DNA of 64,000 nucleotides from Verrucomicrobiaceae bacterium (GTDB taxonomy: Bacteria > Verrucomicrobiota > Verrucomicrobiia > Verrucomicrobiales > Verrucomicrobiaceae): assembly GCA_016795465.1 (NCBI GenBank), contig JAEUHK010000066.1, positions 1-64,000 of the forward strand. The letters run 5' to 3'. A program made the translations under genes and the position numbers. Below are positions 1 through 64,000 of this stretch, piece by piece. The first letter of the stretch is position 1. Each line of letters starts with the position of its first letter. The notes under the pieces were generated by a model. The model was not told the origin of the DNA. It ran no database searches and was given only the letters and a program-made list of their open reading frames with translations.

Positions 1-720
1 CGCCCGCAGAGCATCGCGGAGGTCGAGAAGGCTTTGAAGCCCAAATCTGGCTGTCGTTGGTGGGTTTACGGCTCGATTGCATTTTTGACTCTGATTCTTT
101 CCGACTACGCACTCTATTACATATCGGCCACTGAACGATCAAAGCATCGAACCAACAGCCTCGGCATGACCTTCGTGACGCTTCCAGGCGGCAAGCTCCG
201 CGTTTGCGCCCACGAGACACGCATTCGGGATTTCGACGCCTATTCGCAGGCGGTGAAACTGCCGATCACCGGGCCGGAGACACGCTGGCGGCATCCGCCG
301 CCGGGCATGATCGCCACGCCGGAGCATCCGGTGACGCCGGTGAGCAAGATCATGGCCGACCGCTTCTGCGAATGGCTCACGAAGCGCGAGCAGATGCTCG
401 GCCGCATCAGCAAGAAGGCCCGCTACCGCCTGCCGACGAACGATGAGTGGACGCAGCTCGCCCGAGACCTGCCGCCGCGCCATGCCGCGAGCTTCACGGA
501 ACCCGCCGCCACGCACGCGGCGAATGCCTTGGGCCTCTTTGACCTCGAAGGCAATGCCTCCGAATGGACCGCGACCTTGGCAAACGTGACCCGCGATGGC
601 GATTTCATCGTTCGTGGCGCCTCCTATGCCAGCGATGCGGCCCAGCAAAAAGCCCGCGCCATCGTTCAAGCGGACGGCACGGGCTTTCGGATTGTTTTGG
701 AGGATGTGACGCCTCCGTGA
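1..720 (+). CDS. Membrane-anchored FGE-sulfatase domain protein, 5'-truncated (probably the end of a kinase-TM-FGE protein)
   Basis: The frame is open from the first base of the window, so the gene is cut at its 5' end; a TTG at 34 would be the first internal start. The twelve codons before it (RPQSIAEVEKAL) resemble the last helix of bacterial Ser/Thr protein kinase domains. A transmembrane segment follows (about residues 10-30 after the TTG). The outer part matches the formylglycine-generating-enzyme/sulfatase-modifying fold: RLPTNDEW, LFDLEGNASEWT, VRGASY and a terminal GFR. Kinase-TM-FGE fusions are common in Planctomycetes and Verrucomicrobia; the kinase part is inferred because it lies outside the window. 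The domain is short for a catalytic FGE, so a binding or structural role is possible. Confidence 0.7.
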   Translation, partial: RPQSIAEVEKALKPKSGCRWWVYGSIAFLTLILSDYALYYISATERSKHRTNSLGMTFVTLPGGKLRVCAHETRIRDFDAYSQAVKLPITGPETRWRHPPPGMIATPEHPVTPVSKIMADRFCEWLTKREQMLGRISKKARYRLPTNDEWTQLARDLPPRHAASFTEPAATHAANALGLFDLEGNASEWTATLANVTRDGDFIVRGASYASDAAQQKARAIVQADGTGFRIVLEDVTPP

Positions 721-723
721 GGC

Positions 724-1737
724 TCACAGCTTCGTGTAGCCGACGCTCTCGCAGGGCATGTCCCAGAGCTTCTTCAGCTCGGGGTCGAGCTTCGTGATGC
801 TGAAGCTCACGCCAGCCATTTCCTGGCAGGTGACGATGTTGTCCACGATGGTCTGGTGGATCTTGATGCCGCGCTTTTCGAGGATGGGCTTGGCACCACG
901 CAGGAGGATGAGCAGCTCCATCATGTGAGTGGAGCCGAGGCTGTTCACGAAGAAGACAATCTCGTCACCGGCATTGAGCGCGAGGTCATCGGCGAAGATG
1001 AGGTCGAGGATCTTCGCGGCGAGCTCATCGGCGGTGCACATCGGGATGAGGCCCACACCTTTTTCACCGTGAATGCCCATGCCAAGGCCGATCACGTCGT
1101 CCGCGAGTTCGAAGGTGGGCTTGCCCGTGGCGGGAATGCTGCCCGGCTTGGTGGAGACGCCCACGGTGCGGGTGTTGTCGCAGGCTTTTTGGGCGATGCG
1201 GGCGAGTTCATCGAGGGAATCAACCGTCGCCGCAGCAGCACCGGCGAGCTTGGTGATCGGCACGAGGCCTGCCACACCGCGGCGCTTGTGTTTTTCGGAT
1301 GGAGGCGCGGAGCAAACGTCATCGGCGATGATCACCGTTTTGACCGTGATGCCCTCGTCCGCGGCGAGCTCGGCACCGATGTCGAAGTTCATCACATCGC
1401 CGGCGTAGTTGCCGTAAAGGAAGAGCACGCCCTTGCCGCGGTTCACGGCCTGCGTGGCCTCTAGCACGATGTCCGGAGGCGGCGCGGCGAAAATTTCACC
1501 CACGGCAGCGCCATCGGCCATGCCTTTGCCAATGAGACCGTGGTAGATCGGCTCGTGACCGGCACCACCGCCAACGAGCAGGGCGGGAGCATCCGGGCGG
1601 AGGTCGTTCATCACGATGGAGCGGGTGCCCACGCGGCGTGCCTTGCCATCGTAGGCGAGCACGAGGCCTTCAAAGAGTTCGTCGGCGCACTTGAGAGGGT
1701 CGTTGATGATCTTTTTGGCGGGATTGGTGGTGCTCAT
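724..1737 (-). CDS. dhaK: Dihydroxyacetone kinase substrate-binding subunit DhaK
   Basis: At 337 residues the protein has normal DhaK length. The substrate-binding loop VGGGAGHEP is at residues 55-63. His223 (GMGIHGEKG) corresponds to the histidine that binds dihydroxyacetone covalently as a hemiaminal in E. coli DhaK. In known systems DhaK pairs with the ATP- or ADP-binding subunit DhaL, and with DhaM in PTS-dependent systems. Neither partner is visible here, so DhaL must be encoded elsewhere or this copy acts differently. The stop codon lies 1 base from the convergent FGE gene. Start: ATG at 1737. Subunit identity is secure; the physiological substrate in this organism is not shown. Confidence 0.92.
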   Translation of the reverse strand: MSTTNPAKKIINDPLKCADELFEGLVLAYDGKARRVGTRSIVMNDLRPDAPALLVGGGAGHEPIYHGLIGKGMADGAAVGEIFAAPPPDIVLEATQAVNRGKGVLFLYGNYAGDVMNFDIGAELAADEGITVKTVIIADDVCSAPPSEKHKRRGVAGLVPITKLAGAAAATVDSLDELARIAQKACDNTRTVGVSTKPGSIPATGKPTFELADDVIGLGMGIHGEKGVGLIPMCTADELAAKILDLIFADDLALNAGDEIVFFVNSLGSTHMMELLILLRGAKPILEKRGIKIHQTIVDNIVTCQEMAGVSFSITKLDPELKKLWDMPCESVGYTKL

Positions 1738-1815
1738 GGTGTGGCGTGGGTTGGGAAAAAGGAGCGCCAGTTTTAGCGGCGGGCCGTCGGGCTGTCAAAG
1801 TGCGAAAAGAGAGCC

Positions 1816-2568
1816 TCAAAGCCGCTCGTGCACGCTGAGGTGCTCGGGCGGCGGGTGATTGGCATCCACATCGTGGACCTCGATCACCTGGCCGTCGTCC
1901 ATGCTGGCGATGCGGTTGGCGTGGTGGAAGATGCGGTTGTCGTGCGTGACGATGAGCACGGCACGGTCCTGGCCGCGGGCGACGTGCTCGAAGAGCTCCA
2001 TGACGATGTGGCCGTTTTTGGCATCGAGAGCAGCGGTGGGCTCATCGCAGATGATGAGACGAGGCTCATGCACCAGCGCACGAGCGATGGCGACACGCTG
2101 CTGCTGGCCGCCGGAGAGCTGCGAGGGGCGATGATGGAAGCGTTCGGCGAGCCCGACCTTGTCGAGCACCTCCTTCGCCTTCTTCTCGGCCTTCGAGGCG
2201 GAGACGCCCTGGATGAGCAGAGGCACGCTGACGTTTTCCACGCAGGTGAGCGTGGGGATCAAATTGAAGGCCTGGAAGATGAAACCGATGTTTTCAGCAC
2301 GAAAACGCGTCGTCTTGGCCTTGCTGAGTTTGCGAAGGTCATGGCCGAAGACATTCAACTCGCCCTCATCCGCGGCGAGCGTGCCGGCGATGATGCTGAT
2401 GAGCGTGGTTTTGCCGCAACCGGAAGGGCCGACAAGCATGGTGATGTCTCCGGATCGCACATCGAGGTCGATGCCTTTGAGCACCTTGGTGCGTGCGTCG
2501 CCATCGCCGAAGCTTTTGGAGATGCCGCGGAGCCTCGCGGCGATTTTTGGATCATTGGGCGTGCTCAT
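1816..2568 (-). CDS. ABC transporter ATP-binding protein (LolD/MacB/DevA type)
   Basis: A 250-residue ATPase with Walker A (GPSGCGKT, residues 47-54), Q-loop (FIFQAFN, about 97-103), the LSGGQQQRVAIARAL signature (151-165) and Walker B (LIICDEPTAA). It is of the LolD/MacB/DevA type that partners with FtsX-like permeases in lipoprotein release, peptide or glycolipid export rather than nutrient uptake. Its start lies 3 bases downstream of the stop of the permease gene at 2572-3762, so the two form an operon. The C-terminal tail has two histidines near HPPPEHLSVHERL. No membrane-fusion (HlyD-like) gene is adjacent, so the exporter is incomplete or its third component is elsewhere. Confidence 0.9.
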   Translation of the reverse strand: MSTPNDPKIAARLRGISKSFGDGDARTKVLKGIDLDVRSGDITMLVGPSGCGKTTLISIIAGTLAADEGELNVFGHDLRKLSKAKTTRFRAENIGFIFQAFNLIPTLTCVENVSVPLLIQGVSASKAEKKAKEVLDKVGLAERFHHRPSQLSGGQQQRVAIARALVHEPRLIICDEPTAALDAKNGHIVMELFEHVARGQDRAVLIVTHDNRIFHHANRIASMDDGQVIEVHDVDANHPPPEHLSVHERL

Positions 2569-2571
2569 GGG

Positions 2572-3762
2572 CTAGCTGCGGAAGACCATGGCGGGTTCGA
2601 GGCGGCTCACACGCCAGATGCCGAGCAAGGCGGCGAGCGTGCAGATGCCCAAAATGACGGCCAGCACGGCGAACGGCACAAACTCGGGCATGTAGAAAGG
2701 TGGCTGCTCGTTTTTCAAGGCACCGAAAGCGAAGCCTGCGGTGCCGAGCAGGCCGATGCCATAGCCGATGATGCCGACGGTGAAGGCCTGCGTGATGAGC
2801 ATGAGGCAAAGCGTGCCGTTGGAGGTGCCCATGGCCTTCAAGGCACCGAGGTGGCGCATGTTTTCGAGGACGAACGAATAGAAGGTCTGGCAGCTCACGG
2901 CGATGCCGACCATGAGGCCAACGATGACGGTGATGCCGAAGGAGATGGGGATGCCAGTGTTTTTGATGTACCACCACACCGTGGAGACATTAAAGTTCGT
3001 GGTGGGCTCGCCGCGCATCTGGCCCATGAACTCGTCAAACGAGGCTTCGCGGTTGGCGAAGGCTTTGAGGCCGGTTTCGCGTCGGATGTCGGCGATGGCT
3101 TGATCGAGGCTCACACCCTCGCGCGGCGCACAAATGACCGCTTGGAGCATTTTGCGCTGCGCGGGCACGTATTGCAGCGCCCGTTCGTAAGTCGTCCAAA
3201 CGTAAGGGCCGCCGGTGAAGGAGGTGACGGCATCGGCGATGCCGACGACGCGGGCTTCCTGGTCGTTGATTTCGAAGACGTCGTTGAGCTTCACCTTGTC
3301 GCCCCGCTTTTTGGCGAGTCGCTGCACGCCGAGGTCGTCGATGATGACCGAATGCGGCAGGCGCAGCTTCATGAGGTCACCGCCGAGCATTTTCGCGGGT
3401 GCTCCAGCGAGGGTGTTGGCATCGATGCCGATGAGCTGGATGACCTTGAAGCTGCCGCTTTCGAGGCGCACACGCTGGATGCCGCTGTAGATGGGCGAGG
3501 CCCAGGCCACGCTGCTCACGCTGCGGACGCGGGCCACATCGGTGTCAAGCAACGGGTTGGTCTCGTTCACCTGCTCCACACGATCTTCGACGACCCAAAT
3601 CGGCGCGGGCACGTTTTTGAGCGTCGATTTCGTCCAGCTCATGAGCCCGCAAAAAACCGCCGTCTGCTGCGCCATGAGAAACGTGGCCACCGCGAGGCCT
3701 GCCACGAGCATGAGATACTTCGCGGAGTCGCCAAACAGCATTTTGAGGGCAAGACGGAGCAT
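2572..3762 (-). CDS. ABC transporter permease, FtsX/DevC-like
   Basis: 396 residues with one N-terminal transmembrane helix (about 15-40), a large extracytoplasmic domain (about 45-270) and three C-terminal helices (about 275-300, 325-350, 365-390). This is the FtsX/MacB-PCD layout. The start MLRLALKMLFGDSAKYLMLVAGL and the conserved positions are closest to DevC-type exporter permeases. It is translated just ahead of the ATPase gene and should form the membrane channel of that exporter. The substrate cannot be read from the sequence. Confidence 0.85.
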   Translation of the reverse strand: MLRLALKMLFGDSAKYLMLVAGLAVATFLMAQQTAVFCGLMSWTKSTLKNVPAPIWVVEDRVEQVNETNPLLDTDVARVRSVSSVAWASPIYSGIQRVRLESGSFKVIQLIGIDANTLAGAPAKMLGGDLMKLRLPHSVIIDDLGVQRLAKKRGDKVKLNDVFEINDQEARVVGIADAVTSFTGGPYVWTTYERALQYVPAQRKMLQAVICAPREGVSLDQAIADIRRETGLKAFANREASFDEFMGQMRGEPTTNFNVSTVWWYIKNTGIPISFGITVIVGLMVGIAVSCQTFYSFVLENMRHLGALKAMGTSNGTLCLMLITQAFTVGIIGYGIGLLGTAGFAFGALKNEQPPFYMPEFVPFAVLAVILGICTLAALLGIWRVSRLEPAMVFRS

Positions 3763-3810
3763 GCGGCGGTGATTACGCGTGCTCCTTCGCGGTGGATGGC
3801 ACGCGGGTCA

Positions 3811-3841
3811 AAAAGAAAGGCGGGACTCGCGTCCCGCCTTT
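3811..3841 (-). terminator. Rho-independent terminator after the peroxidase gene
   Basis: An 11-bp perfect stem (AAAGGCGGGAC / GTCCCGCCTTT) with a TCGC loop at 3816-3841. Read on the minus strand it is followed by CTTTTTG, so it terminates the cytochrome c peroxidase gene, which ends at 3862. Confidence 0.8.
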
Positions 3842-3861
3842 CGTGTGAAAAGGAGGCTGGA

Positions 3862-4887
3862 TCAGGCCTTCGGGGTCTCGGGCGTGCTTTCGGGCAGTTT
3901 GGGGGCCTTGATATACTCGGCGTCCGGCGTGCCTTTGAGGGCTTTGAGGAAGGTGACGATAGAAGCAACTTCTTCGTCGGTGAGCTGCTTGGCGAGCTGA
4001 TACTCGGCCATCATCTTCACCATCTCCTCAAGCGTCTTCACGCTGCCGTCATGGAGGTAGGGGCCGGTTTCGGTGATGTTGCGCAGGCTGGGGACTTTGA
4101 AGAAGGATTTTTCACCTTCGTTCTTCGTGACATCGCTGCGGCCGTTGTCCTTGAGGCCGGGCCACTCTTTGACGAGACCGAGCTTTTGGAACATGTGACC
4201 GCCGACGCCCGCGCCGTTGTGGCAAGTGACGCAACCGGTCTTGGCGAAGGTGGCGAAGCCTTTCTTTTCCTCGGCGCTGAGGGCGTCCTTGTTGCCTTTG
4301 AGGAAGGCGTCCCACTTGCCGGGGGTGAGCAGCTTGCGCTCGAAGGCGCCGACGGCCTTGCCGAAGTTGTTGTAGGTCACGGGGTCCGCCTCGCCGGGGA
4401 AGGCGGCTTTGAAGGCGGCGACATACTCCGGCATGGACTTGAGCACCTTGATCACGAATTCCTCGCTGGGGGCACCCATTTCGACGGGGTTCAAAACGGG
4501 ACCTTTGGCCTGCTCCTCGACGCTGGGGGCACGACCATCCCAGAACTGGGCGATATGCAGGGCGGCATTGTAGGTGGAGGGGGAGCTGCGACCGCCGAGC
4601 TTGCCCTCGTGACCGGGGGAAAAGGGCAGGTTGTCCTGACCGAAGGCATCGAGCTTGTGGCAGGAGTTGCAGGACATCTTCGCGCCTTTGGAGATGCGGT
4701 TCTCAAAGTAGAGCTGGCGGCCGAGATTGATCTTGGCGTCCGTGAGTTCGTTGTCCGGAGCAGGCACTTCGGCGGGAAGGGCCTTGAACATGGGGAGGAA
4801 GGACTCGGTGAGGTCCACTTGGGCGAGCGCGGAGGTGGCGCTGAAGCCGGCGACAAGCGCGAGGGTGCGTGCGAGGTGTTTTTTCAT
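3862..4887 (-). CDS. Di-haem cytochrome c peroxidase (CcpA/MauG family)
   Basis: A periplasmic enzyme that reduces hydrogen peroxide with electrons from a small c-type cytochrome or copper protein. A Sec signal peptide (MKKHLARTLALVAGFSATSALA) is followed by two covalent haem motifs, CNSCH (73-77) and CVTCH (219-223), plus the family motifs FWDGRA and LHDGSVKTLEEM. The ATG at 4887 was chosen over an upstream in-frame start at 4947 because it begins a clean signal peptide. The 341-residue length fits the family. A strong terminator follows at 3811-3841, and it looks monocistronic. A MauG-type modifying role is possible but less likely. Confidence 0.92.
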   Translation of the reverse strand: MKKHLARTLALVAGFSATSALAQVDLTESFLPMFKALPAEVPAPDNELTDAKINLGRQLYFENRISKGAKMSCNSCHKLDAFGQDNLPFSPGHEGKLGGRSSPSTYNAALHIAQFWDGRAPSVEEQAKGPVLNPVEMGAPSEEFVIKVLKSMPEYVAAFKAAFPGEADPVTYNNFGKAVGAFERKLLTPGKWDAFLKGNKDALSAEEKKGFATFAKTGCVTCHNGAGVGGHMFQKLGLVKEWPGLKDNGRSDVTKNEGEKSFFKVPSLRNITETGPYLHDGSVKTLEEMVKMMAEYQLAKQLTDEEVASIVTFLKALKGTPDAEYIKAPKLPESTPETPKA

Positions 4888-4943
4888 GAATGGATGGCGG
4901 TTAAAAAAGCGCGTGGCGATACGTCGGCGGGAGGGAGGTGGTT

Positions 4944-5306
4944 TCAAGCCTTTGTCCGTGCTTCACGAAAAAGTCGCACGGCGACGTGATCGGTTTGCGG
5001 GAGGATGCGCTTCTTGATCGTGATCTCGACGGCGGGCGCGGCGAACTCGGCCAGCACGCACTTGGCGAGGTCGGCGGCGAGCGTCTCGATGAGGCGGCGG
5101 GGCTTTTCCGCGGCGATTTGCTCCAAACGGGTGGCCACAGCGGCGTAGTCGATGGTCTGTGCGATGTCGTCCTGCATCGTTTCGAATGGGACGCGGCTGT
5201 GGATAATGACATCTGCATGCAGGAGCTGCGGCGCGGCTCGCTCGTCGTCTGGCACGCCGATGTGGCAGCGGAGCTGGAGGTTGGTGAGATGGATCTGGTC
5301 GGGCAT
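4944..5306 (-). CDS. folB: Dihydroneopterin aldolase
   Basis: A 120-residue protein of the FolB family, which converts 7,8-dihydroneopterin to 6-hydroxymethyl-7,8-dihydropterin and glycolaldehyde in folate synthesis. The N-terminus (QIHLTNLQLRCHIGVPDDER), the central IDYAAVATRLEQIAAEKPRRLIETLAADLA with the expected Glu, and the catalytic-region Lys in ITIKKRILPQT all match the family. It lies downstream of the HAD-NUDIX gene on the same strand with a 27-base gap that contains heptamer repeats, so the two may be co-transcribed. No other folate gene is in the window. Confidence 0.9.
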   Translation of the reverse strand: MPDQIHLTNLQLRCHIGVPDDERAAPQLLHADVIIHSRVPFETMQDDIAQTIDYAAVATRLEQIAAEKPRRLIETLAADLAKCVLAEFAAPAVEITIKKRILPQTDHVAVRLFREARTKA

Positions 5307-5311
5307 GGGAG

Positions 5312-5339
5312 GTGAGAACTAAGAAGTGAGACGTCAGAG
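5312..5339. repeat. Degenerate heptamer repeat (4 units)
   Basis: Four 7-base units, GTGAGAA, CTAAGAA, GTGAGAC and GTCAGAG, sit between folB and the HAD-NUDIX gene and run into the latter's stop. They belong to the same class as the heptamer runs at 14,830-14,912 and those inside the Rhs gene. Confidence 0.6.
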
Positions 5340-6383
5340 GAGGGAGCGACGGAGGCATTCGTCGATCAGCACGCGAGTGGGGACGTTGAGGTCGAGTTTG
5401 AGGGCTTCGGCGAGCGGGAGCCAGGTGAAGGCTTGGGCTTCTTCATTGAGCACGACCTGCGGATTTTCATCGGCGCAGCGGGCGAGGTAGTTGAGGAGCA
5501 AAAAGTGGGCGGAACGCTGAAACTCGGGCGGTTCGATGCAGTCCTGGACCATGACGAACTGGATGTCGCGGAGGCGCAGGCCGGTTTCTTCGTCGATTTC
5601 GCGGACGAGGGCCTGCTCGCAGGTCTCGCCGCGTTTGATTTTACCGCCGGGGATGCCCCAGCGGTGGCTCCATTTGTGCGTGCGTATGAGGAGGAGTTCG
5701 TCGCGGTCGTTTAAAATGAGCGCTCCGACGGTGGAGACGGGGATCTCGGTGCGGGAAAGGCGGCGCAGACCGAGCAGCGAGGGCAGACGGCTCAAATCGG
5801 GCACGAGAAAGTCTGGCGCAGCGGACATGAGCTGGGCGGCGGTTTCGTAACCGGTGCAGGTGGCGATGGCGATGACGCTGGCGGCTTTGCCCGCGTCGAT
5901 GTCGTGACGCATGTCGCCGATAAAAGCGGTCTCCTCGGGGCGCATGTCGAGGCTTTCGAGGAGGTGGTGGATCTCGGTGCGCTTGTCGATGACCCCGCAG
6001 CGCAGGACCTCGAAATGATCCCGCACGCCGAGGGCGATGGCCTGAGGCACGACATGGGCTTCCGGAGCACTGCTGAGCACGACAAGGCGCAGACCGGCCG
6101 CGGCGGCCTCACGCAGCAACTCGGCGGCATGCGGGAGGATGGTGACGCCTTCGTATGCATGAGGGAAGTGCTCGAGGTAGAGTTTTTGCAGTTCGTCGAG
6201 CGGCAGGCCGGGGAGCATTTCCTCGAAAAACTCGGTGTAAGGCAGGCGAAAACGCGCACGGAAGGTCTCGCGGTCGAGCGGCGGCACGCCTCGGGCACGC
6301 AGCATGCCGTTCACGGCATGGAGGACTTTCGGGAGGTCATCGGCGAGCGTGCCGGACCAGTCGAAAAGGAGATTGCGGATCAT
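5334..6383 (-). CDS. HAD phosphatase-NUDIX hydrolase fusion protein
   Basis: Two enzymes in one 349-residue chain. The N-terminal HAD domain (about 1-205) starts FDWSGTLADD. The nucleophile Asp8 is present, but the usual second Asp of DxDGT is Ser, a pattern closer to the DxAGT of phosphonatases. Later motifs LSSAPE and FIGDMRHDIDAGKAA are intact. The C-terminal NUDIX domain (about 215-345) has a complete box, GKIKRGETCEQALVREIDEETG, allowing Mg-dependent hydrolysis of a nucleoside diphosphate-linked compound. The fusion suggests sequential clean-up of a phosphorylated metabolite, but the substrate is unknown. It lies upstream of folB; a link to pteridine triphosphate dephosphorylation is conceivable but unproven. 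Confidence 0.85.
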   Translation of the reverse strand: MIRNLLFDWSGTLADDLPKVLHAVNGMLRARGVPPLDRETFRARFRLPYTEFFEEMLPGLPLDELQKLYLEHFPHAYEGVTILPHAAELLREAAAAGLRLVVLSSAPEAHVVPQAIALGVRDHFEVLRCGVIDKRTEIHHLLESLDMRPEETAFIGDMRHDIDAGKAASVIAIATCTGYETAAQLMSAAPDFLVPDLSRLPSLLGLRRLSRTEIPVSTVGALILNDRDELLLIRTHKWSHRWGIPGGKIKRGETCEQALVREIDEETGLRLRDIQFVMVQDCIEPPEFQRSAHFLLLNYLARCADENPQVVLNEEAQAFTWLPLAEALKLDLNVPTRVLIDECLRRSLL

Positions 6384-6431
6384 GCGCCGCCTGCCGTAGC
6401 GGCATCGTGGGCGCTTTGCAATCCACGCGGC

Positions 6432-7070
6432 TTATTTCCGCGGCCGACGACGGCGCAGGCAGAGGAGTGACGCCACTCCCATCAGCAGAGCGCTGCCCGG
6501 CTCTGGCACCGGCGTGATGACGAAGTCGATGCAGTATTGGTTCACGAAGTCCGTCGTGTCCTGCACCCAAAAGGTGTAGGTGCCAGCCTGGAGATTTCCG
6601 GTGAAGCCGATGCCGCCAAACTCAGGCCCGGCCTGCAGAATGGCCAAAAGGTCGGTTTTGGTGTTCAAGTTGATGTCCAACTCCTCGCGCCAGAGGCCGT
6701 TGCTCAGGTGGTTGGTGGCATCGGTTGTGTTAATGGTGCTGCCACTGGCAAGGGCCATGAAGTGCCCATTCGGGAAGGTCGGATTGGAGCCATTGTATGT
6801 CACCAAGTTGATTTCGCTGACCTCATAGCCCGCTGCCACGGTGAAAGTCCAGATGTCGGCATCGAGTGTGACGCCGTTCCAGCCCATGCTACCCTCGACG
6901 ATATTGTGACCGTCGCTAAAAGTGAGGAAGGTGGGTGCGTTCCCGTCGTCGGATAGATCGATCAGGCTGCCGGGCAGGGGATTGTTGTTGAAGAGGTCAT
7001 TGGCACGCCCCGCCCCGGTCGCGAGGACCGCGAGGGTTAGGCCAAGAAGAAGGTGCCGGAGGTAAATCAT
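6432..7070 (-). CDS. PEP-CTERM sorting domain protein
   Basis: A 212-residue exported protein. A signal peptide (about 1-23) is followed by a beta-rich domain with no recognised enzyme motif. The C-terminus is a textbook PEP-CTERM signal: VPEPGSALLMG, a short hydrophobic helix and the basic tail LRRRRPRK. Such proteins are processed by exosortase and are linked to exopolysaccharide or surface structures. No exosortase is in the window. A consensus promoter lies directly against the ATG (7,077-7,105), which suggests a leaderless transcript. Confidence 0.85.
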   Translation of the reverse strand: MIYLRHLLLGLTLAVLATGAGRANDLFNNNPLPGSLIDLSDDGNAPTFLTFSDGHNIVEGSMGWNGVTLDADIWTFTVAAGYEVSEINLVTYNGSNPTFPNGHFMALASGSTINTTDATNHLSNGLWREELDINLNTKTDLLAILQAGPEFGGIGFTGNLQAGTYTFWVQDTTDFVNQYCIDFVITPVPEPGSALLMGVASLLCLRRRRPRK

Positions 7071-7076
7071 CCCTTA

Positions 7077-7105
7077 ATTATAATAATTCTATAAATTATT
7101 GTCAA
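7077..7105 (-). promoter_or_regulatory. Consensus sigma-70-type promoter, apparently leaderless
   Basis: On the minus strand TTGACA (7105-7100), exactly 17 bases, then TATAAT (7082-7077): both hexamers match the consensus perfectly. Only 6 bases separate the -10 box from the ATG at 7070, so the expected start of transcription falls on the A of the start codon. The same spacing is seen at 55,608-55,635. Confidence 0.8.
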
Positions 7106-7181
7106 TAGAACTGGATGGATTTCTTGGATTTTCTGTCATCAGGCGGACTTTCGCCCTCTGAAAGCCTGTTTTCTCCCTCTC

Positions 7182-7814
7182 ATGCGCCTTCTGTTCGCAC
7201 TGCTCAGTTCCTTTTTCCTGTCCTCCTGTCTTTATATGCGCACCACCAGCCAGGCGTTTGAGGCGACGGTTCCCGCCCCACGGGTCGCTGGTGCGGCGTT
7301 TCGGGCCGAGTTCATCCCCCGAGGCTCGGAGGCCGGGATGACCGTGAGCGCCATGGTGCTGGGCGGTGCGGCGATCACTGAAAATGGGCCGTATCAGCTC
7401 CGGCTGCATGCTTTTGGGCAGAAAGGCGATCAAAAGTGGTTTCGGGTGACCCGCTTCGTTCTGACGGTTCCGGGGCGTTTGTCCGCGCCCATGGAGGGAA
7501 AGGGCTTTGAAGGCAGTGTGCCATTCGAAAGTCTGGCCGATGGATCTCCAAACACGCGTGCCAGCCTGCTGTTCGGCACACGGGTCCATATCAACACGGC
7601 CGAGCATCGGGACAAGGAGGTGGTGATCGAGGCCGATGTGGAGGTCATGGGCCGGTCAGGCCTCGTCCGTGGAAGGCTGAGCATCCCCATGAAGCGCACC
7701 AAGGCCGCCCGAGGTGAGAGCATTTTCATTCCACGGGAGATCGCGAAGTCCTTTCGCGGCCAAACGCCGGCAGACATTCCTTCCGCGCTGCCTACACCGC
7801 CGGATGCACCGTGA
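7182..7814 (+). CDS. Hypothetical lipoprotein
   Basis: A 210-residue protein with a lipoprotein signal peptide ending in a lipobox (LSSC, Cys16), so it should be acylated and membrane-anchored. The mature part is mostly beta-strand with no recognised motif, and a Pro-rich C-terminus (LPTPPDAP). No family is recognised. It is divergent from the PEP-CTERM gene, with an AT-rich 111-base gap between them. Confidence 0.65.
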   Translation: MRLLFALLSSFFLSSCLYMRTTSQAFEATVPAPRVAGAAFRAEFIPRGSEAGMTVSAMVLGGAAITENGPYQLRLHAFGQKGDQKWFRVTRFVLTVPGRLSAPMEGKGFEGSVPFESLADGSPNTRASLLFGTRVHINTAEHRDKEVVIEADVEVMGRSGLVRGRLSIPMKRTKAARGESIFIPREIAKSFRGQTPADIPSALPTPPDAP

Positions 7815-7925
7815 ACGGGCGAACTGAAAACTGGACAGTTGGCTGTGGTTCGTCTCAAATGCGCCCGCTTTGCCTCCGCGCGGGCAATTTTTTCTCCTCG
7901 AAATCAACAACCACACTCACATCCC

Positions 7926-8795
7926 ATGGGCAAAATTCAATTCGGCTCCGAAGTCTATACCTGGTTCATGCAGGGCACCGGCAAGGGCTACGACAACAAA
8001 CTCGACCACATGATCAAGGTCGCCTCCGAGGCGGGCTTCACCGGCATCGAGCCGATGGTGCTCGAAATCTCCGCCAGCGCCCTCGGCTGCTCCAAATACT
8101 GGCTCGGGCCGCAGATTGACCCGATCCTCATGAAGGACACCCTTCAAAAATACAACATGAAGCTCTGCGGACTTGCCCTCGTCTGCGCTTGGGATGGCGA
8201 CACCGAGGCTCCGAACGAAAAAGAAGCCGCCGACTTCACCATCAACTACCTGAAGCACTTCCCCGGCGCCATGCTTGGCACCGTCACGCTGCCCTCCGGC
8301 CGCACGAAGGATCTGCAAAAGCGCCGTCTGAACGTCGCCAAAAACGTGAACGCCGTGTCCCAGCGTGCGCATGATGCCGGCCTCGTCTGCTCCTACCACC
8401 CGAACTCCCCGCCCGCCTCGCTCGTCCGCACGCAGGAAGACTACGACGTCGTCCTCAGCAGCCTCGACCCGAAGGTCACCGGCTGGACGCCTGATGTGGG
8501 CCACATCATCCGCGGCGGCATGGATGTCATCGCCACGCTCAGCAAGTGGCAGCACCTAATCAACCACATCCATTACAAAGACTACTCCGGCAACGGAGCC
8601 GAGCCTTGGGCTCAGATGGGCACCGGCAAGCTCGACTTCCACAAGATCACCGAGTTCCTCGTGGCCCGGAACTACTCCGGCTGGATCATCTGCGAAGACG
8701 AGGCGCACTGCGCCGTCGATGATCCGGATGGCGTGACCAAGCAGAACGGCGAATGGTGCAAATCGAACCTGCATCCCATCGTCGGCCTCGCTTGA
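7926..8795 (+). CDS. Sugar phosphate isomerase/epimerase-like TIM-barrel protein
   Basis: A 289-residue AP-endonuclease-2/xylose-isomerase-like TIM barrel, of the type found in IolE and related inositol or sugar epimerases. Supporting stretches are FTGIEPM, CSYHPNS, GWTPDVGHIIRGG, INHIHYKDYSG and GWIICEDE. Their His, Asp and Glu residues fit the metal-binding centre. The ATG at 7926 is preferred over upstream in-frame starts because the barrel begins there (KIQFGSEVYTW). A clear terminator follows. The substrate cannot be assigned. Confidence 0.8.
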   Translation: MGKIQFGSEVYTWFMQGTGKGYDNKLDHMIKVASEAGFTGIEPMVLEISASALGCSKYWLGPQIDPILMKDTLQKYNMKLCGLALVCAWDGDTEAPNEKEAADFTINYLKHFPGAMLGTVTLPSGRTKDLQKRRLNVAKNVNAVSQRAHDAGLVCSYHPNSPPASLVRTQEDYDVVLSSLDPKVTGWTPDVGHIIRGGMDVIATLSKWQHLINHIHYKDYSGNGAEPWAQMGTGKLDFHKITEFLVARNYSGWIICEDEAHCAVDDPDGVTKQNGEWCKSNLHPIVGLA

Positions 8796-8815
8796 TGTCT
8801 TGATGCTTTTTCTCG

Positions 8816-8854
8816 AACGCCCTCTTCCCCACGGAAGAAGGCGTTTTGTTTTTT
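8816..8854 (+). terminator. Rho-independent terminator
   Basis: A stem AACGCC-CTCTTCC / GGAAGAA-GGCGTT with one mismatch and a CCAC loop (8816-8845) is followed by a T-rich run (TTTTGTTTTTT). It terminates the isomerase/epimerase gene. Confidence 0.85.
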
Positions 8855-8918
8855 CTGAGAAAGCTGCAATACCAAAAAGGGCGTGCAAAGCCCTTCGACT
8901 GCGCGATGTCAGCCACCC

Positions 8919-9782
8919 ATGAGTCTCCAGCGCCTAGTTTCCGAGCCTTCACCATTGCTGCCGTTTCTCTTTTCGGCCTATCCCGAGGTCAAAAAGACGA
9001 AAGTCAGGCAGTGGCTGAAATATGGTGCCGTGCATGTGAACGGCGTTTCGACCAAGCGACACGACCATGCGCTGGCCAAAGGCGACAAAATCGCCATCCG
9101 CCCGCAGAAAGCGCCAGCCGAGACCTCGCCGCTGCCGCCCGGCCTGCGCATCGTGCATGAGGATGGCGCCGTGCTCGTCGTCGAAAAGCCTGCTGGCTGG
9201 CTCACCATTGCCAAAGACAGCGGCAAGGGCCGAAACATCTACTCGGTGCTCATGGATCATGTCCGCTCCGCGAATCCGAAGCTCAAAGTTTGGATCGTGC
9301 ATCGCCTCGATCGCGAAACCTCAGGCCTGATCGTCTTTGCCAAGACCGAGGATGCCAAGCGCACGCTGCAAAAGCACTGGCAGGAGTTCGACAAGCGCTA
9401 CCTGGCGGTGGTCGAAGGCGTGCCAAAGGAGCCCAAAGGCACGATCCGGTCCTTTTTGGACGAGTCGAACCCGATGCGGGTTTACAGCGCCGCTCCGTCC
9501 GAGGATACCCGGGAGGCTGTCACGCACTATCAGGTTCTCAAACAAGGCAAAGGCCGCAGTTTGATTCAGTTGACCCTGGAGACGGGGCGTCGTCACCAGA
9601 TCCGCGTGCAGCTCAGCGATGCCCGCTGCCCCGTGGTGGGCGATCCACGCTATGGCGCGAAGACCGATCCAGCCAGCCGTTTGGCTCTTCACGCCAGCCA
9701 CCTGACCTTCAAGCACCCTGTGGACGGTTCTCGCATGACCTTCGACTCCGCGCTGCCGAGGGATCTGGCCGCTTTGCTCTAA
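8919..9782 (+). CDS. RluA-family 23S rRNA/tRNA pseudouridine synthase
   Basis: A 287-residue enzyme that isomerizes uridine to pseudouridine in RNA. The N-terminus is an S4-like RNA-binding domain (TKVRQWLKYGAVHVNG, about 27-42). The catalytic motif VHRLDRETSGL contains Asp131, and the C-terminal GRRHQIRVQL and CPVVGDPRYG are family signatures. The ATG at 8919 is preferred; an in-frame ATG at 8883 would add 12 unconserved residues. The exact target (RluA, RluC or RluD type) cannot be told from sequence alone. Confidence 0.9.
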   Translation: MSLQRLVSEPSPLLPFLFSAYPEVKKTKVRQWLKYGAVHVNGVSTKRHDHALAKGDKIAIRPQKAPAETSPLPPGLRIVHEDGAVLVVEKPAGWLTIAKDSGKGRNIYSVLMDHVRSANPKLKVWIVHRLDRETSGLIVFAKTEDAKRTLQKHWQEFDKRYLAVVEGVPKEPKGTIRSFLDESNPMRVYSAAPSEDTREAVTHYQVLKQGKGRSLIQLTLETGRRHQIRVQLSDARCPVVGDPRYGAKTDPASRLALHASHLTFKHPVDGSRMTFDSALPRDLAALL

Positions 9783-9784
9783 AA

Positions 9785-9835
9785 AAGCGAAACCTCATGC
9801 TCCAGCAGGGGCGCATGAGGTTTCGAAGACGTTTC
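9785..9835 (-). terminator. Convergent terminator, minus-strand T-run
   Basis: A 13-bp perfect stem, CGAAACCTCATGC (9788-9800) and its complement (9823-9835). On the minus strand the hairpin is followed by CTTTTTT, so it serves the HTH-REC gene. It may also stop the convergent pseudouridine synthase gene, though no T-run follows on that strand. Confidence 0.85.
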
Positions 9836-9848
9836 TGGCGTTACTCAA

Positions 9849-10421
9849 TCAGGCTTCCGCCGTCTCGGTGGCACCTTTGTGGCCAAGCTGCTTCACCGCG
9901 AGGTTAAGCTGGTCGTACTCGATGGGCTTCTTGATGACCGTGACCGGCCCGTGGGAGAGGATACGGCTGAGGATTTCGCTATCAGGATAGCCCGTGATGA
10001 CCACGATCGGCAGATCCGGATGAATGGCCTTCAGTTGGGAGTAAACCTCATCACCGGACACATCCGGGAGCTTCAGGTCGAGGAAGACGAAGTCGAACTT
10101 CTGCTTCCGAGCCATCGCAATGGCTTCAGAACCACTGCCCACGACCAAGCGGCCGAATCCAGCCTTCTTCAGGAACTGCTTGAAGAGAGCCTGCAGAGCA
10201 GGGTCATCGTCCACCACGAGCACGGTAGGCTGGCCGCCTTGCTCCTCTTTGCGCAACACATCGCGATCCAGCAGGCTGCGCTTGATGCGCCAGCGGCCCC
10301 CGATCTGCACGGCAGGAAGCTGACCGCGCTGGACGAGGTAATAAACGGTGGGCAGAGGAATCCGGAGGTACTCCGAAGTCTCTTTGACCGTCATAAGTTC
10401 GGGCGGTGCGGTATCGGCCAT
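9849..10421 (-). CDS. Response regulator with N-terminal excisionase-type HTH
   Basis: 190 residues in an unusual order: a DNA-binding excisionase/MerR-type helix-turn-helix (about 8-52: LMTVKETSEYLRIPLPTVYYLVQRGQLPAVQIGGRWRI) followed by a receiver domain (about 66-182). The receiver has the acidic pocket (DDD, 71-73), phospho-acceptor Asp115 (FVFLDLKLPD), the Thr switch (VITGYPD) and Lys (VIKKPIE), so it should be phosphorylatable. Most response regulators carry the DNA-binding domain at the C-terminus. No histidine kinase is adjacent, making it an orphan. A strong terminator follows. Confidence 0.85.
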   Translation of the reverse strand: MADTAPPELMTVKETSEYLRIPLPTVYYLVQRGQLPAVQIGGRWRIKRSLLDRDVLRKEEQGGQPTVLVVDDDPALQALFKQFLKKAGFGRLVVGSGSEAIAMARKQKFDFVFLDLKLPDVSGDEVYSQLKAIHPDLPIVVITGYPDSEILSRILSHGPVTVIKKPIEYDQLNLAVKQLGHKGATETAEA

Positions 10422-10808
10422 AAGGAGTGTGGGTGGTAAAATCGGGTTGGGGGTGGTTGGAAAGGCGAGGACAGAACTAGAAGCGGAGTCGGCAGTGAGG
10501 TTGTAGGCGTTATAATCTCAAGGTCTCGTTTGTTGGTCTAGCGTAGTCGTTATCGTGAATAATAGGTAGATTTGCGATTCTTTGTCAAAAGTGCAACAGC
10601 AAACTGCCGATTCATGTAAATCTTTGGAATTCATGAAGTCTTCCATACAAAACGACTCTCATCACAAGAAGGGCAATGAATAGAATCAGTCCACCGCTTG
10701 GACAAGTGGCGGTTTGATTGACTATAAAGCCGCTGAACGCTTGAACGGTCGCGATTGCCTGTTCACCCGCTTTGACAAGCCTCCCCCCTCCGGCGAAACT
10801 GTCGCACT
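10422..10808. other. Intergenic region, relatively AT-rich
   Basis: 387 bases between the divergent HTH-REC and phosphatase genes. Composition is clearly more AT-rich than the flanks around 10,560-10,700. No ORF or RNA gene is recognised. It must hold the promoters of both neighbours, but no hexamer pair stands out enough to call. Confidence 0.4.
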
Positions 10809-11276
10809 TTGAAACGCGTCCTCTTCGTCTGCACCGGAAACACCTGCCGCAGCCCTATGGCTGAGGCCTTGTTTCGTGACCTCGTCAAAGACCGGCCCGA
10901 CTACGAAGTCGGCAGTGCCGGGGTTGCCGCCGCACCGGGCATGCCCGCCAGCAAGCACACCACCGCCATTCTGCGTGAAAAAGGGCTCCTGAGGCCGGAT
11001 TTCGCCTCGCGCATGCTGGATGAGGACATGCTCCGTGCCGCCACGCATGTCTTTGCGATGTCGTCCCACCACCTCGCGGCCATTGAGGACGAATTCCCGG
11101 AGCACGCGGACAAGGTCTATCTCGTTTCCGAGTTCGTCGCGGACGACTCGCTTCGTGGCAAAGACGTGAGCGATCCCTTTGGCGCAGGCCGGGCGGCCTA
11201 CGACGATACTCTCGCTGACCTCGAGGCCATGCTCCCCAGCCTCGTGGCCTACATCGACCAGACCCACAAGGAGTGA
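10809..11276 (+). CDS. Low-molecular-weight protein-tyrosine (or arginine) phosphatase
   Basis: A 155-residue LMW-PTP. The N-terminal P-loop [15 protein letters not shown] carries Cys8 and Arg14 of CX5R(S/T), and the late DPFG supplies the general acid Asp. The start is a TTG at 10,809, the first codon that keeps the P-loop at its usual position. The next gene encodes RpiB-GlyA. The order LMW-PTP, rpiB, glyA matches the Bacillus ywlE-ywlF-(ywlG)-glyA region, where YwlE is a protein-arginine phosphatase. Arginine specificity here is only a hint. Confidence 0.88.
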
Positions 11277-11397
11277 CGGCCGGTTTTCGGCCTCGCGTAG
11301 GCAAATTGTCTGGTTGCAGACACCGCCAAGTCTCTGCATGGAAACTACCCGCACCAGCCGGCGGATTTTCTTCCCTCATTTGAATTCGTCCCTCGCC

Positions 11398-13086
11398 ATG
11401 TCCGACCTTCCTCGCAGCCTCGCCATCGGTTCCGACCACGGTGGCCTCGTGCTCAAAAACGCCGTCGCGGCGCATCTGAAGGCCGCGGGTTTTGAAGTCG
11501 AGGACGTCGGCACGCACACGATGGACAGCGTGGACTACCCGGACTTCGCGGAGATGGTCAGCGAGCGTGTTTTGGACGGCCGTGCGGATGCGGGCATCCT
11601 CGTTTGCACCACCGGCATCGGCGTCAGCATCGCCGCGAACCGCCACGCCGGCATCCAGGCCTCCCTCGTGCATGATGTGGAGACCGCCAAGATCACCCGC
11701 GAGCACAACGCCTCGAACATTCTCTGCCTCGCAGGCAAAACCACGCCCGAGTCTCTGGCGAAAGACATCGCTACCGCCTGGCTCGCCACCCCCTTTGCTG
11801 GAGGCCGTCATGGCCGCCGCGTCGATAAAATGAACACCCAAGCCCACCCCCTCAGCATCCTCGCCTCTGCCGATCCCGCCGTCGCCCACATCATCCAGGG
11901 CGAGCAGCAACGCCAGCAGGACCACATCGAGCTCATCGCGAGCGAAAACTTCACCTCCCGCGCCGTGATGGCGGCTCAAGGCAGCTGCCTCACCAACAAA
12001 TACGCCGAAGGTTATCCCGCGAAGCGCTGGTATGGCGGCTGTGAGGAAGTGGACAAGGTCGAGCAGCTCGCCATCGACCGCGCGTGCGAGCTCTTCGGTG
12101 CGAAATTCGCCAACGTGCAGCCCCATTCCGGCTCGCAGGCCAATGCCGCCGTCTATTTCAGCGTGCTGCAGCCCGGTGACAAAGTGCTCGGCATGAACCT
12201 CGCCCACGGCGGCCATCTCACCCACGGCAACCCCGCGAACTTCAGCGGCCGTTTTTACCAGTTCTGCCAATACGGCGTCAGCGCCACCGATGAGCGCATC
12301 AACTACGACGAACTCGCCGAAGTCGCCCTGCGTGAAAAACCGAAGATGATCACCGCCGGTGCCTCAGCGTATCCGCGCATCATCGACTTCAAAAAGATGA
12401 GCGAGATCGCCAAGAGCGTCGGCGCGTATCTTTTCGTCGATATGGCCCACATTGCCGGCCTCGTCGCCGGTGGCACGCATCCCTCGCCGATGGAATATGC
12501 CGACTTCGTCACCACCACCACGCACAAGAGCCTGCGCGGCCCGCGTGGCGGCATGATCCTCACCAACAACGAAGACCTCTTCAAAAAAATCCAGAGCCAG
12601 GTCTTCCCCGGCGTGCAGGGCGGCCCGCTCATGCACGTCATCGCTGCCAAGGCCGTCTGCTTCGGCGAGTGCCTCAAGCCTGATTTCAAAGCCTACACCG
12701 CCCAGGTCGTCAAAAACGCCCAGGCCCTCGCCGCCGCGCTCATGGCCCTCGGCTACCGCATCACCAGCGGCGGCACCGACAACCACCTCATGCTCGTCGA
12801 TCTCCGTCCGCAGAGCCTCAATGGCAAAATCGCCAGCGAGACCCTCGACAAGGCCGCCATCACCGTGAACAAAAACGGCATCCCCTTCGACACCGAGAAG
12901 ATCACCCTCGGCGGCGGCATCCGCGTCGGCACCCCCGCCGTCACCACCCGCGGCATGAAAGAAGCCGAAATGACCCAAATCGCCTCCTGGATCGACCGCG
13001 CGCTCAAGAATCGCGAAAACGACGCCGTGCTCGCCGACATCCGCAAAGAGGTCAGCGAGACGAACAAGCGTTTTCCGCTGCCTTGA
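11398..13086 (+). CDS. In-frame fusion of ribose-5-phosphate isomerase B and serine hydroxymethyltransferase
   Basis: One uninterrupted 562-codon frame. Residues 1-144 are a full-length RpiB: GSDHGG at the start, the CTTGIG active-site loop and the usual C-terminal [10 protein letters not shown]. It interconverts ribulose-5-phosphate and ribose-5-phosphate. Residues 145-562 are a full-length GlyA (about 418 residues): [18 protein letters not shown], the pyridoxal phosphate lysine in [14 protein letters not shown], and GGIRVGTPA. It makes glycine and methylene-tetrahydrofolate from serine. The GlyA part begins with an ATG (11,830), but no stop codon or well-placed ribosome-binding site separates the halves. 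Either a bifunctional protein is made, or GlyA is also initiated internally. Confidence 0.93.
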
Positions 13087-13098
13087 GCACTTTGATCG

Positions 13099-13126
13099 AG
13101 TGATGCGGAGGTCACTCCGCATCACT
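13099..13126. terminator. Bidirectional terminator between convergent genes
   Basis: A perfect 12-bp stem, AGTGATGCGGAG / CTCCGCATCACT, with a GTCA loop lies between the end of the RpiB-GlyA gene and the permease gene and includes the permease's stop codon. No strong T-run follows on either strand. Confidence 0.7.
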
Positions 13127-14264
13127 AGACCGCCAGCCGCATCACCGCGGGAGCCGCCCAGATGGCTAGCGCATACAAAGCGCTGGCGATCACGAGGGCA
13201 AACAACGCGATCAATCCGATCTCCAGCGTCTTCACGCTGAGGAGAGAGACGCGGGACACTCCAATGTCCTCCAGCGTGGTAAACTCCCGCTTCCTCAATC
13301 GGAACGACAAGGCAAACACCAGCGCCGAGACAAACAACGCCGCTCCAGCGGTCGTCAGCAGCATGGCCGCGGCAAAGCCTTCGAGGCGCACGAGCTGTGT
13401 CAGCAGGCCCTCCATGTCATCTCGCGGGCGGATGAGCTGCGCCGTTTTGGACCGCGCATAGTCGCCAGCCACCAGCGCCTCCGTTTTGGCATCCGGCGGC
13501 ACCACGATGGCGGCACTCACGGGATAGTCGCCGAGATCGCCGTGGAAGTGGAAGGAGTTCAAATTCGCATCCGTGACCTCTTGAAACATCCGCACGGCCG
13601 CGTTGGCTACCGAGTTGTGATCCTCCTGTTTGAGCACGTCAGTGCCCTTCACATCGTCATGACCATGCGCCCGGCCTTCGATGAGCCACGCGGTCTTAAG
13701 ATCACAAAACACCGCGTCATCATCGGGTGTGCCGTTGGCGGTCAACACACCCGTCACGCGCATCTTCAGCGGGTAAGTGCCTGCCATGTCAAAGGTCTGC
13801 TCCGGCGTCGAAAACACCGCGTCGCCCGGCTTGAGGCCGCGTTCGCGTGCCAGCCGTGCTCCGACGACGCAATCACCCAGCCGCGTGATCTGTTTCCCCG
13901 CCGCCACACGCAGCCCGCGAAAGCCAAAATACTCCAATGCCGTGCCGACGATGGGCGCTCCTTGCGCCTCAAAGCGCACATGCAGCGGGATGCCGCCCGC
14001 CGGCACCTCGTTGAGCTTCAGCGAAGCCAGATTCTCCTTCTTGAAATACAGCGCCGTCATCATCAGATCGAGCGCACTGCCGCGCGTGCCCACGATCTGC
14101 GGCGTCGAGGCCGCCCGCGATCTCAGTTCGGCCTGCGCATGCCGCACCAACACTCGCAGGCAAAGCGGCAGCGCCACCACCAGCCCCAGCGCCGAGGCCA
14201 ACAGCAGGCTCTGGACGCGATGCCGCAACACATAGCGGAGAGCGAGGTGAAGGGCGGCGGTCAT
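13125..14264 (-). CDS. FtsX-like ABC transporter permease
   Basis: 379 residues with an N-terminal helix (about 16-38), a large outer domain and three C-terminal helices (about 295-320, 340-360, 355-378), the layout of MacB/FtsX permeases. ALRYVLRHRVQSLLLASALGL is a typical start. No ATPase is adjacent in the window. The gene is divergent from blaI, and two BlaI-type operators (14,309-14,348) lie in the shared gap, so it may be under BlaI control. Substrate unknown. Confidence 0.75.
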   Translation of the reverse strand: MTAALHLALRYVLRHRVQSLLLASALGLVVALPLCLRVLVRHAQAELRSRAASTPQIVGTRGSALDLMMTALYFKKENLASLKLNEVPAGGIPLHVRFEAQGAPIVGTALEYFGFRGLRVAAGKQITRLGDCVVGARLARERGLKPGDAVFSTPEQTFDMAGTYPLKMRVTGVLTANGTPDDDAVFCDLKTAWLIEGRAHGHDDVKGTDVLKQEDHNSVANAAVRMFQEVTDANLNSFHFHGDLGDYPVSAAIVVPPDAKTEALVAGDYARSKTAQLIRPRDDMEGLLTQLVRLEGFAAAMLLTTAGAALFVSALVFALSFRLRKREFTTLEDIGVSRVSLLSVKTLEIGLIALFALVIASALYALAIWAAPAVMRLAV

Positions 14265-14308
14265 GCAGGGCGCGGATAGTGCGAAGCAAAAAGCCTCTTG
14301 CCAACTTT

Positions 14309-14348
14309 GGATTACGCCTGTAATCCATTCGGATCACGTTTGTAATCC
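14309..14348. promoter_or_regulatory. Two tandem BlaI/MecI-type operators
   Basis: Two dyads with the same layout: GGATTAC-GCCT-GTAATCC (14,309-14,326, perfect) and GGATCAC-GTTT-GTAATCC (14,331-14,348, one mismatch). Their centres are 22 bp apart, about two helical turns, and they end 6 bases before the blaI start codon. The arms resemble known BlaI/MecI operators, which contain TAC and GTA half-sites. They would give autoregulation of blaI and possibly control of the divergent permease gene. Confidence 0.8.
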
Positions 14349-14354
14349 GATGCC

Positions 14355-14768
14355 ATGCCCGCCAAACCCGACGAAGACGATCTCCCCGCCACGCCCCGCA
14401 TCTCCGACGCCGAATGGACCGTCATGAAGGTCCTCTGGGAACGCGGCACCAGCACGCTAGGCGAGGTCGTGCGCGAGCTTGAAGGCCGTCTGCACTGGAA
14501 ACCGCGCACCGTGCAGTCCCTCATTCGCCGACTCACCGAAAAAGGCGCGCTCGCCGTCGAGGCCGTGGGCCGAGAATTCCGCTACACGCCCGCCGTCGAT
14601 CAAAACCACTGCCAACTCGAAGAAAGCCGCAGTTTCCTCGACCGCGTCTTCAACGGTCGCCTCACCCCGTTCGTCGCCGGCCTCATGGAGCGTGAAGAAG
14701 TCTCGAAAGACGACCTCGCGGCTCTTCGTGAGGTGCTCGCTCAGGCCGAGCGCAAACTGAAGAAGTGA
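14355..14768 (+). CDS. BlaI/MecI/CopY-family transcriptional repressor
   Basis: A 137-residue winged-helix repressor: ISDAEWTVMKVLWERGTSTLGEVV and the recognition helix region WKPRTVQSLIRRLTEKGAL match BlaI/MecI. The C-terminal helical part (about 85-137) is the dimerization arm that the BlaR1-type protease pathway cleaves or inactivates. It is directly upstream of the M56 peptidase gene at 14,926. Two dyad operators precede its start. No beta-lactamase is nearby, so the signal is not necessarily an antibiotic. Confidence 0.9.
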   Translation: MPAKPDEDDLPATPRISDAEWTVMKVLWERGTSTLGEVVRELEGRLHWKPRTVQSLIRRLTEKGALAVEAVGREFRYTPAVDQNHCQLEESRSFLDRVFNGRLTPFVAGLMEREEVSKDDLAALREVLAQAERKLKK

Positions 14769-14829
14769 CCGCCTGCTCAATCGTCCTCGTCCTCCTACTC
14801 GAACTCGTCCTCGATCCCTGCGCCCTCGT

Positions 14830-14912
14830 GAGAAGTCAGATGTGAAAAGTCAGAAGTAGCTCAGCCCCTCTTCCAATTTTCAGTTCTCAGTTTCCAATTC
14901 TCAATTTTCAGT
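14830..14912. repeat. Degenerate heptamer repeats upstream of the BlaR1-like gene
   Basis: Two runs of 7-base units. At 14,830-14,857: GAGAAGT, CAGATGT, GAAAAGT, CAGAAGT. At 14,871-14,912: TTCCAAT, TTTCAGT, TCTCAGT, TTCCAAT, TCTCAAT, TTTCAGT. The phase is exact across all units. They fill the gap between the blaI and blaR1-like genes. Confidence 0.75.
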
Positions 14913-14925
14913 CCCCACCCGCGCC

Positions 14926-16584
14926 ATGACCTCCGAAGCCCTTCTCCACTGGCTCCAGCGCACCTCCATTGAGGCCAGTCTCCTCATTCTCGCCGTGCTC
15001 GGCCTGCGCCTCATGCTCGGCACGCGTCTCAGTCCCGCGTGGCGCATCGGCCTGTGGTTGCTCGTGGGAGCGAAACTGATGCTCCCCGCCTTCATCCCGG
15101 CTGGATTTGGCCTTGGGTCGCTCTGTAAGGACATAAGGGACACAAAAGACAAAAGTGACCTCATGATCACCCACAGCGTCTCTTCGGTCCCTTCAGTCCC
15201 TTCAGTCCTTTTCGTCCCTTCTGCCACACCCGCCCAGCTTCCTCATTCCTCATTCGACCTTCGTCATGCCGCGCTAGCGGTCTGGCTCCTCGGCACCCTT
15301 ACCATCCTCACCGCTGCGCTTCTCCGCCAGCGCCGCTTTCACCAGCATCTCTCCACGCTCCCCATCGCCGACGATCCCCATCTATCGTCTCTCCTCTCCC
15401 ATCTATCCTCTCAGGCCCGCGTCCCCACCCCGCAGATCGTTCTCACCGCCCCCGGCACCACGCCCGCCCTCGTCGGCGTCCGTCAGCCGAAAATCCTCCT
15501 TCCATCCGATTGGCAAAACCGTTTCACCGACCGCAGCCTGCGCCACGTCCTCCTTCACGAGTTGCTCCACATCCGTCATCGCGACCTCCTCTGGAACTGG
15601 GCCGCCACCGCCGCGCAGGCGCTGCATTGGTTCAATCCGCTGGTTTGGTTTGTCGTGTCTCGCTTCCTGGCCGATCGCGAACTGCGCTGCGACGCCGGTG
15701 CGCTGGAGATCCTCGCGCCTTCCGAGCGGCTCGACTACGGCCACACGCTGCTGCGCATTCAGGAAACCTTCTTCGCACCACCGGCCATCGCAGGGTTGGC
15801 TCCATGCGTGCGCAACCATCCCACCCTGCGTCAACGCATCCTCATGATCGCCACCCCAACCACCCGCCAGCCCGTCATTCAGGCCCTGCTTGTCCTCACG
15901 CTCAGCGTGCTGGTCGGCTACTCCTTCACCACCGCCCGCGCCGCCGAAAAAGAAGTCCCACCCAAGGTCCGCGAAGGCTCCACCACCGCAAAAACGTCAA
16001 CAGAGTCACCGCGGTCAACAGAGTCCCCCAAACCCGCCATGAAGGACGGCGAACGCGAAGGCGGCAAACCCTCCGCAGAGCGTGAAGGTGGAAAACCCAG
16101 CGCCGAACGCGACGGCACCCGCAAACCCGGCCCCCGCGATGGCGAAGGTGAAAAGAAACCCGGCATGCGCGATGGCGACAAGCCCCGCACCGGCTCCCGC
16201 GATGGCGAAGGCATGAAAAAGCCCGCTGCTGAACGTGATGCGGGCACTCCTGCCCGCAAAGGCGATGGCGAAGGCCGCAAGCCCTCCGCCGAATCCGGCC
16301 AGAAGCCCCGCAAAGGCTCTGAAGGGAGCGCGGACACTCCTGTCCGCAGTTCCAGCGAACTCATCACCCTCAAAGTCATCGACGGCGGCGAAACCGTCCT
16401 CATCGGCGACGAAAAAGTCCCCATGAACCGCCTCCGCGGCTTCCTCAGCACCTTCCTCCCCGACCACCCCGGTGCCAAAGTCGAAGTCACCGGCAACGAC
16501 GACATCCCGCTCAAAGCCCTCCACAACACCGTCGATGCCGTCCGCGACAACGGGAACAAGAATGTGGGCATCAAGGCGGAGTAA
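14926..16584 (+). CDS. BlaR1/MecR1-type M56 metallopeptidase with repeat linker and ExbD-like C-terminal domain
   Basis: A 552-residue membrane sensor-protease. Three N-terminal helices (about 16-34, 40-58, 115-135) precede the M56 protease domain. Its zinc motif HELLHIRHRD is near residue 211, and DRELRCDAGAL carries the downstream zinc ligand. A fourth helix (about 325-340) leads outside. A long, charged, low-complexity linker follows (about 345-475, units such as EREGGKPSA and RDGEGMKKP). The last 75 residues (ITLKVIDGGETVLIGDEKV onward) resemble the periplasmic domain of ExbD/TolR, not the penicillin-binding sensor of BlaR1. The ligand is therefore probably not a beta-lactam. The gene also holds short duplicated segments and two ACTCCTG palindromes. 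Confidence 0.82.
   Translation: MTSEALLHWLQRTSIEASLLILAVLGLRLMLGTRLSPAWRIGLWLLVGAKLMLPAFIPAGFGLGSLCKDIRDTKDKSDLMITHSVSSVPSVPSVLFVPSATPAQLPHSSFDLRHAALAVWLLGTLTILTAALLRQRRFHQHLSTLPIADDPHLSSLLSHLSSQARVPTPQIVLTAPGTTPALVGVRQPKILLPSDWQNRFTDRSLRHVLLHELLHIRHRDLLWNWAATAAQALHWFNPLVWFVVSRFLADRELRCDAGALEILAPSERLDYGHTLLRIQETFFAPPAIAGLAPCVRNHPTLRQRILMIATPTTRQPVIQALLVLTLSVLVGYSFTTARAAEKEVPPKVREGSTTAKTSTESPRSTESPKPAMKDGEREGGKPSAEREGGKPSAERDGTRKPGPRDGEGEKKPGMRDGDKPRTGSRDGEGMKKPAAERDAGTPARKGDGEGRKPSAESGQKPRKGSEGSADTPVRSSSELITLKVIDGGETVLIGDEKVPMNRLRGFLSTFLPDHPGAKVEVTGNDDIPLKALHNTVDAVRDNGNKNVGIKAE
16240..16257. repeat. Intragenic palindrome, ACTCCTG family, copy 1
   Basis: GCGGGCACTCCTGCCCGC: 7-bp arms and a CTCC loop, translated in the BlaR1-like gene as AGTPAR. 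Same family as the copies at 16,330 and 40,521. Confidence 0.75.
16330..16347. repeat. Intragenic palindrome, ACTCCTG family, copy 2
   Basis: GCGGACACTCCTGTCCGC, translated as ADTPVR. Compared with copy 1 it differs by a compensating pair of changes that keeps the stem intact. Confidence 0.75.
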
Positions 16585-16613
16585 ACCGGCTAGTCCTTTA
16601 AATCTGAATCATC

Positions 16614-16979
16614 ATGGCCGAAAACAGTTCAGAACCTCCAAAGTCGAATAACTTAGAGGGATGCCTGGCATTTGCTGCCGGAGCAATTTTGGCCCCCATT
16701 CTTCTGTTTAGTTTTGCTACAGCCATCTTTGGTAGCAGCCGCCATGACTCGGCATCCGGCTGGGGATTGGCTCCTATCCTGCCGTATCTTTGGGTTGTAA
16801 TGTGGCTGCCGGTTTACGCCATTTCATATGCGCTGGTTTGCGGTGTTCTTCAAAAGTGCGTTCAGCCAAAGGGTTCTGTCTCCTTGCCTGCGGCACTCGC
16901 AGCCACCTTGATCTACATCTTGGCCGCGCTCATCGCTCGCTGGCTATCCAAGGACGGTTCTTTCAGTTTCTACGGGTAA
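16614..16979 (+). CDS. Small hypothetical membrane protein
   Basis: 121 residues with three predicted transmembrane segments (about 18-40, 58-80, 92-110) after a short polar N-terminus. No family is recognised. GC content and codon use look lower than in neighbouring genes (for example AATAACTTAGAG near the start), which may indicate recent acquisition. It lies 29 bases after the BlaR1-like gene on the same strand. Confidence 0.6.
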   Translation: MAENSSEPPKSNNLEGCLAFAAGAILAPILLFSFATAIFGSSRHDSASGWGLAPILPYLWVVMWLPVYAISYALVCGVLQKCVQPKGSVSLPAALAATLIYILAALIARWLSKDGSFSFYG

Positions 16980-16997
16980 AACACTCAGGCCATCATC

Positions 16998-18545
16998 ATG
17001 CACTCCTCCTTCCGCCTTCGTCATTCCTTCCTCATTCTGATTTCGGCCTTCGTCATTCCGCCGCTCGCGACGGCCGCGACACCTGCCGAAGTCACCGCCG
17101 CGGCGATCAAAGCCGTCTCCTTCTACCACGCCCACGCGGCGGCCCATGGCGGTTACGTTTATCGCTACAGCGCCGACTTCACGCTGCGTGAAGCTGAGGG
17201 CATTCCCGGCCCGGACACGATCTGGATTCAGCCGCCGGGCACGCCCGCGGTCGGGATGGCGATGCTGGATGCTTACGAGGCCACGAAGGACGAAAAGTGC
17301 CTCGCCGCCGCCGTCGAGGCCGCGCGATCTGTTTCGCGCACGCAGCTCGCTTCCGGTGGTTGGGACTACTCGGGCCATTTCGATGCCAAGGGCCGCGAAT
17401 CGAAGAATTACTGCCGCAAGGCCGATGGAACGGCCATTCCACGCACGCAGACCGCCACGCGCGAGGCTGGCTGGCACAACTGGCGTCGTCAGGACAAGAA
17501 AAACTACGCCACCTACGACGACGATGTCTCCCAGGCCGCCACGCGCTTGCTCGTGCGTGTCGATCACGCGCTCGGTGGCAAGGACGCCGAGATCAAAGAC
17601 GCTGCCGACTTCGCGCTGCGCACGATCATCATGACGCAGTATCCCGCCGGTGGTTGGAGCGCGAATTTCGACGACGCTCCCACCTTTCCGCCGCCTGTCG
17701 AAAAGTATCCCATCAAGCCCGCGAACTACCCGCAGGATTGGCCGCGCAAGTGGCCGAAGGACTTCAGCGGCTGCTACGTGCTCAATGACAACACGCACGC
17801 CACCTTGATGAGCACATTGCTCCTCGCCTGGCAGCTCCGTGGCGATGCCCAATACCTCGCGGCCGCCAAACGCGGCGGCGACTTCCTCCTGCTCGCGCAG
17901 ATGCCCGATCCGCAGCCCGCCTGGGCGCAGCAATACAACGCCGACATGCAGCCCGTGTGGAGCCGTCAATTCGAGCCCACCGCCATCAGCGGTCGCGAAA
18001 GCCAGGCCGCCATGTGGGCGCTGCTGAAGCTCGCCGCCGCCACCGGCGACAAAAAATACCTCGCGCCCGTCGCCAAGGCCATCACCTACCTCCGCACCGT
18101 GCTGCTGCCCGGCAACAAGCTCGCCCGCTTCTACGAACTGAACACCAACAAGCCCCTCTACTTCGAGCGCGGCCCCGGCGGCAAAGGTTTCGAGCTCACC
18201 TACTCCGACAAAAACGCCTCCTCGAACTACGGCTGGGTCTGGGACAGCGAACTCGACGCCCTGCAAGCCGCCGGCAGCCAGATCGCCCGTGGCGAGCCCG
18301 TGACCTTCCCCCGCACCGAAAAAGAACGCTGGTCCTCCCCGCCCACCGACGCCGACATCGCCACCATTCTCCAAGAACAAGCCCCCAACGGCTCCTGGCC
18401 CATCACCGACGACGACCGCGGCATCATGCGCGATGCGAACGGCAAAAAAACCAAACCCGTCGGTGGCGTCCTCTACAGCCTCGACTTCGTCCAAAACGTC
18501 AAAGCCATGAGCGCCTGGCTGAAAGCCAAATCAGGCCTCAAATAA
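16998..18545 (+). CDS. Secreted pectate lyase-like protein (PL10-type)
   Basis: A 515-residue exported protein of alpha-helical barrel type. The central and C-terminal part matches pectate lyase family PL10: FSGCYVLNDNTHATLMS, QMPDPQPAWAQQY, RQFEPTAISGRES and LARFYELNTNKPLYFERG. PL10 enzymes cleave polygalacturonate by beta-elimination with calcium and an Arg base. The signal peptide (about 1-26) is encoded by heptamer-like repeats (17,011-17,059), giving its odd composition FRLRHSFLILISAFVI. Pectin degradation by a Verrucomicrobium is plausible, but no other pectinolytic gene is near. Confidence 0.78.
   Translation: MHSSFRLRHSFLILISAFVIPPLATAATPAEVTAAAIKAVSFYHAHAAAHGGYVYRYSADFTLREAEGIPGPDTIWIQPPGTPAVGMAMLDAYEATKDEKCLAAAVEAARSVSRTQLASGGWDYSGHFDAKGRESKNYCRKADGTAIPRTQTATREAGWHNWRRQDKKNYATYDDDVSQAATRLLVRVDHALGGKDAEIKDAADFALRTIIMTQYPAGGWSANFDDAPTFPPPVEKYPIKPANYPQDWPRKWPKDFSGCYVLNDNTHATLMSTLLLAWQLRGDAQYLAAAKRGGDFLLLAQMPDPQPAWAQQYNADMQPVWSRQFEPTAISGRESQAAMWALLKLAAATGDKKYLAPVAKAITYLRTVLLPGNKLARFYELNTNKPLYFERGPGGKGFELTYSDKNASSNYGWVWDSELDALQAAGSQIARGEPVTFPRTEKERWSSPPTDADIATILQEQAPNGSWPITDDDRGIMRDANGKKTKPVGGVLYSLDFVQNVKAMSAWLKAKSGLK
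17011..17059. repeat. Heptamer repeats encoding a signal peptide
   Basis: Seven loosely conserved 7-base units (TCCGCCT, TCGTCAT, TCCTTCC, TCATTCT, GATTTCG, GCCTTCG, TCATTCC) make up most of the signal-peptide region of the pectate lyase-like gene. Confidence 0.55.
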
Positions 18546-18653
18546 GCCTGTCCAATTGTGGCCGGAGTCTTGCGCCTCACGCGGAACCGTGTATGGACCC
18601 CGTCCCCCGGAGGATTTTCCAGAATCCTTTCTTGAAAAAGCTCCATTTATTAA

Positions 18654-19970
<1,317 letters not shown>

Positions 19971-19981
19971 TCCGCACGCCC

Positions 19982-20305
19982 ATGAAACTCCGAGTGACAC
20001 GCGCCGACCTGCCCCAGGGCAACCTGGAGCATTGGGCGCGTGTCCTCCTGCGGGTGGCGAAGTTTATCCTTCTGCTGCTCGTGGCTCCCGTCATTCTCAT
20101 CGTCTTCCACAACCCGCTCGATGCCCAGACAGCCATGCGGGACAAGCTGGAGCAGCTCAAGCACCAGCGTGACAGCCTCGCCCAGGAGCGCGACAAGCTC
20201 CTCCGCCGCAAAGACTGGCTCGAAAAAGACGACGCCTACCTCGAATTGATGTCCCGCGACCGCCTCAATCGCCAAAAAGAGGGCGAGTATATTCTGCGGT
20301 TCTGA
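19982..20305 (+). CDS. Septum formation initiator, FtsB/DivIC family
   Basis: A 107-residue bitopic protein: cytoplasmic N-terminus, one transmembrane helix (about 28-46) and a coiled coil (about 53-85: MRDKLEQLKHQRDSLAQERDKLLRRKDWLEKDD). It ends with the family-type DRLNRQKEGEYILRF. FtsB/DivIC bridges FtsL and FtsQ/DivIB in the division machinery. Its position just after eno supports the call. A weak hairpin follows before the convergent hslR. Confidence 0.82.
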   Translation: MKLRVTRADLPQGNLEHWARVLLRVAKFILLLLVAPVILIVFHNPLDAQTAMRDKLEQLKHQRDSLAQERDKLLRRKDWLEKDDAYLELMSRDRLNRQKEGEYILRF

Positions 20306-20312
20306 CCTCAGC

Positions 20313-20330
20313 CGGGGCAAGAATGCCCCG
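20313..20330. terminator. Short hairpin between convergent genes
   Basis: A 7-bp stem CGGGGCA / TGCCCCG with an AGAA loop between the FtsB-like gene and hslR. No T-run is present, so it is a weak or factor-assisted terminator. Confidence 0.5.
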
Positions 20331-20331
20331 A

Positions 20332-20736
20332 TTACGCTTGCTGCGACTGCCAGAAGTCGCGCAGCTCACGGAGCTGCTTTTTGTTCGGTTTGGTGATCTG
20401 CTCATGCTCCGGCGGTGTGATGAGCTTTTTCTCACGACGTGCCTCCGAGGCTTTGTGGAACCATTCCGCGGGTGTGAGGTTCTCGCAGAACTCCGCCACA
20501 CGGGGCGGGCCGAGGCGTTGAGCCGGTGCGCCGAGCACTTTGAGGCGCAGACGAAGATCACCGCGCACAACTTCGATCACATCGCTGGGTCGCAGCTCAC
20601 GCGAGGCCTTCACGATTTGACCACCGATGGTCACATTGCCCTTCGCGCAGGCTTGCGTGGCCAAGGAACGTGTTTTGAAGACACGCACATGGTGCAGCCA
20701 TTTGTCCGCCCGCTGAGTCTCGACCGGCTCGCTCAT
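20332..20736 (-). CDS. hslR: S4-domain heat-shock RNA-binding protein, Hsp15/HslR family
   Basis: A 134-residue protein with an N-terminal S4 RNA-binding domain (about 8-68: RADKWLHHVRVFKTRSLATQACAKGNVTIGGQIVKASRELRPSD) and a basic C-terminal tail (KKLITPPEHEQITKPNKKQLRELRDF), as in Hsp15. E. coli Hsp15 rescues stalled 50S subunits carrying nascent chains. It overlaps the upstream yggS-type gene by ATGA, indicating translational coupling. Confidence 0.85.
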   Translation of the reverse strand: MSEPVETQRADKWLHHVRVFKTRSLATQACAKGNVTIGGQIVKASRELRPSDVIEVVRGDLRLRLKVLGAPAQRLGPPRVAEFCENLTPAEWFHKASEARREKKLITPPEHEQITKPNKKQLRELRDFWQSQQA

Positions 20737-21431
20737 GCTTTCTGATAGGTTCGCTCGCCAAAGATCGCGCTCCCCACGCGGACGATGGTGGCACCTTCCT
20801 CGATGGCGACTTCAAAATCGTGGCTCATGCCCATCGAAAGCCGGGGCAGGGGAGCGCCGCCGAGCTTTTCGAGTTCATCGCGGAGGTTTCGCAGCTCGAT
20901 GAAATATGGACGCGTCTTCTCCGGCATCGGATCAAAGGGCGGGATGCACATCAGGCCTTGAATGTGGAGGCGGTCGAGCTGGTAAAGTGCCTCCAGGCCG
21001 CCCTCGCGCAGTTCCGCGGGCTTGAAGCCATGCTTCGTGCACTCCGCGGCCAGATTCACTTCGAGATACACTTTGGGAAAAAGGCCCAGCTCACCGCCGA
21101 TGCGTTGGATGTCGCGAGCGAGATCGAGCGAATCAACGCTGTGCACGACATCCACGAGCGGCAGGATTTTGCGCACTTTGTTCGATTGAAGGTGGCCGAT
21201 GAGATGCCAGCGCAGTTTGGATGGCAGTTCGGGTGCCTTCGCCAGCACCTCCTGCACCTTGTTTTCACCAAACAAGAGCTGTCCGGCCTCGAAAGCCTCG
21301 CGGATGGCCTCGGCGGGAAAAGTCTTCGAAACTGCCAGCAAGTCCACGGAGGCCGCGTCACGGCCTGCACGCGTGCAGGCGGCGTTCATGCGTTCGTGGA
21401 TGGCGGCGATTCGGTCGGAGATTTCACTCAT
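20733..21431 (-). CDS. yggS: YggS-family pyridoxal phosphate homeostasis protein
   Basis: A 232-residue single-domain PLP-binding TIM barrel (YggS/PROSC). The PLP lysine is in [67 protein letters not shown] are conserved. It buffers PLP and affects amino-acid metabolism but has no known catalysis. The ATG at 21,431 is preferred over one at 21,503, which would add 24 unconserved residues. The stop overlaps the hslR start. Confidence 0.92.
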
Positions 21432-21493
21432 GCGGGAGAAATCCGAAAAGCAGACCTCTCCGCAACGTATTTTCCGCCCCAACACCATCCTCC

Positions 21494-22810
21494 ATGCAAT
21501 CACGCCGCCATTTCATCCGCCAGTCCGCCGCCACGCTGTTCGCCGCCCCTTGGGTCACCACCGGGATGCGGGCTGCCTCACCGAATGGCAAGCTGCGCCA
21601 CGCGGCCTTTGGTGCCAGCGGCATGAGCTGGGCGGACATGACGAGCCTGTCGAATCATCCCATGTGGGAGCTGGTGGCCGTGTGCGATGTGGACACACGC
21701 AACTTCAAGCGGGCGCAGGAGAAGTGGCCGAACATCAAAGTGTATCAGGACTGGCGTGAACTGCTCGAAAAGGAGTCTGAGAACATCGACAGCGTGAACG
21801 TTTCCACGCCGGACCACATGCACGGCAGCATCGGCATCGCGTCGATTGCCAAAGGCAAGCACGTTTACGGGCAGAAACCGCTCGCGCACAACCTGTGGGA
21901 ATGCCGCCAGATGGTCGAGCGTGCTCGTGACAAGGGCGTGATGACCCAGATGGGCATCCAGATTTCCTCCGACTTCTCCGAGCGTCTCGCCGTCGAGCTC
22001 ATTCAGCTTGGTGTGATCGGCAAGGTGAAGGAGGCGCACACCTTCTCGAACAAGAAGTGGGGTGACATGGAGGTGCGTCCGCAAAAGAGCGATCCCATCC
22101 CCGCGGAGCTTGATTGGGACAAGTGGCTCGGCGTTGCCCCTGAGCGCAGCTACATCAAAGGCTACGATCATCCCGGCAACTGGCGCAAGCGTCGCGACTT
22201 CGGCACCGGCACGCTCGGTGACATGGGCTGCCATATGTTCAGCGGCTGGTTCCGCTCGCTCGATCTCGCCGCACCCACCGCGGTCGTTTCACGCGGTCCG
22301 GCACCGAACAAGGACAACTGGGCCATCAACGCGGTCGTCGAATACACCTTCAAAGGCACGAAGTTCACCGCTGGTGAGAGCATCAAGGTCACTTGGACGG
22401 ATGGTGATGCCCGTTCGCCGGCTGAAGTGATGGCGCTGGCAGGTGATGTGGCTAAATTCCCCGGCCAGGGCACGATTTACCTCGGCACCGATGGCGTGCT
22501 GCTGCATCCGCACGGCTCCACGCCGATGCTTTACCCGCGTGACAAGTTCACCGGCTACAAATACCCGAAGCTTGAGCCGCGGAATCACTGGTTCGATTTC
22601 ATCGACTGCTGCCTGAAAGGCGATAAGAAGCCCAGCGCGAACTTCGACTATGCCGGCCCGCTTACCGAGGCGGTGCTTCTCGGCTGCCTCGCGAGTGCGT
22701 TCCCGAATGAAAACCTCACCTGGGATGCGCCCGCGCTCAAGATTCCGAACAACGCCGCCGCGGACAAGATGGTCCGTCGCGACTACCGCAAGGGCTGGGA
22801 GATCGTCTGA
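21494..22810 (+). CDS. Tat-exported Gfo/Idh/MocA-family oxidoreductase
   Basis: A 438-residue protein with a twin-arginine leader (SRRHFIRQSAATLFAAPW) followed by a Rossmann-fold oxidoreductase: VAVCDVDTRNFKRAQEKWPNIKVYQDWRELLE, VNVSTPDHMHG, GKHVYGQKPLAHNLWE and the catalytic-site region GTGTLGDMGCHMFSGW. Exported Gfo/Idh/MocA proteins are abundant in Planctomycetes and Verrucomicrobia and act on sugars with tightly bound nicotinamide cofactor. The substrate is unknown. The ATG at 21,494 gives a complete Tat leader. A 10-bp hairpin follows at 22,843. Confidence 0.88.
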   Translation: MQSRRHFIRQSAATLFAAPWVTTGMRAASPNGKLRHAAFGASGMSWADMTSLSNHPMWELVAVCDVDTRNFKRAQEKWPNIKVYQDWRELLEKESENIDSVNVSTPDHMHGSIGIASIAKGKHVYGQKPLAHNLWECRQMVERARDKGVMTQMGIQISSDFSERLAVELIQLGVIGKVKEAHTFSNKKWGDMEVRPQKSDPIPAELDWDKWLGVAPERSYIKGYDHPGNWRKRRDFGTGTLGDMGCHMFSGWFRSLDLAAPTAVVSRGPAPNKDNWAINAVVEYTFKGTKFTAGESIKVTWTDGDARSPAEVMALAGDVAKFPGQGTIYLGTDGVLLHPHGSTPMLYPRDKFTGYKYPKLEPRNHWFDFIDCCLKGDKKPSANFDYAGPLTEAVLLGCLASAFPNENLTWDAPALKIPNNAAADKMVRRDYRKGWEIV

Positions 22811-22842
22811 GGCTGCTTTTGAGAGTCACGCGTCTTGTTTGC

Positions 22843-22870
22843 CACGCCGAGGTCTGCTAGCCTCGGCGTG
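22843..22870 (+). terminator. Hairpin terminator overlapping the next gene's start region
   Basis: A perfect 10-bp stem, CACGCCGAGG / CCTCGGCGTG, with an 8-base loop, 32 bases after the oxidoreductase stop. No T-run follows; the sequence continues TTGAATTT, close to the likely start of the pseudopilin gene, so it could also limit that gene's translation. Confidence 0.55.
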
Positions 22871-23677
22871 TTGAATTTCGACCTTCCAGCCTCGCACAGC
22901 CTTCCGCGTTCGCGGCGGGGCTTCACCTTGCTGGAAATGTCCATCGTGCTGTTGATCCTGGCGCTGCTCGTGGGAGCTGTGTTTGGCATTTTGCAGAGCT
23001 CATTGCAGCTCGCGGACAACGTGAAGGCCGAATCGGATCGCGAACTGCGGGTGCAGAAGTTTGTGGAGCTGTGCGAGAATGCTTTCAATCGTCTCCCGCC
23101 GGATGGCGTGATCTCCATCCGCCCGCAGAAGGGCTTTGGCAGCCAGCAGCAGATGCTGGAGATCGCCTTCGCGCTCTCACCGTTCGATGCGGCTACGCCT
23201 GGCATTGTCACCATCGGCTCTGTGGCGGCGAAAGATGGTTCGCTGGAGGTTGGAGTGTCGTTTGAAGAGGTGCCGCTGAACTTTGCCCCGACGCAGCGAA
23301 ACAACACCGCACGCCCTGTGGAGGTGCCGCTGCTGCGTGGCATCCATTCGATGCACTGGCGGGTGTATGATCCGCAGTCGCAGAAGTGGGTGGACCAATG
23401 GAACGAAAAGGCCGTGGCGGCTGAAATCATCAAAAGCGGGCAGACGACGCTCACCGGCTTGCCACCGTCTGGTCAAAATCTCTCGCTGAATCTCAACGTG
23501 GGTGATCCCACGCAGCCTCCTGGTGCCGCCAACTCGCCCGCCACGCCGCCTCCGGCGCAAAACCTCGGCACTTCCATGTATCCTCGCCCGCCAATGCTCG
23601 AGCTCAGCATCTCCGAAAACGGCGAGGAGCCCCGGCGCTGGATCTTCTGGATTCCCGAATCCGTCGTGCCCCAGTGA
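22868..23677 (+). CDS. Type II secretion/pseudopilin-like protein with prepilin leader
   Basis: About 270 residues. A prepilin peptidase motif SRRGFTLLEMSIVLLILALLVGAVFGIL gives cleavage after Gly with Glu+5 of the mature protein. The rest is beta-rich with a Pro/Ala-rich linker (about 210-235), similar to minor pseudopilins of the GspJ type. The start is uncertain: GTG 22,868 or TTG 22,871 give a leader of normal length, whereas TTG 22,835 would begin upstream of the hairpin at 22,843-22,870. It converges on a GspF-like gene, so both probably belong to one secretion or pilus-like system. Confidence 0.75.
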   Translation: MLNFDLPASHSLPRSRRGFTLLEMSIVLLILALLVGAVFGILQSSLQLADNVKAESDRELRVQKFVELCENAFNRLPPDGVISIRPQKGFGSQQQMLEIAFALSPFDAATPGIVTIGSVAAKDGSLEVGVSFEEVPLNFAPTQRNNTARPVEVPLLRGIHSMHWRVYDPQSQKWVDQWNEKAVAAEIIKSGQTTLTGLPPSGQNLSLNLNVGDPTQPPGAANSPATPPPAQNLGTSMYPRPPMLELSISENGEEPRRWIFWIPESVVPQ

Positions 23678-23686
23678 TGCGCGGCG

Positions 23687-24682
23687 TCACAGTGCCTCGA
23701 TCTGCCTTCCGATCTCGGTGTAATAACCGGCCACCATGCTGACGATGCGGTAGGCCGCATACATCACCACGCCGGCGTAGAAGAGCTTCGGCAGCCAGTT
23801 CGAGACGCGTTGAAGGGACTCTTGGGCTTCGATCATCTCGGCGGCGGCCCACGAGTTCATCTCACGGTCGAGCGTGCCCGCTTCTTCGGCGGTGCTCACG
23901 CTGTGGACAAACACAATGGGAAAGCCATGCACGTCAGCCATGGAACCGCCGATCATCTCTCCTTGGGCGATCTTTTTGGCAGCATCCTCCGCAGCCCGGC
24001 GCAGCACGCCGCTGTGCGAGGCTCCCCCGGCCATCAGCATGCACTCCGCCATGCGCATGCCCGCCAGCAGGCAGGCGTGAAACACCTGCGCAAAGCGTGC
24101 CAGCGCCCAGTGCTGGCGCACGCTGCCGATCAGCGGGATGCGCCACAGCCAGCGTTCCACCTCCGCGGAGGCGGTGCCCTTTCGTGAAAGCCAGCGCCAG
24201 CCGATGATGGTGAGTCCGATCACCAGCCAGAAGATCAAAAGCGTGAGAATGACCCGCCGCAGCGGGCTTTCCGTGCCATTCATCTCCGCTGTGACCAACG
24301 CGGGCAGTTCCGGCAGCAGCAAACCGAGGTGCGCGAGCACGAGCGGGTAGATCATGGCCGATCTCATCTGCTTCAGCCCGAGGTCCCAGGCCTCAAAATA
24401 CCGCGCCAAGTGCCCGAATCCATCTGCGAGCCTGCCGCTGCGTTCGCCCGCTGAGATTAGTGTCCACTCCAACTCGCCGGAGAAGGCCTTGTTATGTGTC
24501 TCGACGGCCTCCGCCACACTTTGTCCGGCCTTCAAACCCTCTTGAAGGCCTTGCAGCCACGTTTGGCGGGCATGCGAGGGATTTTGCCCGAGGAGCAAAT
24601 CGAGCGTCCGGTCGAGATGAAAGTCCGCTCCGGTCAGTTTGGCCAGTTCGCGGTAGAGGGAGGCTTTTTCGGAAAGTTTCAT
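23687..24682 (-). CDS. Type II secretion system F-domain inner membrane protein
   Basis: A 331-residue protein with two T2SSF-type helical domains separated by membrane segments (about 90-115 onward, 145-170, 305-330), related to GspF/PilC. LEWTLISAGERSGRLADGFGHLARYFE matches the first F domain. The second (about 190-300, ending SVSTAEEAGTLDREMNSWA) is degenerate compared with canonical GspF. The ATG at 24,682 was chosen over one at 24,742 because the conserved helical domain begins there. Confidence 0.8.
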   Translation of the reverse strand: MKLSEKASLYRELAKLTGADFHLDRTLDLLLGQNPSHARQTWLQGLQEGLKAGQSVAEAVETHNKAFSGELEWTLISAGERSGRLADGFGHLARYFEAWDLGLKQMRSAMIYPLVLAHLGLLLPELPALVTAEMNGTESPLRRVILTLLIFWLVIGLTIIGWRWLSRKGTASAEVERWLWRIPLIGSVRQHWALARFAQVFHACLLAGMRMAECMLMAGGASHSGVLRRAAEDAAKKIAQGEMIGGSMADVHGFPIVFVHSVSTAEEAGTLDREMNSWAAAEMIEAQESLQRVSNWLPKLFYAGVVMYAAYRIVSMVAGYYTEIGRQIEAL

Positions 24683-24793
24683 CGCCGGGCGCAAACCTCG
24701 CCCCGGGCAGCGGGCAGGGCAAGTTTGCTGACAATTAGCCAATCATCTAGCTGGCGCTTTCCGCTCAAGCTGAGTAAAAAGCGCATCTCCCGA

Positions 24794-25849
24794 ATGGCAC
24801 TCTCAGACAAATTCGATCCAGACGCCCGCTGGATGCATCAGGCAATCGACCAGGCAAAGCGCGGCATCGGCCTCACCAGCCCCAATCCTCCCGTGGGTGC
24901 CGTCATTGTGGCCCAAGACCGCGTCATAGGTCAGGGCTATCATGCGAAAGCCGGTGGCCCGCATGCCGAGGTGGAGGCCATCAAGGACGCGAAGGCCAGT
25001 TTTCCGAAGTTACTGCCCGGCGCGACCATTTACGTCACCCTCGAGCCCTGCTGCACCCATGGCCGCACGCCGCCGTGCACCGATGCGATCATCGCCGCGG
25101 GCATCAAACGCGTCGTGATCGGTGCCAATGACCCCAATCCCTCCCATCACCAAAAGGCTCGCGACATCCTCATGCTCGCCGGGGTGAGCGTGAAATCCGG
25201 CACGCTGGCCGATGAATGCGGTGAACTGATCCTCGCCTTTTCGAAATGGATCACCACCGGCATGCCTTACGTCATCGCCAAGGCTGGCCAGAGCCTTGAT
25301 GGCCGCATCACACGGCCTGCGGGCGAGAGCCAGTGGCTCACCAGCAGTGCCGCCCGCATCCATGGCCGCCGCCTGCGCCTGCGATCCGATGCCATCATCG
25401 TCGGTGCCGAGACCGTGCGGAAGGACAACCCCCGCCTCACCCTGCGCGATGGCTGCGCCGCTACCGGGAAGGAGCAGCCCTGGCGTGTCATTCTCACCCG
25501 CAGCGGCGATATTCCCGCAGACTGCCATCTCCTGAATGATGTCTACAAGGAGCGCACGCTCATCATGCAGGGCGTGGACCTGCGCGAGGTGATGCGGCAG
25601 CTCGGCGAGCGTGGCGTCGTCACCGTGCTCATCGAGGGTGGCGGCATCATTCTCGGCCAGGCCTTCCGCGAGCAGCTCGTGGATGAGGTGCACTGGTACA
25701 TCGCGCCCTTGCTTTGCGGTGGCGGGCGTCCCTCGCTCGCCGGGCCAGCCTTGCCAGCCTCGGTGGAGCTCGATCAGGCCAAAGTGATGCCCATCGGCGA
25801 CAACGTCCACATCAGCGGGTTTGTGAAAAAGGTCCCCCAACCGGCCTGA
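24794..25849 (+). CDS. ribD: Bifunctional riboflavin biosynthesis deaminase/reductase
   Basis: A 351-residue two-domain enzyme that deaminates then reduces the pyrimidine intermediate made from GTP. Deaminase domain (about 1-145): zinc motifs HAEVEAI and EPCCTHGRTPPC. Reductase domain (about 150-350): AKAGQSLDGRI, SQWLTSSAARIHGRRLRLRSDAIIVGAETVRKDNPRLT and VLIEGGG. No FMN riboswitch or other rib gene is visible. It lies 6 bases before trpF, forming an unusual ribD-trpF pair. Confidence 0.96.
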   Translation: MALSDKFDPDARWMHQAIDQAKRGIGLTSPNPPVGAVIVAQDRVIGQGYHAKAGGPHAEVEAIKDAKASFPKLLPGATIYVTLEPCCTHGRTPPCTDAIIAAGIKRVVIGANDPNPSHHQKARDILMLAGVSVKSGTLADECGELILAFSKWITTGMPYVIAKAGQSLDGRITRPAGESQWLTSSAARIHGRRLRLRSDAIIVGAETVRKDNPRLTLRDGCAATGKEQPWRVILTRSGDIPADCHLLNDVYKERTLIMQGVDLREVMRQLGERGVVTVLIEGGGIILGQAFREQLVDEVHWYIAPLLCGGGRPSLAGPALPASVELDQAKVMPIGDNVHISGFVKKVPQPA

Positions 25850-25855
25850 AGCACC

Positions 25856-26500
25856 ATGTTCCCTCCTCCCAATCGTCTCGGCATCAAAATCTGCGGCTTC
25901 AAAGACCCTCGACAGGTGCCGCTCGTCTTTGACCTGGGTGCTGATGCGGTCGGCATCAACCTCTGGCCGCAGTCAAAGCGCTACCTGCCGCTCGCTGAAG
26001 CCGAGCAGCACCTCGCGGAAACCGCCGCGCATCATCATCTCGTGGCCGTTTTGGTGAACCCGGACGCGGCGCTGCTCGATGCCACCATTCGCAGCGGCCT
26101 CTTCCGCACGCTGCAATTGCACGGCGATGAGCCGCCATCGCTCGTCGCCGAGCTGCTCGAGCGTGGTCAGCAGGTCATCAAGGCCTTCCAGGTGCGTGAT
26201 GCAGTCTCGCTGGATGCCATCGGCACCTACGCCTGCGCCGATGTGCTGCTCGATGCCTACAATCCCGGCCTGTATGGCGGCGCTGGGCATTCGTTTCCGT
26301 GGGATCTCGCCGTGCAGGCTGCCGATCGCTTCCCGGACAAGCGCATCATTCTCTCCGGCGGTCTCACGCCGCAAACCATCGCCACCGCCATCGCGCAGAC
26401 GCATCCCGCCGCGGTCGATGTGGCCAGTGGTGTGGAATCCTCGCCCGGGGTGAAGGATCTGGCCCTCGTGGCCGAGTTCATCCATCAGGCACGCGGCTGA
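25856..26500 (+). CDS. trpF: Phosphoribosylanthranilate isomerase
   Basis: A 214-residue TIM barrel of tryptophan synthesis. The catalytic Cys is in IKICGFKDPRQ, and GADAVGINLWPQSKRYL, VAVLVNPD, LQLHGDE (catalytic Asp region in LLDAYNPGLYGGAG), ILSGGLTP and VDVASGVESSPGVKD match TrpF. It is separated from other trp genes in this window and coupled to ribD, probably co-transcribed. Confidence 0.95.
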   Translation: MFPPPNRLGIKICGFKDPRQVPLVFDLGADAVGINLWPQSKRYLPLAEAEQHLAETAAHHHLVAVLVNPDAALLDATIRSGLFRTLQLHGDEPPSLVAELLERGQQVIKAFQVRDAVSLDAIGTYACADVLLDAYNPGLYGGAGHSFPWDLAVQAADRFPDKRIILSGGLTPQTIATAIAQTHPAAVDVASGVESSPGVKDLALVAEFIHQARG

Positions 26501-26577
26501 GCCCCGTCTCTTTTACGGCGGTTTTAGAGCTTGCGGCAGGGGCGTGGTTTTGATACTTCCCGCGCCCCACTGCCCCC

Positions 26578-26916
26578 ATGAGCAAAGCCGCCTCCCAGCC
26601 CCCGGAACTGTCCTTCGAGGACGCGATGTCGCGTCTCGATGAGATCGTCGGCGCGATGGAGACGGACCGCATGCCGCTGGAGGAGATGATCCGCAGCTAC
26701 GAGGAAGGGATCGCCCTGCTGAAAAACTGCCGCCAGCGCCTCGACGGGGCCCGTCGGCGGGTCGAGCTCATCTCCGCCGACCTCGAAAGTGGCAAGGCCA
26801 GCACTTCATCCTTCGACGCCGATGCCGCCGCGGAGGAAGATGATGCCGCGACCAGCCGCCAATCGCCTCCAAAACGTCGCAAAGCCTCCGAGGGCGACGA
26901 AATCCGGCTCTTTTAA
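26578..26916 (+). CDS. xseB: Exodeoxyribonuclease VII small subunit
   Basis: 112 residues. The N-terminal helical hairpin LSFEDAMSRLDEIVGAMETDRMPLEEMIRSYEEGIALLKNCRQRLDGARRRVELI is typical XseB. The C-terminus (about 75-112) is an acidic then basic extension not found in E. coli XseB. Exonuclease VII degrades single-stranded DNA with XseA, which is not in the window. It precedes dxs, echoing the xseB-ispA-dxs order of Enterobacteria without ispA. Confidence 0.92.
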   Translation: MSKAASQPPELSFEDAMSRLDEIVGAMETDRMPLEEMIRSYEEGIALLKNCRQRLDGARRRVELISADLESGKASTSSFDADAAAEEDDAATSRQSPPKRRKASEGDEIRLF

Positions 26917-26945
26917 GTTTTTACCTCTGACACTCGATCTCTTCC

Positions 26946-28832
26946 GTGGACTCCGACCTGCCTGCCATCCATTCGCCCGCCGACCTCAAAGCTCTTCCTG
27001 CGGAGAAACTTCCCGCGCTGGCTGAAAAAATCCGCCAGACGCTCATCGAGACCCTCAGCCAGACCGGTGGCCATCTCGGCCCGAATCTCGGCGTCGTGGA
27101 GCTCTCCATCGCGATGCACCGCGTCTTTGACACGCCAAAGGATCGCTTTGTCTTCGATGTGGCGCATCAGGCCTACGTCCACAAGATGCTCACCGGCCGC
27201 TGGGACAAGATCGGCACCATCCGCCAGTATGAGGGCCTGAACGGCTTCTGCCTCCGCACGGAGAGCGAGCACGACTGCTACGGCGCGGGCCACGCTGGCA
27301 CCGCCCTAGGCGCGGCGCTGGGCATGGCTACCGCTCGTGATCTCAATGGCACGGACGAGCATGTCGTCTGCGTGGCCGGTGACGCCGCCTTCACCTGCGG
27401 CCCGGTGTTTGAAGCGATGAACAACGTCGCTGCGCACACGAAGAAGCTCATCATCGTGCTCAACGACAACGAGTGGTCCATTGATCGCAACGTCGGAGCC
27501 ATCGCGAAATACTTCAACAGCATCGCCACGCATCCCGGCTTTGCTTCGCTGCATCAAAAGGCCGCGAAGTTCGTCGAGTTCGTGCTCGGCCAGGACGTGC
27601 GGAAGCTCGCGAAGAAGGCCGAGGACCATGCCAAAGGCATCCTGCTGCCGCAAAGCGCCACACCGGCGAATCGCAGCCTGCTCTTTGATGAGTTCGGCAT
27701 CCGCTACTACGGCCCGATTGATGGTCACAACCTCCCGCTGCTGATCCAGACCTTTGAGTTTCTCAAGACGCAGGACGAGCCCGTCATCCTCCACATCATC
27801 ACGGAGAAGGGCAGGGGCTACAAACCGGCTCTCGAAGATCCCGGCAAGTTCCACGGCCTGGGCAAATACAACATCGAGACCGGCGAGACGCCCGTGGCGA
27901 ACAAGCCCACTTACTCGCAGGTGTTTGCCCGCACCGTCACCGACTTCGCGAAGGAGGACAAAAAGATCGTCGCCATCACCGGTGCCATGCCTGGCGGCAC
28001 CGGCCTCAGTGTTTTCAAGAAGGAGATCCCCGAGCGCTACTTCGATGTCGGCATCGCCGAGGAGCACGCGGCGCTTTTTGCCTGTGGCATGGCCACCAGC
28101 GGCGTGAAGCCCTTCCTCACCATCTACTCCACCTTCATGCAGCGTGCCTTTGACATGATCGTGCACGACATGGCACTGCAAAACCTGCCCGTGCGCCTTT
28201 GCATGGACCGTGGCGGCCTCAGCGGCGACGACGGTCCCACGCATCACGGCCTGTTCGACATCGCCTACCTCCGCGGCGTGCCTGGCATCGTTCACATGCA
28301 GCCGCGCAATGAAGACGAGTTCGTGGACATGCTCTGGACCATGGCCCACTACGAAAAGGGCCCCATCGCCATCCGCTATCCGCGTGGCAATGGCCCCGGC
28401 GTCACGCCGAAGGACAAGCCTGCTCTCCTTGAAATCGGCAAGGCCGAAGTCGTCGCCGATGGCAGCGATGTCGCGCTCATCGCCCTTGGCGACATGTTCC
28501 CGGTGGCGGAGGAAGCCAAGAAGCAACTCGAAGCCAAGGGCCTCAGTGTCGCCCTCATTAATCCCCGCTGGATCAAGCCACTCGACGGTGCCTGCATCGA
28601 GTCTTACGCGAAGAAGGTGAAGGTCATCTGCACCCTCGAAGACCACGTCCTGCGCAACGGCTTCGGCTGCGGCGTCATCGAGCATCTCAGCGATGCCGCC
28701 ATTCGCACGCCCGTCGTGCGCATCGGCTGGCCGGACGAGTTCGTCGAACACGGCACCATCCCCATCCTGCGCACCAAGCACGGCCTCACCGCCGAAAACT
28801 GCGTGGCGAAGGTGCTCGCAGCCATCGGTTGA
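26946..28832 (+). CDS. dxs: 1-deoxy-D-xylulose-5-phosphate synthase
   Basis: A 628-residue thiamine-diphosphate enzyme that starts the MEP isoprenoid pathway from pyruvate and glyceraldehyde-3-phosphate. It has GGHLGPNLGVVELSIAMHRVFDTP, YGPIDGHN, FDVGIAEEHAALFACGMA and DRGGLSGDDGPTHHGLFDIAYLR. The start is a GTG at 26,946. Several cofactor-site positions differ from the usual consensus: GHAGTALGAALGMA instead of GHSSTSISAALGMA, and GDAAFTCGPVFEAMNN, where GDG of the thiamine-diphosphate motif is GDA. The protein may be a variant subclass. It is 29 bases after xseB, probably in an operon. Confidence 0.92.
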   Translation: MDSDLPAIHSPADLKALPAEKLPALAEKIRQTLIETLSQTGGHLGPNLGVVELSIAMHRVFDTPKDRFVFDVAHQAYVHKMLTGRWDKIGTIRQYEGLNGFCLRTESEHDCYGAGHAGTALGAALGMATARDLNGTDEHVVCVAGDAAFTCGPVFEAMNNVAAHTKKLIIVLNDNEWSIDRNVGAIAKYFNSIATHPGFASLHQKAAKFVEFVLGQDVRKLAKKAEDHAKGILLPQSATPANRSLLFDEFGIRYYGPIDGHNLPLLIQTFEFLKTQDEPVILHIITEKGRGYKPALEDPGKFHGLGKYNIETGETPVANKPTYSQVFARTVTDFAKEDKKIVAITGAMPGGTGLSVFKKEIPERYFDVGIAEEHAALFACGMATSGVKPFLTIYSTFMQRAFDMIVHDMALQNLPVRLCMDRGGLSGDDGPTHHGLFDIAYLRGVPGIVHMQPRNEDEFVDMLWTMAHYEKGPIAIRYPRGNGPGVTPKDKPALLEIGKAEVVADGSDVALIALGDMFPVAEEAKKQLEAKGLSVALINPRWIKPLDGACIESYAKKVKVICTLEDHVLRNGFGCGVIEHLSDAAIRTPVVRIGWPDEFVEHGTIPILRTKHGLTAENCVAKVLAAIG

Positions 28833-28854
28833 GCATTTTCAAGCAAGGACACCC

Positions 28855-28916
28855 GTAGCATAGCCTTTCTAGGCTGTGCTCACCCAATGCCGCACAGGCT
28901 AGAAAGCCCATGCTAC
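28855..28916. repeat. Imperfect 25-bp inverted repeat over a start codon
   Basis: Left arm 28,855-28,879 and right arm 28,892-28,916 are reverse complements at 21 of 25 positions, with a 12-base loop. The ATG of the following metallophosphoesterase gene (28,910) lies inside the right arm, so transcription through it would fold the start codon into a hairpin. It has the look of a mobile palindromic repeat. Confidence 0.7.
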
Positions 28917-29773
28917 ACCGCCGCGCCTTCCTTCAAAACAGCACCCTCTGCCTCGCCGGCTTCAGCGGCCTTCAAGCCGCCGATTCGGAGGCCAAAGCGC
29001 TCGTCAAGGTCGGTTTGATGACCGATCTGCACTACGCGGACAAACCGCCGACCAAGACCCGCTTTTACCGCGAAGCCCTCGCCAAGCTCGATGAGGCCAT
29101 CGAGGTCATGAACCGCGAAAAACCGGCTTTGGTCGTCGAACTCGGCGATTTCATCGATCAGGCTGATTCGGTCGAAAAGGAGATCGAGTGGCTTCAAACG
29201 ATGGAATCGCACTTCGCGAAGCTTTCGATGCCCCGCCACTACGTGCTCGGCAATCACTGCGTCGGCACGCTCACCAAGCAGGAGTTCGCCGCGAACACGA
29301 AGGCCTGCGGCGGTCACGAGGTCTTCGAGGCCGGTGGCGTGACCTTCCTCATCCTCGATGCCTGCTTCCGCAGCGACGGCACGCCTTATGCCCGCAAGAA
29401 CTTCGATTGGAAGGATGCGAACATTCCCGCCAGCCAGCTTTCCTGGCTCGAAAGCGAACTCAACAAGGCCAGCGGCCCCGTCATCGTCTTCGCCCATCAG
29501 CGTCTCGATGCCGACAAAGCCCACGCCGTGCAAAACGCCGCCGCCGTTCGTTCGCTCCTCGAAAAGTCCGGCAAGGTGCTCGCCGTCTTCCAAGGACACT
29601 CGCACAAGAACGACTACCAGCAGATCGCCGGCATCCATTACACCACCCTCGTCGCCATGGTCGAAGGCAGCGGCATCGAAAACAATGGCTACACGATGCT
29701 CGATGTGCTCGCGGATGGCTCGCTGCGTTTGAATGGCTTCCGCAAACAGGTCAACCGCACCTTAGGCCGGTAG
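28910..29773 (+). CDS. Exported calcineurin-like metallophosphoesterase
   Basis: A 287-residue phosphoesterase with a short Tat-like leader ([19 protein letters not shown]). Metal-binding motifs occur in order: [30 protein letters not shown] and FQGHSHKND, the two-metal site of the family. The substrate is unknown; such proteins act on phosphomonoesters or phosphodiesters in the periplasm. The start codon sits within the inverted repeat at 28,855-28,916 with no clear ribosome-binding site, so initiation may be weak or regulated. Confidence 0.85.
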
Positions 29774-29859
29774 CATCGCCGTGACCCAAGTTGCCCAGCA
29801 CAGAGCAACACTCCATTTCTCCATCGCCGTTCAGGGGGCAGTCCGCGCCTTGGAGTTTG

Positions 29860-29992
29860 GTAGTCCCGCCTTCAGGCGGTCAGGAAAGGGCGGGCGGCAT
29901 GGAATTGCCGCCGTGGCCAGCCAAGGAGCCGGACTTGCCAAGTCCGGGCCTGGGTGGCTCGTCGGCACTTGGCAAGTGCCGCTCCTTGAGGC
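29860..29992. repeat. REP-like composite of four palindromes, copy A
   Basis: Four short palindromes in order: CCGCCTTCAGGCGG (29,866-29,879), GGCGGCA/TGCCGCC arms (29,893-29,912), CCGGACTTGCCAAGTCCGG (29,929-29,947) and GGCACTTGGCAAGTGCC (29,964-29,980). A CCAAGGAG and a CTCCTTGAG flank the last two, forming a larger dyad. The same composite recurs at 30,682-30,816. The rest of the gap 29,774-30,073 shows no gene. Confidence 0.8.
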
Positions 29993-30073
29993 CGCCTTTT
30001 CCTTCACGAAGCGGACGAGAGCGTCCGCGCTCCTTTCGTGCTCTCCCCGTCTCAAAAACTCCAAGTCTGGAAT

Positions 30074-30816
<743 letters not shown>

Positions 30817-30818
30817 CA

Positions 30819-31445
30819 TCACGGCGCTCTCTCCGTCGCCTCATCGCTCCAGGCACCGGGACCGGCGCTGCCGATGGCACGCACGCGGAAGGCATAGACC
30901 AGTCCGGGCGTCAGGCCGGTCGCGGAGATGCGGACGGTCGTGCTCGTCTTCAGCGAGCTCCAAGGCGGATTGCCATCGTGCAGGCGGCACTCCCACTCGT
31001 AGCTGCTGGCACCCTTCACCGCGTTGCAGCGCAGGTCGATCTGGCCCTCCATGTCCGAGGAGGTGGCCCGCAGGTCACCCGGGGCCGGCAGGGTGCCCAC
31101 GGGTTCCGGCGCGGTGCGCAGCGGGAAGCCCGTGCTCGCCAGCGCCACGAGATCGTTTGGCGTCACCGCCTCGCAGTTGTTCGCTCGCGCGGTGCATACC
31201 GTGTCCCACGCCTCCTCCTTGGCCTTGCGGTCCTGCACCTTCTGCTTCCAGACCGTCTCGGCCACGTCCGCCGCGGCATCCGCCGCCACCAGATCATCCT
31301 GGGCGGCCTGGAATTGCGCATCCGTCGGCACGCGGGTGGGCTGCGGATAGGCCGCGTTCCCGGTCATGCTGGTGATGTGATTGGCACCGAGGGCGATCTT
31401 TTCGGCCACGGTCTTCTGTTTCAGTTCGAGTTTGAATCGGGTCAT
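30819..31445 (-). CDS. Fibronectin type III domain protein
   Basis: 208 residues from the ATG at 31,445, which has a good ribosome-binding site (GAGGAA, 7 bases before). The N-terminal half is helical (about 45-100: FQAAQDDLVAADAAADVAETVWKQKVQDRKAKEEA). The C-terminal half is a FnIII domain (about 120-208: LPAPGDLRATSSDMEGQIDLRCN...VYAFRVRAIGSAGPGAWSDEAT). The frame is open back to an ATG at 31,553, which would add 36 residues with a repeated (R)(F/Y)DS motif. There is no signal peptide. It lies downstream of an XRE regulator gene and upstream of the collagen-like gene; the three may form one unit. Confidence 0.75.
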   Translation of the reverse strand: MTRFKLELKQKTVAEKIALGANHITSMTGNAAYPQPTRVPTDAQFQAAQDDLVAADAAADVAETVWKQKVQDRKAKEEAWDTVCTARANNCEAVTPNDLVALASTGFPLRTAPEPVGTLPAPGDLRATSSDMEGQIDLRCNAVKGASSYEWECRLHDGNPPWSSLKTSTTVRISATGLTPGLVYAFRVRAIGSAGPGAWSDEATERAP

Positions 31446-31560
31446 GGTTCGGTTCCTCACGAGTGTCACGGCAGGCACCGGCCCGGCGGAGTCGTAGCGG
31501 AGAGCAGGCGATGAATCATAGCGCTGACCAGGGCTGTCGAATCGCAGGGGCATGGCGGTG

Positions 31561-31917
31561 TCATCTTTCGCCGCCCATGGTTGCCTCGATCTCGCCGAGT
31601 ACCTCCGCTAGAGAGTTGGCCTGCCGCACTTTCTCCGCCAGGCCGTTGCGCCGCCACTTCTCCTTCACGCGCATGATCTGCCCGTCGAGCTCCGGTTCGC
31701 ACAGGTCCAGCCCATGGAGAAGGCGGAAGCGTGTCGCGTCATTCATGCCCGTGCGGGCGTGCTCCGCATGCTGCACGCTCCCTCGTGCCAGGCCCGCCCG
31801 GTCCGCCAGCTCGTCCTGGGAGAGGCCCGCCTCCCGCCGGCGCAGGATCAGGCAGTAGGAACGCACATACAGATGCAGCTTCACCTCGGCATCCAGTTCA
31901 TCACGGGACAGCTTCAT
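31561..31917 (-). CDS. XRE-family HTH regulator
   Basis: A 118-residue DNA-binding protein with a Cro/CI helix-turn-helix (about 22-75: YCLILRRREAGLSQDELADRAGLARGSVQHAEHARTGMNDATRFRLLHGL). The C-terminus is a helical extension (EKVRQANSLAEVLGEIEATM). It is first in the XRE-FnIII-collagen cluster and may control it. Confidence 0.82.
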   Translation of the reverse strand: MKLSRDELDAEVKLHLYVRSYCLILRRREAGLSQDELADRAGLARGSVQHAEHARTGMNDATRFRLLHGLDLCEPELDGQIMRVKEKWRRNGLAEKVRQANSLAEVLGEIEATMGGER

Positions 31918-32039
31918 GGCAGGCAGGGGTTGGTTAAGGCTCTACACGATTGAGTGCGTACATTCTTAGGCCGAGCCCTCCACCACCCCCAAAAAACCGC
32001 CGCACTCACACCAGCACTAGCCGCCTCCTAGCCGGGTAT

Positions 32040-32361
32040 GCCCGCACACCCATCCCGGTGTGACCGCATACCCAGCCAGGTATGCTCACACACCCATCCC
32101 GGTGTGCCCACACACCCATCCCGGTGTGACCGCATACCCATCCCGGTGTGACCGCATACCCATCCCGGTATGCCCATGAACCCATCCCGGTGTGCCCACA
32201 TACCCATCCCGGTGTGACCGCATACCCAGCCCGGTGTGACTGCATACCCAGCCCGGTGTGACTGCATACCCAGCCCGGTGTGCCCACATACCCATCCCGG
32301 TGAGACCCCACACCCATCCCGGTGTGCCCACACACCCATCCCGGTATGCCCACACACCCAT
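32040..32361. repeat. 22-bp tandem minisatellite, about 15 units
   Basis: About fifteen head-to-tail copies of a 22-base unit of the form ACCCATCCCGGTGTGACCGC plus AT, with point variation mainly in the last third. Many units contain GTGTG-CC-CACAC, a small hairpin. Because 22 is not a multiple of 3 and the unit lacks stops in most frames, several overlapping minus-strand frames stay open. These are not convincing genes. Nothing else is seen in 31,918-32,040. Confidence 0.9.
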
Positions 32362-32362
32362 C

Positions 32363-32423
32363 TCGGATTTGCCAAATCCGACCTCGGATTTCGGAAATCC
32401 GACCTCGGAAATGCCAAATCCGA
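32363..32423. repeat. Three phased 19-bp palindromes
   Basis: TCGGATTTGCCAAATCCGA (32,363-32,381), TCGGATTTCGGAAATCCGA (32,384-32,402) and TCGGAAATGCCAAATCCGA (32,405-32,423), spaced exactly 21 bp apart. The first two are perfect dyads. They adjoin the minisatellite and lie about 330 bases before the Rhs gene. They could be protein-binding sites on one helical face, or a repeat-derived array. 32,424-32,751 shows no gene. Confidence 0.8.
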
Positions 32424-32751
32424 CCCCCAAACCCCGAAAAACGGCCCAAAACCGTCGAAAAGCCTCCCTCCAACCGCTGGCCCGTCTGCCTCCGCCGCGC
32501 CGTTCTTCAATCTGCTTCACCGGCGCTGCCTGCTTCTCTCCCATGCCTTGCAGAGGAAGGCGAGTGGTTCGCAGGCATGACCTCATGGGGAAATTTAGCA
32601 CTAGTGCTACCAAACCGCTCACGATCACCGGGACTAAACATTTATTTATTTTGTCCAGTCGGTAGATTTACCTCGGGAAGACACTTGCCGCCCCCCACTT
32701 GTCTCAGGTTATACCAACGCGGAAATTCAAATAAATCACGCGTTCAGATTC

Positions 32752-35700
32752 ATGAGCACCTTCCGCCGCTTCACCCGCCGTGCCTGGCTCCTTCATGGTT
32801 ACCTCCTTGCCAGCATGATCCTCTGGCCCGTGCCCGCGGCACGCTCTTACTGGACCTGGGATGCCGGCACGGGGACCAAAGTGGAGGTCACCGATCCGGC
32901 CGTGGGCGATTCGTGGTGGGGGGAGGACAGCGACGGCGATGGCCTGACGAATGCCGAGGAGGCGGCCTTCGGCTCGGATCCCTACTGCCGGGATAGCGAT
33001 TACGACGGCCTTACGGACAGCGATGAGCGGGATGTGACTCCCGCCATGCTCGGTTACTCGGGCACCACCGATCCTTGGAATTGGGACAGCGATGCGGATG
33101 GCTATTCCGACCATGACGAATACTGGGCTTGGCAGTCCGGGCTCGCGTTGAATGTCAGCTACTACAGCCAAACAACGCCCAGCCCCCTGCCGCCGGACTA
33201 TTACCGTGACCTCGACGGAGACGGCACTTACAATCTCTGGGACTATGCTCCGACGGATAGCGGTGTGACTTCCCCACCCGTTGCCCCCGGCGGTGGCACC
33301 GGCACGTCTCCTGACCCATCCACCACAGACAGCGATTGGGACGGCCATGTGGATGCCTCTGACAGCCATCCCTATACCAACTGGCTCTGGGAGGACTGGA
33401 ACAACAACGGCACCAATGACAGCCAGGAGCCACCTCCCACCACCGATAGCGACTGGGATGGCCATTACGACCCCTATGACAGCCATCCCTATGATTCGAT
33501 ACTCTGGGAAGACTGGAACTACAGCGGCATCAACGACAGCCAGGAGTCACCACCCGATCCGACCTCCCCTCCCGATCCGACTTCCCCTCCCGACCCCTAT
33601 TATACGAACAGCGATGGTGATGGCGTCAATGACGCCTACGACAGCGATCCCGGCAACGCCTCCCTCTGGGATGACTGGAACCGCAACGGCATCAACGACT
33701 CCTCCGAGCCGCCGGATTCGGACGGCGATGGCGTCATTGATGACGATGAGAATACCGCAGGCACCAATCCATGGTTCCATGACAGCGATGGCGACGGCCT
33801 CTCCGACAGCGAGGAGCGCACCGCCCAGACGAATCCTCTCCTTGTGGACACAGATGGTGACGGCCTGACCGACCATGAGGAAATCTTCATCTTCCAGACC
33901 AACCCGCTTCTCTCCCGCTCCCTTCCCGGTCAGCAGCAGACGGACTATCATCGGGTAAACCTCAGCGATACCGATTCTGATGGCATCCCCGATCTCGTCG
34001 AGTCCTGGTATGGGCGTGACCCGGCCAGTGATGCGGATGCAGGTTCTGATCTCGACCTGGACGGCCACACCGATCTGGAGGCCTTCCTTGCCGGCTGGTC
34101 CTTCACCGTTTCCTTCACCTCCTACGATCAGGACCGGGATGGCATCACCGATGCCCGGGAATCCTACTGGGGTTTCAATCCCTATGATGCGAATGATGCC
34201 ACGCAGGACGCCGATCATGACGGCCTCCTCAACATCGAGGAAATCCGCCTCGGCCTCGATCCCCTCTCCGCCAGCACGCATGGCACGCCGGACCTCGAAT
34301 ATGTCAACACCACCTGGAACCTCGGCTGGCAGCCCTGTTTGAGCCCTGGCTCCCCAGCCACCGGCTTGGACAATGATACCGATGGGGATGGCATGAGCGA
34401 CGCCTGGGAGCACCGCCACCGGTTGAATCTGCGTGATCCCTCCGATGCCATCCGTGACCCGGACCGCGATGGCCTGAGCAACCTGACCGAATACCGCTTC
34501 CAGTCCCATCCGCGCATTCCCAAAACCCAGGACAACATTCACGACCGCACCCGCCTCTACGCCACCGGGAAACCCCTCAACGCCAGCACCGCTGGCGGCC
34601 TCATGAACCGCTACCGCGCCAAGATGGCGGCGGATTTGGCCGGTGAAAACACATTGAGGGAGTACGGTCTTATCGACGTCAAAGCGCCTCGACCACAAGC
34701 GCCTCAGGAGCCTGGACCCCCCGTCGCAGGCGTTACGTTCACTGTCACGGTGACGAAGACCACGATTACCAACGGCCAGCCTGGGAGTCCTGACACGCGC
34801 ACTGAAAGCGTGCCCTACACACTCACATCTCCCACCTCGGGCGGTGAGCCCTACATGTGCCCTGACGGCTGTGGACAAGAAGCGGGTGACTGCGGGAAAG
34901 TTGATTGTCCAGACTGTGTAGGCGGCTACAAGAGCTGCGGCACCTGTGGTGGAGATGGCAAGATGCCGTGCAAGGGGCCGCATTACAGCAATTGCACCGG
35001 TCATGTCATTGTTTGTCCGGGAGGACATCAAAAGGATTGTCAAAGAGATCATGGAACGGTGGTTTGCACCGTACACACGGCCTTCGGATGTGATGACCCT
35101 CACATAACCTGCACGGAGGATCATGAACATAATTCCGAATGCCCCCGGCTTAATCATGAACAAGCGGAATGTGGAGATGGGCAGACAACGCACGATGAAG
35201 AATGCCGTCATGGACAAAGCAAAACCTGCGGTGAGTCCGATTGTAACGGAAAAGAGGATGTGTTGTGTGCTGACTTTCCCGGCTGTAAAAATGGCGACAT
35301 GGAGCAGTGTTCGATCCCTGAGACCTGCCCGCAGCGTCCGAATCGGCAGTGCGACAGCACTTGCCCCCCTGTGGACTGTGATAATTCGGCGTGCAATAAC
35401 GGGAAGGTGTTGTGTGGCGCGGAGGACTGTGACGGGGGCTATTTACCGGGGTGCATTTGCGGGAATTCCGAGTGTGGTTGCGAGGGAGGCCCCAATTGCC
35501 CGGCTGGAAGTGAGCCGCTGAGCGATGTTCAGGAAAGCGGGGATGTGTCGGCGGTATTTGAAAACGCAAACGATGCGAGACAGTTCACTGTCTTCGCAAA
35601 CGGTGAGGAGAAGGGGACTTTGAGCAATGGAGGTCAGCCTGTCTATGCAGGACTCGCCCAGAACGGGGATGAAATCCGCATCTCGGTGTATGAGAAAAAA

Positions 35701-38700
35701 GAACCGCCGGACGATGATGGTCCAGGGTATCCGCCTGCCAGTATCAGCACCTCCGACGGAGCTGGGTCGCGATATCGAAAGATTGGCCTTAACGGCCTAC
35801 CCCTTTCTGATTCCAAACCGCAGGCGCAAGATGAATCAGGCGAAAGTGGTGAGGAAACGTTTGTGGATGCTTATACGAGGCAGTTCAAGCACTCGGTCTC
35901 GGATGTCTATGCCAGGGCTGAGGGCTCCGAATTGCCCCTCATGGTCAGGAGGGATGCGTCGGGAGATATTTCCTCGCATCAGTACGGCCTCCAGACGCAC
36001 GAAAAGCCATTTCTGCCTTTTGGCCCAGGCTGGACGAGCAACATCTGCGCTTATGTCAGGAATGAGGAGACCAGCACCTACGACCCTGAACTGCACGTCA
36101 CCACCCAACGCTCCCAACTGACAGCGATTGATGAGCAGGGCGGGGCGCATGGATTTATCCCGGCGGGTGCGGTGCCGGCCTCCGGAGCAGCTGCACTCGG
36201 CAATATCGGGCAGGGGCTGGGGAATGGGAATGGTCTGCTTTGGGTGCCTGATGGAACGTCTCGCAGCGACGCGAAATCCGCCAAGAATCGGTTTTTCATC
36301 TTGGGGGGCAACAGTAACCCGGTGATGGTTCTGAGCAAAAAGTTCGGAACCACCTGTTACTATGAGCAGGCGGGCATTGTTCAGATCACCTCGGCTGACA
36401 GGGTCAATGGCAGTCATTCCACCACCACCACCAGCTATGGAAGGCTTGTTCAGGTCGTTGACCGCCATGGAAACCGTCTGCGCTATGATTACGAGGGGCC
36501 AGGAACCCTGATTCCCAAGTCCATCTCCGATCCTGACAGGCCGGGTTTCTCCATCCAAATCCGCCAGACAAACGGTCTCGTGACGAGTGTGCGTGGAGTT
36601 GATGGCCACACGATCACCTATGCCTACCCAGATCTTCCATTGCAGGAGACCTTAGGATCGGTGCATCGAGGCGGCACTGCGGTTCACTATGGTTATGCGA
36701 CCTCTTACGAGCCAGCGGTTCCTCCACAGACCGATCCGCCCCCCAGTGAACCCGATGAGAACAGGTATACCGGGTATTTTCACACCAACCTGACCTCTAT
36801 CACGGATGAATCCGGACACACTTACTTACTGGAGTGGACATGCGATCACTCCACAAAGCACATTTCCTATTCCGACGCGCCTTCTGTCACTACTAGCTAC
36901 CAGCGGGGGCTGCCCATGTTGCTTGAGCGGATTACGCACCCTGATGGCGGTGTGGTCAACATTTCCGGATCCAAGCAAATCACGACGACGAGCATGGCGG
37001 GCGGCGGCGTCGCTGCGGACTTTGGTTTTGTGGTTACCACGATCAAGGCCGTCGATGACTCATCCACGACTTATGCATTTGCAAATCCCAGCGTGTTTTC
37101 CCACTCTTATCAGTATGATGGCCTGCAACGTCTGGTTGCGGCTTCTTTTGTGGGGACTTTTGCCAATCTTGACGTTGCGCGCGGCAAAGGTGGGCAATCG
37201 TTGGGTTCCGAGTCCTACGTCTTCAACCCCGCTGCTTCCTTCGCGCTATCCTCAGCCAAAGACCTCAGTCAAAACATCACCAGCTTCACCTACGGCACGG
37301 ATGGCTACGACGACCCGCTCACCGAGACGAGCTATCTAGGAACCGGCGGCACGAACGGCACGCCAGTCACCAAACACTACACCTACGATGAGGCCACCCG
37401 CATCATGACCAGCATGACGGACCCCATGGGCGTGCGCACGGAGTACACTATCGACAACTCCCGCACCATCACCCGGGACGCCGTGACCATTCCCATCTGC
37501 GGCCTCAAAACCGCCGAAAAGGTCTTCGACGCGCAAAACAACCTCCTCCGTGAGACACGCTACAGTTACGATCATCCCACCTTTGCCGGGCTGGTGACGA
37601 AGCAGTGGACGATCTCCCCGAACGAGGAGGCCATGCCCTCCAGCGTCACCATCACCACTTTGGGTGATCCCGGCACCGCGGGCTTCTCTGATGGCTGGTA
37701 TGAGGACACCGCCCGCACTTGGATCTTGGAGGATCAGGACAGCACCACGCCCGCCTACCGCTGCGGCTGGTGGCGGGAGGTCACCACCACCACCGGGCCG
37801 GCTACCCCGGGAGGGGAGCTGGATGCCAGCTCTTCGCCCTCCGCCCTTAGCTGTTCGCTCACCATCGCTGACCTAGGGGGTAAAAAACGGCAGGTCATCG
37901 ATGCCCGTGGCCTTGACACCACCTTCGATTACGACGCCAGCGGCCGACTCACCCGCGTGGAGCATGCTGATGAGAACTTCAAGACCCTGGATTACGACGC
38001 CCACGGCAATCTCACCGCCGAGACGGATGAGAATGGCGTCACCACCTTCCATCGTTATGACTCGCTGAACCGCCGCATCAAGAGCGCTGTCGATCTCAAT
38101 GGCAATGGACTGCCCGATTGGGATTCTGCGGTTTCTGGTCCCGGTGACCACAGCTACACGATGGCAGGCAGCACGCCTGGCACCGCCACCAGCCCGCCGT
38201 CCTACGATGGGGACTTGGTGACCACCACCGTTTACAACAACATCAGCCAGGTCATCGCGCAGCGGGATGCCCGTGGTGCCGTGGTTGAAAACGACTACGA
38301 CGCCGCCGGCCGCCTGATCCGCACCACTAAGAATGGCCTGGAGACCACCTTCACCTACGACGGCCTCAACAATGGCGGCTCCGTCTTTGACACCTCCGCC
38401 ATCAAGCCGAACCGCACCGTCGATCCACGGGGTGTCGTCACCACCGTCGTGTATGACAGCCTCTACCGCCCTGTCTCCAGCACCGTGAGCGATCCCGGCC
38501 TTGAAGGCGGCCCCATGTTCACCGCCGTCACCCTCACCGATTACGACCTCAATGGCAAACCCACCCATGTCACCGATCCGCTCGGGCGTGTGACGATCAA
38601 TGAATACGACGCCCTCGGCAACCTCATCAAGGTCACCGAGCCCGATCTCACCACCGACACGTCTGACAACCCCACCGTCCAGAGCTTCTACACCCACCAC

Positions 38701-41700
38701 GGCAAGCCTTGGAAGGTCATCGACCAGATGGGGAATGTGACGACGACCCGCTACGACGCCCTCGGCCGCCCCGTCGAGGTCAAAGGTCCGCCTCTCACCG
38801 TCTCCTCTTCTCCGAGTCTCCAAGTCTCCGCCGTCACCACCACGGAATACGACGCCGCCGGCAACGTCATCGCTGTCACCGATCCGCTCGGTCGCGTCAC
38901 CGAGACGCTTTACGACGAGCGGAACCGCCCCACCCATGTGTATGCGCCCACCATGTGGGATGCCGTCAGCGGGCAGTTCGTGCGGCCCTACGCCGTCACC
39001 ACCTACGACGCCCTCGGCCAGCCCCTCAGCGTCACCGATCACACCGGCGCCACCACCACGAACCACTACGACCCCGCCGGAAGAAAATGGAAGGTCGAGG
39101 CCCCGGCGGTGGCTGTTTCAAGTTCCACGTCTCAAGTTTCAAGTTCTGTCCGGCCAACCACCTTGACGAGCTTTGACCCCGGCGGCCTGCCCTTGACGGT
39201 CACAAACCCTCTGAATCAGACCATCACGAACACCTACGACATCCACGGTCGCCTCACCAGCACCCTCGATGCCGAGGGCATCCTCAACGAGTTCGACTAC
39301 GACGCCGCAGGCAACCGCACCCTCGTTAAGGACGGCCTCAACCAGCAGACCACCTTCGCCTACGACGGCCTCAACCGCCTCATCCGGCAGACCTTCGCCA
39401 ATGGCGACACCTGGACGCACACCTACAACGCCGTCCAAAAAGAAAGCCAGCTCTCCCCCCGCGGCATCCTCACCTCCTACACCTACGACGCCCGCGACCG
39501 CCTGCTTACCGTCAGCGCCACTCCGGCTCCCGTTTCTGGCTCTTCGCCCTCCGCCCTTAGCCCTCTGCTCCAGCGCTCCTACACCTACGACAACGCCGGC
39601 AAGCTCCTCACCGTCACTGAAAGTGGAACAGGTTTGCAACCTGTTCTCCCCGGCTCCGCCAACGTCTCCTACACCTACGACGCCATGGGCCGCGTCACCG
39701 CCGAATCCTCCAACAACCAGACGCATCAATACGAATACGACCTCGCCGGGAGCCGCGTCAAAGCCACCTACAGCACCGGGCGCGTTGTCGAGACCAGCTA
39801 CGACGGCCTGAACCGCCCCGAGGCCATCGTGGATGGGGATCGCCTCACCCGTTACGGCTACGACAAGGCGGGCCGCGCCGTCATCCTCGTCGCCGCGAAC
39901 GGACAGACCTCCAGCAACACCTACGACGCCCTCGGCAGGCTCACCGACCGCGTGCTTTACAAGACGCCCGCCATGGACCCCGCGCAGCGTTTGGCGCAGT
40001 TCAAATGGGAGCACGACCTGCTCGGCAATGTGACCAAGCAGGAGGAAATCTGGCCTGGGGAGCCGGGTCGTGCCGGAGGCGTGCGCAGCACCACGATGGG
40101 CTACGACGACAACAATCGTCTCACCTCCGAGACGATCAGCCATCCCACCGAAGGCACGCAAAGCACCACCTACACCTACGACGACGCCAACAACCGCCGC
40201 ACCAAGACCATCACCGGCGGCGCGGAGCCGGGGCACTGGGACTACACCTACAACGCAGCGAACCAGCTCGTGAGCTGGACCAAACGCAGCGCCCCGGCGG
40301 CACCCGTCACCAGCATCCTAAGGAGCGCGACGCTCACCTACGACGATGCGGGGAACCGCACGTCCCAGACCATCCAAGAACAAGGAACCCCGAACCAAGA
40401 ACCAAGAACAACAGCCTACACCTGGGACGCCCAGGACCGCCTCGCCAGCGTGACCCTGCCCGATGGCAGCGTGCATCGCTACGCCTACGACTACCGCACG
40501 CGTCGCGTGGGCACCGTGGAGCAGACACTCCTGTCTGCTGCTGAAAAACGCACCTCCATCACCTTCAGCGGCGGCTTAAGCGTCGCCGAGTGGGAAATCC
40601 AAAGTAGTTCGAGCTTTAGCTCGATCAGTGGCTCCCCCACCGTCGAATACACCCGCGGCCCCGACATGGGCGGCGGCGTCGGCGGCCTGCTCTACACCTC
40701 GCGAAGCGAATCTGCCTCCGCCTCCGTCTCCTCCTCCCGCACCCTGCGCTACAACCTCTCCAACGGCCGTGGCGACATCGTCGCCCAATCCGACTCCTAC
40801 GCCTCCCTCACCTGGACCGCCAGCTACGAAGCCTACGGCAAGCGCACCAAAGAAACCGGCGAAAACAAGGACAAGCAGCGCGGCAACTCGAAGGACGAAG
40901 ACCCGACGGGCCTGCTGAACGAGGGGTTCCGGTATCGTGACATCGAAACCGGCGTGTGGCTCAGCCGCGACCCGGCGGGCTTTGTGGATGGCCCGAATCT
41001 GTATGCCTATGTGAAGCAGAATCCGTGGAGCGCTTTTGATCCGCTGGGTTTGGCTGACAAGAAGAACAATGAAACGAAACCCAAGACTAAAGAAATCGGA
41101 CACGTTTACGTCGAGGTTAATCACAAGACCAAAGAGTACTATGTCGGTGAAACAGAGCGAACGCCAACTGAACGAATGAATGAATCGAAACATCAGGCTA
41201 GCAAACTGAGAGACAAAGAAGGAACGATCGCCTATTCGCGAACAATCGTCGCCGATGATAATCCGACTCAAGCTAGTGCAAAAGCTCAGCGAATGGTGGT
41301 TGAACGTGAAATACAAGACATCATGGCAAAAGAGCATCCGGACTATAAATCTGTCGGGACACAACGTCTGAGTGACGAAAAGTACAACATGGCGAAACAG
41401 ACTACTAACCCTCGCCTAAAGGCTGGAGAATCCCCCATTGAATATGAATCAAAGAGAAACTGGTTCGGCGGCAGATCAATGGTGTCGACAGGACCAGCCA
41501 GCGGAAAGGTGCCTCTCTCGTTAAAAGTGGGAGGTGTAGCCGCCCTTGTTGGCATCGCTTTCATGTTCTCCGACGGAGATGCTGCTGCCAACGATATGGC
41601 TGACGCTGTTGGGACTTGGAGGGCTGCGGTTTCTGAGGGTAACTATTGGGTAGCTCGAGAATGCGAGATAACCATGACTGTAGGATTCACTCAACAAAAC

Positions 41701-41772
41701 GGCGGGCCAGTAGCTGCAGAAGTTATGGGTCTGCTTGCGAAGGCACGAGAACAGGCCCAAGAGAAAAAGTGA
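32752..41772 (+). CDS. Giant Rhs/YD-repeat protein with calcium-binding repeats, Cys-rich module and GIY-YIG-like toxin tip
   Basis: 3006 residues. A signal peptide (about 1-33) is followed by thrombospondin type-3-like calcium repeats (about 58-620, for example DSDGDGLTNAEE). Next comes a Cys-rich module (about 701-921, some 40 Cys, including CPDC-x-GG and CGTCGGDG zinc-ribbon-like pairs), then a long series of RHS/YD repeats (about 1180-2720). The Rhs core end RYRDIETGVWLSRDPAGFVDGPNLYAYV is at about 2725 and DPLGLA closes it. The variable tip (about 2770-3006) contains GHVYVEVNHKTKEYYVGET, then ERMNESKHQ and VVERE, which fit the GIY-YIG nuclease fold. A hydrophobic segment follows. The tip and the 35,000-37,200 stretch are AT-richer than the core, as in modular polymorphic toxins. 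A DUF4240-like gene abuts it. Confidence 0.88.
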   Translation: MSTFRRFTRRAWLLHGYLLASMILWPVPAARSYWTWDAGTGTKVEVTDPAVGDSWWGEDSDGDGLTNAEEAAFGSDPYCRDSDYDGLTDSDERDVTPAMLGYSGTTDPWNWDSDADGYSDHDEYWAWQSGLALNVSYYSQTTPSPLPPDYYRDLDGDGTYNLWDYAPTDSGVTSPPVAPGGGTGTSPDPSTTDSDWDGHVDASDSHPYTNWLWEDWNNNGTNDSQEPPPTTDSDWDGHYDPYDSHPYDSILWEDWNYSGINDSQESPPDPTSPPDPTSPPDPYYTNSDGDGVNDAYDSDPGNASLWDDWNRNGINDSSEPPDSDGDGVIDDDENTAGTNPWFHDSDGDGLSDSEERTAQTNPLLVDTDGDGLTDHEEIFIFQTNPLLSRSLPGQQQTDYHRVNLSDTDSDGIPDLVESWYGRDPASDADAGSDLDLDGHTDLEAFLAGWSFTVSFTSYDQDRDGITDARESYWGFNPYDANDATQDADHDGLLNIEEIRLGLDPLSASTHGTPDLEYVNTTWNLGWQPCLSPGSPATGLDNDTDGDGMSDAWEHRHRLNLRDPSDAIRDPDRDGLSNLTEYRFQSHPRIPKTQDNIHDRTRLYATGKPLNASTAGGLMNRYRAKMAADLAGENTLREYGLIDVKAPRPQAPQEPGPPVAGVTFTVTVTKTTITNGQPGSPDTRTESVPYTLTSPTSGGEPYMCPDGCGQEAGDCGKVDCPDCVGGYKSCGTCGGDGKMPCKGPHYSNCTGHVIVCPGGHQKDCQRDHGTVVCTVHTAFGCDDPHITCTEDHEHNSECPRLNHEQAECGDGQTTHDEECRHGQSKTCGESDCNGKEDVLCADFPGCKNGDMEQCSIPETCPQRPNRQCDSTCPPVDCDNSACNNGKVLCGAEDCDGGYLPGCICGNSECGCEGGPNCPAGSEPLSDVQESGDVSAVFENANDARQFTVFANGEEKGTLSNGGQPVYAGLAQNGDEIRISVYEKKEPPDDDGPGYPPASISTSDGAGSRYRKIGLNGLPLSDSKPQAQDESGESGEETFVDAYTRQFKHSVSDVYARAEGSELPLMVRRDASGDISSHQYGLQTHEKPFLPFGPGWTSNICAYVRNEETSTYDPELHVTTQRSQLTAIDEQGGAHGFIPAGAVPASGAAALGNIGQGLGNGNGLLWVPDGTSRSDAKSAKNRFFILGGNSNPVMVLSKKFGTTCYYEQAGIVQITSADRVNGSHSTTTTSYGRLVQVVDRHGNRLRYDYEGPGTLIPKSISDPDRPGFSIQIRQTNGLVTSVRGVDGHTITYAYPDLPLQETLGSVHRGGTAVHYGYATSYEPAVPPQTDPPPSEPDENRYTGYFHTNLTSITDESGHTYLLEWTCDHSTKHISYSDAPSVTTSYQRGLPMLLERITHPDGGVVNISGSKQITTTSMAGGGVAADFGFVVTTIKAVDDSSTTYAFANPSVFSHSYQYDGLQRLVAASFVGTFANLDVARGKGGQSLGSESYVFNPAASFALSSAKDLSQNITSFTYGTDGYDDPLTETSYLGTGGTNGTPVTKHYTYDEATRIMTSMTDPMGVRTEYTIDNSRTITRDAVTIPICGLKTAEKVFDAQNNLLRETRYSYDHPTFAGLVTKQWTISPNEEAMPSSVTITTLGDPGTAGFSDGWYEDTARTWILEDQDSTTPAYRCGWWREVTTTTGPATPGGELDASSSPSALSCSLTIADLGGKKRQVIDARGLDTTFDYDASGRLTRVEHADENFKTLDYDAHGNLTAETDENGVTTFHRYDSLNRRIKSAVDLNGNGLPDWDSAVSGPGDHSYTMAGSTPGTATSPPSYDGDLVTTTVYNNISQVIAQRDARGAVVENDYDAAGRLIRTTKNGLETTFTYDGLNNGGSVFDTSAIKPNRTVDPRGVVTTVVYDSLYRPVSSTVSDPGLEGGPMFTAVTLTDYDLNGKPTHVTDPLGRVTINEYDALGNLIKVTEPDLTTDTSDNPTVQSFYTHHGKPWKVIDQMGNVTTTRYDALGRPVEVKGPPLTVSSSPSLQVSAVTTTEYDAAGNVIAVTDPLGRVTETLYDERNRPTHVYAPTMWDAVSGQFVRPYAVTTYDALGQPLSVTDHTGATTTNHYDPAGRKWKVEAPAVAVSSSTSQVSSSVRPTTLTSFDPGGLPLTVTNPLNQTITNTYDIHGRLTSTLDAEGILNEFDYDAAGNRTLVKDGLNQQTTFAYDGLNRLIRQTFANGDTWTHTYNAVQKESQLSPRGILTSYTYDARDRLLTVSATPAPVSGSSPSALSPLLQRSYTYDNAGKLLTVTESGTGLQPVLPGSANVSYTYDAMGRVTAESSNNQTHQYEYDLAGSRVKATYSTGRVVETSYDGLNRPEAIVDGDRLTRYGYDKAGRAVILVAANGQTSSNTYDALGRLTDRVLYKTPAMDPAQRLAQFKWEHDLLGNVTKQEEIWPGEPGRAGGVRSTTMGYDDNNRLTSETISHPTEGTQSTTYTYDDANNRRTKTITGGAEPGHWDYTYNAANQLVSWTKRSAPAAPVTSILRSATLTYDDAGNRTSQTIQEQGTPNQEPRTTAYTWDAQDRLASVTLPDGSVHRYAYDYRTRRVGTVEQTLLSAAEKRTSITFSGGLSVAEWEIQSSSSFSSISGSPTVEYTRGPDMGGGVGGLLYTSRSESASASVSSSRTLRYNLSNGRGDIVAQSDSYASLTWTASYEAYGKRTKETGENKDKQRGNSKDEDPTGLLNEGFRYRDIETGVWLSRDPAGFVDGPNLYAYVKQNPWSAFDPLGLADKKNNETKPKTKEIGHVYVEVNHKTKEYYVGETERTPTERMNESKHQASKLRDKEGTIAYSRTIVADDNPTQASAKAQRMVVEREIQDIMAKEHPDYKSVGTQRLSDEKYNMAKQTTNPRLKAGESPIEYESKRNWFGGRSMVSTGPASGKVPLSLKVGGVAALVGIAFMFSDGDAAANDMADAVGTWRAAVSEGNYWVARECEITMTVGFTQQNGGPVAAEVMGLLAKAREQAQEKK
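39116..39150. repeat. Heptamer repeats within the Rhs gene (5 units)
   Basis: TTTCAAG, TTCCACG, TCTCAAG, TTTCAAG, TTCTGTC: five phased 7-base units translated as SSSTSQVSSSV. A second run of five (AAGAACA, AGGAACC, CCGAACC, AAGAACC, AAGAACA) is at 40,376-40,410, translated around QEQGTPNQEPRT. Confidence 0.75.
39626..39646. repeat. Intragenic palindrome within the Rhs gene
   Basis: GAACAGGTT-TGC-AACCTGTTC, perfect 9-bp arms, translated as part of GTGLQPVLPG between two YD repeats. A smaller one, TCGAGCT-TT-AGCTCGA, is at 40,609-40,624. Confidence 0.65.
40521..40538. repeat. Intragenic palindrome, ACTCCTG family, copy 3
   Basis: GCAGACACTCCTGTCTGC in the Rhs gene, read as QTLLSA, a different frame from the two copies in the BlaR1-like gene. 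The stem is preserved by compensating changes. Confidence 0.75.
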
Positions 41773-42318
41773 ATGATTATGCTGTGGCAAACAATTGATA
41801 ATTTAACCAGCAAAAACCTTCCTCAGAGAGCGAAGGAACTGCGCAAGTATCTGGAAGGACTCCCCGACCAAGACCTGATCTCCTTTCACAGAGAGTCCGT
41901 GGATACTTTTCTCAAGCTATTCACTCCACAAGTTTATCACTTGTATTGCATCGCCTTTGATGGGGAGGCAAACGGCTCAGGACTAACAGACTTTTGTTCA
42001 AACCTCATGCTCGCAGGACGTTCGCTGACTGAAGCCGTGCTGTTAAACCCTGACAACTTCGCATCAGTGGCGGATATGGAACCCTTTAACCAAGATAATG
42101 GAATCGATGTGAGTTCAATGGCTCAACACATCTTGGTTAAACGTTACATGGACGACAGTGCTGGCAGTAAGTTTAACGGTGTCCACATCGAACCGCTTCA
42201 CGACATTTGGGGTGACCTAGAAAACCAAATCGGACCAATTACTTTCGAGCCTGCTTGGCAGCTTGCCGAATCTACTTTGCCGCGAATCTACGCCCGAGTG
42301 CGGGGAAACGTGAAATGA
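41773..42318 (+). CDS. DUF4240-like protein, probable immunity partner of the Rhs toxin
   Basis: A 181-residue cytoplasmic protein whose ATG directly follows the Rhs stop codon. The N-terminal part (WQTIDNLTSKNLPQRAKELRKYLEGLPDQDLISFH...YHLYCIAFDGEANGSGLTDFCSNLMLAGRSLTEAVLLNPDNF) fits DUF4240: an FWxxI-like start, LPxxxIxxF, a helix, then G..S...F..WL...G. Members of this family occur beside polymorphic toxins. GC content is low like the toxin tip, so the two were probably acquired together. Immunity is inferred from position and family; an in-frame ATG at 41,779 is an alternative start. Confidence 0.75.
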   Translation: MIMLWQTIDNLTSKNLPQRAKELRKYLEGLPDQDLISFHRESVDTFLKLFTPQVYHLYCIAFDGEANGSGLTDFCSNLMLAGRSLTEAVLLNPDNFASVADMEPFNQDNGIDVSSMAQHILVKRYMDDSAGSKFNGVHIEPLHDIWGDLENQIGPITFEPAWQLAESTLPRIYARVRGNVK

Positions 42319-42745
42319 ACCCACGAGCCAGCCAATGGCATTGGCTGTGCCAACCCATTTGGAAAAATGAACCCACGAGCCAACCAATGGCATTGGCCGT
42401 GCCAACCCAGTTGGAAAAATGAAATCAGGAAAGCTGCTCGGTTCACGAACCCTCCTATGGCAGGATCACAAAGCGACTTCCAGCCACCCGCGTTTTCACA
42501 CTTGGGGCAGCGTTCACTCGCTGCGCGAACGCTGCGGTTGACGGAGCAAAAAGAAAAATGAACCCACGAGCCAACCAATGGCATTGGCTGTGCCAACCCA
42601 TTTGGAAAAATGAAATCAGGAAAGCTGCTCGGTCGTGAACCCTCCTTGAGCGGGGACCACACGTCGAGTGCGGGCAGCCCGCGTTTTCACACTTGGGGCC
42701 GCCTTCATTCGCCGCACGGGGCCAGCGGTTAACGGAGAAAAGAAA
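42315..42745. repeat. 52-bp repeats and a duplicated ~190-bp block after the immunity gene
   Basis: A 52-bp unit, beginning ATGAACCCACGAGCCA and containing the palindrome CCAATGGCATTGG, occurs at 42,315, 42,367 and 42,558. After the second and third copies there is a related ~140-base stretch (42,419-42,557 and 42,610-42,745; shared GAAATCAGGAAAGCTGCTCG and GCGTTTTCACACTTGGGG). The first copy starts at the stop codon of the immunity gene. 42,746-43,047 shows no convincing gene. Confidence 0.8.
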
Positions 42746-43047
42746 ACCTACATCTGACTGAACATGCCAATGCCTTGCCCGCCACGGAGCACTTGTTCCG
42801 GTACACCAGCGCCGGGCATTTCTAACGCGGTGTTTGGAAATGACGGGGCCACAACTTCGGTAGGCATGCGACTGATCCTGACGATGACAGCAGTCCCATG
42901 CCACGGCGAGTTGCCGAGTCAAACACCACCTTGCCAAACGGCGTGACCTTGCCACCCTCCGCGGCGTATTGACGACGATGCGGTGCCTGAACGGGAGCGG
43001 GTGGCCCGCCTGGATCAAGGTGAGGGGCTGGGGGCGGACAAGGCGAT

Positions 43048-43199
43048 GAAGGGCGGGAATGCAATCCCGCCCTCCTTCTCGGACCGCCTGAAGGCGGGAC
43101 TACAGAACCCAAGGCACGGGCTGAAGCCCGAACTACGAACGGAGCGGCGGAGCGGCAGAGCTTCAGAGCAGCAGAGCCATAGAGCCTCTGACCTCTGAC
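43048..43199. repeat. REP-like palindromes and octamer repeats
   Basis: 43,048-43,130 carries GGCGGGA/TCCCGCC arms, CCGCCTGAAGGCGG and CGGGCTGAAGCCCG, the same elements as in the 29.8-30.8 kb arrays but inverted. 43,142-43,199 is a degenerate 8-base repeat (GAGCGGCG, GAGCGGCA, GAGCTTCA, GAGCAGCA, GAGCCATA, GAGCCTCT) running up to the DUF1501 gene's stop. Confidence 0.7.
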
Positions 43200-43215
43200 T
43201 GCTTGGCCGCGGGGC

Positions 43216-44493
43216 TCAGCCGAAGAGGGCGGCGACGGGTTTGCCGCCGTCGGTGATGGGGACGGGGCGGGTGCCGTCCATGAGTTCGTGGGCGGGATCG
43301 ATGCCCATGGCGGCATGGATGGTGGCGTGGAAGTCCACGAGGGGGACGGGGTTCTCGACGGGCTTTTTGGCGAGTTCATCGGTGGTGCCGTAGGCGCCGC
43401 AGTGCTTCAGCCCGCCGCCAGCGAGGACCATGGAGAAGGCGGTGCCCTGATGGCCGCGTCCGCCGCGTCCATCGAACTCCGGCGGGCGGCCGAACTCGGT
43501 GGCGACGACGATGAGGGTCTTGTCGAGGAGCTTCTTGTCCTTCAAATCGCGGATGAGGGCGGCGAGGGCGGTGTCGAGCTCTTGAATGAGCAGATGCTGG
43601 TTCTTGAAGCCTTCGTTGTGGATGTCCCAGCCGGTGCCGTTCATGAAGTTGAGGTTGTGCGAGACCTCGATGAAGCGCACGCCAGCCTGGACGAGGCGGC
43701 GGGAGAGCAGGCAGCGCTGGCCAAACTCGCCACCATACTCGTTGCGGAGGGAGGCGGGCTCTTCCTTGAGATTGAAATGCTTCATGAAGCTGGGGCCGGC
43801 GAGGCGCAGAGCCTCTTCCTGCGCCATCTGGTAGTCGGCAGCGGCGCTGCTTTTCAAAGCACGGGCCATGAGGGGCTTCAGCAGTTCCTGGCGCACCTTG
43901 GCGCGGTCATTGTCCACGAAGTCGGGCCGGGTGAAACCGGCGGGGCCGGTCTCGGTATCGGTGAGGTAAACGTAGCCCGCTTTGGCACCGAGGAAGCCGG
44001 GGCCTCGGCTGACATTCGGATAACCGATCAAGATGTAGGCGGGCACGTTCTTGTCCGCTGCGCCGCGTTCATGGGCGATGATGGAGCCGACGCTGGGGTA
44101 GGTCACATTGCCGGAGATCATGCGGCCAGTGTGGACGAGATTCGTGGCGAAGGCGTGCTCGTCGATGACGTGGTGGTTCACCGTGCGCATGACGGTGACG
44201 TTTTCCATGAGCTTGGCGGTCTTGCCGAGGTGCTCGGAGAGGCGCACGCCGGGCACGCTGGTCTCGATGGAGTTGTAGAGGGAGCCGGGCTTCGAGGGCT
44301 TGCTGAGGTTTTCGCCGAGGTCCTTCGGGTCAAAGGTATCGATCTGCCCCATGCCGCCGCCGAGCCAGATGAAGATGCAGTGCTCGGCCTTGCCTTTGGG
44401 CGTGTTCACAGCGGTGGTGTTGGCGGCGAGGAGCGGGGAGGCTCCCATGGCAGCGGCGGAGGCGAGGAAGGAACGGCGGTTCATGTGCTTCAT
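43216..44493 (-). CDS. Tat-exported DUF1501 protein
   Basis: A 425-residue protein with a twin-arginine leader ([19 protein letters not shown]) and the alkaline-phosphatase-like DUF1501 fold: [70 protein letters not shown]. These proteins are highly expanded in Planctomycetes and Verrucomicrobia, often beside DUF1549/DUF1553 genes, which are absent here. Function is unknown; a periplasmic hydrolase role is inferred from the fold. The ATG at 44,493 or at 44,484 both leave the leader intact. Confidence 0.88.
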
Positions 44494-44564
44494 GAGGCTA
44501 TCAAACGCTGCTGGAGGCCTTTTTTCACTTTCGGGGGCATCTCACTTTCGTGGGGGGCGGGCAT

Positions 44565-44598
44565 GAAAAAACCGGCCGCGGGGCTGCCGCGGCCGGTT
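44565..44598 (-). terminator. Rho-independent terminator of the SPFH gene
   Basis: A 12-bp perfect stem, AACCGGCCGCGG / CCGCGGCCGGTT (44,570-44,598), followed on the minus strand by TTTTTC. It lies 25 bases after the stop of the SPFH-domain gene. Confidence 0.85.
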
Positions 44599-44622
44599 GG
44601 AGGTCAAAACGCACGATGAGGC

Positions 44623-45699
44623 TTACTTGGCGAGGAACTCGTCGAGGGCGGCCTTGGTGATGCGATACTGTGTGCCGATCTTTTTGGCCTTGATGTCGCC
44701 TGCTTCGATGGTGGCGATGACATCGGCCTCGGTGACGCCGAGGGTTTGAGCCACTTGAGCCGGCGTGAGGATATCGGCGGCAGGGGCGGCAGCGGGAAGG
44801 GGAGGCGGCGTGGCACCGGGGATCGGAGGGGGCGAGGCGGCTCCTGGATTGAAGACGCCCTGCGCCATCATTTGCTGCGCCATGCCAAAGCCCATCGCGA
44901 TCTCCGCGGCGGCACCGGCGGGGCCTGCGCCACCTTTGGCCATGCCCTCAGCCATCTGGAACTTCACATAGTCGTTCAGATTGCCGATGGCGCTCATGCT
45001 GGAGCGCTTGTCGATGGCCTGCTCGACCTCGGGCGGCACGCTGGCGTTTTCGAGGACGAAGCTGGCGATCTCGATGCCGTATTTCGTCGTCGTGATGGGA
45101 TTGATGATGGGCAGGAGGGCGTCGCCGAGCTCGCCGTAGCGGGTGGCGAGGTCCAAAACAGGCACCTTGGCGGTGGCGAGCGCATCGGTGAAGACGCTGA
45201 CGATGCGGCTGCGCATGGTGTCGGCGAATTCATCGAGGCGGAAGTGATGGTCGGAGCCGGCCACTTCTTTGAGGAAGACCTTCGGATCGGTGATCTTGAA
45301 GTCGAAGGTGCCGAAAGCACGCACACGCACGATGCCGAAGTCCTGATCGCGCATCATGATGGGGTTGCTGGTGCCCCATTTGTTGCCGGTGAAGAGACGG
45401 GTGGTGACGTAGTAGATGTCCGCCTTGAAGGGGCTCTCGAAGCCGTATTTCCAGCCTTTGAGCGTGGACAGGATGGGGATGTTGTCGGTGACGAGGTCGT
45501 GCTTGCCGGGGCCGAAGGTGTCGCCGAACTGGCCGAGATAGACAAACTGGGCGACCTGGGACTCACGGACGATGAGCTGGGCACCGCGCTTGATTTCCTT
45601 GTCCTCGTCCGGGAAGCGCCAGGAGAGGGTGTCGCGTGAATCGTCGGTCCACTGGATGATTTCCAGGAACTGACCCTTGAGATAGTCCATGAGGCCCAT
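44623..45699 (-). CDS. SPFH-domain protein with C-terminal excisionase-type HTH
   Basis: A 358-residue protein of the YdjI/'virion core protein' SPFH family: SWRFPDEDKEIKRGAQLIVRESQVAQFVYLGQ...FGPGKHDLVTDNIPILSTLKGW, then the SPFH/band-7 part to about 240. A Gly/Ala/Pro linker (about 255-305) leads to a helix-turn-helix (ILTPAQVAQTLGVTEADVIATIEAGDIKAKKIGTQYRITKAALDEFL, about 311-357). In this family the tail is more often a zinc ribbon, so the HTH is unusual. It may be a ligand- or membrane-binding scaffold. The ATG at 45,699 is preferred; an upstream frame extension lacks conservation. Confidence 0.85.
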   Translation of the reverse strand: MGLMDYLKGQFLEIIQWTDDSRDTLSWRFPDEDKEIKRGAQLIVRESQVAQFVYLGQFGDTFGPGKHDLVTDNIPILSTLKGWKYGFESPFKADIYYVTTRLFTGNKWGTSNPIMMRDQDFGIVRVRAFGTFDFKITDPKVFLKEVAGSDHHFRLDEFADTMRSRIVSVFTDALATAKVPVLDLATRYGELGDALLPIINPITTTKYGIEIASFVLENASVPPEVEQAIDKRSSMSAIGNLNDYVKFQMAEGMAKGGAGPAGAAAEIAMGFGMAQQMMAQGVFNPGAASPPPIPGATPPPLPAAAPAADILTPAQVAQTLGVTEADVIATIEAGDIKAKKIGTQYRITKAALDEFLAK

Positions 45700-45892
45700 A
45701 GTCGTGAGTAGTGAGTGGTTTGTGTGCAGCGGGTAAACGCGGGCGGATCGTAGAGGCCACGGTGGAAAATGGCGAGTCCAATTTCGAGTCTGAAATCGCA
45801 CCCGCAGCGCCGGAGGTTTGCTTTGCACGCGTCGCAATCTTCCAGCTTGCACGGCGGGCAAATGCGGGTAGATACGCGCCCCCTTGCCGGGA

Positions 45893-45967
45893 GCGCAGGT
45901 AGCTCAGCGGTAGAGCAGTTGGCTTTTAACCAATTGGTCGAGGGTTCGATCCCCTCCCTGCGCACCA
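45893..45967 (+). tRNA. tRNA-Lys (anticodon TTT)
   Basis: 75 bases with the 3' CCA encoded. Acceptor GCGCAGG / CCTGCGC, D-arm GCTC...GAGC, anticodon stem around loop CTTTTAA (TTT), T-arm GAGGG TTCGATC CCCTC. The 3' end forms the left attachment site of the genomic island. Confidence 0.97.
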
Positions 45968-45968
45968 T
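45938..45968 (+). other. attL: tRNA-Lys 3' end (31 bp)
   Basis: Identical over 31 bases to 54,116-54,146. Core spans the T-arm, acceptor strand and CCA of tRNA-Lys plus one base. Sequences diverge immediately outside (TCC against TTT). Confidence 0.93.
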
Positions 45969-46018
45969 CCTTGTAAATCAAGGGTTTCAGAGCCTGAGAG
46001 GTCAGATTAACCGGCCTT

Positions 46019-46037
46019 TGGGAACATTATGGGAACA
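46019..46037 (+). repeat. Left arm-type integrase site
   Basis: TGGGAACATTATGGGAACA, 19 bases, present exactly once more at 54,011-54,029 just inside the right end. Each copy is two TGGGAACA boxes 11 bases apart, as expected for arm-type sites of a tyrosine integrase. Confidence 0.8.
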
Positions 46038-46129
46038 CATTCCCCGCTTGTGCGTATTGTTCCGCTGTTGTCCGCCTTGGCTGAGGGAAGGCTTGCAAGC
46101 ACAAAGCCAGACGGGTATCCTTCGCCATC

Positions 46130-46372
46130 ATGTCCACCCTGACACTCGATCAAACGACCACCTTCGACAGCCTGCTTTCGGCTGGCGATGTCGTGCAGGT
46201 GATGAAGGACGGGAAGAAGCTGGGCGTGTTCCTCCCGGCGATGCCCAAGCCCCAAGGCGTGCCTCTGCCGGATTTCCGCGCCCGTCTGCGCCAGACTTGG
46301 GGCAGCCGCGTCTTCAGCGAGGCGGAGGTGAAGGCGATGCGCGAGGCGGAGCTTGAACACTGCCACGGCTGA
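46130..46372 (+). CDS. Putative antitoxin of a type II toxin-antitoxin pair
   Basis: An 80-residue protein whose TGA overlaps the ATG of the PIN-domain gene (ATGA-type overlap at 46,370-46,374). The N-terminal half (LTLDQTTTFDSLLSAGDVVQVMKDGKKLGVFLPA) resembles Phd/VapB-type antitoxins. The C-terminus (RARLRQTWGSRVFSEAEVKAMREAELEH) would bind the toxin. The call rests mostly on the coupling to a PIN toxin. Confidence 0.75.
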   Translation: MSTLTLDQTTTFDSLLSAGDVVQVMKDGKKLGVFLPAMPKPQGVPLPDFRARLRQTWGSRVFSEAEVKAMREAELEHCHG

Positions 46373-46827
46373 TGCACTGCGCGGACACCTCCTTTCTGTG
46401 CGCCCTCTACCGCCAGCAGGCGAACTCGGAGCGGGCCATCGCCACGCTGGAGGAAATCGGTGCTCCCATCGTCATTTCTTGCCTGCTGGCCTACGAGTTC
46501 CGGCAGGCGGTGCGCTTTCAGGTGTTCCTGCGGTCCCGTGACGCCAAGAAGGGGTATTCGGAGACGGAGGGCTTGATGATGCTGGCGCAGTTTGAGAACG
46601 ATCTGGAATCCGGCGTGGTCATCGAGTGCGGTGAGAACTGGATGAACGTGGCCGCCGAGGTGGAACGGCTCAGCGAAAAGCACACGATGAAGCGCGGTTC
46701 ACGCTCGTTCGACCTCCTGCACATCGCCACGGCGATCCACTGGCAGGCCACGGCCTTTCTGAGTTTCGATGCGTTGCAGCGCGAAATTGCGGCGGAAGAA
46801 GGCTTGAACGTGCTGCCTGTTCTCTGA
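46372..46827 (+). CDS. PIN-domain ribonuclease toxin (VapC-like)
   Basis: A 151-residue PIN domain with the expected acidic residues: Asp5 (CADTSFL), Glu42 (LLAYEFRQ), Asp114 (SFDLLHIATA) and Asp133 (FLSFDALQ), which bind Mg for RNA cleavage. It is translationally coupled to the upstream antitoxin. On an integrated island the pair could stabilize it against loss, or act in phage defence. Confidence 0.88.
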   Translation: MHCADTSFLCALYRQQANSERAIATLEEIGAPIVISCLLAYEFRQAVRFQVFLRSRDAKKGYSETEGLMMLAQFENDLESGVVIECGENWMNVAAEVERLSEKHTMKRGSRSFDLLHIATAIHWQATAFLSFDALQREIAAEEGLNVLPVL

Positions 46828-46832
46828 GAGCG

Positions 46833-47726
46833 TCAAAGACGCCTGTCCCCGGTTTTCCGCCGTGGCTTGACTTCGCCAGCCTTCTTGCGCCGTGCCCGTT
46901 CCTTGGCCGGGAACTTGCCGCCCACCATCTCTTCGATGGCTCCGGCAGCTTTGAGGATGTGTTCGAGGCTGAATGACGGCAAGGCAGTTCCAGGCTTGAG
47001 GTAGCCGGAGAGATACTTGCTGGACGCGGTGGTGAGCTTGCGGCGCGAGGCGACGAGGTAGGCGACGGCCTCGGCCTCCATCTCGCGTGTGCTCAGGTCT
47101 TCATCGCTTCGGTTATCCCAGAAATCAGTCTCGGTCCGGCCGAGATGTCCGCAGAAAAGGTGGGCGAGTTCATGCGCCAGCGTGGCGAACTGCGCGGGAC
47201 GGTCGTGGCTCTCGTTCAAGAAGATGTCATACTGGCCCGGCGTGCCGTGCTGGACGAAACCGGCTAGATCAACGCGCAAGACGGCCTGCACCACGCGAAT
47301 GCGCATCGCGGCACACAGATCGAGCAACCTTTCCCAAACCACATCCGGGACTTCTCCGGCGGCGTGGAAAGGGTCTTCCAGTTCCGCTTTCACGGCCTCG
47401 GGCAAGGCGTCCCCATAGGTGTCAGCGACATCAAAGACGAAACGCACCGGCCCCATGAATTGCAAGACGACGAGCGGGCGTGCTCCCGGCCTGACTTTGA
47501 GGCCCATTTCCGCCCATTCCCTCGCGGAGGCGATGTAGCGGGCCTTGGGATGCTGGACGTGCAGCAGCATCGCGTTGTAGGGCGCGTAACGCGGCATCCG
47601 GCTGGCGAACTCCATCAACTCCCCCAGCCTCTCAGGCGTGTGGTAGGCCAGGGCGCTTTCGATCAGCTCGTTGACGGCGGATTTGGCCTCCTCGCGCTCT
47701 TTGTCATGCAGGATCAGCATGTTCAA
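46833..47726 (-). CDS. ArdC-N/IrrE-like zinc metallopeptidase
   Basis: A 297-residue protein. The N-terminal third (about 10-105: RYAPYNAMLLHVQHPKARYIASAREWAEMGLKVRPGARPLVVLQFMGPVRFVFDVADTYG) resembles the ssDNA-binding ArdC N-domain of plasmid anti-restriction proteins. The C-terminal half is an ImmA/IrrE (M78) peptidase with FATLAHELAHLFCGH (His185, Glu186, His189) and the downstream Glu in MEAEAVAYLVAS. A basic tail follows (KERARRKKAGEVKPRRKTGDRRL). ArdC-type proteins protect incoming mobile DNA, while ImmA peptidases cleave element repressors; either would suit an island. Confidence 0.78.
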   Translation of the reverse strand: MNMLILHDKEREEAKSAVNELIESALAYHTPERLGELMEFASRMPRYAPYNAMLLHVQHPKARYIASAREWAEMGLKVRPGARPLVVLQFMGPVRFVFDVADTYGDALPEAVKAELEDPFHAAGEVPDVVWERLLDLCAAMRIRVVQAVLRVDLAGFVQHGTPGQYDIFLNESHDRPAQFATLAHELAHLFCGHLGRTETDFWDNRSDEDLSTREMEAEAVAYLVASRRKLTTASSKYLSGYLKPGTALPSFSLEHILKAAGAIEEMVGGKFPAKERARRKKAGEVKPRRKTGDRRL

Positions 47727-47836
47727 ACTGAGCCGATGGGCACATGCTGTGCAACTTAGAACCGAGGCAGAAGGGAGTAGTCGCGATCATCAACAAAGCA
47801 AACTCACGGTAAGGATGCGTATCAATCCTCCATCAC

Positions 47837-49276
47837 TTAATCTGGTTCTGGAAAGCCCACGCTGGCCGGGTTTTTTTCGGCTAAGGCCACGAACGCATCA
47901 TAGTCAAAAGGCTCGTTTTTCTCCGTGTCGAACTCTGTGATCATGATCAACTGCGTTGGAATGCCTCCTCCATTCTGAGTCGGGTGGCTAGACTCGAACG
48001 AATATCCATCTTTGGCCTTTGCGACTTTAGCAACATGCCTCCGCCCTGAGAGTTTCCAGTTTCCCGATTTGACGTAGTAAGGCCCCCGAGACGGCATTCC
48101 GCTCGAATTGAATTCATGAACTGCCATTGAGCGCCCATGCCAAGCCATTCCAACGAGAATGGCTCGTTTGCCGCCTTTTGACACGACCTCAGAACGTATT
48201 TCAGAGTGAATTCGATGACCTGATTGGGGATCATCATGAAGGAGCTGCGAAGGATGCGAATTCAAGTTCCATGCCGCCCATGCTTTGCGCCAAGTTCTTG
48301 CTGGTTTGTTGCTCTTCTTGCGTCCAAACAGCCAGGAGAATAAACCGCCGCTAGTCGGTGTAGCAGTGCCAGGATTTGCCTTTGAATCCTCGGATGTCTC
48401 GATGTCAGCTTTCGCTTCGGCTGAAAATGGTTTGGACGCCGAAACCATCAAGCGTCCATTCTCAAGGTGAAAATATGGCCGCTCTCCGACAGAAATGCCT
48501 TCCATGGCAGCATTCATCTTCTCGGCACTGCGGCGGAGGATCGTCTCTACCCCTTTGGCATACATTTGAATTTGCTGGCCGTCCTCCAACCAAGGGTTTC
48601 GGATCATTGCAATTTCTTCCATCGTCTTACCTTCGAGGGAGGCTTTGACCTCATTGGCGTAAGTTCGAGAGATGGCGATGACTGCCGACTCAATGGCATT
48701 GCTCATTCTCTTGGCATGACGCATCCCAAGAGCATTGCGCACCAGGGTATGGATGATTTTGCGAAACGCTTGATCCTCTTCCCGCTTTCTAGCGGATGTG
48801 GCTTCATTACGCGCTAGCATGTGTTGGTTCAATTCCGCCATGCGCTGGTCTTCCGCTGCAAGACTTGCCGCCTGTTTGAGGCGGAAGTCAGGATCGGTCT
48901 GTTTTGGTTTCGACCGGTCTATCTGCCTGTAGATCGCATTCCAGTCGCTCTTGTATGCGAACAAAATGTCCTTCATTCCAAGATAGCTCCAAAGAGCTGC
49001 CGAATACTTTCGGAATGCGCCATCGGGGCGAATTCCATCCAAAAACTGAGCCAGTTTTTCAGGGGTATTGATTTGAGCAGCCAAAAGATCACCGGCCAAG
49101 CCAAGATATATCCAATACCGAATATCCATTCCGTTTATTAGTTCTGCGGGAAGGTCGATTTGCTGTGTTTTATGTTTTGACCCGCTTCCATCAACCGAGT
49201 CGATTGGCGTGGACGAGACCCCTGTTAGCAAAAGCCTTTTGACGTAAGATGCCAGTTCGCTGTCGGATAAGTTCAT
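47837..49276 (-). CDS. Uncharacterized 479-residue island protein
   Basis: No family is recognised. Residues about 115-230 are mostly charged helix (LNQHMLARNEATSARKREEDQAFRKIIHTLV). A Pro/Gly/Thr-rich linker with GGLFSWLFGRKKSNK follows at about 305-330, a possible membrane-touching hinge. The C-terminal 130 residues look like a compact beta domain (RAILVGMAWHGRSMAVHEFNSSGMPSRG). The start ATG at 49,276 overlaps the stop of the HTH gene (ATGA). GC is clearly lower than in the core genome. As the largest unexplained gene on the island it is the best candidate for accessory cargo such as phage defence. Confidence 0.75.
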   Translation of the reverse strand: MNLSDSELASYVKRLLLTGVSSTPIDSVDGSGSKHKTQQIDLPAELINGMDIRYWIYLGLAGDLLAAQINTPEKLAQFLDGIRPDGAFRKYSAALWSYLGMKDILFAYKSDWNAIYRQIDRSKPKQTDPDFRLKQAASLAAEDQRMAELNQHMLARNEATSARKREEDQAFRKIIHTLVRNALGMRHAKRMSNAIESAVIAISRTYANEVKASLEGKTMEEIAMIRNPWLEDGQQIQMYAKGVETILRRSAEKMNAAMEGISVGERPYFHLENGRLMVSASKPFSAEAKADIETSEDSKANPGTATPTSGGLFSWLFGRKKSNKPARTWRKAWAAWNLNSHPSQLLHDDPQSGHRIHSEIRSEVVSKGGKRAILVGMAWHGRSMAVHEFNSSGMPSRGPYYVKSGNWKLSGRRHVAKVAKAKDGYSFESSHPTQNGGGIPTQLIMITEFDTEKNEPFDYDAFVALAEKNPASVGFPEPD

Positions 49277-49737
49277 GCGTTTCGTGTGTACATGGCCGGG
49301 AAGCGTTCTTTGACGGCTTGGGCGATCTCCTCCGGGGTCGAGGGCTTCACTGTTGGCAGCGTGGCGGGACGATTGGAGTTTTCGAGGTTCAGGCCGAACA
49401 GCTTGATCATGGATTCGAGGCATCTGAGTTGCAGCAGCGTCCCACGATAGCGGTCTGGCAGACTGCCAGCCTCCAAATAGGTAGCTTCCAGCCGCGCTTC
49501 GACCTTCGCACGCATCACGACGAGTTCCTTCTTGGATAGCGGGGCGTTTTGCTCGATGCGAGTCATGCGCCGTGCCAGATAGCGCGAGACTCGGGTGGGG
49601 GAGATGCGGAGCCGTTCGGCAATCTGCACCTGCTTGAAGCCTTCAAGTGAGAGCTTCCAAGCCTGCTCTTCAACCTCAATGCCATGCACACGCTGGCGGC
49701 GTGCGCGGCGAGCTAGTTGGCGAGGCTGATGAAGCAT
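49273..49737 (-). CDS. HTH-containing island protein
   Basis: A 154-residue protein with a helix-turn-helix near the N-terminus (about 30-58: LSLEGFKQVQIAERLRISPTRVSRYLARRM) and a helical C-terminal part. This order (HTH then helical oligomerization region) recalls phage terminase small subunits, but no diagnostic motif is visible, so a regulator is equally likely. It overlaps the next gene by ATGA. Confidence 0.72.
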   Translation of the reverse strand: MLHQPRQLARRARRQRVHGIEVEEQAWKLSLEGFKQVQIAERLRISPTRVSRYLARRMTRIEQNAPLSKKELVVMRAKVEARLEATYLEAGSLPDRYRGTLLQLRCLESMIKLFGLNLENSNRPATLPTVKPSTPEEIAQAVKERFPAMYTRNA

Positions 49738-49839
49738 GGCGTCATTCTTGGTTCAGGCTGGCATCCCGCAAGTCCATTCGTGGCGCAATGAAATCGGAGA
49801 CATGCAGGCAGGTGGCGGGGGCTGTAAGTGCGTCTGCAC

Positions 49840-49986
49840 CTTTGTTTCCAGGGTGCGCGGCACTTTTCGGCTTCGTTTCCGGTTCGTTTCCAAAACAGGG
49901 ATTCGTTTCCAGTTCGTTTCCATCTTGTTTCCGCCGATCACTCTTCGTTTCCCGTTTCCACCTCTAGAGCGGGAAACGGGAAACGA
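49840..49986. other. Candidate replication origin: iterons plus 15-bp hairpin
   Basis: Five direct copies of TTCGTTTCC (49,872; 49,883; 49,902; 49,913; 49,944), with degenerate copies at about 49,840 and 49,925. Spacing of the pairs is 11 bp. The last copy is part of a perfect 15-bp inverted repeat (49,945-49,959 and 49,972-49,986) with a 12-base loop. It lies immediately after the helicase gene's stop, in a 256-base gap with no gene. The hairpin could also act as a terminator. Confidence 0.72.
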
Positions 49987-49993
49987 GATTTCG

Positions 49994-51022
49994 TCATGGG
50001 GTTTCAACGGCTTCATAGTCACGTCCTTTCTTGCGCACGAGTCCTGCACTGATGAGTTTCTTTGTCCACTTGCTGACCGTGCCAGATTTCACGCCGAGCA
50101 TCTCGGCGAGTTCTGACGCACTGCCGATACCATCGCGTATATGGGCCAGCAAAGCGTCGGTGCCGTTATACGACTCGCAGGCGATGGTGATACCCTTTCC
50201 ATCGTCCGAGAGAGTCCAGCGAAGCGGCTGCGCATCCCGTCCTTGGCAGTTTCGGCATTTCGAGAAGCTGGTGACGAACTGTTTGCACCTCGCCCCCTCC
50301 TCACTGGCATCCCTGAGGCTTAGAATCCAGTGGGCCGGGTCTTCCCGCCGGGAGCCTCCGCGCATCTCTCCTCCCCGGCCCGCGTGATGCACGATCATCA
50401 CCGTAATCCCTCGACGGCGGAGACTCAGGAGCCAGTCCTTAATCTTGTCGAAGTCGTCATTTTCATTCTCCCTCATGCCATTCTGGCTCGTGCTCAGATT
50501 GTCGATCACAAACATGGAGCCGTCTGGTAGCATCTGAGACAGTCCGGCCTGATGGGCAGGGTTTGCAATGTTCACACTGATGGCTTGCTCCATGTAGAGA
50601 TGCTCATTGCTCAACCATTTGAAGTTTGGAGACAGGATGCCGATCCTTCGAGCGCGGTCTTGCACGTCGGGCAGGTTCATCTCAGCATCGAAGTAGAAGA
50701 CGGGGCGTGAATCTTCTCCATTGTCCCATGCGCCGAGTTTGCAGCCCTCCGCAACCGCATTGCCTATGAGCATGGCGAGCCAGGTCTTGCCATGACCACG
50801 AGGAGCAAACAAATAGCCTAGATCACCTTCGCGGAGCCATGCGCCCAGGAGTCGGCGGCGTGGTGTCATCTCCTTGCTTGCCAAGGTATCGGCCGCCAGC
50901 AGCGAACGAGCAAAGTCAGGTGGTTGCTGGACTGCGCCGCTGGTCCCTGCTTGCGGCTGGGTGCTCGGCTTGAAGGCAGGCCGCTGTTTGAGTGAGGCGG
51001 TTAAATCATCGGTGGCGTTCAT
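49994..51022 (-). CDS. RepA-like RecA-fold replicative helicase
   Basis: A 342-residue ATPase with Walker A (APRGHGKTW, residues 73-81), Walker B (SMFVIDNLS), and the HHAGRGGEMRGGSRRED motif typical of RepA/AAA_25 hexameric helicases of mobile elements. A C-terminal winged helix (about 295-335: IGSASELAEMLGVKSGTVSKWTKKLISAGLVRKKG) should bind DNA, perhaps the adjacent iterons. The start overlaps the primase stop by ATGA, so the two are coupled as a replication module. Confidence 0.88.
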   Translation of the reverse strand: MNATDDLTASLKQRPAFKPSTQPQAGTSGAVQQPPDFARSLLAADTLASKEMTPRRRLLGAWLREGDLGYLFAPRGHGKTWLAMLIGNAVAEGCKLGAWDNGEDSRPVFYFDAEMNLPDVQDRARRIGILSPNFKWLSNEHLYMEQAISVNIANPAHQAGLSQMLPDGSMFVIDNLSTSQNGMRENENDDFDKIKDWLLSLRRRGITVMIVHHAGRGGEMRGGSRREDPAHWILSLRDASEEGARCKQFVTSFSKCRNCQGRDAQPLRWTLSDDGKGITIACESYNGTDALLAHIRDGIGSASELAEMLGVKSGTVSKWTKKLISAGLVRKKGRDYEAVETP

Positions 51023-51981
51023 TGGAAAAGCGAGTTGAGGGTTTCGAGATGCGATTCAGGCGCGGCGACGACCTCGCCCAGGTCTTTGAATCCATTGGGT
51101 AGCGCGAAGGCATCCACCCTCGCGCCAGCGCCCTCCAAGTCTGCCAGCCATGAGGCAGCGGCGTTCAACCCGGCCTCGTCGGCATCGGGCACAATTCGGA
51201 CGTGACGACCTGCCAGGCGTGCCAGCAAGCCGGGATCACGGGCAAAGCGTGAACTGGCGCTGGTGGCGGCCAGGATGCTCCACGTTTCCTCCACATTGAC
51301 CAAGGTGAAGGCAGCGAGGGCTTCGACGAGGCCGATAGCACCCTCGACAAGCAAGACGTGGCTGGTAGCGCCAAGCCAGCTTTGGCCGATGAATGCGCCT
51401 TCGCTGCTGGGGAGATTCTTGGCCTTGATCGTGGTGCCATCGGCTCGGGTGAAGGGTTGACCATCGAGACGGCGTGCCTGCGCAAAGGTGCCCTCTTGGA
51501 TGATGCAGCAACGATGGCCCTCCACCTCTGCGCCTTTCAGGAATCCCCAGCGGTGAGCAAGATCAACGGCATCCGGCAGGATGCGGCGCAGGGTGGCGAT
51601 GGCGATGATCCCCGCAGGCTTGAGCGCGTGGAACTCCGGCCACGCTTTGCGCTGGCGGGCCTTCCTTTCGGACTCGCTTTCAAAGTCGGGCGCTGTGGAA
51701 TCCCGCCACGGCGGAGCATCCTCGCCAAGCAGATAGCCGGGCGGCTTGCCAGACGATGCGGCGGCACTGCGGAGCTTGTGGCGGAGTTCGGATTCCGTCC
51801 AAGGGGGCAGGCATCCTTGGTTCCAAGAGGCGAGCAATGGGAATGCCTCCTCCTGACTGAGATTGAAGCCTTTGATGAGCGCCACTGCGGCGGCGAAGGC
51901 GGCGGCATGGCCTCCTTGACCGGACACAGACACGGGCATCCTCGCCAGATAAGCGCTGGCACGCTCTAAAGTGGATTGCAT
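51019..51981 (-). CDS. Primase-like protein with PriCT and Toprim domains
   Basis: About 320 residues. The N-terminus (ASAYLARMPVSVSGQGGHAAAFAAAVALIKGFNLSQEEAFPLLASWNQGCLPPWTESELRHKLRSA) is the helical domain found in phage and plasmid primases before the catalytic part. The C-terminal half has Toprim features: VLLVEGAIGLVEAL (Glu) and VRIVPDADEAGLNAAASW (DxD). It would make primers for island replication. The ATG at 51,981 was chosen because the conserved domain begins there; the frame stays open further upstream without conservation. Confidence 0.83.
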   Translation of the reverse strand: MQSTLERASAYLARMPVSVSGQGGHAAAFAAAVALIKGFNLSQEEAFPLLASWNQGCLPPWTESELRHKLRSAAASSGKPPGYLLGEDAPPWRDSTAPDFESESERKARQRKAWPEFHALKPAGIIAIATLRRILPDAVDLAHRWGFLKGAEVEGHRCCIIQEGTFAQARRLDGQPFTRADGTTIKAKNLPSSEGAFIGQSWLGATSHVLLVEGAIGLVEALAAFTLVNVEETWSILAATSASSRFARDPGLLARLAGRHVRIVPDADEAGLNAAASWLADLEGAGARVDAFALPNGFKDLGEVVAAPESHLETLNSLFQ

Positions 51982-52082
51982 GGAGTGAGATGAAAGGTTG
52001 AAACCCGCCTCCGGCACTGGTATCCCTGTCCCCACATACACAAAACGCGGGGTCGTGGCGGAAGCTGCGGCCTCGTTTTTGT

Positions 52083-52313
52083 TTAGTCGGCGAGTGAGTT
52101 CAGGTAGGCGCGGATGCTTTCGAGGTCGAAGAGGCGGCGGCCTCGCGTGTTGCCTCGTTTGCGAACGCTGATGGAGCGGATTCGACCTTCTTCGACTAGC
52201 TCGTAGAGACTGCTGCGGCTGATGTTGAAGAGGGCACGGCAGGTGCGGTGGTCGCCGAACTCGGGCTTTGAAATGACTTCGGCAGATTGGGCGATTTGGA
52301 AGGATGCGGACAT
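52083..52313 (-). CDS. AlpA/excisionase-type HTH protein
   Basis: A 76-residue DNA-binding protein with an excisionase-like winged helix: CRALFNISRSSLYELVEEGRIRSISVRKRGNTRGRRLFDLESIRAYLNSL. In islands with tyrosine integrases such proteins control excision (Xis) or activate integrase. ATG at 52,313. It lies between the primase and integrase genes. Confidence 0.82.
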   Translation of the reverse strand: MSASFQIAQSAEVISKPEFGDHRTCRALFNISRSSLYELVEEGRIRSISVRKRGNTRGRRLFDLESIRAYLNSLAD

Positions 52314-52692
52314 GGTATTGCGTGAATTTGAGGCTGCGGGTGTCCTGATCGTGCATGGACGATCAGGGGCGGTGGGGTGCGGCTCCTGAGCAGGCATGGT
52401 GTGGTCCCCATGCTGTCACTGGTGCTCGCGTCGCTAGGACTGGGCGATGTCTTGGATGACCAAGCATCGGGAGTCCCGGCATTTGACCCGGAAGTCTCGC
52501 CGTGTGACCGGGGAGAGGCGGAATCGGTGGCTCCTCGCCTTCTCGGTCCGCGTTATGGTGCACGCTAAAACATCGAAAACTTGGCCTGAACCCTTCTGGC
52601 GATATGCTCGGGCCAGGAAGGTCAGCCCCATGACTGGGTAAGATTTCCGACAGTCAAACACAATTTGGAAAATCGGCGCAAAGCCGTGGACA
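52314..52692. other. Intergenic region within the island
   Basis: 379 bases between the HTH and integrase genes. Several short frames are open but none has a recognisable motif; a minus-strand frame ending near 52,434 contains a lone CRDSRC pair that is too little to call. No repeats or RNA gene seen. Confidence 0.4.
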
Positions 52693-54009
52693 TCACTGGG
52701 CCTTTTTTCGCTGGAGCGAGGGCACTGCATCGACGGCGCGGCGGAGAGCTGTCAGCTCGGCATGGGTGTATCCGGCATTGGTCTTTGCATCGACATGGCC
52801 GACAAGCTTCATGCGTGTCTCCTGCGAGATGCCGCCGTTGAACATGGAAGAGTTGAAGGTGTGTCGCAGGCTATGGAAGGAGCGCGAATGCGCGGAACGG
52901 CCCGCTTTGCCTTCGACGTGTTCGCGTTTCTGGCCGCGTGAAACGCCTGCGGCCTCCATGATGCGGGTGAATCGTGCGGAGAGGCCGTTGTTTCCCGCGA
53001 TGCTGACACGCGCCAGCGTTGGGAATACCGGGGCCGCTAGATCGGCAGGAAGGTCTTTGCCCTCGAAGTAGCGCACCAGCTCGGCGTGCATGGGCAGCGT
53101 GATCACGGCCTTTTCCCCTTCCTTGGCGCGTTTCTTCCGGCTCGTTTTCTGCGGAAGGAAGCGCATGACTTTGTCCTGCGTGTCGATGCTGCCCCGCGTG
53201 ATGCGTGCGGCGTCTCCCAAGCGCATCCCGCCAAACGCGCCAAGGAGGATGACACCGCGCCAGTCTTCGGAAGGTGACTTGGCGAGGAGCTTGGAGACCT
53301 CGGCGAAGGTGAACGGCTCGCGGCTGGTGGAGTCTTCCTCGGGCAGATCGTCCAGATTGTCTGCCGGTGAGCGGGTAATGTGTCCTTCCGCCACGGCAGC
53401 CAGGAGGGCGCTGTTCACGTCCTTGATGTAATGATTGGAGGTCTTGGCGGTGCGGCCCTCCGCGTTGAGCTTGTCGCGAAACTCGCGGAGCTTGCCAATG
53501 GTGAGGGAATCGAGCGGTAAGGCGGCCTGCTCCTCGCCCAAGTGCGTGAGGATGGCCTTAATGCTGGCCTTGTAGCGTGCCTGCGTGGCGGGCTTCGTCG
53601 TGCCTTCCTTTTGCTTGAGCCATTCGCCAAACCAGCCTGCGATGGTCTTTTCTGCGGGCAGTGTCTCGCCCGTGCTGGCCTCCACCAGCCTGCGGATGAA
53701 GTCGCGCCCCAGATTGGCCGTGAGGCGCTTTTGCGCGGCCTTGTCCGCTGCCTCGCGGAGAATGGCGAGGATACGCTGGGAGCCGTCCTCCCCCGCGCCA
53801 GCTTGTTTGAAGGCGTTCTGCTCAAACTCCAAGGCCACCTTGAGCGCCTCCTGCCGGGCTTTTTCCTGCTCTCGCAGTGTTTGGGGAATCGGCACTTTCG
53901 TGACCTGCTTTACGAGCTTCCAGCCCTTGTTGCCTTGGGCATCCGTGGTGGGCAGACGGAAGGCTGCATAGTAGAACAAAGAACCGGGGCGGGTGAAGAC
54001 GCTAGCCAT
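52693..54009 (-). CDS. Tyrosine recombinase/integrase of the island
   Basis: A 438-residue integrase. N-terminal arm-binding and core-binding domains (about 1-225) precede the catalytic domain with all active-site residues: Arg263 (FGGMRLGD), Lys288 (PQKTSRKK), His379 and Arg382 (FHSLRHTF), His405 (LVGHVDAKT) and nucleophile Tyr414 (NAGYTH). It starts at the ATG at 54,009, one base from the right arm-type site (54,011-54,029), which overlaps a possible -10 box (CATAAT), so integrase probably represses its own promoter. Target: tRNA-Lys 3' end. Confidence 0.95.
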   Translation of the reverse strand: MASVFTRPGSLFYYAAFRLPTTDAQGNKGWKLVKQVTKVPIPQTLREQEKARQEALKVALEFEQNAFKQAGAGEDGSQRILAILREAADKAAQKRLTANLGRDFIRRLVEASTGETLPAEKTIAGWFGEWLKQKEGTTKPATQARYKASIKAILTHLGEEQAALPLDSLTIGKLREFRDKLNAEGRTAKTSNHYIKDVNSALLAAVAEGHITRSPADNLDDLPEEDSTSREPFTFAEVSKLLAKSPSEDWRGVILLGAFGGMRLGDAARITRGSIDTQDKVMRFLPQKTSRKKRAKEGEKAVITLPMHAELVRYFEGKDLPADLAAPVFPTLARVSIAGNNGLSARFTRIMEAAGVSRGQKREHVEGKAGRSAHSRSFHSLRHTFNSSMFNGGISQETRMKLVGHVDAKTNAGYTHAELTALRRAVDAVPSLQRKKAQ

Positions 54010-54010
54010 G

Positions 54011-54029
54011 TGGGAACATTATGGGAACA
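54011..54029 (+). repeat. Right arm-type integrase site
   Basis: Exact copy of the left 19-base arm site. Two further TGGGAACA boxes lie between it and attR: inverted at 54,047-54,054 and direct at 54,078-54,085. Confidence 0.8.
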
Positions 54030-54115
54030 TCCGAGCTTGTCCACCGTGTTCCCACAAAGTTCTCTCTCCTAGTGAAATGGGAACAAATTAGCTAAATACA
54101 CCGGGGTGTATCGAA

Positions 54116-54146
54116 TCGAGGGTTCGATCCCCTCCCTGCGCACCAT
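54116..54146 (+). other. attR: 31-bp copy of the tRNA-Lys 3' end
   Basis: Exact repeat of 45,938-45,968 without the rest of the tRNA, 27 bases from the stop of the convergent transglutaminase-like gene. Confidence 0.93.
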
Positions 54147-54173
54147 TTCTGACGAATCAGAAAGTCCCGAGCA

Positions 54174-55601
54174 TCAATCGTGGCTCGGCACGCGTGAAAT
54201 GCGCCATTCTTTGGCTCCACGTGGAATATCACCGAGGCTCAGATTGGTGGTGGTTGGCACGGCGGTATTGCTGCTGGTGGCATGACCGACACGCGATGCC
54301 TCCGCAGCGCTGCTCGATTGCACGATTTGCTTGGCCTTGGCTTTTTCGTCCTCGGTGCCGCGGGCGAGCAGCGGGTCGTGGCCGAGCTCGGAGCGGGGCT
54401 CGATGCGCACCCAGCTCTTGGGCGACCAGTAATCGCCCTTCCAAGTGCGGTTCGATGATGAGGGGACATACATCGCGTAGCGGTCAAAGAGCACCTCGGG
54501 CACATAGCGGCTGCCCACCTGGCTGGCGAGCGGCGGATTGGAGGGGTCGGGTTTGCCTTCCGTGGACTCGATGAGGTATTCCCGGTCTTCGATCTTCACG
54601 ACGCACCAGGCGTGCCCGCCCATGTCGCCATAGCGACCGAGGGCGACGCGGACTTGGAAGCCGCGGGACATGAGCCAGTCGGCGAGGTAAATGGAGGAGT
54701 CTTCGCAGTCGCCCTTTTGCAGGCGCTGGGTTTCATCGGCGAACTGCCAGGAGTCGAGCTGCTCCTTTTTGGCATACTTGCCGTTGGCTTTCGCGCCAGG
54801 ATCGTTGGTGTAGCGGCAGTTCGTGTGAACGGCGGACCAGATGGTGAAGAGCTGCTGCACGCGGGACTCGTTCTTCGGGAAAGTGGCGGGCGGCGAGTAG
54901 CCGGTGAGGAACTCGTTCACGTAGCGGAAGCGGCCTTTTGTATCCGCCGCGATGACCGCATACTTCTTCCGGCACTTCGGGCACTCGAGCGCCATGCTGC
55001 GCTGCTGGTTCGAGAGGCTCATGAAGTGCGGCTGCTTGCAATGCACGCAGACGCTGAAGAACGGCGTGTTCTCCTTGGCGTTGGTCAGCGCTTCCGGGGT
55101 GAAGTCTTGCAGGCGCTGGCCCACGACGAGCATGGCCTCGTGCACGAGGCCTGCTGCCTTGGTGCGGACAGCGACGGCCAAATGAGTCATCTCCGGCTGC
55201 TCGCGGTGCACATATTCGTGGAAGCGCTGGAGCAGTTCACGCAGGCTGGGGCTGCTGGCCGAGCAAACGGAGACGCGGAAATAGCGGGGCATGCCTTCCT
55301 GGACCTTCGCGGTCACCTTGTCAAGGTCGGCAAGGTCGAGCGTGGGGTAGTGCTTGGTCAGCCACGCCTCCATTTCGGGGTCCACCTTCAGCGGAGCCAT
55401 GCGATCGGCCGTCCGGGCGTAATTGACCTGATCCACGAGGTCGATGCGAAACCTCGCAGGAGTGTAGGGTGGTCCGGAGGTGGCCAGCATCTCCTTGATA
55501 CGCATCTGCCAGCCACTCAGCCAACCTTCGCGCAGGACGACGAGCGTCCCCGCCAGCAGGATGGCGGCTGTGATGGCAAAGGTGAGCAATCGGGATGACA
55601 C
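54174..55601 (-). CDS. Membrane-anchored transglutaminase-like protein with zinc ribbon
   Basis: About 475 residues. An N-terminal transmembrane helix (about 6-26) is followed by a helical domain (about 55-170), a zinc ribbon (CVHC...CPKC, about 187-212) and a transglutaminase-like domain with the Cys-His-acid triad: Cys in KGDCEDSSIYLADWL (about 301), His in GDMGGHAWCVV (about 332) and Glu in YLIESTEG. The family includes cysteine peptidases as well as crosslinking enzymes. The start is taken as GTG 55,601 because the promoter's expected start point falls there; TTG 55,607 is the alternative. Confidence 0.8.
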   Translation of the reverse strand: MSSRLLTFAITAAILLAGTLVVLREGWLSGWQMRIKEMLATSGPPYTPARFRIDLVDQVNYARTADRMAPLKVDPEMEAWLTKHYPTLDLADLDKVTAKVQEGMPRYFRVSVCSASSPSLRELLQRFHEYVHREQPEMTHLAVAVRTKAAGLVHEAMLVVGQRLQDFTPEALTNAKENTPFFSVCVHCKQPHFMSLSNQQRSMALECPKCRKKYAVIAADTKGRFRYVNEFLTGYSPPATFPKNESRVQQLFTIWSAVHTNCRYTNDPGAKANGKYAKKEQLDSWQFADETQRLQKGDCEDSSIYLADWLMSRGFQVRVALGRYGDMGGHAWCVVKIEDREYLIESTEGKPDPSNPPLASQVGSRYVPEVLFDRYAMYVPSSSNRTWKGDYWSPKSWVRIEPRSELGHDPLLARGTEDEKAKAKQIVQSSSAAEASRVGHATSSNTAVPTTTNLSLGDIPRGAKEWRISRVPSHD

Positions 55602-55607
55602 AACCAA

Positions 55608-55635
55608 ATTATAATAATTATAAATTTAGATGCAA
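55608..55635 (-). promoter_or_regulatory. Second putative leaderless promoter
   Basis: On the minus strand TTGCAT (55,635-55,630), 16 bases, TATAAT (55,613-55,608). Six bases separate the -10 box from GTG 55,601, the same distance as at 7,077. The flanking AATTTATA...ATTATTATAATT is nearly identical to the promoter at 7,077-7,105. Confidence 0.65.
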
Positions 55636-55692
55636 TCTAAAAGCTGCCCGTGACATTTCTCTTACCTCCTCAATACCGCCACAACGAGCGGA

Positions 55693-56118
55693 CTACCGGC
55701 GGGATGCAGGGCTGATTTTGACCCTTTCCTTGAGCACATGCAGGATGGGCGTCTCCACTCCCCACTGACCGAGAATCGTCGATGGAGCCTGCTGTAGCTG
55801 ATAGGCCGGCTGGCCGACCCAGAGATACTGGTAGCCGGTGACGTTCTCAATGTAGAGTCCACCATGCTCGGTGCCGCCTTTCGTAATGCCGCCGGTGCGC
55901 ACCCGGTTAGGAGAGGCGTAGTAGATGCCTTTCTCGTCCTTGGCCTCGGGGAGATACACGCCGGCGGGGAAGGTCACCTTGCCCCACTTGTGCTCGGCGG
56001 TTTGCTCCGATTCGAGGACGATGCCCGCTGTGCCGGAATCCGGGTGAGAGATGAGGCGTTTTGAGGCACAGGACACAAGCCCGAGGGCTGCGACGATGGT
56101 GAGCAGGAGCAGTTTCAT
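55693..56118 (-). CDS. Hypothetical lipoprotein, paralogue 1
   Basis: A 141-residue lipoprotein (signal peptide MKLLLLTIVAALGLVSC, Cys17). The central stretch VTFPAGVYLPEAKDEKGIYYASPNRVRTGGITKGGTEHGGLYIEN aligns with the neighbouring gene's VVFPAGVYTPEIKSERGTYYVAPSPVRVEGVLIGGGDRGGFFIAN, so the two are tandem paralogues. No family recognised. Confidence 0.75.
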   Translation of the reverse strand: MKLLLLTIVAALGLVSCASKRLISHPDSGTAGIVLESEQTAEHKWGKVTFPAGVYLPEAKDEKGIYYASPNRVRTGGITKGGTEHGGLYIENVTGYQYLWVGQPAYQLQQAPSTILGQWGVETPILHVLKERVKISPASRR

Positions 56119-56164
56119 GGTTGGTTGGAGGATGTGCAGGGCTGGTTGGAGCCCGTCGGGAGCT

Positions 56165-56572
56165 TTAGCGTGCCACTGGGTTCAGCGGCAGAGCAGGCGA
56201 AAAGACCCAAAGCTTTGGCGCCCCGGCACCGATGGCTCCCAGGAGCGTGCCAGCACGGTCATCGGCATCGTCGCGGGCATCGCCAAACCACGCCGCGTGC
56301 CTGCCATCGTTGGCGATGAAGAACCCGCCGCGGTCGCCACCTCCAATCAAGACGCCTTCCACACGCACCGGAGACGGGGCGACGTAGTAAGTGCCGCGTT
56401 CGGATTTGATTTCGGGGGTGTAAACGCCCGCCGGGAAGACCACGCGGGCTCGCTGGCAATCGCGGACCTCCTGCTGAGCCAGCGACAGAGGTTTTGCGTC
56501 TGTGGCGGGAGGGGAAAGCGGGACACAGGCATTCAGGACGGCGGCAGCGGCGAGGAGCAGGGCGGTTTTCAT
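56165..56572 (-). CDS. Hypothetical lipoprotein, paralogue 2
   Basis: A 135-residue lipoprotein (MKTALLLAAAAVLNAC, Cys16) related to the downstream gene. Both end in a hydrophobic, Gly-rich segment. The ATG at 56,572 gives a proper lipobox; the frame stays open upstream through the tRNA region, which is not coding. Function unknown. Confidence 0.75.
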   Translation of the reverse strand: MKTALLLAAAAVLNACVPLSPPATDAKPLSLAQQEVRDCQRARVVFPAGVYTPEIKSERGTYYVAPSPVRVEGVLIGGGDRGGFFIANDGRHAAWFGDARDDADDRAGTLLGAIGAGAPKLWVFSPALPLNPVAR

Positions 56573-56658
56573 GGCGGGCATGCCTGCCAAAAGCACATTT
56601 TGAGCCTCGGCGTCATCAAAATTCACCGAGCATGTTACGAATCTCATCATGGAGAAAG

Positions 56659-56734
56659 TGGTGGAGATAAGGGGATTCGAACCCCTGACCTTCTCATTGC
56701 GAACGAGACGCTCTACCAACTGAGCTATATCCCC
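56659..56734 (-). tRNA. tRNA-Ala (anticodon CGC)
   Basis: 76 bases with CCA encoded. Acceptor GGGGATA / TATCTCC contains the G3-U70 pair that marks alanine tRNAs. Anticodon loop TTCGCAA (CGC), T-arm AGGGG TTCGAAT CCCCT. Confidence 0.96.
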
Positions 56735-56844
56735 CCAATGCCTGACGGCGGAGGTTTTACAGGCGAATCGGTGATTGTCCAATCCCGATTTGGCGGGCTT
56801 CCCTTCTTGAGGTCCAAAAGGGCTCCGCTAGCGTAGAAGCTCAC

Positions 56845-57507
56845 ATGAGTGAAACCTCCTCGCCTGCCACCCACCTGCCCAACATGCGTCGCCATTACGA
56901 CATGGGGCACCTGTCTCGTGAATCGCTCGATGCGAGCCCCGTGACGCAGTTTGAAAAATGGCTGAAAGAGGCGCTGGAGGCCGGAGTGATCGAGCCGAAT
57001 GCCATGACGCTGGCCACCTCCACGCCCGATGGCAGGCCGCTGGTCCGCACGGTGCTGCTGAAATCGCTCGATGATCGCGGCTTCGTCTTTTTCACGAACC
57101 TCGAAAGCCGCAAGGCGGGGCACATCGCGCAGAATCCGCACGTGGCATTGGTCTTTCCCTGGCTGGCATTGGAGCGGCAGGTGATCGTCACCGGCACGGC
57201 GGAACGAGTGCCGATGGCTGAGACGGTGAAGTATTTCCTCTCACGTCCGCGAGACAGCCAGATCGCCGCCTGGGCCTCGCAGCAGAGCCGCGCGATCTCA
57301 TCGCGTAAATTTCTCGAAATGGAGTGGGCGAAGATCAAAGAGAAGTTCAGTTCGGGAGAAGTGCCTCTGCCCTCGTTTTGGGGTGGTTTTCGCGTGCGGC
57401 CGCAAACCATCGAATTCTGGCAAGGTGGCCCGCACCGTCTGCATGACCGTTTTCAATACACCCGCGGCTCGGACGATGCGTGGACCATCGACCGCCTTGC
57501 CCCCTGA
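56845..57507 (+). CDS. pdxH: Pyridoxamine 5'-phosphate oxidase
   Basis: A 220-residue FMN enzyme that oxidizes pyridoxine or pyridoxamine phosphate to PLP. Family motifs: NAMTLATSTPDGRPLVRTVLLKSLDDRGFVFFTNLESRKAGHIAQNPHVAL, the R-QV-V-G segment, FLSRPRDSQIAAWASQQS and the C-terminal FWGGFRVRPQTIEFWQGGPHRLHDRFQY. Separate from the YggS gene elsewhere in the window. Confidence 0.95.
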   Translation: MSETSSPATHLPNMRRHYDMGHLSRESLDASPVTQFEKWLKEALEAGVIEPNAMTLATSTPDGRPLVRTVLLKSLDDRGFVFFTNLESRKAGHIAQNPHVALVFPWLALERQVIVTGTAERVPMAETVKYFLSRPRDSQIAAWASQQSRAISSRKFLEMEWAKIKEKFSSGEVPLPSFWGGFRVRPQTIEFWQGGPHRLHDRFQYTRGSDDAWTIDRLAP

Positions 57508-57534
57508 TCCTTCCTTTTTCACCTCATCACCTGC

Positions 57535-58503
57535 ATGAAAATCATTATCACCGGCGGCGGCGGCTTCCTCGGCCATCAACTGGCTCAAAAGATCCTTCAA
57601 CGCGGCACCCTGTGCGGCAAAGCCGTCTCTGAGATCGTGCTGCTCGACGCGGCCTTCCACCGTCCGATCAGCGATGCACGCGTCAAAATGGTCCAGGGGG
57701 ATATCGGAGATCGTGACACCGTGTTCGGAGCGGTGGGCGGTGATGCCGATGTGATCTTCCACTTGGCCTCGATGGTCAGCGGCGAGTGTGAGGAGCGTTA
57801 TGACGACGCGCTGCGGGTGAATCTGGATGGCGGCAGGAATGTCTTTGAGGCCGCGAGAGCCGCCGCAGGGCGTCCGCGGGTCGTTTTCGCCAGCAGCGTG
57901 GCCTGTTATGGTGGCATCGACATGTCACAGATGATGTCAGACACGACGAAGCAGCTCCCGCAGACCACTTACGGCATCACGAAAGCCATGTGTGAGATGC
58001 TCGTGAACGACCACACTCGCAAAGGACACTTCGACGGCCGCAGCGTGCGGCTTCCCACCGTCATCATCCGTCCCGGCAAGCCGAATGCCGCGGCATCGAG
58101 CTGGGCCAGCGGCATGTTCCGCGAGCCTTTGAACGGAGAGCCCTGCATGCTGCCCATCCGTCGTGACCAACCACATCCGATGACGGGCTACCGCACGGTC
58201 ATTGATAGCTTCATCGCCTTTGCCGAGGTGGATGAATCGAAGCTCGGAAAAGATCGCGCGTATGTGCTTCCGGCGCATCGGGTCACGCCAAACATCGCCG
58301 AGGAGGTCATCACGCAGGTCGCCGCGGCCAAAGGGATCAAACTAGGACCCATCGTCGATGCCTTTGATGCCCGCATTCAGGGCATCGTGGACAACTGGCC
58401 GCAGCAGGTGGATGGCAGCCGTGCCGTCGCGCTCGGCATTCCTCAACCGCCGCCGCTGCAAACGATTGTGGAGCAGTATGTCGAGGACTTCCTGGGACGT
58501 TAG
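57535..58503 (+). CDS. NAD-dependent epimerase/dehydratase, DenD-like (D-erythronate dehydrogenase)
   Basis: A 322-residue extended short-chain dehydrogenase: NAD-binding TGGGGFLG at the N-terminus, VIFHLASMVSG, a catalytic YGITK, and the specificity stretch GRSVRLPTVIIRPGKPNAAASSWASGMFREPLNGEP, which matches DenD-type dehydrogenases. DenD oxidizes D-erythronate in four-carbon acid sugar catabolism; the partner genes (four-carbon acid kinase, isomerase) are not in the window. It follows pdxH by 27 bases. Confidence 0.82.
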   Translation: MKIIITGGGGFLGHQLAQKILQRGTLCGKAVSEIVLLDAAFHRPISDARVKMVQGDIGDRDTVFGAVGGDADVIFHLASMVSGECEERYDDALRVNLDGGRNVFEAARAAAGRPRVVFASSVACYGGIDMSQMMSDTTKQLPQTTYGITKAMCEMLVNDHTRKGHFDGRSVRLPTVIIRPGKPNAAASSWASGMFREPLNGEPCMLPIRRDQPHPMTGYRTVIDSFIAFAEVDESKLGKDRAYVLPAHRVTPNIAEEVITQVAAAKGIKLGPIVDAFDARIQGIVDNWPQQVDGSRAVALGIPQPPPLQTIVEQYVEDFLGR

Positions 58504-58508
58504 CAGCC

Positions 58509-59783
58509 TCAGGCCACGATCCAGAAAAACACCACCGCCACGAGTGTTGGCGGCAGGGCACCGAGAAACAGCCCCAGCGGGCTGATGCCTTCGCCTTGGA
58601 ATGCCTCGCTGGTTTGCAGAATGCCGACGCCCGCCGGGTTGGGTGCATTGGCGATGACGGTGAGGCCGCCACCGGTGACCGCTCCGGCCACCAGGGCGTA
58701 TTTTAAATCGGGAGTGATGCCTTCGACGAGGCTGCCGAGGTAGGTGAGGGCCGCGTTGTCCGTGATCGCGGTGAGGCCGGTGGCACCAAAGTAGAGCGTC
58801 GCACCGTCGAGCCCCCCGATGAGGGGCTTCAACCACCACGATTGCAGCGAGCCGAGGGTGACGAGTCCTGCGAGGAAGAAGCCCACCAGCAGGCCTTCAC
58901 GTAGTTTCAGGCCGTCCTGATACTCACGCGTGGCGGTGACCAGCCCTAGGAAGAGCATGAAGACACCGAAGAACACATCCGGGTGATGCGCGAAGAAAAC
59001 AATCGAGGCGAGGAAGACCACATGCAGCCCGGTAAGCCATGCTGGAATGGGCTGCGGAGCGTGTGTCTGGGTTTCGATGTTGAGGAGTTCTTTTCTGAAA
59101 AACCACGCGGTGAGCGCTGTGGATGCCAGGCAGCTCGCCGCCGCCTTCCAGCCAAAGGTGGTGAACATGAAGGCGATGTCCCACTGCCATTTAGCCGCCA
59201 CCATCAGCACCGGAGGAGCGGCAAAATGTGTGAGCGTGCCGCCGATGGAAACATTCACGAAAAGCAGCCCCAGTGTGGCGTAGGCCAGTCGCGGGCTGAT
59301 GCCGCGGTCAAAGTAGCGACGCTTCAAAAGGATGGCGAGCAGCGTCATCGCGGCCGGTTCGGTGATGAAGGAGCCGAGCAGCGAGCCGAAGGACAGGGCG
59401 GCGATGTAAAAGGCCAGGCTTTCACGCAGCGGCAGCACGCGTGCGATCATCGAGATCAGGGCTTCAGCCAGCCGCACCACCGGGCGTGTGGCCGCAACGA
59501 CCATGACGACGAGCACAAACTTCGGCTCCGTGTAGTTCAGGCTCTCGATGTAATGCACCGCCTCATGCACGCTGCCTTTCAACGCGGCAATGCCGGCGAA
59601 CAACGCGGCTGCCCACAGTCCAAACACGACCTCGGTCTCCGCCATGAAGTGCAGCAGATTCTCCTGAATCGAGCCCTTTGGATGCTGATGGGCCCAGTGC
59701 GCGAATTTCTTCACCGAAAAGGTGTGCAGCACCGCGAGGGCAAACAGGGATGTGGCAAGGATTTCGGCGGGGGTGGCAGACAT
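58509..59783 (-). CDS. Putative Na+/H+ antiporter (PF07399-like)
   Basis: About 424 residues with 10-12 transmembrane segments. It resembles the putative Na+/H+ antiporter family related to arsenite/ion permeases: ALSFGSLLGSFITEPAAMTLLAILL, NVSIGGTLTHFAAPPVLMVA, TGLTAITDNAALTYLGSL and VTGGGLTVIANAPNPAG. The ATG at 59,783 was chosen; a GTG at 59,810 would add nine residues. The ion is inferred from family, not shown. Confidence 0.82.
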   Translation of the reverse strand: MSATPAEILATSLFALAVLHTFSVKKFAHWAHQHPKGSIQENLLHFMAETEVVFGLWAAALFAGIAALKGSVHEAVHYIESLNYTEPKFVLVVMVVAATRPVVRLAEALISMIARVLPLRESLAFYIAALSFGSLLGSFITEPAAMTLLAILLKRRYFDRGISPRLAYATLGLLFVNVSIGGTLTHFAAPPVLMVAAKWQWDIAFMFTTFGWKAAASCLASTALTAWFFRKELLNIETQTHAPQPIPAWLTGLHVVFLASIVFFAHHPDVFFGVFMLFLGLVTATREYQDGLKLREGLLVGFFLAGLVTLGSLQSWWLKPLIGGLDGATLYFGATGLTAITDNAALTYLGSLVEGITPDLKYALVAGAVTGGGLTVIANAPNPAGVGILQTSEAFQGEGISPLGLFLGALPPTLVAVVFFWIVA

Positions 59784-59846
59784 CGGCGGGCACTTTGCCG
59801 AGCAAGCCACCCATCGGCAAGCTGCGGCTCCGTGGCGGTTTCCGCC

Positions 59847-60785
59847 TCACAGGTGCTCAGCACCGGATTCACGCACTGTGAGCATGATGAAGATAGCGTA
59901 AACGACCAGCAGAGCCAGGCCACGCCACCGGGGCAGGTGACCGCCTTTTCCTGGCAGGATCAGCAGCATGGTCAAAACGCCGAAAACGAGACTTGGGAGC
60001 ACTTCGGGAAGCTTCACCGGGTAAGGCTGAATCATCGCCGCCACCGCCGCGATGCAGAGCACGTTGAAGATGTTGCTGCCGAGGATGTTGCCGAGACCCA
60101 CATCGTGATGGCCGCGCATGCGGGCGATCAGCGTCGTCGCCAGTTCCGGCGTGCTGGTGGCCGCGGCCACCACCACCGCGCCGACGACAAACGGGCTCCA
60201 GCCCAATGCTTGGGCGACGCCTTTGCCGCCATGGACGACAAACTGCGCGGCGGTGATCAGCAGTGCGAGGCCCAGCACCAGCGCGAAGATCGTTTTGGCG
60301 GGCGAACCCTTTTCCGCAGCATCTTGCCCGGAGGCGTGACGCCTTGCATGGCGGATCACGACGAGCAGCCAGATGGCAAACAGACCGAGCATGATGCCGG
60401 CATCGAGCCGAGAGAACCATCCATCCATGAGCAGGGCATAGACCACGCCCGGCACGGCCAGGCCCACAAGCCAGTCCCGGCGCACACCGCCGTCCTCGGC
60501 CTTCATGCCGGAGAGAGCCAGAACGATCGCGAGCACCAGCGCCACGTTCACGACATTGCTCCCCAACACATCACCGAGGGAGATCTGCGGCACGCCATCC
60601 AGTGCCGCGTGGATGGCCACGAGCAGTTCGGGGGACGAAGTGCCAAACGCAGCCACCGTGACGCCCACGACAGCCGAGGGCCAGCGCAGCCAGCGGGCCA
60701 GCCCCACGCCTCCACGCACAAAAAACTCACCGCCAAACCAGGCGAGCACCACGCCCGCGAGCAGCATCAAAAGGGAATGTGTCAT
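59847..60785 (-). CDS. Ca2+/Na+ (CaCA family) antiporter
   Basis: A 312-residue, roughly 10-helix protein with two inverted repeats of the cation-binding motif: AAFGTSSPELLVAIHAALDG...SLGDVLGSNVVNVALVL and AAATSTPELATTLIARMRGHHDVGLGNILGSNIFNVL. This places it in the YrbG/CaCA family that exchanges calcium for sodium or protons. Near the Na+/H+ antiporter on the same strand. Confidence 0.92.
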   Translation of the reverse strand: MTHSLLMLLAGVVLAWFGGEFFVRGGVGLARWLRWPSAVVGVTVAAFGTSSPELLVAIHAALDGVPQISLGDVLGSNVVNVALVLAIVLALSGMKAEDGGVRRDWLVGLAVPGVVYALLMDGWFSRLDAGIMLGLFAIWLLVVIRHARRHASGQDAAEKGSPAKTIFALVLGLALLITAAQFVVHGGKGVAQALGWSPFVVGAVVVAAATSTPELATTLIARMRGHHDVGLGNILGSNIFNVLCIAAVAAMIQPYPVKLPEVLPSLVFGVLTMLLILPGKGGHLPRWRGLALLVVYAIFIMLTVRESGAEHL

Positions 60786-60837
60786 TGAGATGGCCGGATT
60801 CAGGCCGGGAGACTCCTCGTGGCAAGCGAGATCGGCC

Positions 60838-61395
60838 TCATGGTTCGAGCAGGCGGCCGATTTCGAATGGCTTGGCTCCTGCCTCGTTCTCGTGCTGCAT
60901 GCGCTGGCCTTCGATGAGCGCCGCGCCGCGGGTCATCCCATCGTTTTCCTGCTGCTGCCACTTCGGATCACCCGGATGCACGATCTGGTCGATCATGTTG
61001 ATGAGGGCGGTTTCGTCCGAGTTGGCGTTTTCGACCTGTTTGTCGTCAAACATGCCCTTCATGTCCACCAGCATGCCGCCGAACACGAGCAGCGGCGAGG
61101 CCACGAGGAGGATGAAGAGCCACACGCCGATGCGTGAGAGGATGCCGGTCTTCTCCGGCGGTCCCGCCACGGCTGGACGAGGTGGCGTAGGAGGGCGGCG
61201 CAGCACGCGGTCAGGCTCTTCATCCTTTGTGGGAGCCGGGGGCATTTTCCACGAAGGAGCTGGAGCATCATCCCGCGGAGCGGTGATGACGCGGTCACAA
61301 CTGGGGCAGGGGCCTGAGATGCCGGCCATGGCCCGCGGCACGTTCAAGGTGATGCCGCAGGCTTCGCAGCAGAAGGTCATGAGTTCCGATTTCAT
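60838..61395 (-). CDS. Zinc-ribbon membrane protein of unknown function
   Basis: A 185-residue protein: an N-terminal zinc ribbon (FCCEACGITLNV...GPCPSCDRVI, about 8-37), a Pro/Arg-rich linker, one transmembrane helix (about 88-110) and an extracytoplasmic helical tail. Zinc ribbon-linker-TM proteins are frequent in Planctomycetes and Verrucomicrobia, but the role is unknown. It lies 27 bases after the GspF gene on the same strand and may belong to that operon. Confidence 0.75.
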   Translation of the reverse strand: MKSELMTFCCEACGITLNVPRAMAGISGPCPSCDRVITAPRDDAPAPSWKMPPAPTKDEEPDRVLRRPPTPPRPAVAGPPEKTGILSRIGVWLFILLVASPLLVFGGMLVDMKGMFDDKQVENANSDETALINMIDQIVHPGDPKWQQQENDGMTRGAALIEGQRMQHENEAGAKPFEIGRLLEP

Positions 61396-61422
61396 GGTCG
61401 TGAGAGCTTGAAGGCGGTGTTC

Positions 61423-62649
61423 TTACTTCTTCTTCAAGATCACATCGCCGAGGCTGAACATGGGGCCGTAGATGGCGTAGATGAGGAAGCCCACGATGAC
61501 GCCGAGGATGAGCATCGTGAGAGGCTCGATCATCTTGTCGAGGGACGCGGCGAGGTTGTCGAGCTCCTCCTCGTAATCGTCGGCGATCTCGGCGAGCATT
61601 TCGGTTCCGGAGCCGGTTTCGGAGGCCAGTTCGATGAGGCCGCAGAGGTTTCGCGCATCAGGTCCCATCCAATGGGCCTCCATGAGGAAGGCCTCGTGCA
61701 GCGTGCGGCCCACGGTGATGTGGTCACGCAGCCGCCAGAAGAGTTCTTTGTAGTGGTAGTGCCACGAGGCCTGCGCGGTGATGTCGAGCGCGGAGGTGAG
61801 GCGGACGTTGGATTCCGTGAGGAGCGAGAGCGTGCGGAATCCGGCGGCGGCTGCCGATTTGCGAACGATGACGCCGATGGCGGGCAGTTTGAGGAAGAAG
61901 TCCTGCACCGCACGCAGGCTGGAGATCTTGCCCCAGTTCGAAAAGAAGATGTACAAGCCCACAAACGGCAGAATGGCCATGTAGGGCTTGTGCATGAAGA
62001 GATCCGAAAGGGCGATGAGGATCTTCGTGCCGAGCGGCAGAGGCGTCTTGAAGGAAGAGAAGAGCTTTGCCATGGCTGGCACGAGCGTGAAGCTCATCAC
62101 GATCACGACCACTACGCCGAGCACCATGACGACCGCGGGGTAGATGAGGCCGCCTTTGAGCTTCTTGATGACCTTCGACGACTTCTTCGAGGAGATGGCG
62201 ATGCGTTTGCAGACCTTTGAAAGCTGGCCGGCCTCCTCACCAGCGATGATGAGCGAGAGCAGATCCTCCGGGAAGAGCTTGGGAAACTTCGCCATCGTAT
62301 CGCTGAACTTGTCACCGACCGAGATGCCGTGGATGAGCTCGGCGATCATGCCTTTGTAAGTGGCGGATTTGACGCGGTTGGTCTGGAGCTGGAGGGATTT
62401 GGTCAGCGAGATGTTTCGCTCAAGGCATCGGCCGAGACCGGAGAAGAAGGCCGCGCGGTCATCGATGCCCGGCTTCGGCGAGGTGAGACGATGCAGTTTT
62501 TCATCGACACCAGTGATGGTGGAGATGGTGGAGGACTCGTTCGCAGCCACACCTGCGCCAAGGATGGCCTTGTCATCCGAATCGGTGTCCACGAGCGCCT
62601 CGGCGCTCTTGCCGGTGTGAACGTTGGTGATTTTGACTTTCTTGAGCAT
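61423..62649 (-). CDS. Type II secretion system/pilus inner-membrane protein, GspF/PilC family
   Basis: A 408-residue GspF/PilC protein: an N-terminal 60-residue cytoplasmic extension, first F domain (about 65-170: FFSGLGRCLERNISLTKSLQLQ...IIAGEEAGQLSKVCKRIA), TM pairs (about 172-195, 215-240), second F domain (about 265-365: FRTLSLLTESNVRLTSALDITA...IELASETGSGTEMLAEIADDYEEELD) and a terminal TM helix. It scaffolds pseudopilus assembly. It is followed upstream by pseudopilin genes. Confidence 0.92.
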   Translation of the reverse strand: MLKKVKITNVHTGKSAEALVDTDSDDKAILGAGVAANESSTISTITGVDEKLHRLTSPKPGIDDRAAFFSGLGRCLERNISLTKSLQLQTNRVKSATYKGMIAELIHGISVGDKFSDTMAKFPKLFPEDLLSLIIAGEEAGQLSKVCKRIAISSKKSSKVIKKLKGGLIYPAVVMVLGVVVVIVMSFTLVPAMAKLFSSFKTPLPLGTKILIALSDLFMHKPYMAILPFVGLYIFFSNWGKISSLRAVQDFFLKLPAIGVIVRKSAAAAGFRTLSLLTESNVRLTSALDITAQASWHYHYKELFWRLRDHITVGRTLHEAFLMEAHWMGPDARNLCGLIELASETGSGTEMLAEIADDYEEELDNLAASLDKMIEPLTMLILGVIVGFLIYAIYGPMFSLGDVILKKK

Positions 62650-62667
62650 GGCCGGTGAGTTGGCGGG

Positions 62668-63144
62668 TTAAGGGGCGGGCGTGCGGATGCTGGTGAGCAG
62701 TCGCGGGCGGTAGGCGGTGAGCGTGAGCGAGGCTCCTGCGATCTCCGCGGGAGGGGATTGGGAGATGTTGACCACGGCGGTGCAGGATGCGCTCTCCATG
62801 CTGACACCGGAGGTGACACTGGTGCCGTTTTCGATGAACGACGGACCTGTGCCGCCCGATGTGGTGCCGTAGATCTGCGTCTGCAGGAGGGAATTTTGAT
62901 CCTGGTCCGGCATGAGGGCAAAGACCTGCTGCCGTGAGAGGCCGAGCTGCCAAAGGCGCAGCATGTTCTCCTGATGATTCCGGGTCACAGCGACGCGGAA
63001 AGCGAGCTCCTCCTGCAGCATCGATGAAGCCGCGAGACTCACGGCGGCGGTGGCGCCGACGGCGAGAATGCTGGCGGCAGCGAGCACCTCGATGAGCGTG
63101 TAGCCGGCCTGGCGCAGAAGTTGAGCGGGCTGGTGAAGCGTCAT
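62668..63144 (-). CDS. Pseudopilin (GspI/PilV-like)
   Basis: A 158-residue protein with a prepilin motif QAGYTLIEVLAAASILAVGATAAVSLAASS (cleavage after Gly, Glu+5). The body is a beta-rich minor pseudopilin with no further assignable motif; GspI or PilV types fit best. The start overlaps the stop of the preceding gene (ATGA at 63,141-63,144). Confidence 0.82.
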   Translation of the reverse strand: MTLHQPAQLLRQAGYTLIEVLAAASILAVGATAAVSLAASSMLQEELAFRVAVTRNHQENMLRLWQLGLSRQQVFALMPDQDQNSLLQTQIYGTTSGGTGPSFIENGTSVTSGVSMESASCTAVVNISQSPPAEIAGASLTLTAYRPRLLTSIRTPAP

Positions 63145-64000
63145 GGGGTGAAGTAGTTCTCCTGCCAGGCATCACGCGGCAGGAAGGTGGAGAACGCAGG
63201 ACCGGCGGGAGCTGTCTGGCTCACGGAGGAATCCGTGTCCGGTGCGAAGAGCAGCCGGCTGGCGTTCGTGCCGCCCGTGGCACGGCGCTTGATGGTCCAG
63301 TTCGTCATCACGCCGCCGATGAAGCGGATGTTCCGGGTGACGTTTGATGGCACGTTGAAGAAGAGGCTTTGATACTCGTTCACGAGCACGCAGCGCCAGC
63401 GGTAGTCACTGCCACTGAGCGGATCACTGACCCAGGTGAGCTCCACCGGGCGGCCCAGATCGTCCTGAAAGGCCAGCACATGGCGGCGTGCGTTCTCGCG
63501 TTCAAAGCGCACGTCACGTACCCACGGCCCGCGGGAGCCGCTGGGCATCACGGTGATGATGACGGGCTTCAACGCGGCCGCGGCGGCGAACGCGGCGGCA
63601 TTGCTCTGGCCCACGAACACGATCTGATCGACGACGCCGTAGATGCGCATGTTCTTCAAGTAGGCGGAGTCGAGCTTGATGAAGAGCACGCGTAGCTTTG
63701 GGCCGTAACCGGAGGGCCATCCGGGTGGTGTGTAAGTCGGCGTGGACTGCTCGGAGATCCAATAGGCCTCGGTGGCGGAATTGAACACGCCCGCGACGTC
63801 GATGGTGATGGTGTCGGTGCGGCCAGCGGTCTTTTCGCGGTCTTGGAAGTGCCACAGTGAATTGTCCGTGTTGTCCGCGTTCTTGATGACATTCAGCAGG
63901 CCTTCGTAACGACGGTCTCCGGAGCTGCTCACCGGGCCGGTGGTGCTGGGAACGGCGGAGAGATTCGATGGCAGCAGGTTCGTGCCGGTGCTGGCGGTGC
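63141..64000 (-). CDS. Partial protein of the type II secretion-like cluster (probably a minor pseudopilin)
   Basis: The frame is open to the end of the window, so the N-terminus is missing; the visible part is about 286 residues. It is beta-rich (for example RLFFAPDTDSS near the end) with a Gly/Ser/Thr-rich stretch at the truncated end. No prepilin leader is in view. Position directly before a pseudopilin and GspF, with a four-base overlap, suggests a GspJ- or GspH-like protein. Confidence 0.65.
   Translation of the reverse strand, partial: TASTGTNLLPSNLSAVPSTTGPVSSSGDRRYEGLLNVIKNADNTDNSLWHFQDREKTAGRTDTITIDVAGVFNSATEAYWISEQSTPTYTPPGWPSGYGPKLRVLFIKLDSAYLKNMRIYGVVDQIVFVGQSNAAAFAAAAALKPVIITVMPSGSRGPWVRDVRFERENARRHVLAFQDDLGRPVELTWVSDPLSGSDYRWRCVLVNEYQSLFFNVPSNVTRNIRFIGGVMTNWTIKRRATGGTNASRLLFAPDTDSSVSQTAPAGPAFSTFLPRDAWQENYFTP

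Follow-up and report, generated by a model that had tools for sequence, protein, structure and literature searches.

The window (the whole stretch of 64,000 nucleotides that was analysed) carries 8.2 kb of mobile DNA, inserted in a tRNA-Lys gene of a bacterium resembling Prosthecobacter. This DNA is probably a PICI-like integrative replicon and phage satellite, from a lineage for which we found no record in Verrucomicrobiota. Judging from its sequence, we lean towards an intact, mobile element of PICI-like design, whose copies would leave the cell in helper-phage particles. There is also about an even chance that it represents a class-wide lineage of Verrucomicrobiota phage satellites, in which the winged helix fused to a RepA-type helicase recognises a palindrome/iteron origin of GGAAAC type that co-evolves with it. 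This single rep-ori cassette would be the stable core of the lineage, while integrases, target tRNAs and packaging genes are swapped.

Structure and gene content of the element

The element spans 8,178 bp in tRNA-Lys(TTT) and is flanked by exact repeats (Table 1), whose cores are identical (31/31) and lie 8,178 bp apart; an exact 31-mer is far from expected by chance in 9 kb. Its nine genes, all with intact open reading frames, encode an integrase, an AlpA-like HTH protein, a Toprim-type primase, an RSF1010-RepA-like helicase, cargo and a toxin-antitoxin pair, and an iteron/palindrome array is also present. Transcription is unidirectional, int coming first, then pri-rep and then the cargo, with the toxin-antitoxin pair distal. 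No capsid, terminase or relaxase gene was detected among the nine proteins with Pfam, PHROGs and NCBIfam. The absence of any relaxase family match (0 of nine) separates the element from IMEs with a relaxase (iMOB), as the absence of conjugation families among its nine genes (8.2 kb) separates it from ICEs. Nor was any capsid-remodelling or interference gene recognised in the element.

A first-pass annotation of this DNA had already reported the tRNA-Lys 3'-end repeat at both boundaries, a complete tyrosine integrase, the AlpA-like HTH, a primase-helicase pair with iterons, a toxin-antitoxin pair and the lack of capsid or conjugation genes, all of which are borne out here. The large unknown gene that it listed is present and matches no family, but its start is corrected to 49276, giving a protein of 479 aa, provided that an ATGA overlap links it to the gene before it. 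The M78/ArdC_N cargo gene, the HTH gene preceding the 479-aa gene and the paired 19-bp repeats at the inner ends had been omitted. Greedy ORF calling at such loci gives spurious antisense ORFs, and evidence was limited to ORFs with family or homologue support. The contamination estimate of the assembly is 7.5%.

Table 1. Features of the tRNA-Lys element, in window coordinates
Feature	Position	Strand	Evidence or remark
tRNA-Lys(TTT), host integration target; 3' end preserved by attL	45893..45967	+	ARAGORN
attL, 31-bp core TCGAGGGTTCGATCCCCTCCCTGCGCACCAT	45938..45968		exact direct repeat
Left putative arm-type site TGGGAACATTATGGGAACA, two GGGAACA 11 bp apart	46019..46037		exact 19-bp copy at 54011
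Putative antitoxin, 80 aa	46130..46372	+	no family match; overlaps PIN gene start
PIN-domain toxin, VapC-like	46372..46827	+	Pfam PIN 3e-9
M78/IrrE-type metallopeptidase, putative antirestriction/derepression cargo	46833..47720	-	Peptidase_M78 5.5e-8; ArdC_N 6e-4, sub-threshold
Cargo protein without known family, 479 aa	47837..49276	-	no family match
HTH protein P0005, 154 aa, in the TerS position of four relatives	49273..49737	-	weak HTH matches
Putative replication origin: palindrome TCGTTTCCCGTTTCCcgCTCTAGAGgtGGAAACGGGAAACGA and phased GGAAAC iterons	49844..49986		sequence; palindrome at 49945-49986, read on minus strand
rep, RSF1010-RepA-like hexameric helicase, C-terminal winged helix, putative initiator	49994..51022	-	AAA_25 7e-21; HTH_27 8e-6; PDB 1g8y RepA 1e-3
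pri, Toprim-type primase, overlaps rep by 4 nt (ATGA)	51019..51981	-	Toprim_2 1.3e-3; homologue alignment
AlpA/Xis-like HTH	52083..52313	-	HTH_17 1.6e-6; excisionase-family domain 1.5e-3, below cut-off
Tyrosine integrase, 438 aa, intact	52693..54009	-	Phage_integrase 3e-12; phrog_1 3e-40
Right putative arm-type site, 19 bp	54011..54029		further GGGAACA at 54047 (-) and 54079 (+)
attR, 31-bp core TCGAGGGTTCGATCCCCTCCCTGCGCACCAT	54116..54146		exact direct repeat

Both inner ends carry putative arm-type integrase sites (GGGAACATTATGGGAACA), which co-occur with the same integrase in other species. Integrase orthologues are 77-85% identical in genomes G045, G059 and G023, and 53-55% identical in G062 and G067. 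Several other genomes have the left arm motif at the equivalent position next to tRNA-Lys: in G067, which belongs to another genus, it accompanies the same integrase lineage at tRNA-Lys, while the tRNA-Lys of G062 has the same integrase lineage but other replication genes. A small gene overlapping int in the PICMI style is present in G062 (locus L151) and, as read from the sequence, absent from the window.

The primase domain match is weak alone and under the cut-off; the assignment is upheld by the homologue family and by a relative that has a CHC2/Toprim primase at this position. The 400 bp located 3' of the window helicase contain 10 GGAAAC/GTTTCC hexamers, against 0.12 expected from surrounding DNA. 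This array is conserved 3' of helicase homologues across the class Verrucomicrobiae (33 loci), where GGAAAC is the most enriched hexamer (188 observed versus about 6 expected) and the iterons show a periodicity of about 10.8 bp, i.e. they are helically phased. Iteron and recognition helix differ together between L030 and L031, two loci with helicases of 83% identity. The window shows no evident AT-rich stretch between two iteron sets of the kind drawn for PICIs of E. coli.

Distribution, mobility and packaging genes in relatives

The helicase is carried by 17 of the 68 genomes of the family and by 14 genomes outside it in a class-wide sample; matches beyond the class have weak scores and involve far larger proteins. 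Thus, the earlier suggestion of an island type with few described relatives stands for the literature searched, in which we found no described Verrucomicrobiota phage satellite, but not for genomes. Nine relatives with the same helicase (4.9-20 kb) are bounded by exact tRNA repeats, their targets being Lys, Met, Ser, Cys, Arg, Gly and Thr tRNAs. One rep-ori module, associated with a distant integrase, makes up an element of 4.9 kb at tRNA-Met, bounded by 56-bp repeats; on this sequence evidence, the module is mobile by itself.

At the same tRNA-Lys site, G045 harbours a sister island of 8,123 bp with its own exact 37-bp repeats. It retains int, rep, the M78 gene (75% identical) and the toxin-antitoxin pair, while exchange has affected the primase (31%) and the cargo in the middle, and it encodes a polyvalent-protein domain gene, LPD37. 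As the two islands share cargo only in part, exchange appears to be continuing. The empty tRNA-Lys site that the first-pass annotation had proposed to look for was found in part: the syntenic tRNA-Lys of G027 is free of island, but this is not the exact pre-insertion allele, as a neighbouring transglutaminase-like gene is also missing there. In addition, this same tRNA-Lys is associated with toxin-antitoxin-only remnants in G050, and G022 has a toxin-antitoxin remnant of roughly 0.9 kb between att copies. The unoccupied syntenic site, the same-site sister island and these relics support mobility, as far as sequence comparison can tell.

The putative antitoxin is retained alongside the PIN gene in G045, G050, G022, G023 and G042. 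For the 479-aa protein, G025 alone among the 68 family genomes gave a match, weak and partial, and its AlphaFold model (pLDDT 39) was too poor for a structure search.

TerS-like genes lie directly 3' of the iteron array at four helicase loci. Three are inside bounded elements, of 5.1 kb (Terminase_2 1.5e-9), 9.2 kb (phrog_57 1e-6) and 20 kb, the latter in tRNA-Lys with 48-bp repeats (phrog_51 2.6e-5); the fourth gene (phrog_51 1e-9) belongs to an element whose bounds were not delimited here. These genes make satellite status likely for the window copy and its relatives. In the window element itself no TerS is recognisable, and the whole genome lacks Pfam Terminase_2. P0005 was considered for this role, which its position fits, but PHROG_509 matched at only 0.07, profile comparison with the relatives' TerS revealed no relation, and the occurrence of its homologues standing alone elsewhere counts against a TerS identity; its AlphaFold model (pLDDT 51) was too poor for a structure search.

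The phrog_2 large terminase is absent from the genome, in which no resident prophage helper of this type is thus seen, although helpers can be external. With neither a recognisable TerS nor a helper found, packaging of the window copy is inferred. The 66-kb tRNA-Lys island of G059 was considered as a prophage helper using the same integrase; a Mu-type transposase adjoins its phage genes (large terminase, portal and head protease), which are likelier to be an inserted Mu-like prophage, and the island was rejected as a helper. No close relatives were found in IMG/VR, INPHARED or PLSDB (the IMG/VR scans used short exact patterns and may miss relatives), so that no packaged copy was seen.

Known systems and alternative explanations

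PICIs are ordered int, alpA, pri, rep, with an iteron origin immediately 3' of rep and sometimes terS, are unidirectional in Gram-negatives, and typically measure about 15 kb, a size not stated as obligatory (PMC6092414). Like Gram-negative PICIs such as EcCICFT073 and PmCI172 (PMC6092414), the window element is an att-bounded chromosomal island without structural genes, with int, alpA, primase and rep on one strand, transcription in a single direction beginning at int, a predicted iteron origin directly following rep on its 3' side and distal accessory genes; some PICIs carry terS, as some relatives of the window element carry TerS-like genes. The earlier reading of a self-replicating integrative island or satellite is well supported, and can be refined to the PICI order int-alpA-pri-rep-ori. 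The element differs in its size (8.2 kb, and 4.9-20 kb in its relatives), its separate RepA-like helicase with a C-terminal winged helix, its class-specific GGAAAC palindrome/iteron array, the lack of a detectable terS in the window copy, and its phylum. PICMIs of Vibrionaceae are likewise very small and combine int, alpA and a primase without capsid genes, but lie next to fis and have DUF3987/DUF5906-type primases (PMC10803314), instead of a tRNA-Lys location and a Toprim and RepA-like pair.

The RSF1010 (IncQ) replicon shares the hexameric RepA-type helicase, the partner primase and iteron/palindrome DNA, whereas the window element has no RepC, is integrative, has its DNA-binding domain fused to the helicase and uses a Toprim-type primase. 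P4-like satellites also possess int, an AlpA-type regulator, Toprim primase and helicase functions and an iteron origin; in the window element, however, primase and helicase are separate genes and psu/sid/delta-type capsid genes are missing, no PHROG head or packaging family going beyond the 0.07 match. A small mobilizable element lacking a relaxase would have a similar appearance.

The lack of a virion gene would also fit an integrative element that excises, replicates like an RSF1010 plasmid and is mobilised in trans by conjugation, another element using its cryptic oriT (IME/oriT-only). The resemblance of the helicase to RSF1010 RepA and the LPD37 gene of the sister island point the same way, as do the ArdC_N-like/M78 cargo and the PIN toxin-antitoxin genes, which are of types common on plasmids. 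We nevertheless regard such mobilisation as rather unlikely, given the absence of a relaxase match among the nine proteins, the absence of helicase or close integrase relatives from 72,556 plasmids, and the presence in relatives of TerS, not mobilisation genes.

That the element is a former mobile element now fixed, an immobile relic held by its toxin-antitoxin pair, seems improbable: its nine genes are open, its att cores and arm sites intact and its iterons complete, and the exchange with the sister island goes against fixation, even though toxin-antitoxin remnants at tRNA-Lys, and rep-pri modules without nearby integrase in several genomes, speak for it. A defective prophage deprived of its structural genes is hardly credible. 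Integrase, primase, helicase and HTH genes are also found in prophages, and relatives have TerS, but in many genera, at various tRNAs and with various integrases, one and the same compact set of genes reappears together with intact att repeats, and deletions arising independently would not all arrive at int-alpA-pri-rep-ori; moreover, the helicase has no relative in IMG/VR (pattern scan) and a single weak match in phages.

Under the satellite model that we favour, the integrase would excise a circle, with AlpA acting as excisionase or switch. The winged helix of the helicase would then bind the GGAAAC iterons and open the palindrome region, the Toprim protein priming replication, and the amplified circle would exit in helper phage particles, as PICI satellites do. 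The TerS of relatives, encoded beside the same rep-ori, could redirect packaging, while the window copy, without a recognisable TerS, would need a cos/pac-like site, or a protein not recognised as such, for this step. Its toxin-antitoxin pair may stabilise the integrated state.

The arm-type sites, the class-wide conserved array, the nine tRNA-bounded relatives and the four TerS-like helicase loci are new here. The helicase profile and the GGAAAC iterons provide a sequence handle for finding such islands across the class, and the small pri-rep-ori cassette may be of use as a replicon for a phylum in which genetic tools are scarce. Finally, the island family points to hosts worth screening for helper phages, and bears on the question of how many of the tRNA islands that lack obvious transfer genes are satellites.

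Boundaries, gene map and putative integrase sites

The window element is bounded by an exact 31-bp repeat of the tRNA-Lys 3' end (45938-45968 and 54116-54146; spacing 8,178 bp). Eight features, from a tyrosine integrase to an M78 metallopeptidase, run inward from the right end, with every gene on the minus strand (see the table). The element is very probably an integrative replicon of int-xis-pri-rep-ori type. The only PDB sequence match of its helicase is RSF1010 RepA (1g8y, E 1e-3), and the 479-aa protein has neither a family match nor a usable structure model.

Features of the window element and tRNA-bounded helicase elements in compared genomes
Feature	Position	Strand	Remarks
tRNA-Lys(TTT)	45893-45967		integration target
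Putative antitoxin + PIN toxin	46130-46827	plus	far end of element
Metallopeptidase	46833-47720	minus	M78 match; sub-threshold ArdC_N match
479-aa cargo protein	47837-49276	minus	
HTH protein	49273-49737	minus	
Iteron/palindrome array	49844-49986		
AAA_25 helicase	49994-51022	minus	ATGA overlap with primase
Toprim-type primase	51019-51981	minus	
AlpA/Xis-like HTH	52083-52313	minus	
Tyrosine integrase	52693-54009	minus	
tRNA-Met element			4.9 kb; 56-bp repeat; distant integrase
tRNA-Ser element			6.0 kb; 70-bp repeat
tRNA-Cys element			7.2 kb
tRNA-Arg elements (two)			5.1 and 5.4 kb
tRNA-Gly element			9.2 kb
tRNA-Thr element	L214:596-15145		14.5 kb; repeat of tRNA 5' end, not 3' end
G134 tRNA-Lys element	C1:293796-313831 (L215, L233)		about 20 kb; TerS, helicase-iteron module

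A 19-bp repeat, TGGGAACATTATGGGAACA, lies just within each end of the element (at 46019 and 54011), and GGGAACA has two further copies close to attR, the right-hand tRNA-end repeat. Motifs of this type (at most 2 differences) occur beside tRNA-Lys or the integrase in the compared genomes G045, G023, G059, G025, G042, and G067. Integrases of the genus share 77-85% identity with that of the window, those of G067 and G062 about 53%; G062 combines this integrase lineage with different replication genes (a Toprim/CHC2 primase and another helicase). G134, which belongs to another family, has at tRNA-Lys (48-bp repeat) an integrase of 43% identity, accompanied by paired GTAACA motifs at the equivalent position. 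We read the paired end motifs as putative arm-type integrase sites, changing in step with the integrase.

A tRNA-Lys island of about 67 kb in another genus (G067 C1:4591037-4659591; L166-L168, L152) shares both integrase lineage and arm motif with the window element. In G059, about 66 kb extend from tRNA-Lys to a window-type integrase (C5:248438-314676; L150, L163-L165), a stretch that contains type I restriction-modification-like genes and an apparent Mu-like prophage embedded in it.

Sister island, unoccupied site and remnants

In G045, tRNA-Lys holds a sister island of 8,123 bp, bounded by a 37-bp repeat. It keeps the toxin-antitoxin pair, the M78 protein, the helicase (83%) and the integrase (78%); its primase is only 31% identical to that of the window, and where the window has the 479-aa and HTH genes it has one gene with an LPD37 domain and one for a putative secreted protein. 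The right-hand host region of G027 comes directly after the SPFH gene and tRNA-Lys, the island and a transglutaminase-like gene both being absent. In the closest relative, G050 (flanks 94% identical to the window on the left, about 90% on the right), the toxin-antitoxin pair is the sole remainder beside tRNA-Lys (L065:1985-2997) and attR is lost. The pair is also the sole remainder in G022 (L099:3043-3992), flanked by two att copies and with a frameshifted PIN gene. At tRNA-Lys in both genomes the pair has thus outlasted the remainder of the island, which suggests that it resists loss once the other genes are deleted.

With the sister island counted, a scan of every helicase locus for repeated tRNA ends delimits nine helicase elements other than that of the window. 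Integrases and primases are swapped between these elements, whose shared core is the helicase-iteron pair.

Replication module

Directly 3' of the window helicase lies a palindrome (GTTTCCxGTTTCC-CTA-centre-GGAAACxGGAAAC) followed by direct GGAAAC units, an array kept well beyond the host genus. A profile search detected the helicase in 17 of the 68 genomes of the family and in a further 14 from other families of the class; outside the class it gave just weak matches to large proteins. Across 33 loci, no hexamer is more enriched than GGAAAC in the 400 bp 3' of the helicase (188 copies vs about 6 in shuffled sequence); 22 of these loci have at least four copies, and the pairwise spacings recur with a period of about 10.8 bp (211 non-independent distances; vector length 0.49). 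Some helicase loci have other units (GGCAAC, TGCAAC). Loci L030 and L031 encode helicases with 83% identity. They differ in the unit immediately 3' of the gene (GGAAAC vs GGCAAC), and the predicted recognition helix is altered along with it (KPKGTVSKWA vs RHKGTVSKWA), making the pair a natural specificity switch. The natural reading of the helicase C-terminal winged helix is a putative origin-binding initiator.

Primase-helicase modules, some with AlpA, also occur with no integrase nearby (L019:7661-10580, L020:7830-11750, L021:7521-10410, and L022:7900-11000), with GTTTCC/GGAAAC palindromes on either side. Those of G033 and G047 (probably G034 too) adjoin the same host genes. Such modules may represent a second lifestyle that does without an integrase, or a domesticated replicon. 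Downstream of the L020 helicase (around 8100-8700) are a REP-associated tyrosine transposase-like gene and repeated short hairpins.

TerS-like genes of relatives and probable nature of the element

Proteins resembling TerS, the small terminase of phage DNA packaging, are encoded right behind the iterons at four helicase loci: in the 5.1-kb tRNA-Arg element (Terminase_2, 1.5e-9), the 9.2-kb tRNA-Gly element (phrog_57, 1e-6), the 20-kb G134 element (phrog_51, 2.6e-5), which also carries defence-like genes (restriction enzyme-like, AAA ATPase), and G072 (phrog_51, 1e-9; no element bounds found). TerS in a 5-kb element that has no head genes suggests helper-mediated packaging. Neither Terminase_2 nor a phrog_2 large terminase is present in the genome of the window.

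Among phage satellites, PICIs have the published order int, alpA, pri, rep, with an iteron origin immediately 3' of rep and terS in some, and Gram-negative PICIs are unidirectional (PMC6092414). The window element has this gene order, but terS is not recognisable in it; some PICIs, such as EcCICFT073, are without terS and use phage cos sites instead (PMC6092414). Phage, plasmid and IMG/VR searches found no packaged or plasmid relative. That it is a mobilizable element seems unlikely, and that it is an immobile relic still more improbable. Because relatives encode TerS-like proteins, the gene order is that of PICIs and PICIs lacking terS have been published, we favour a phage satellite as the probable nature of the window element.
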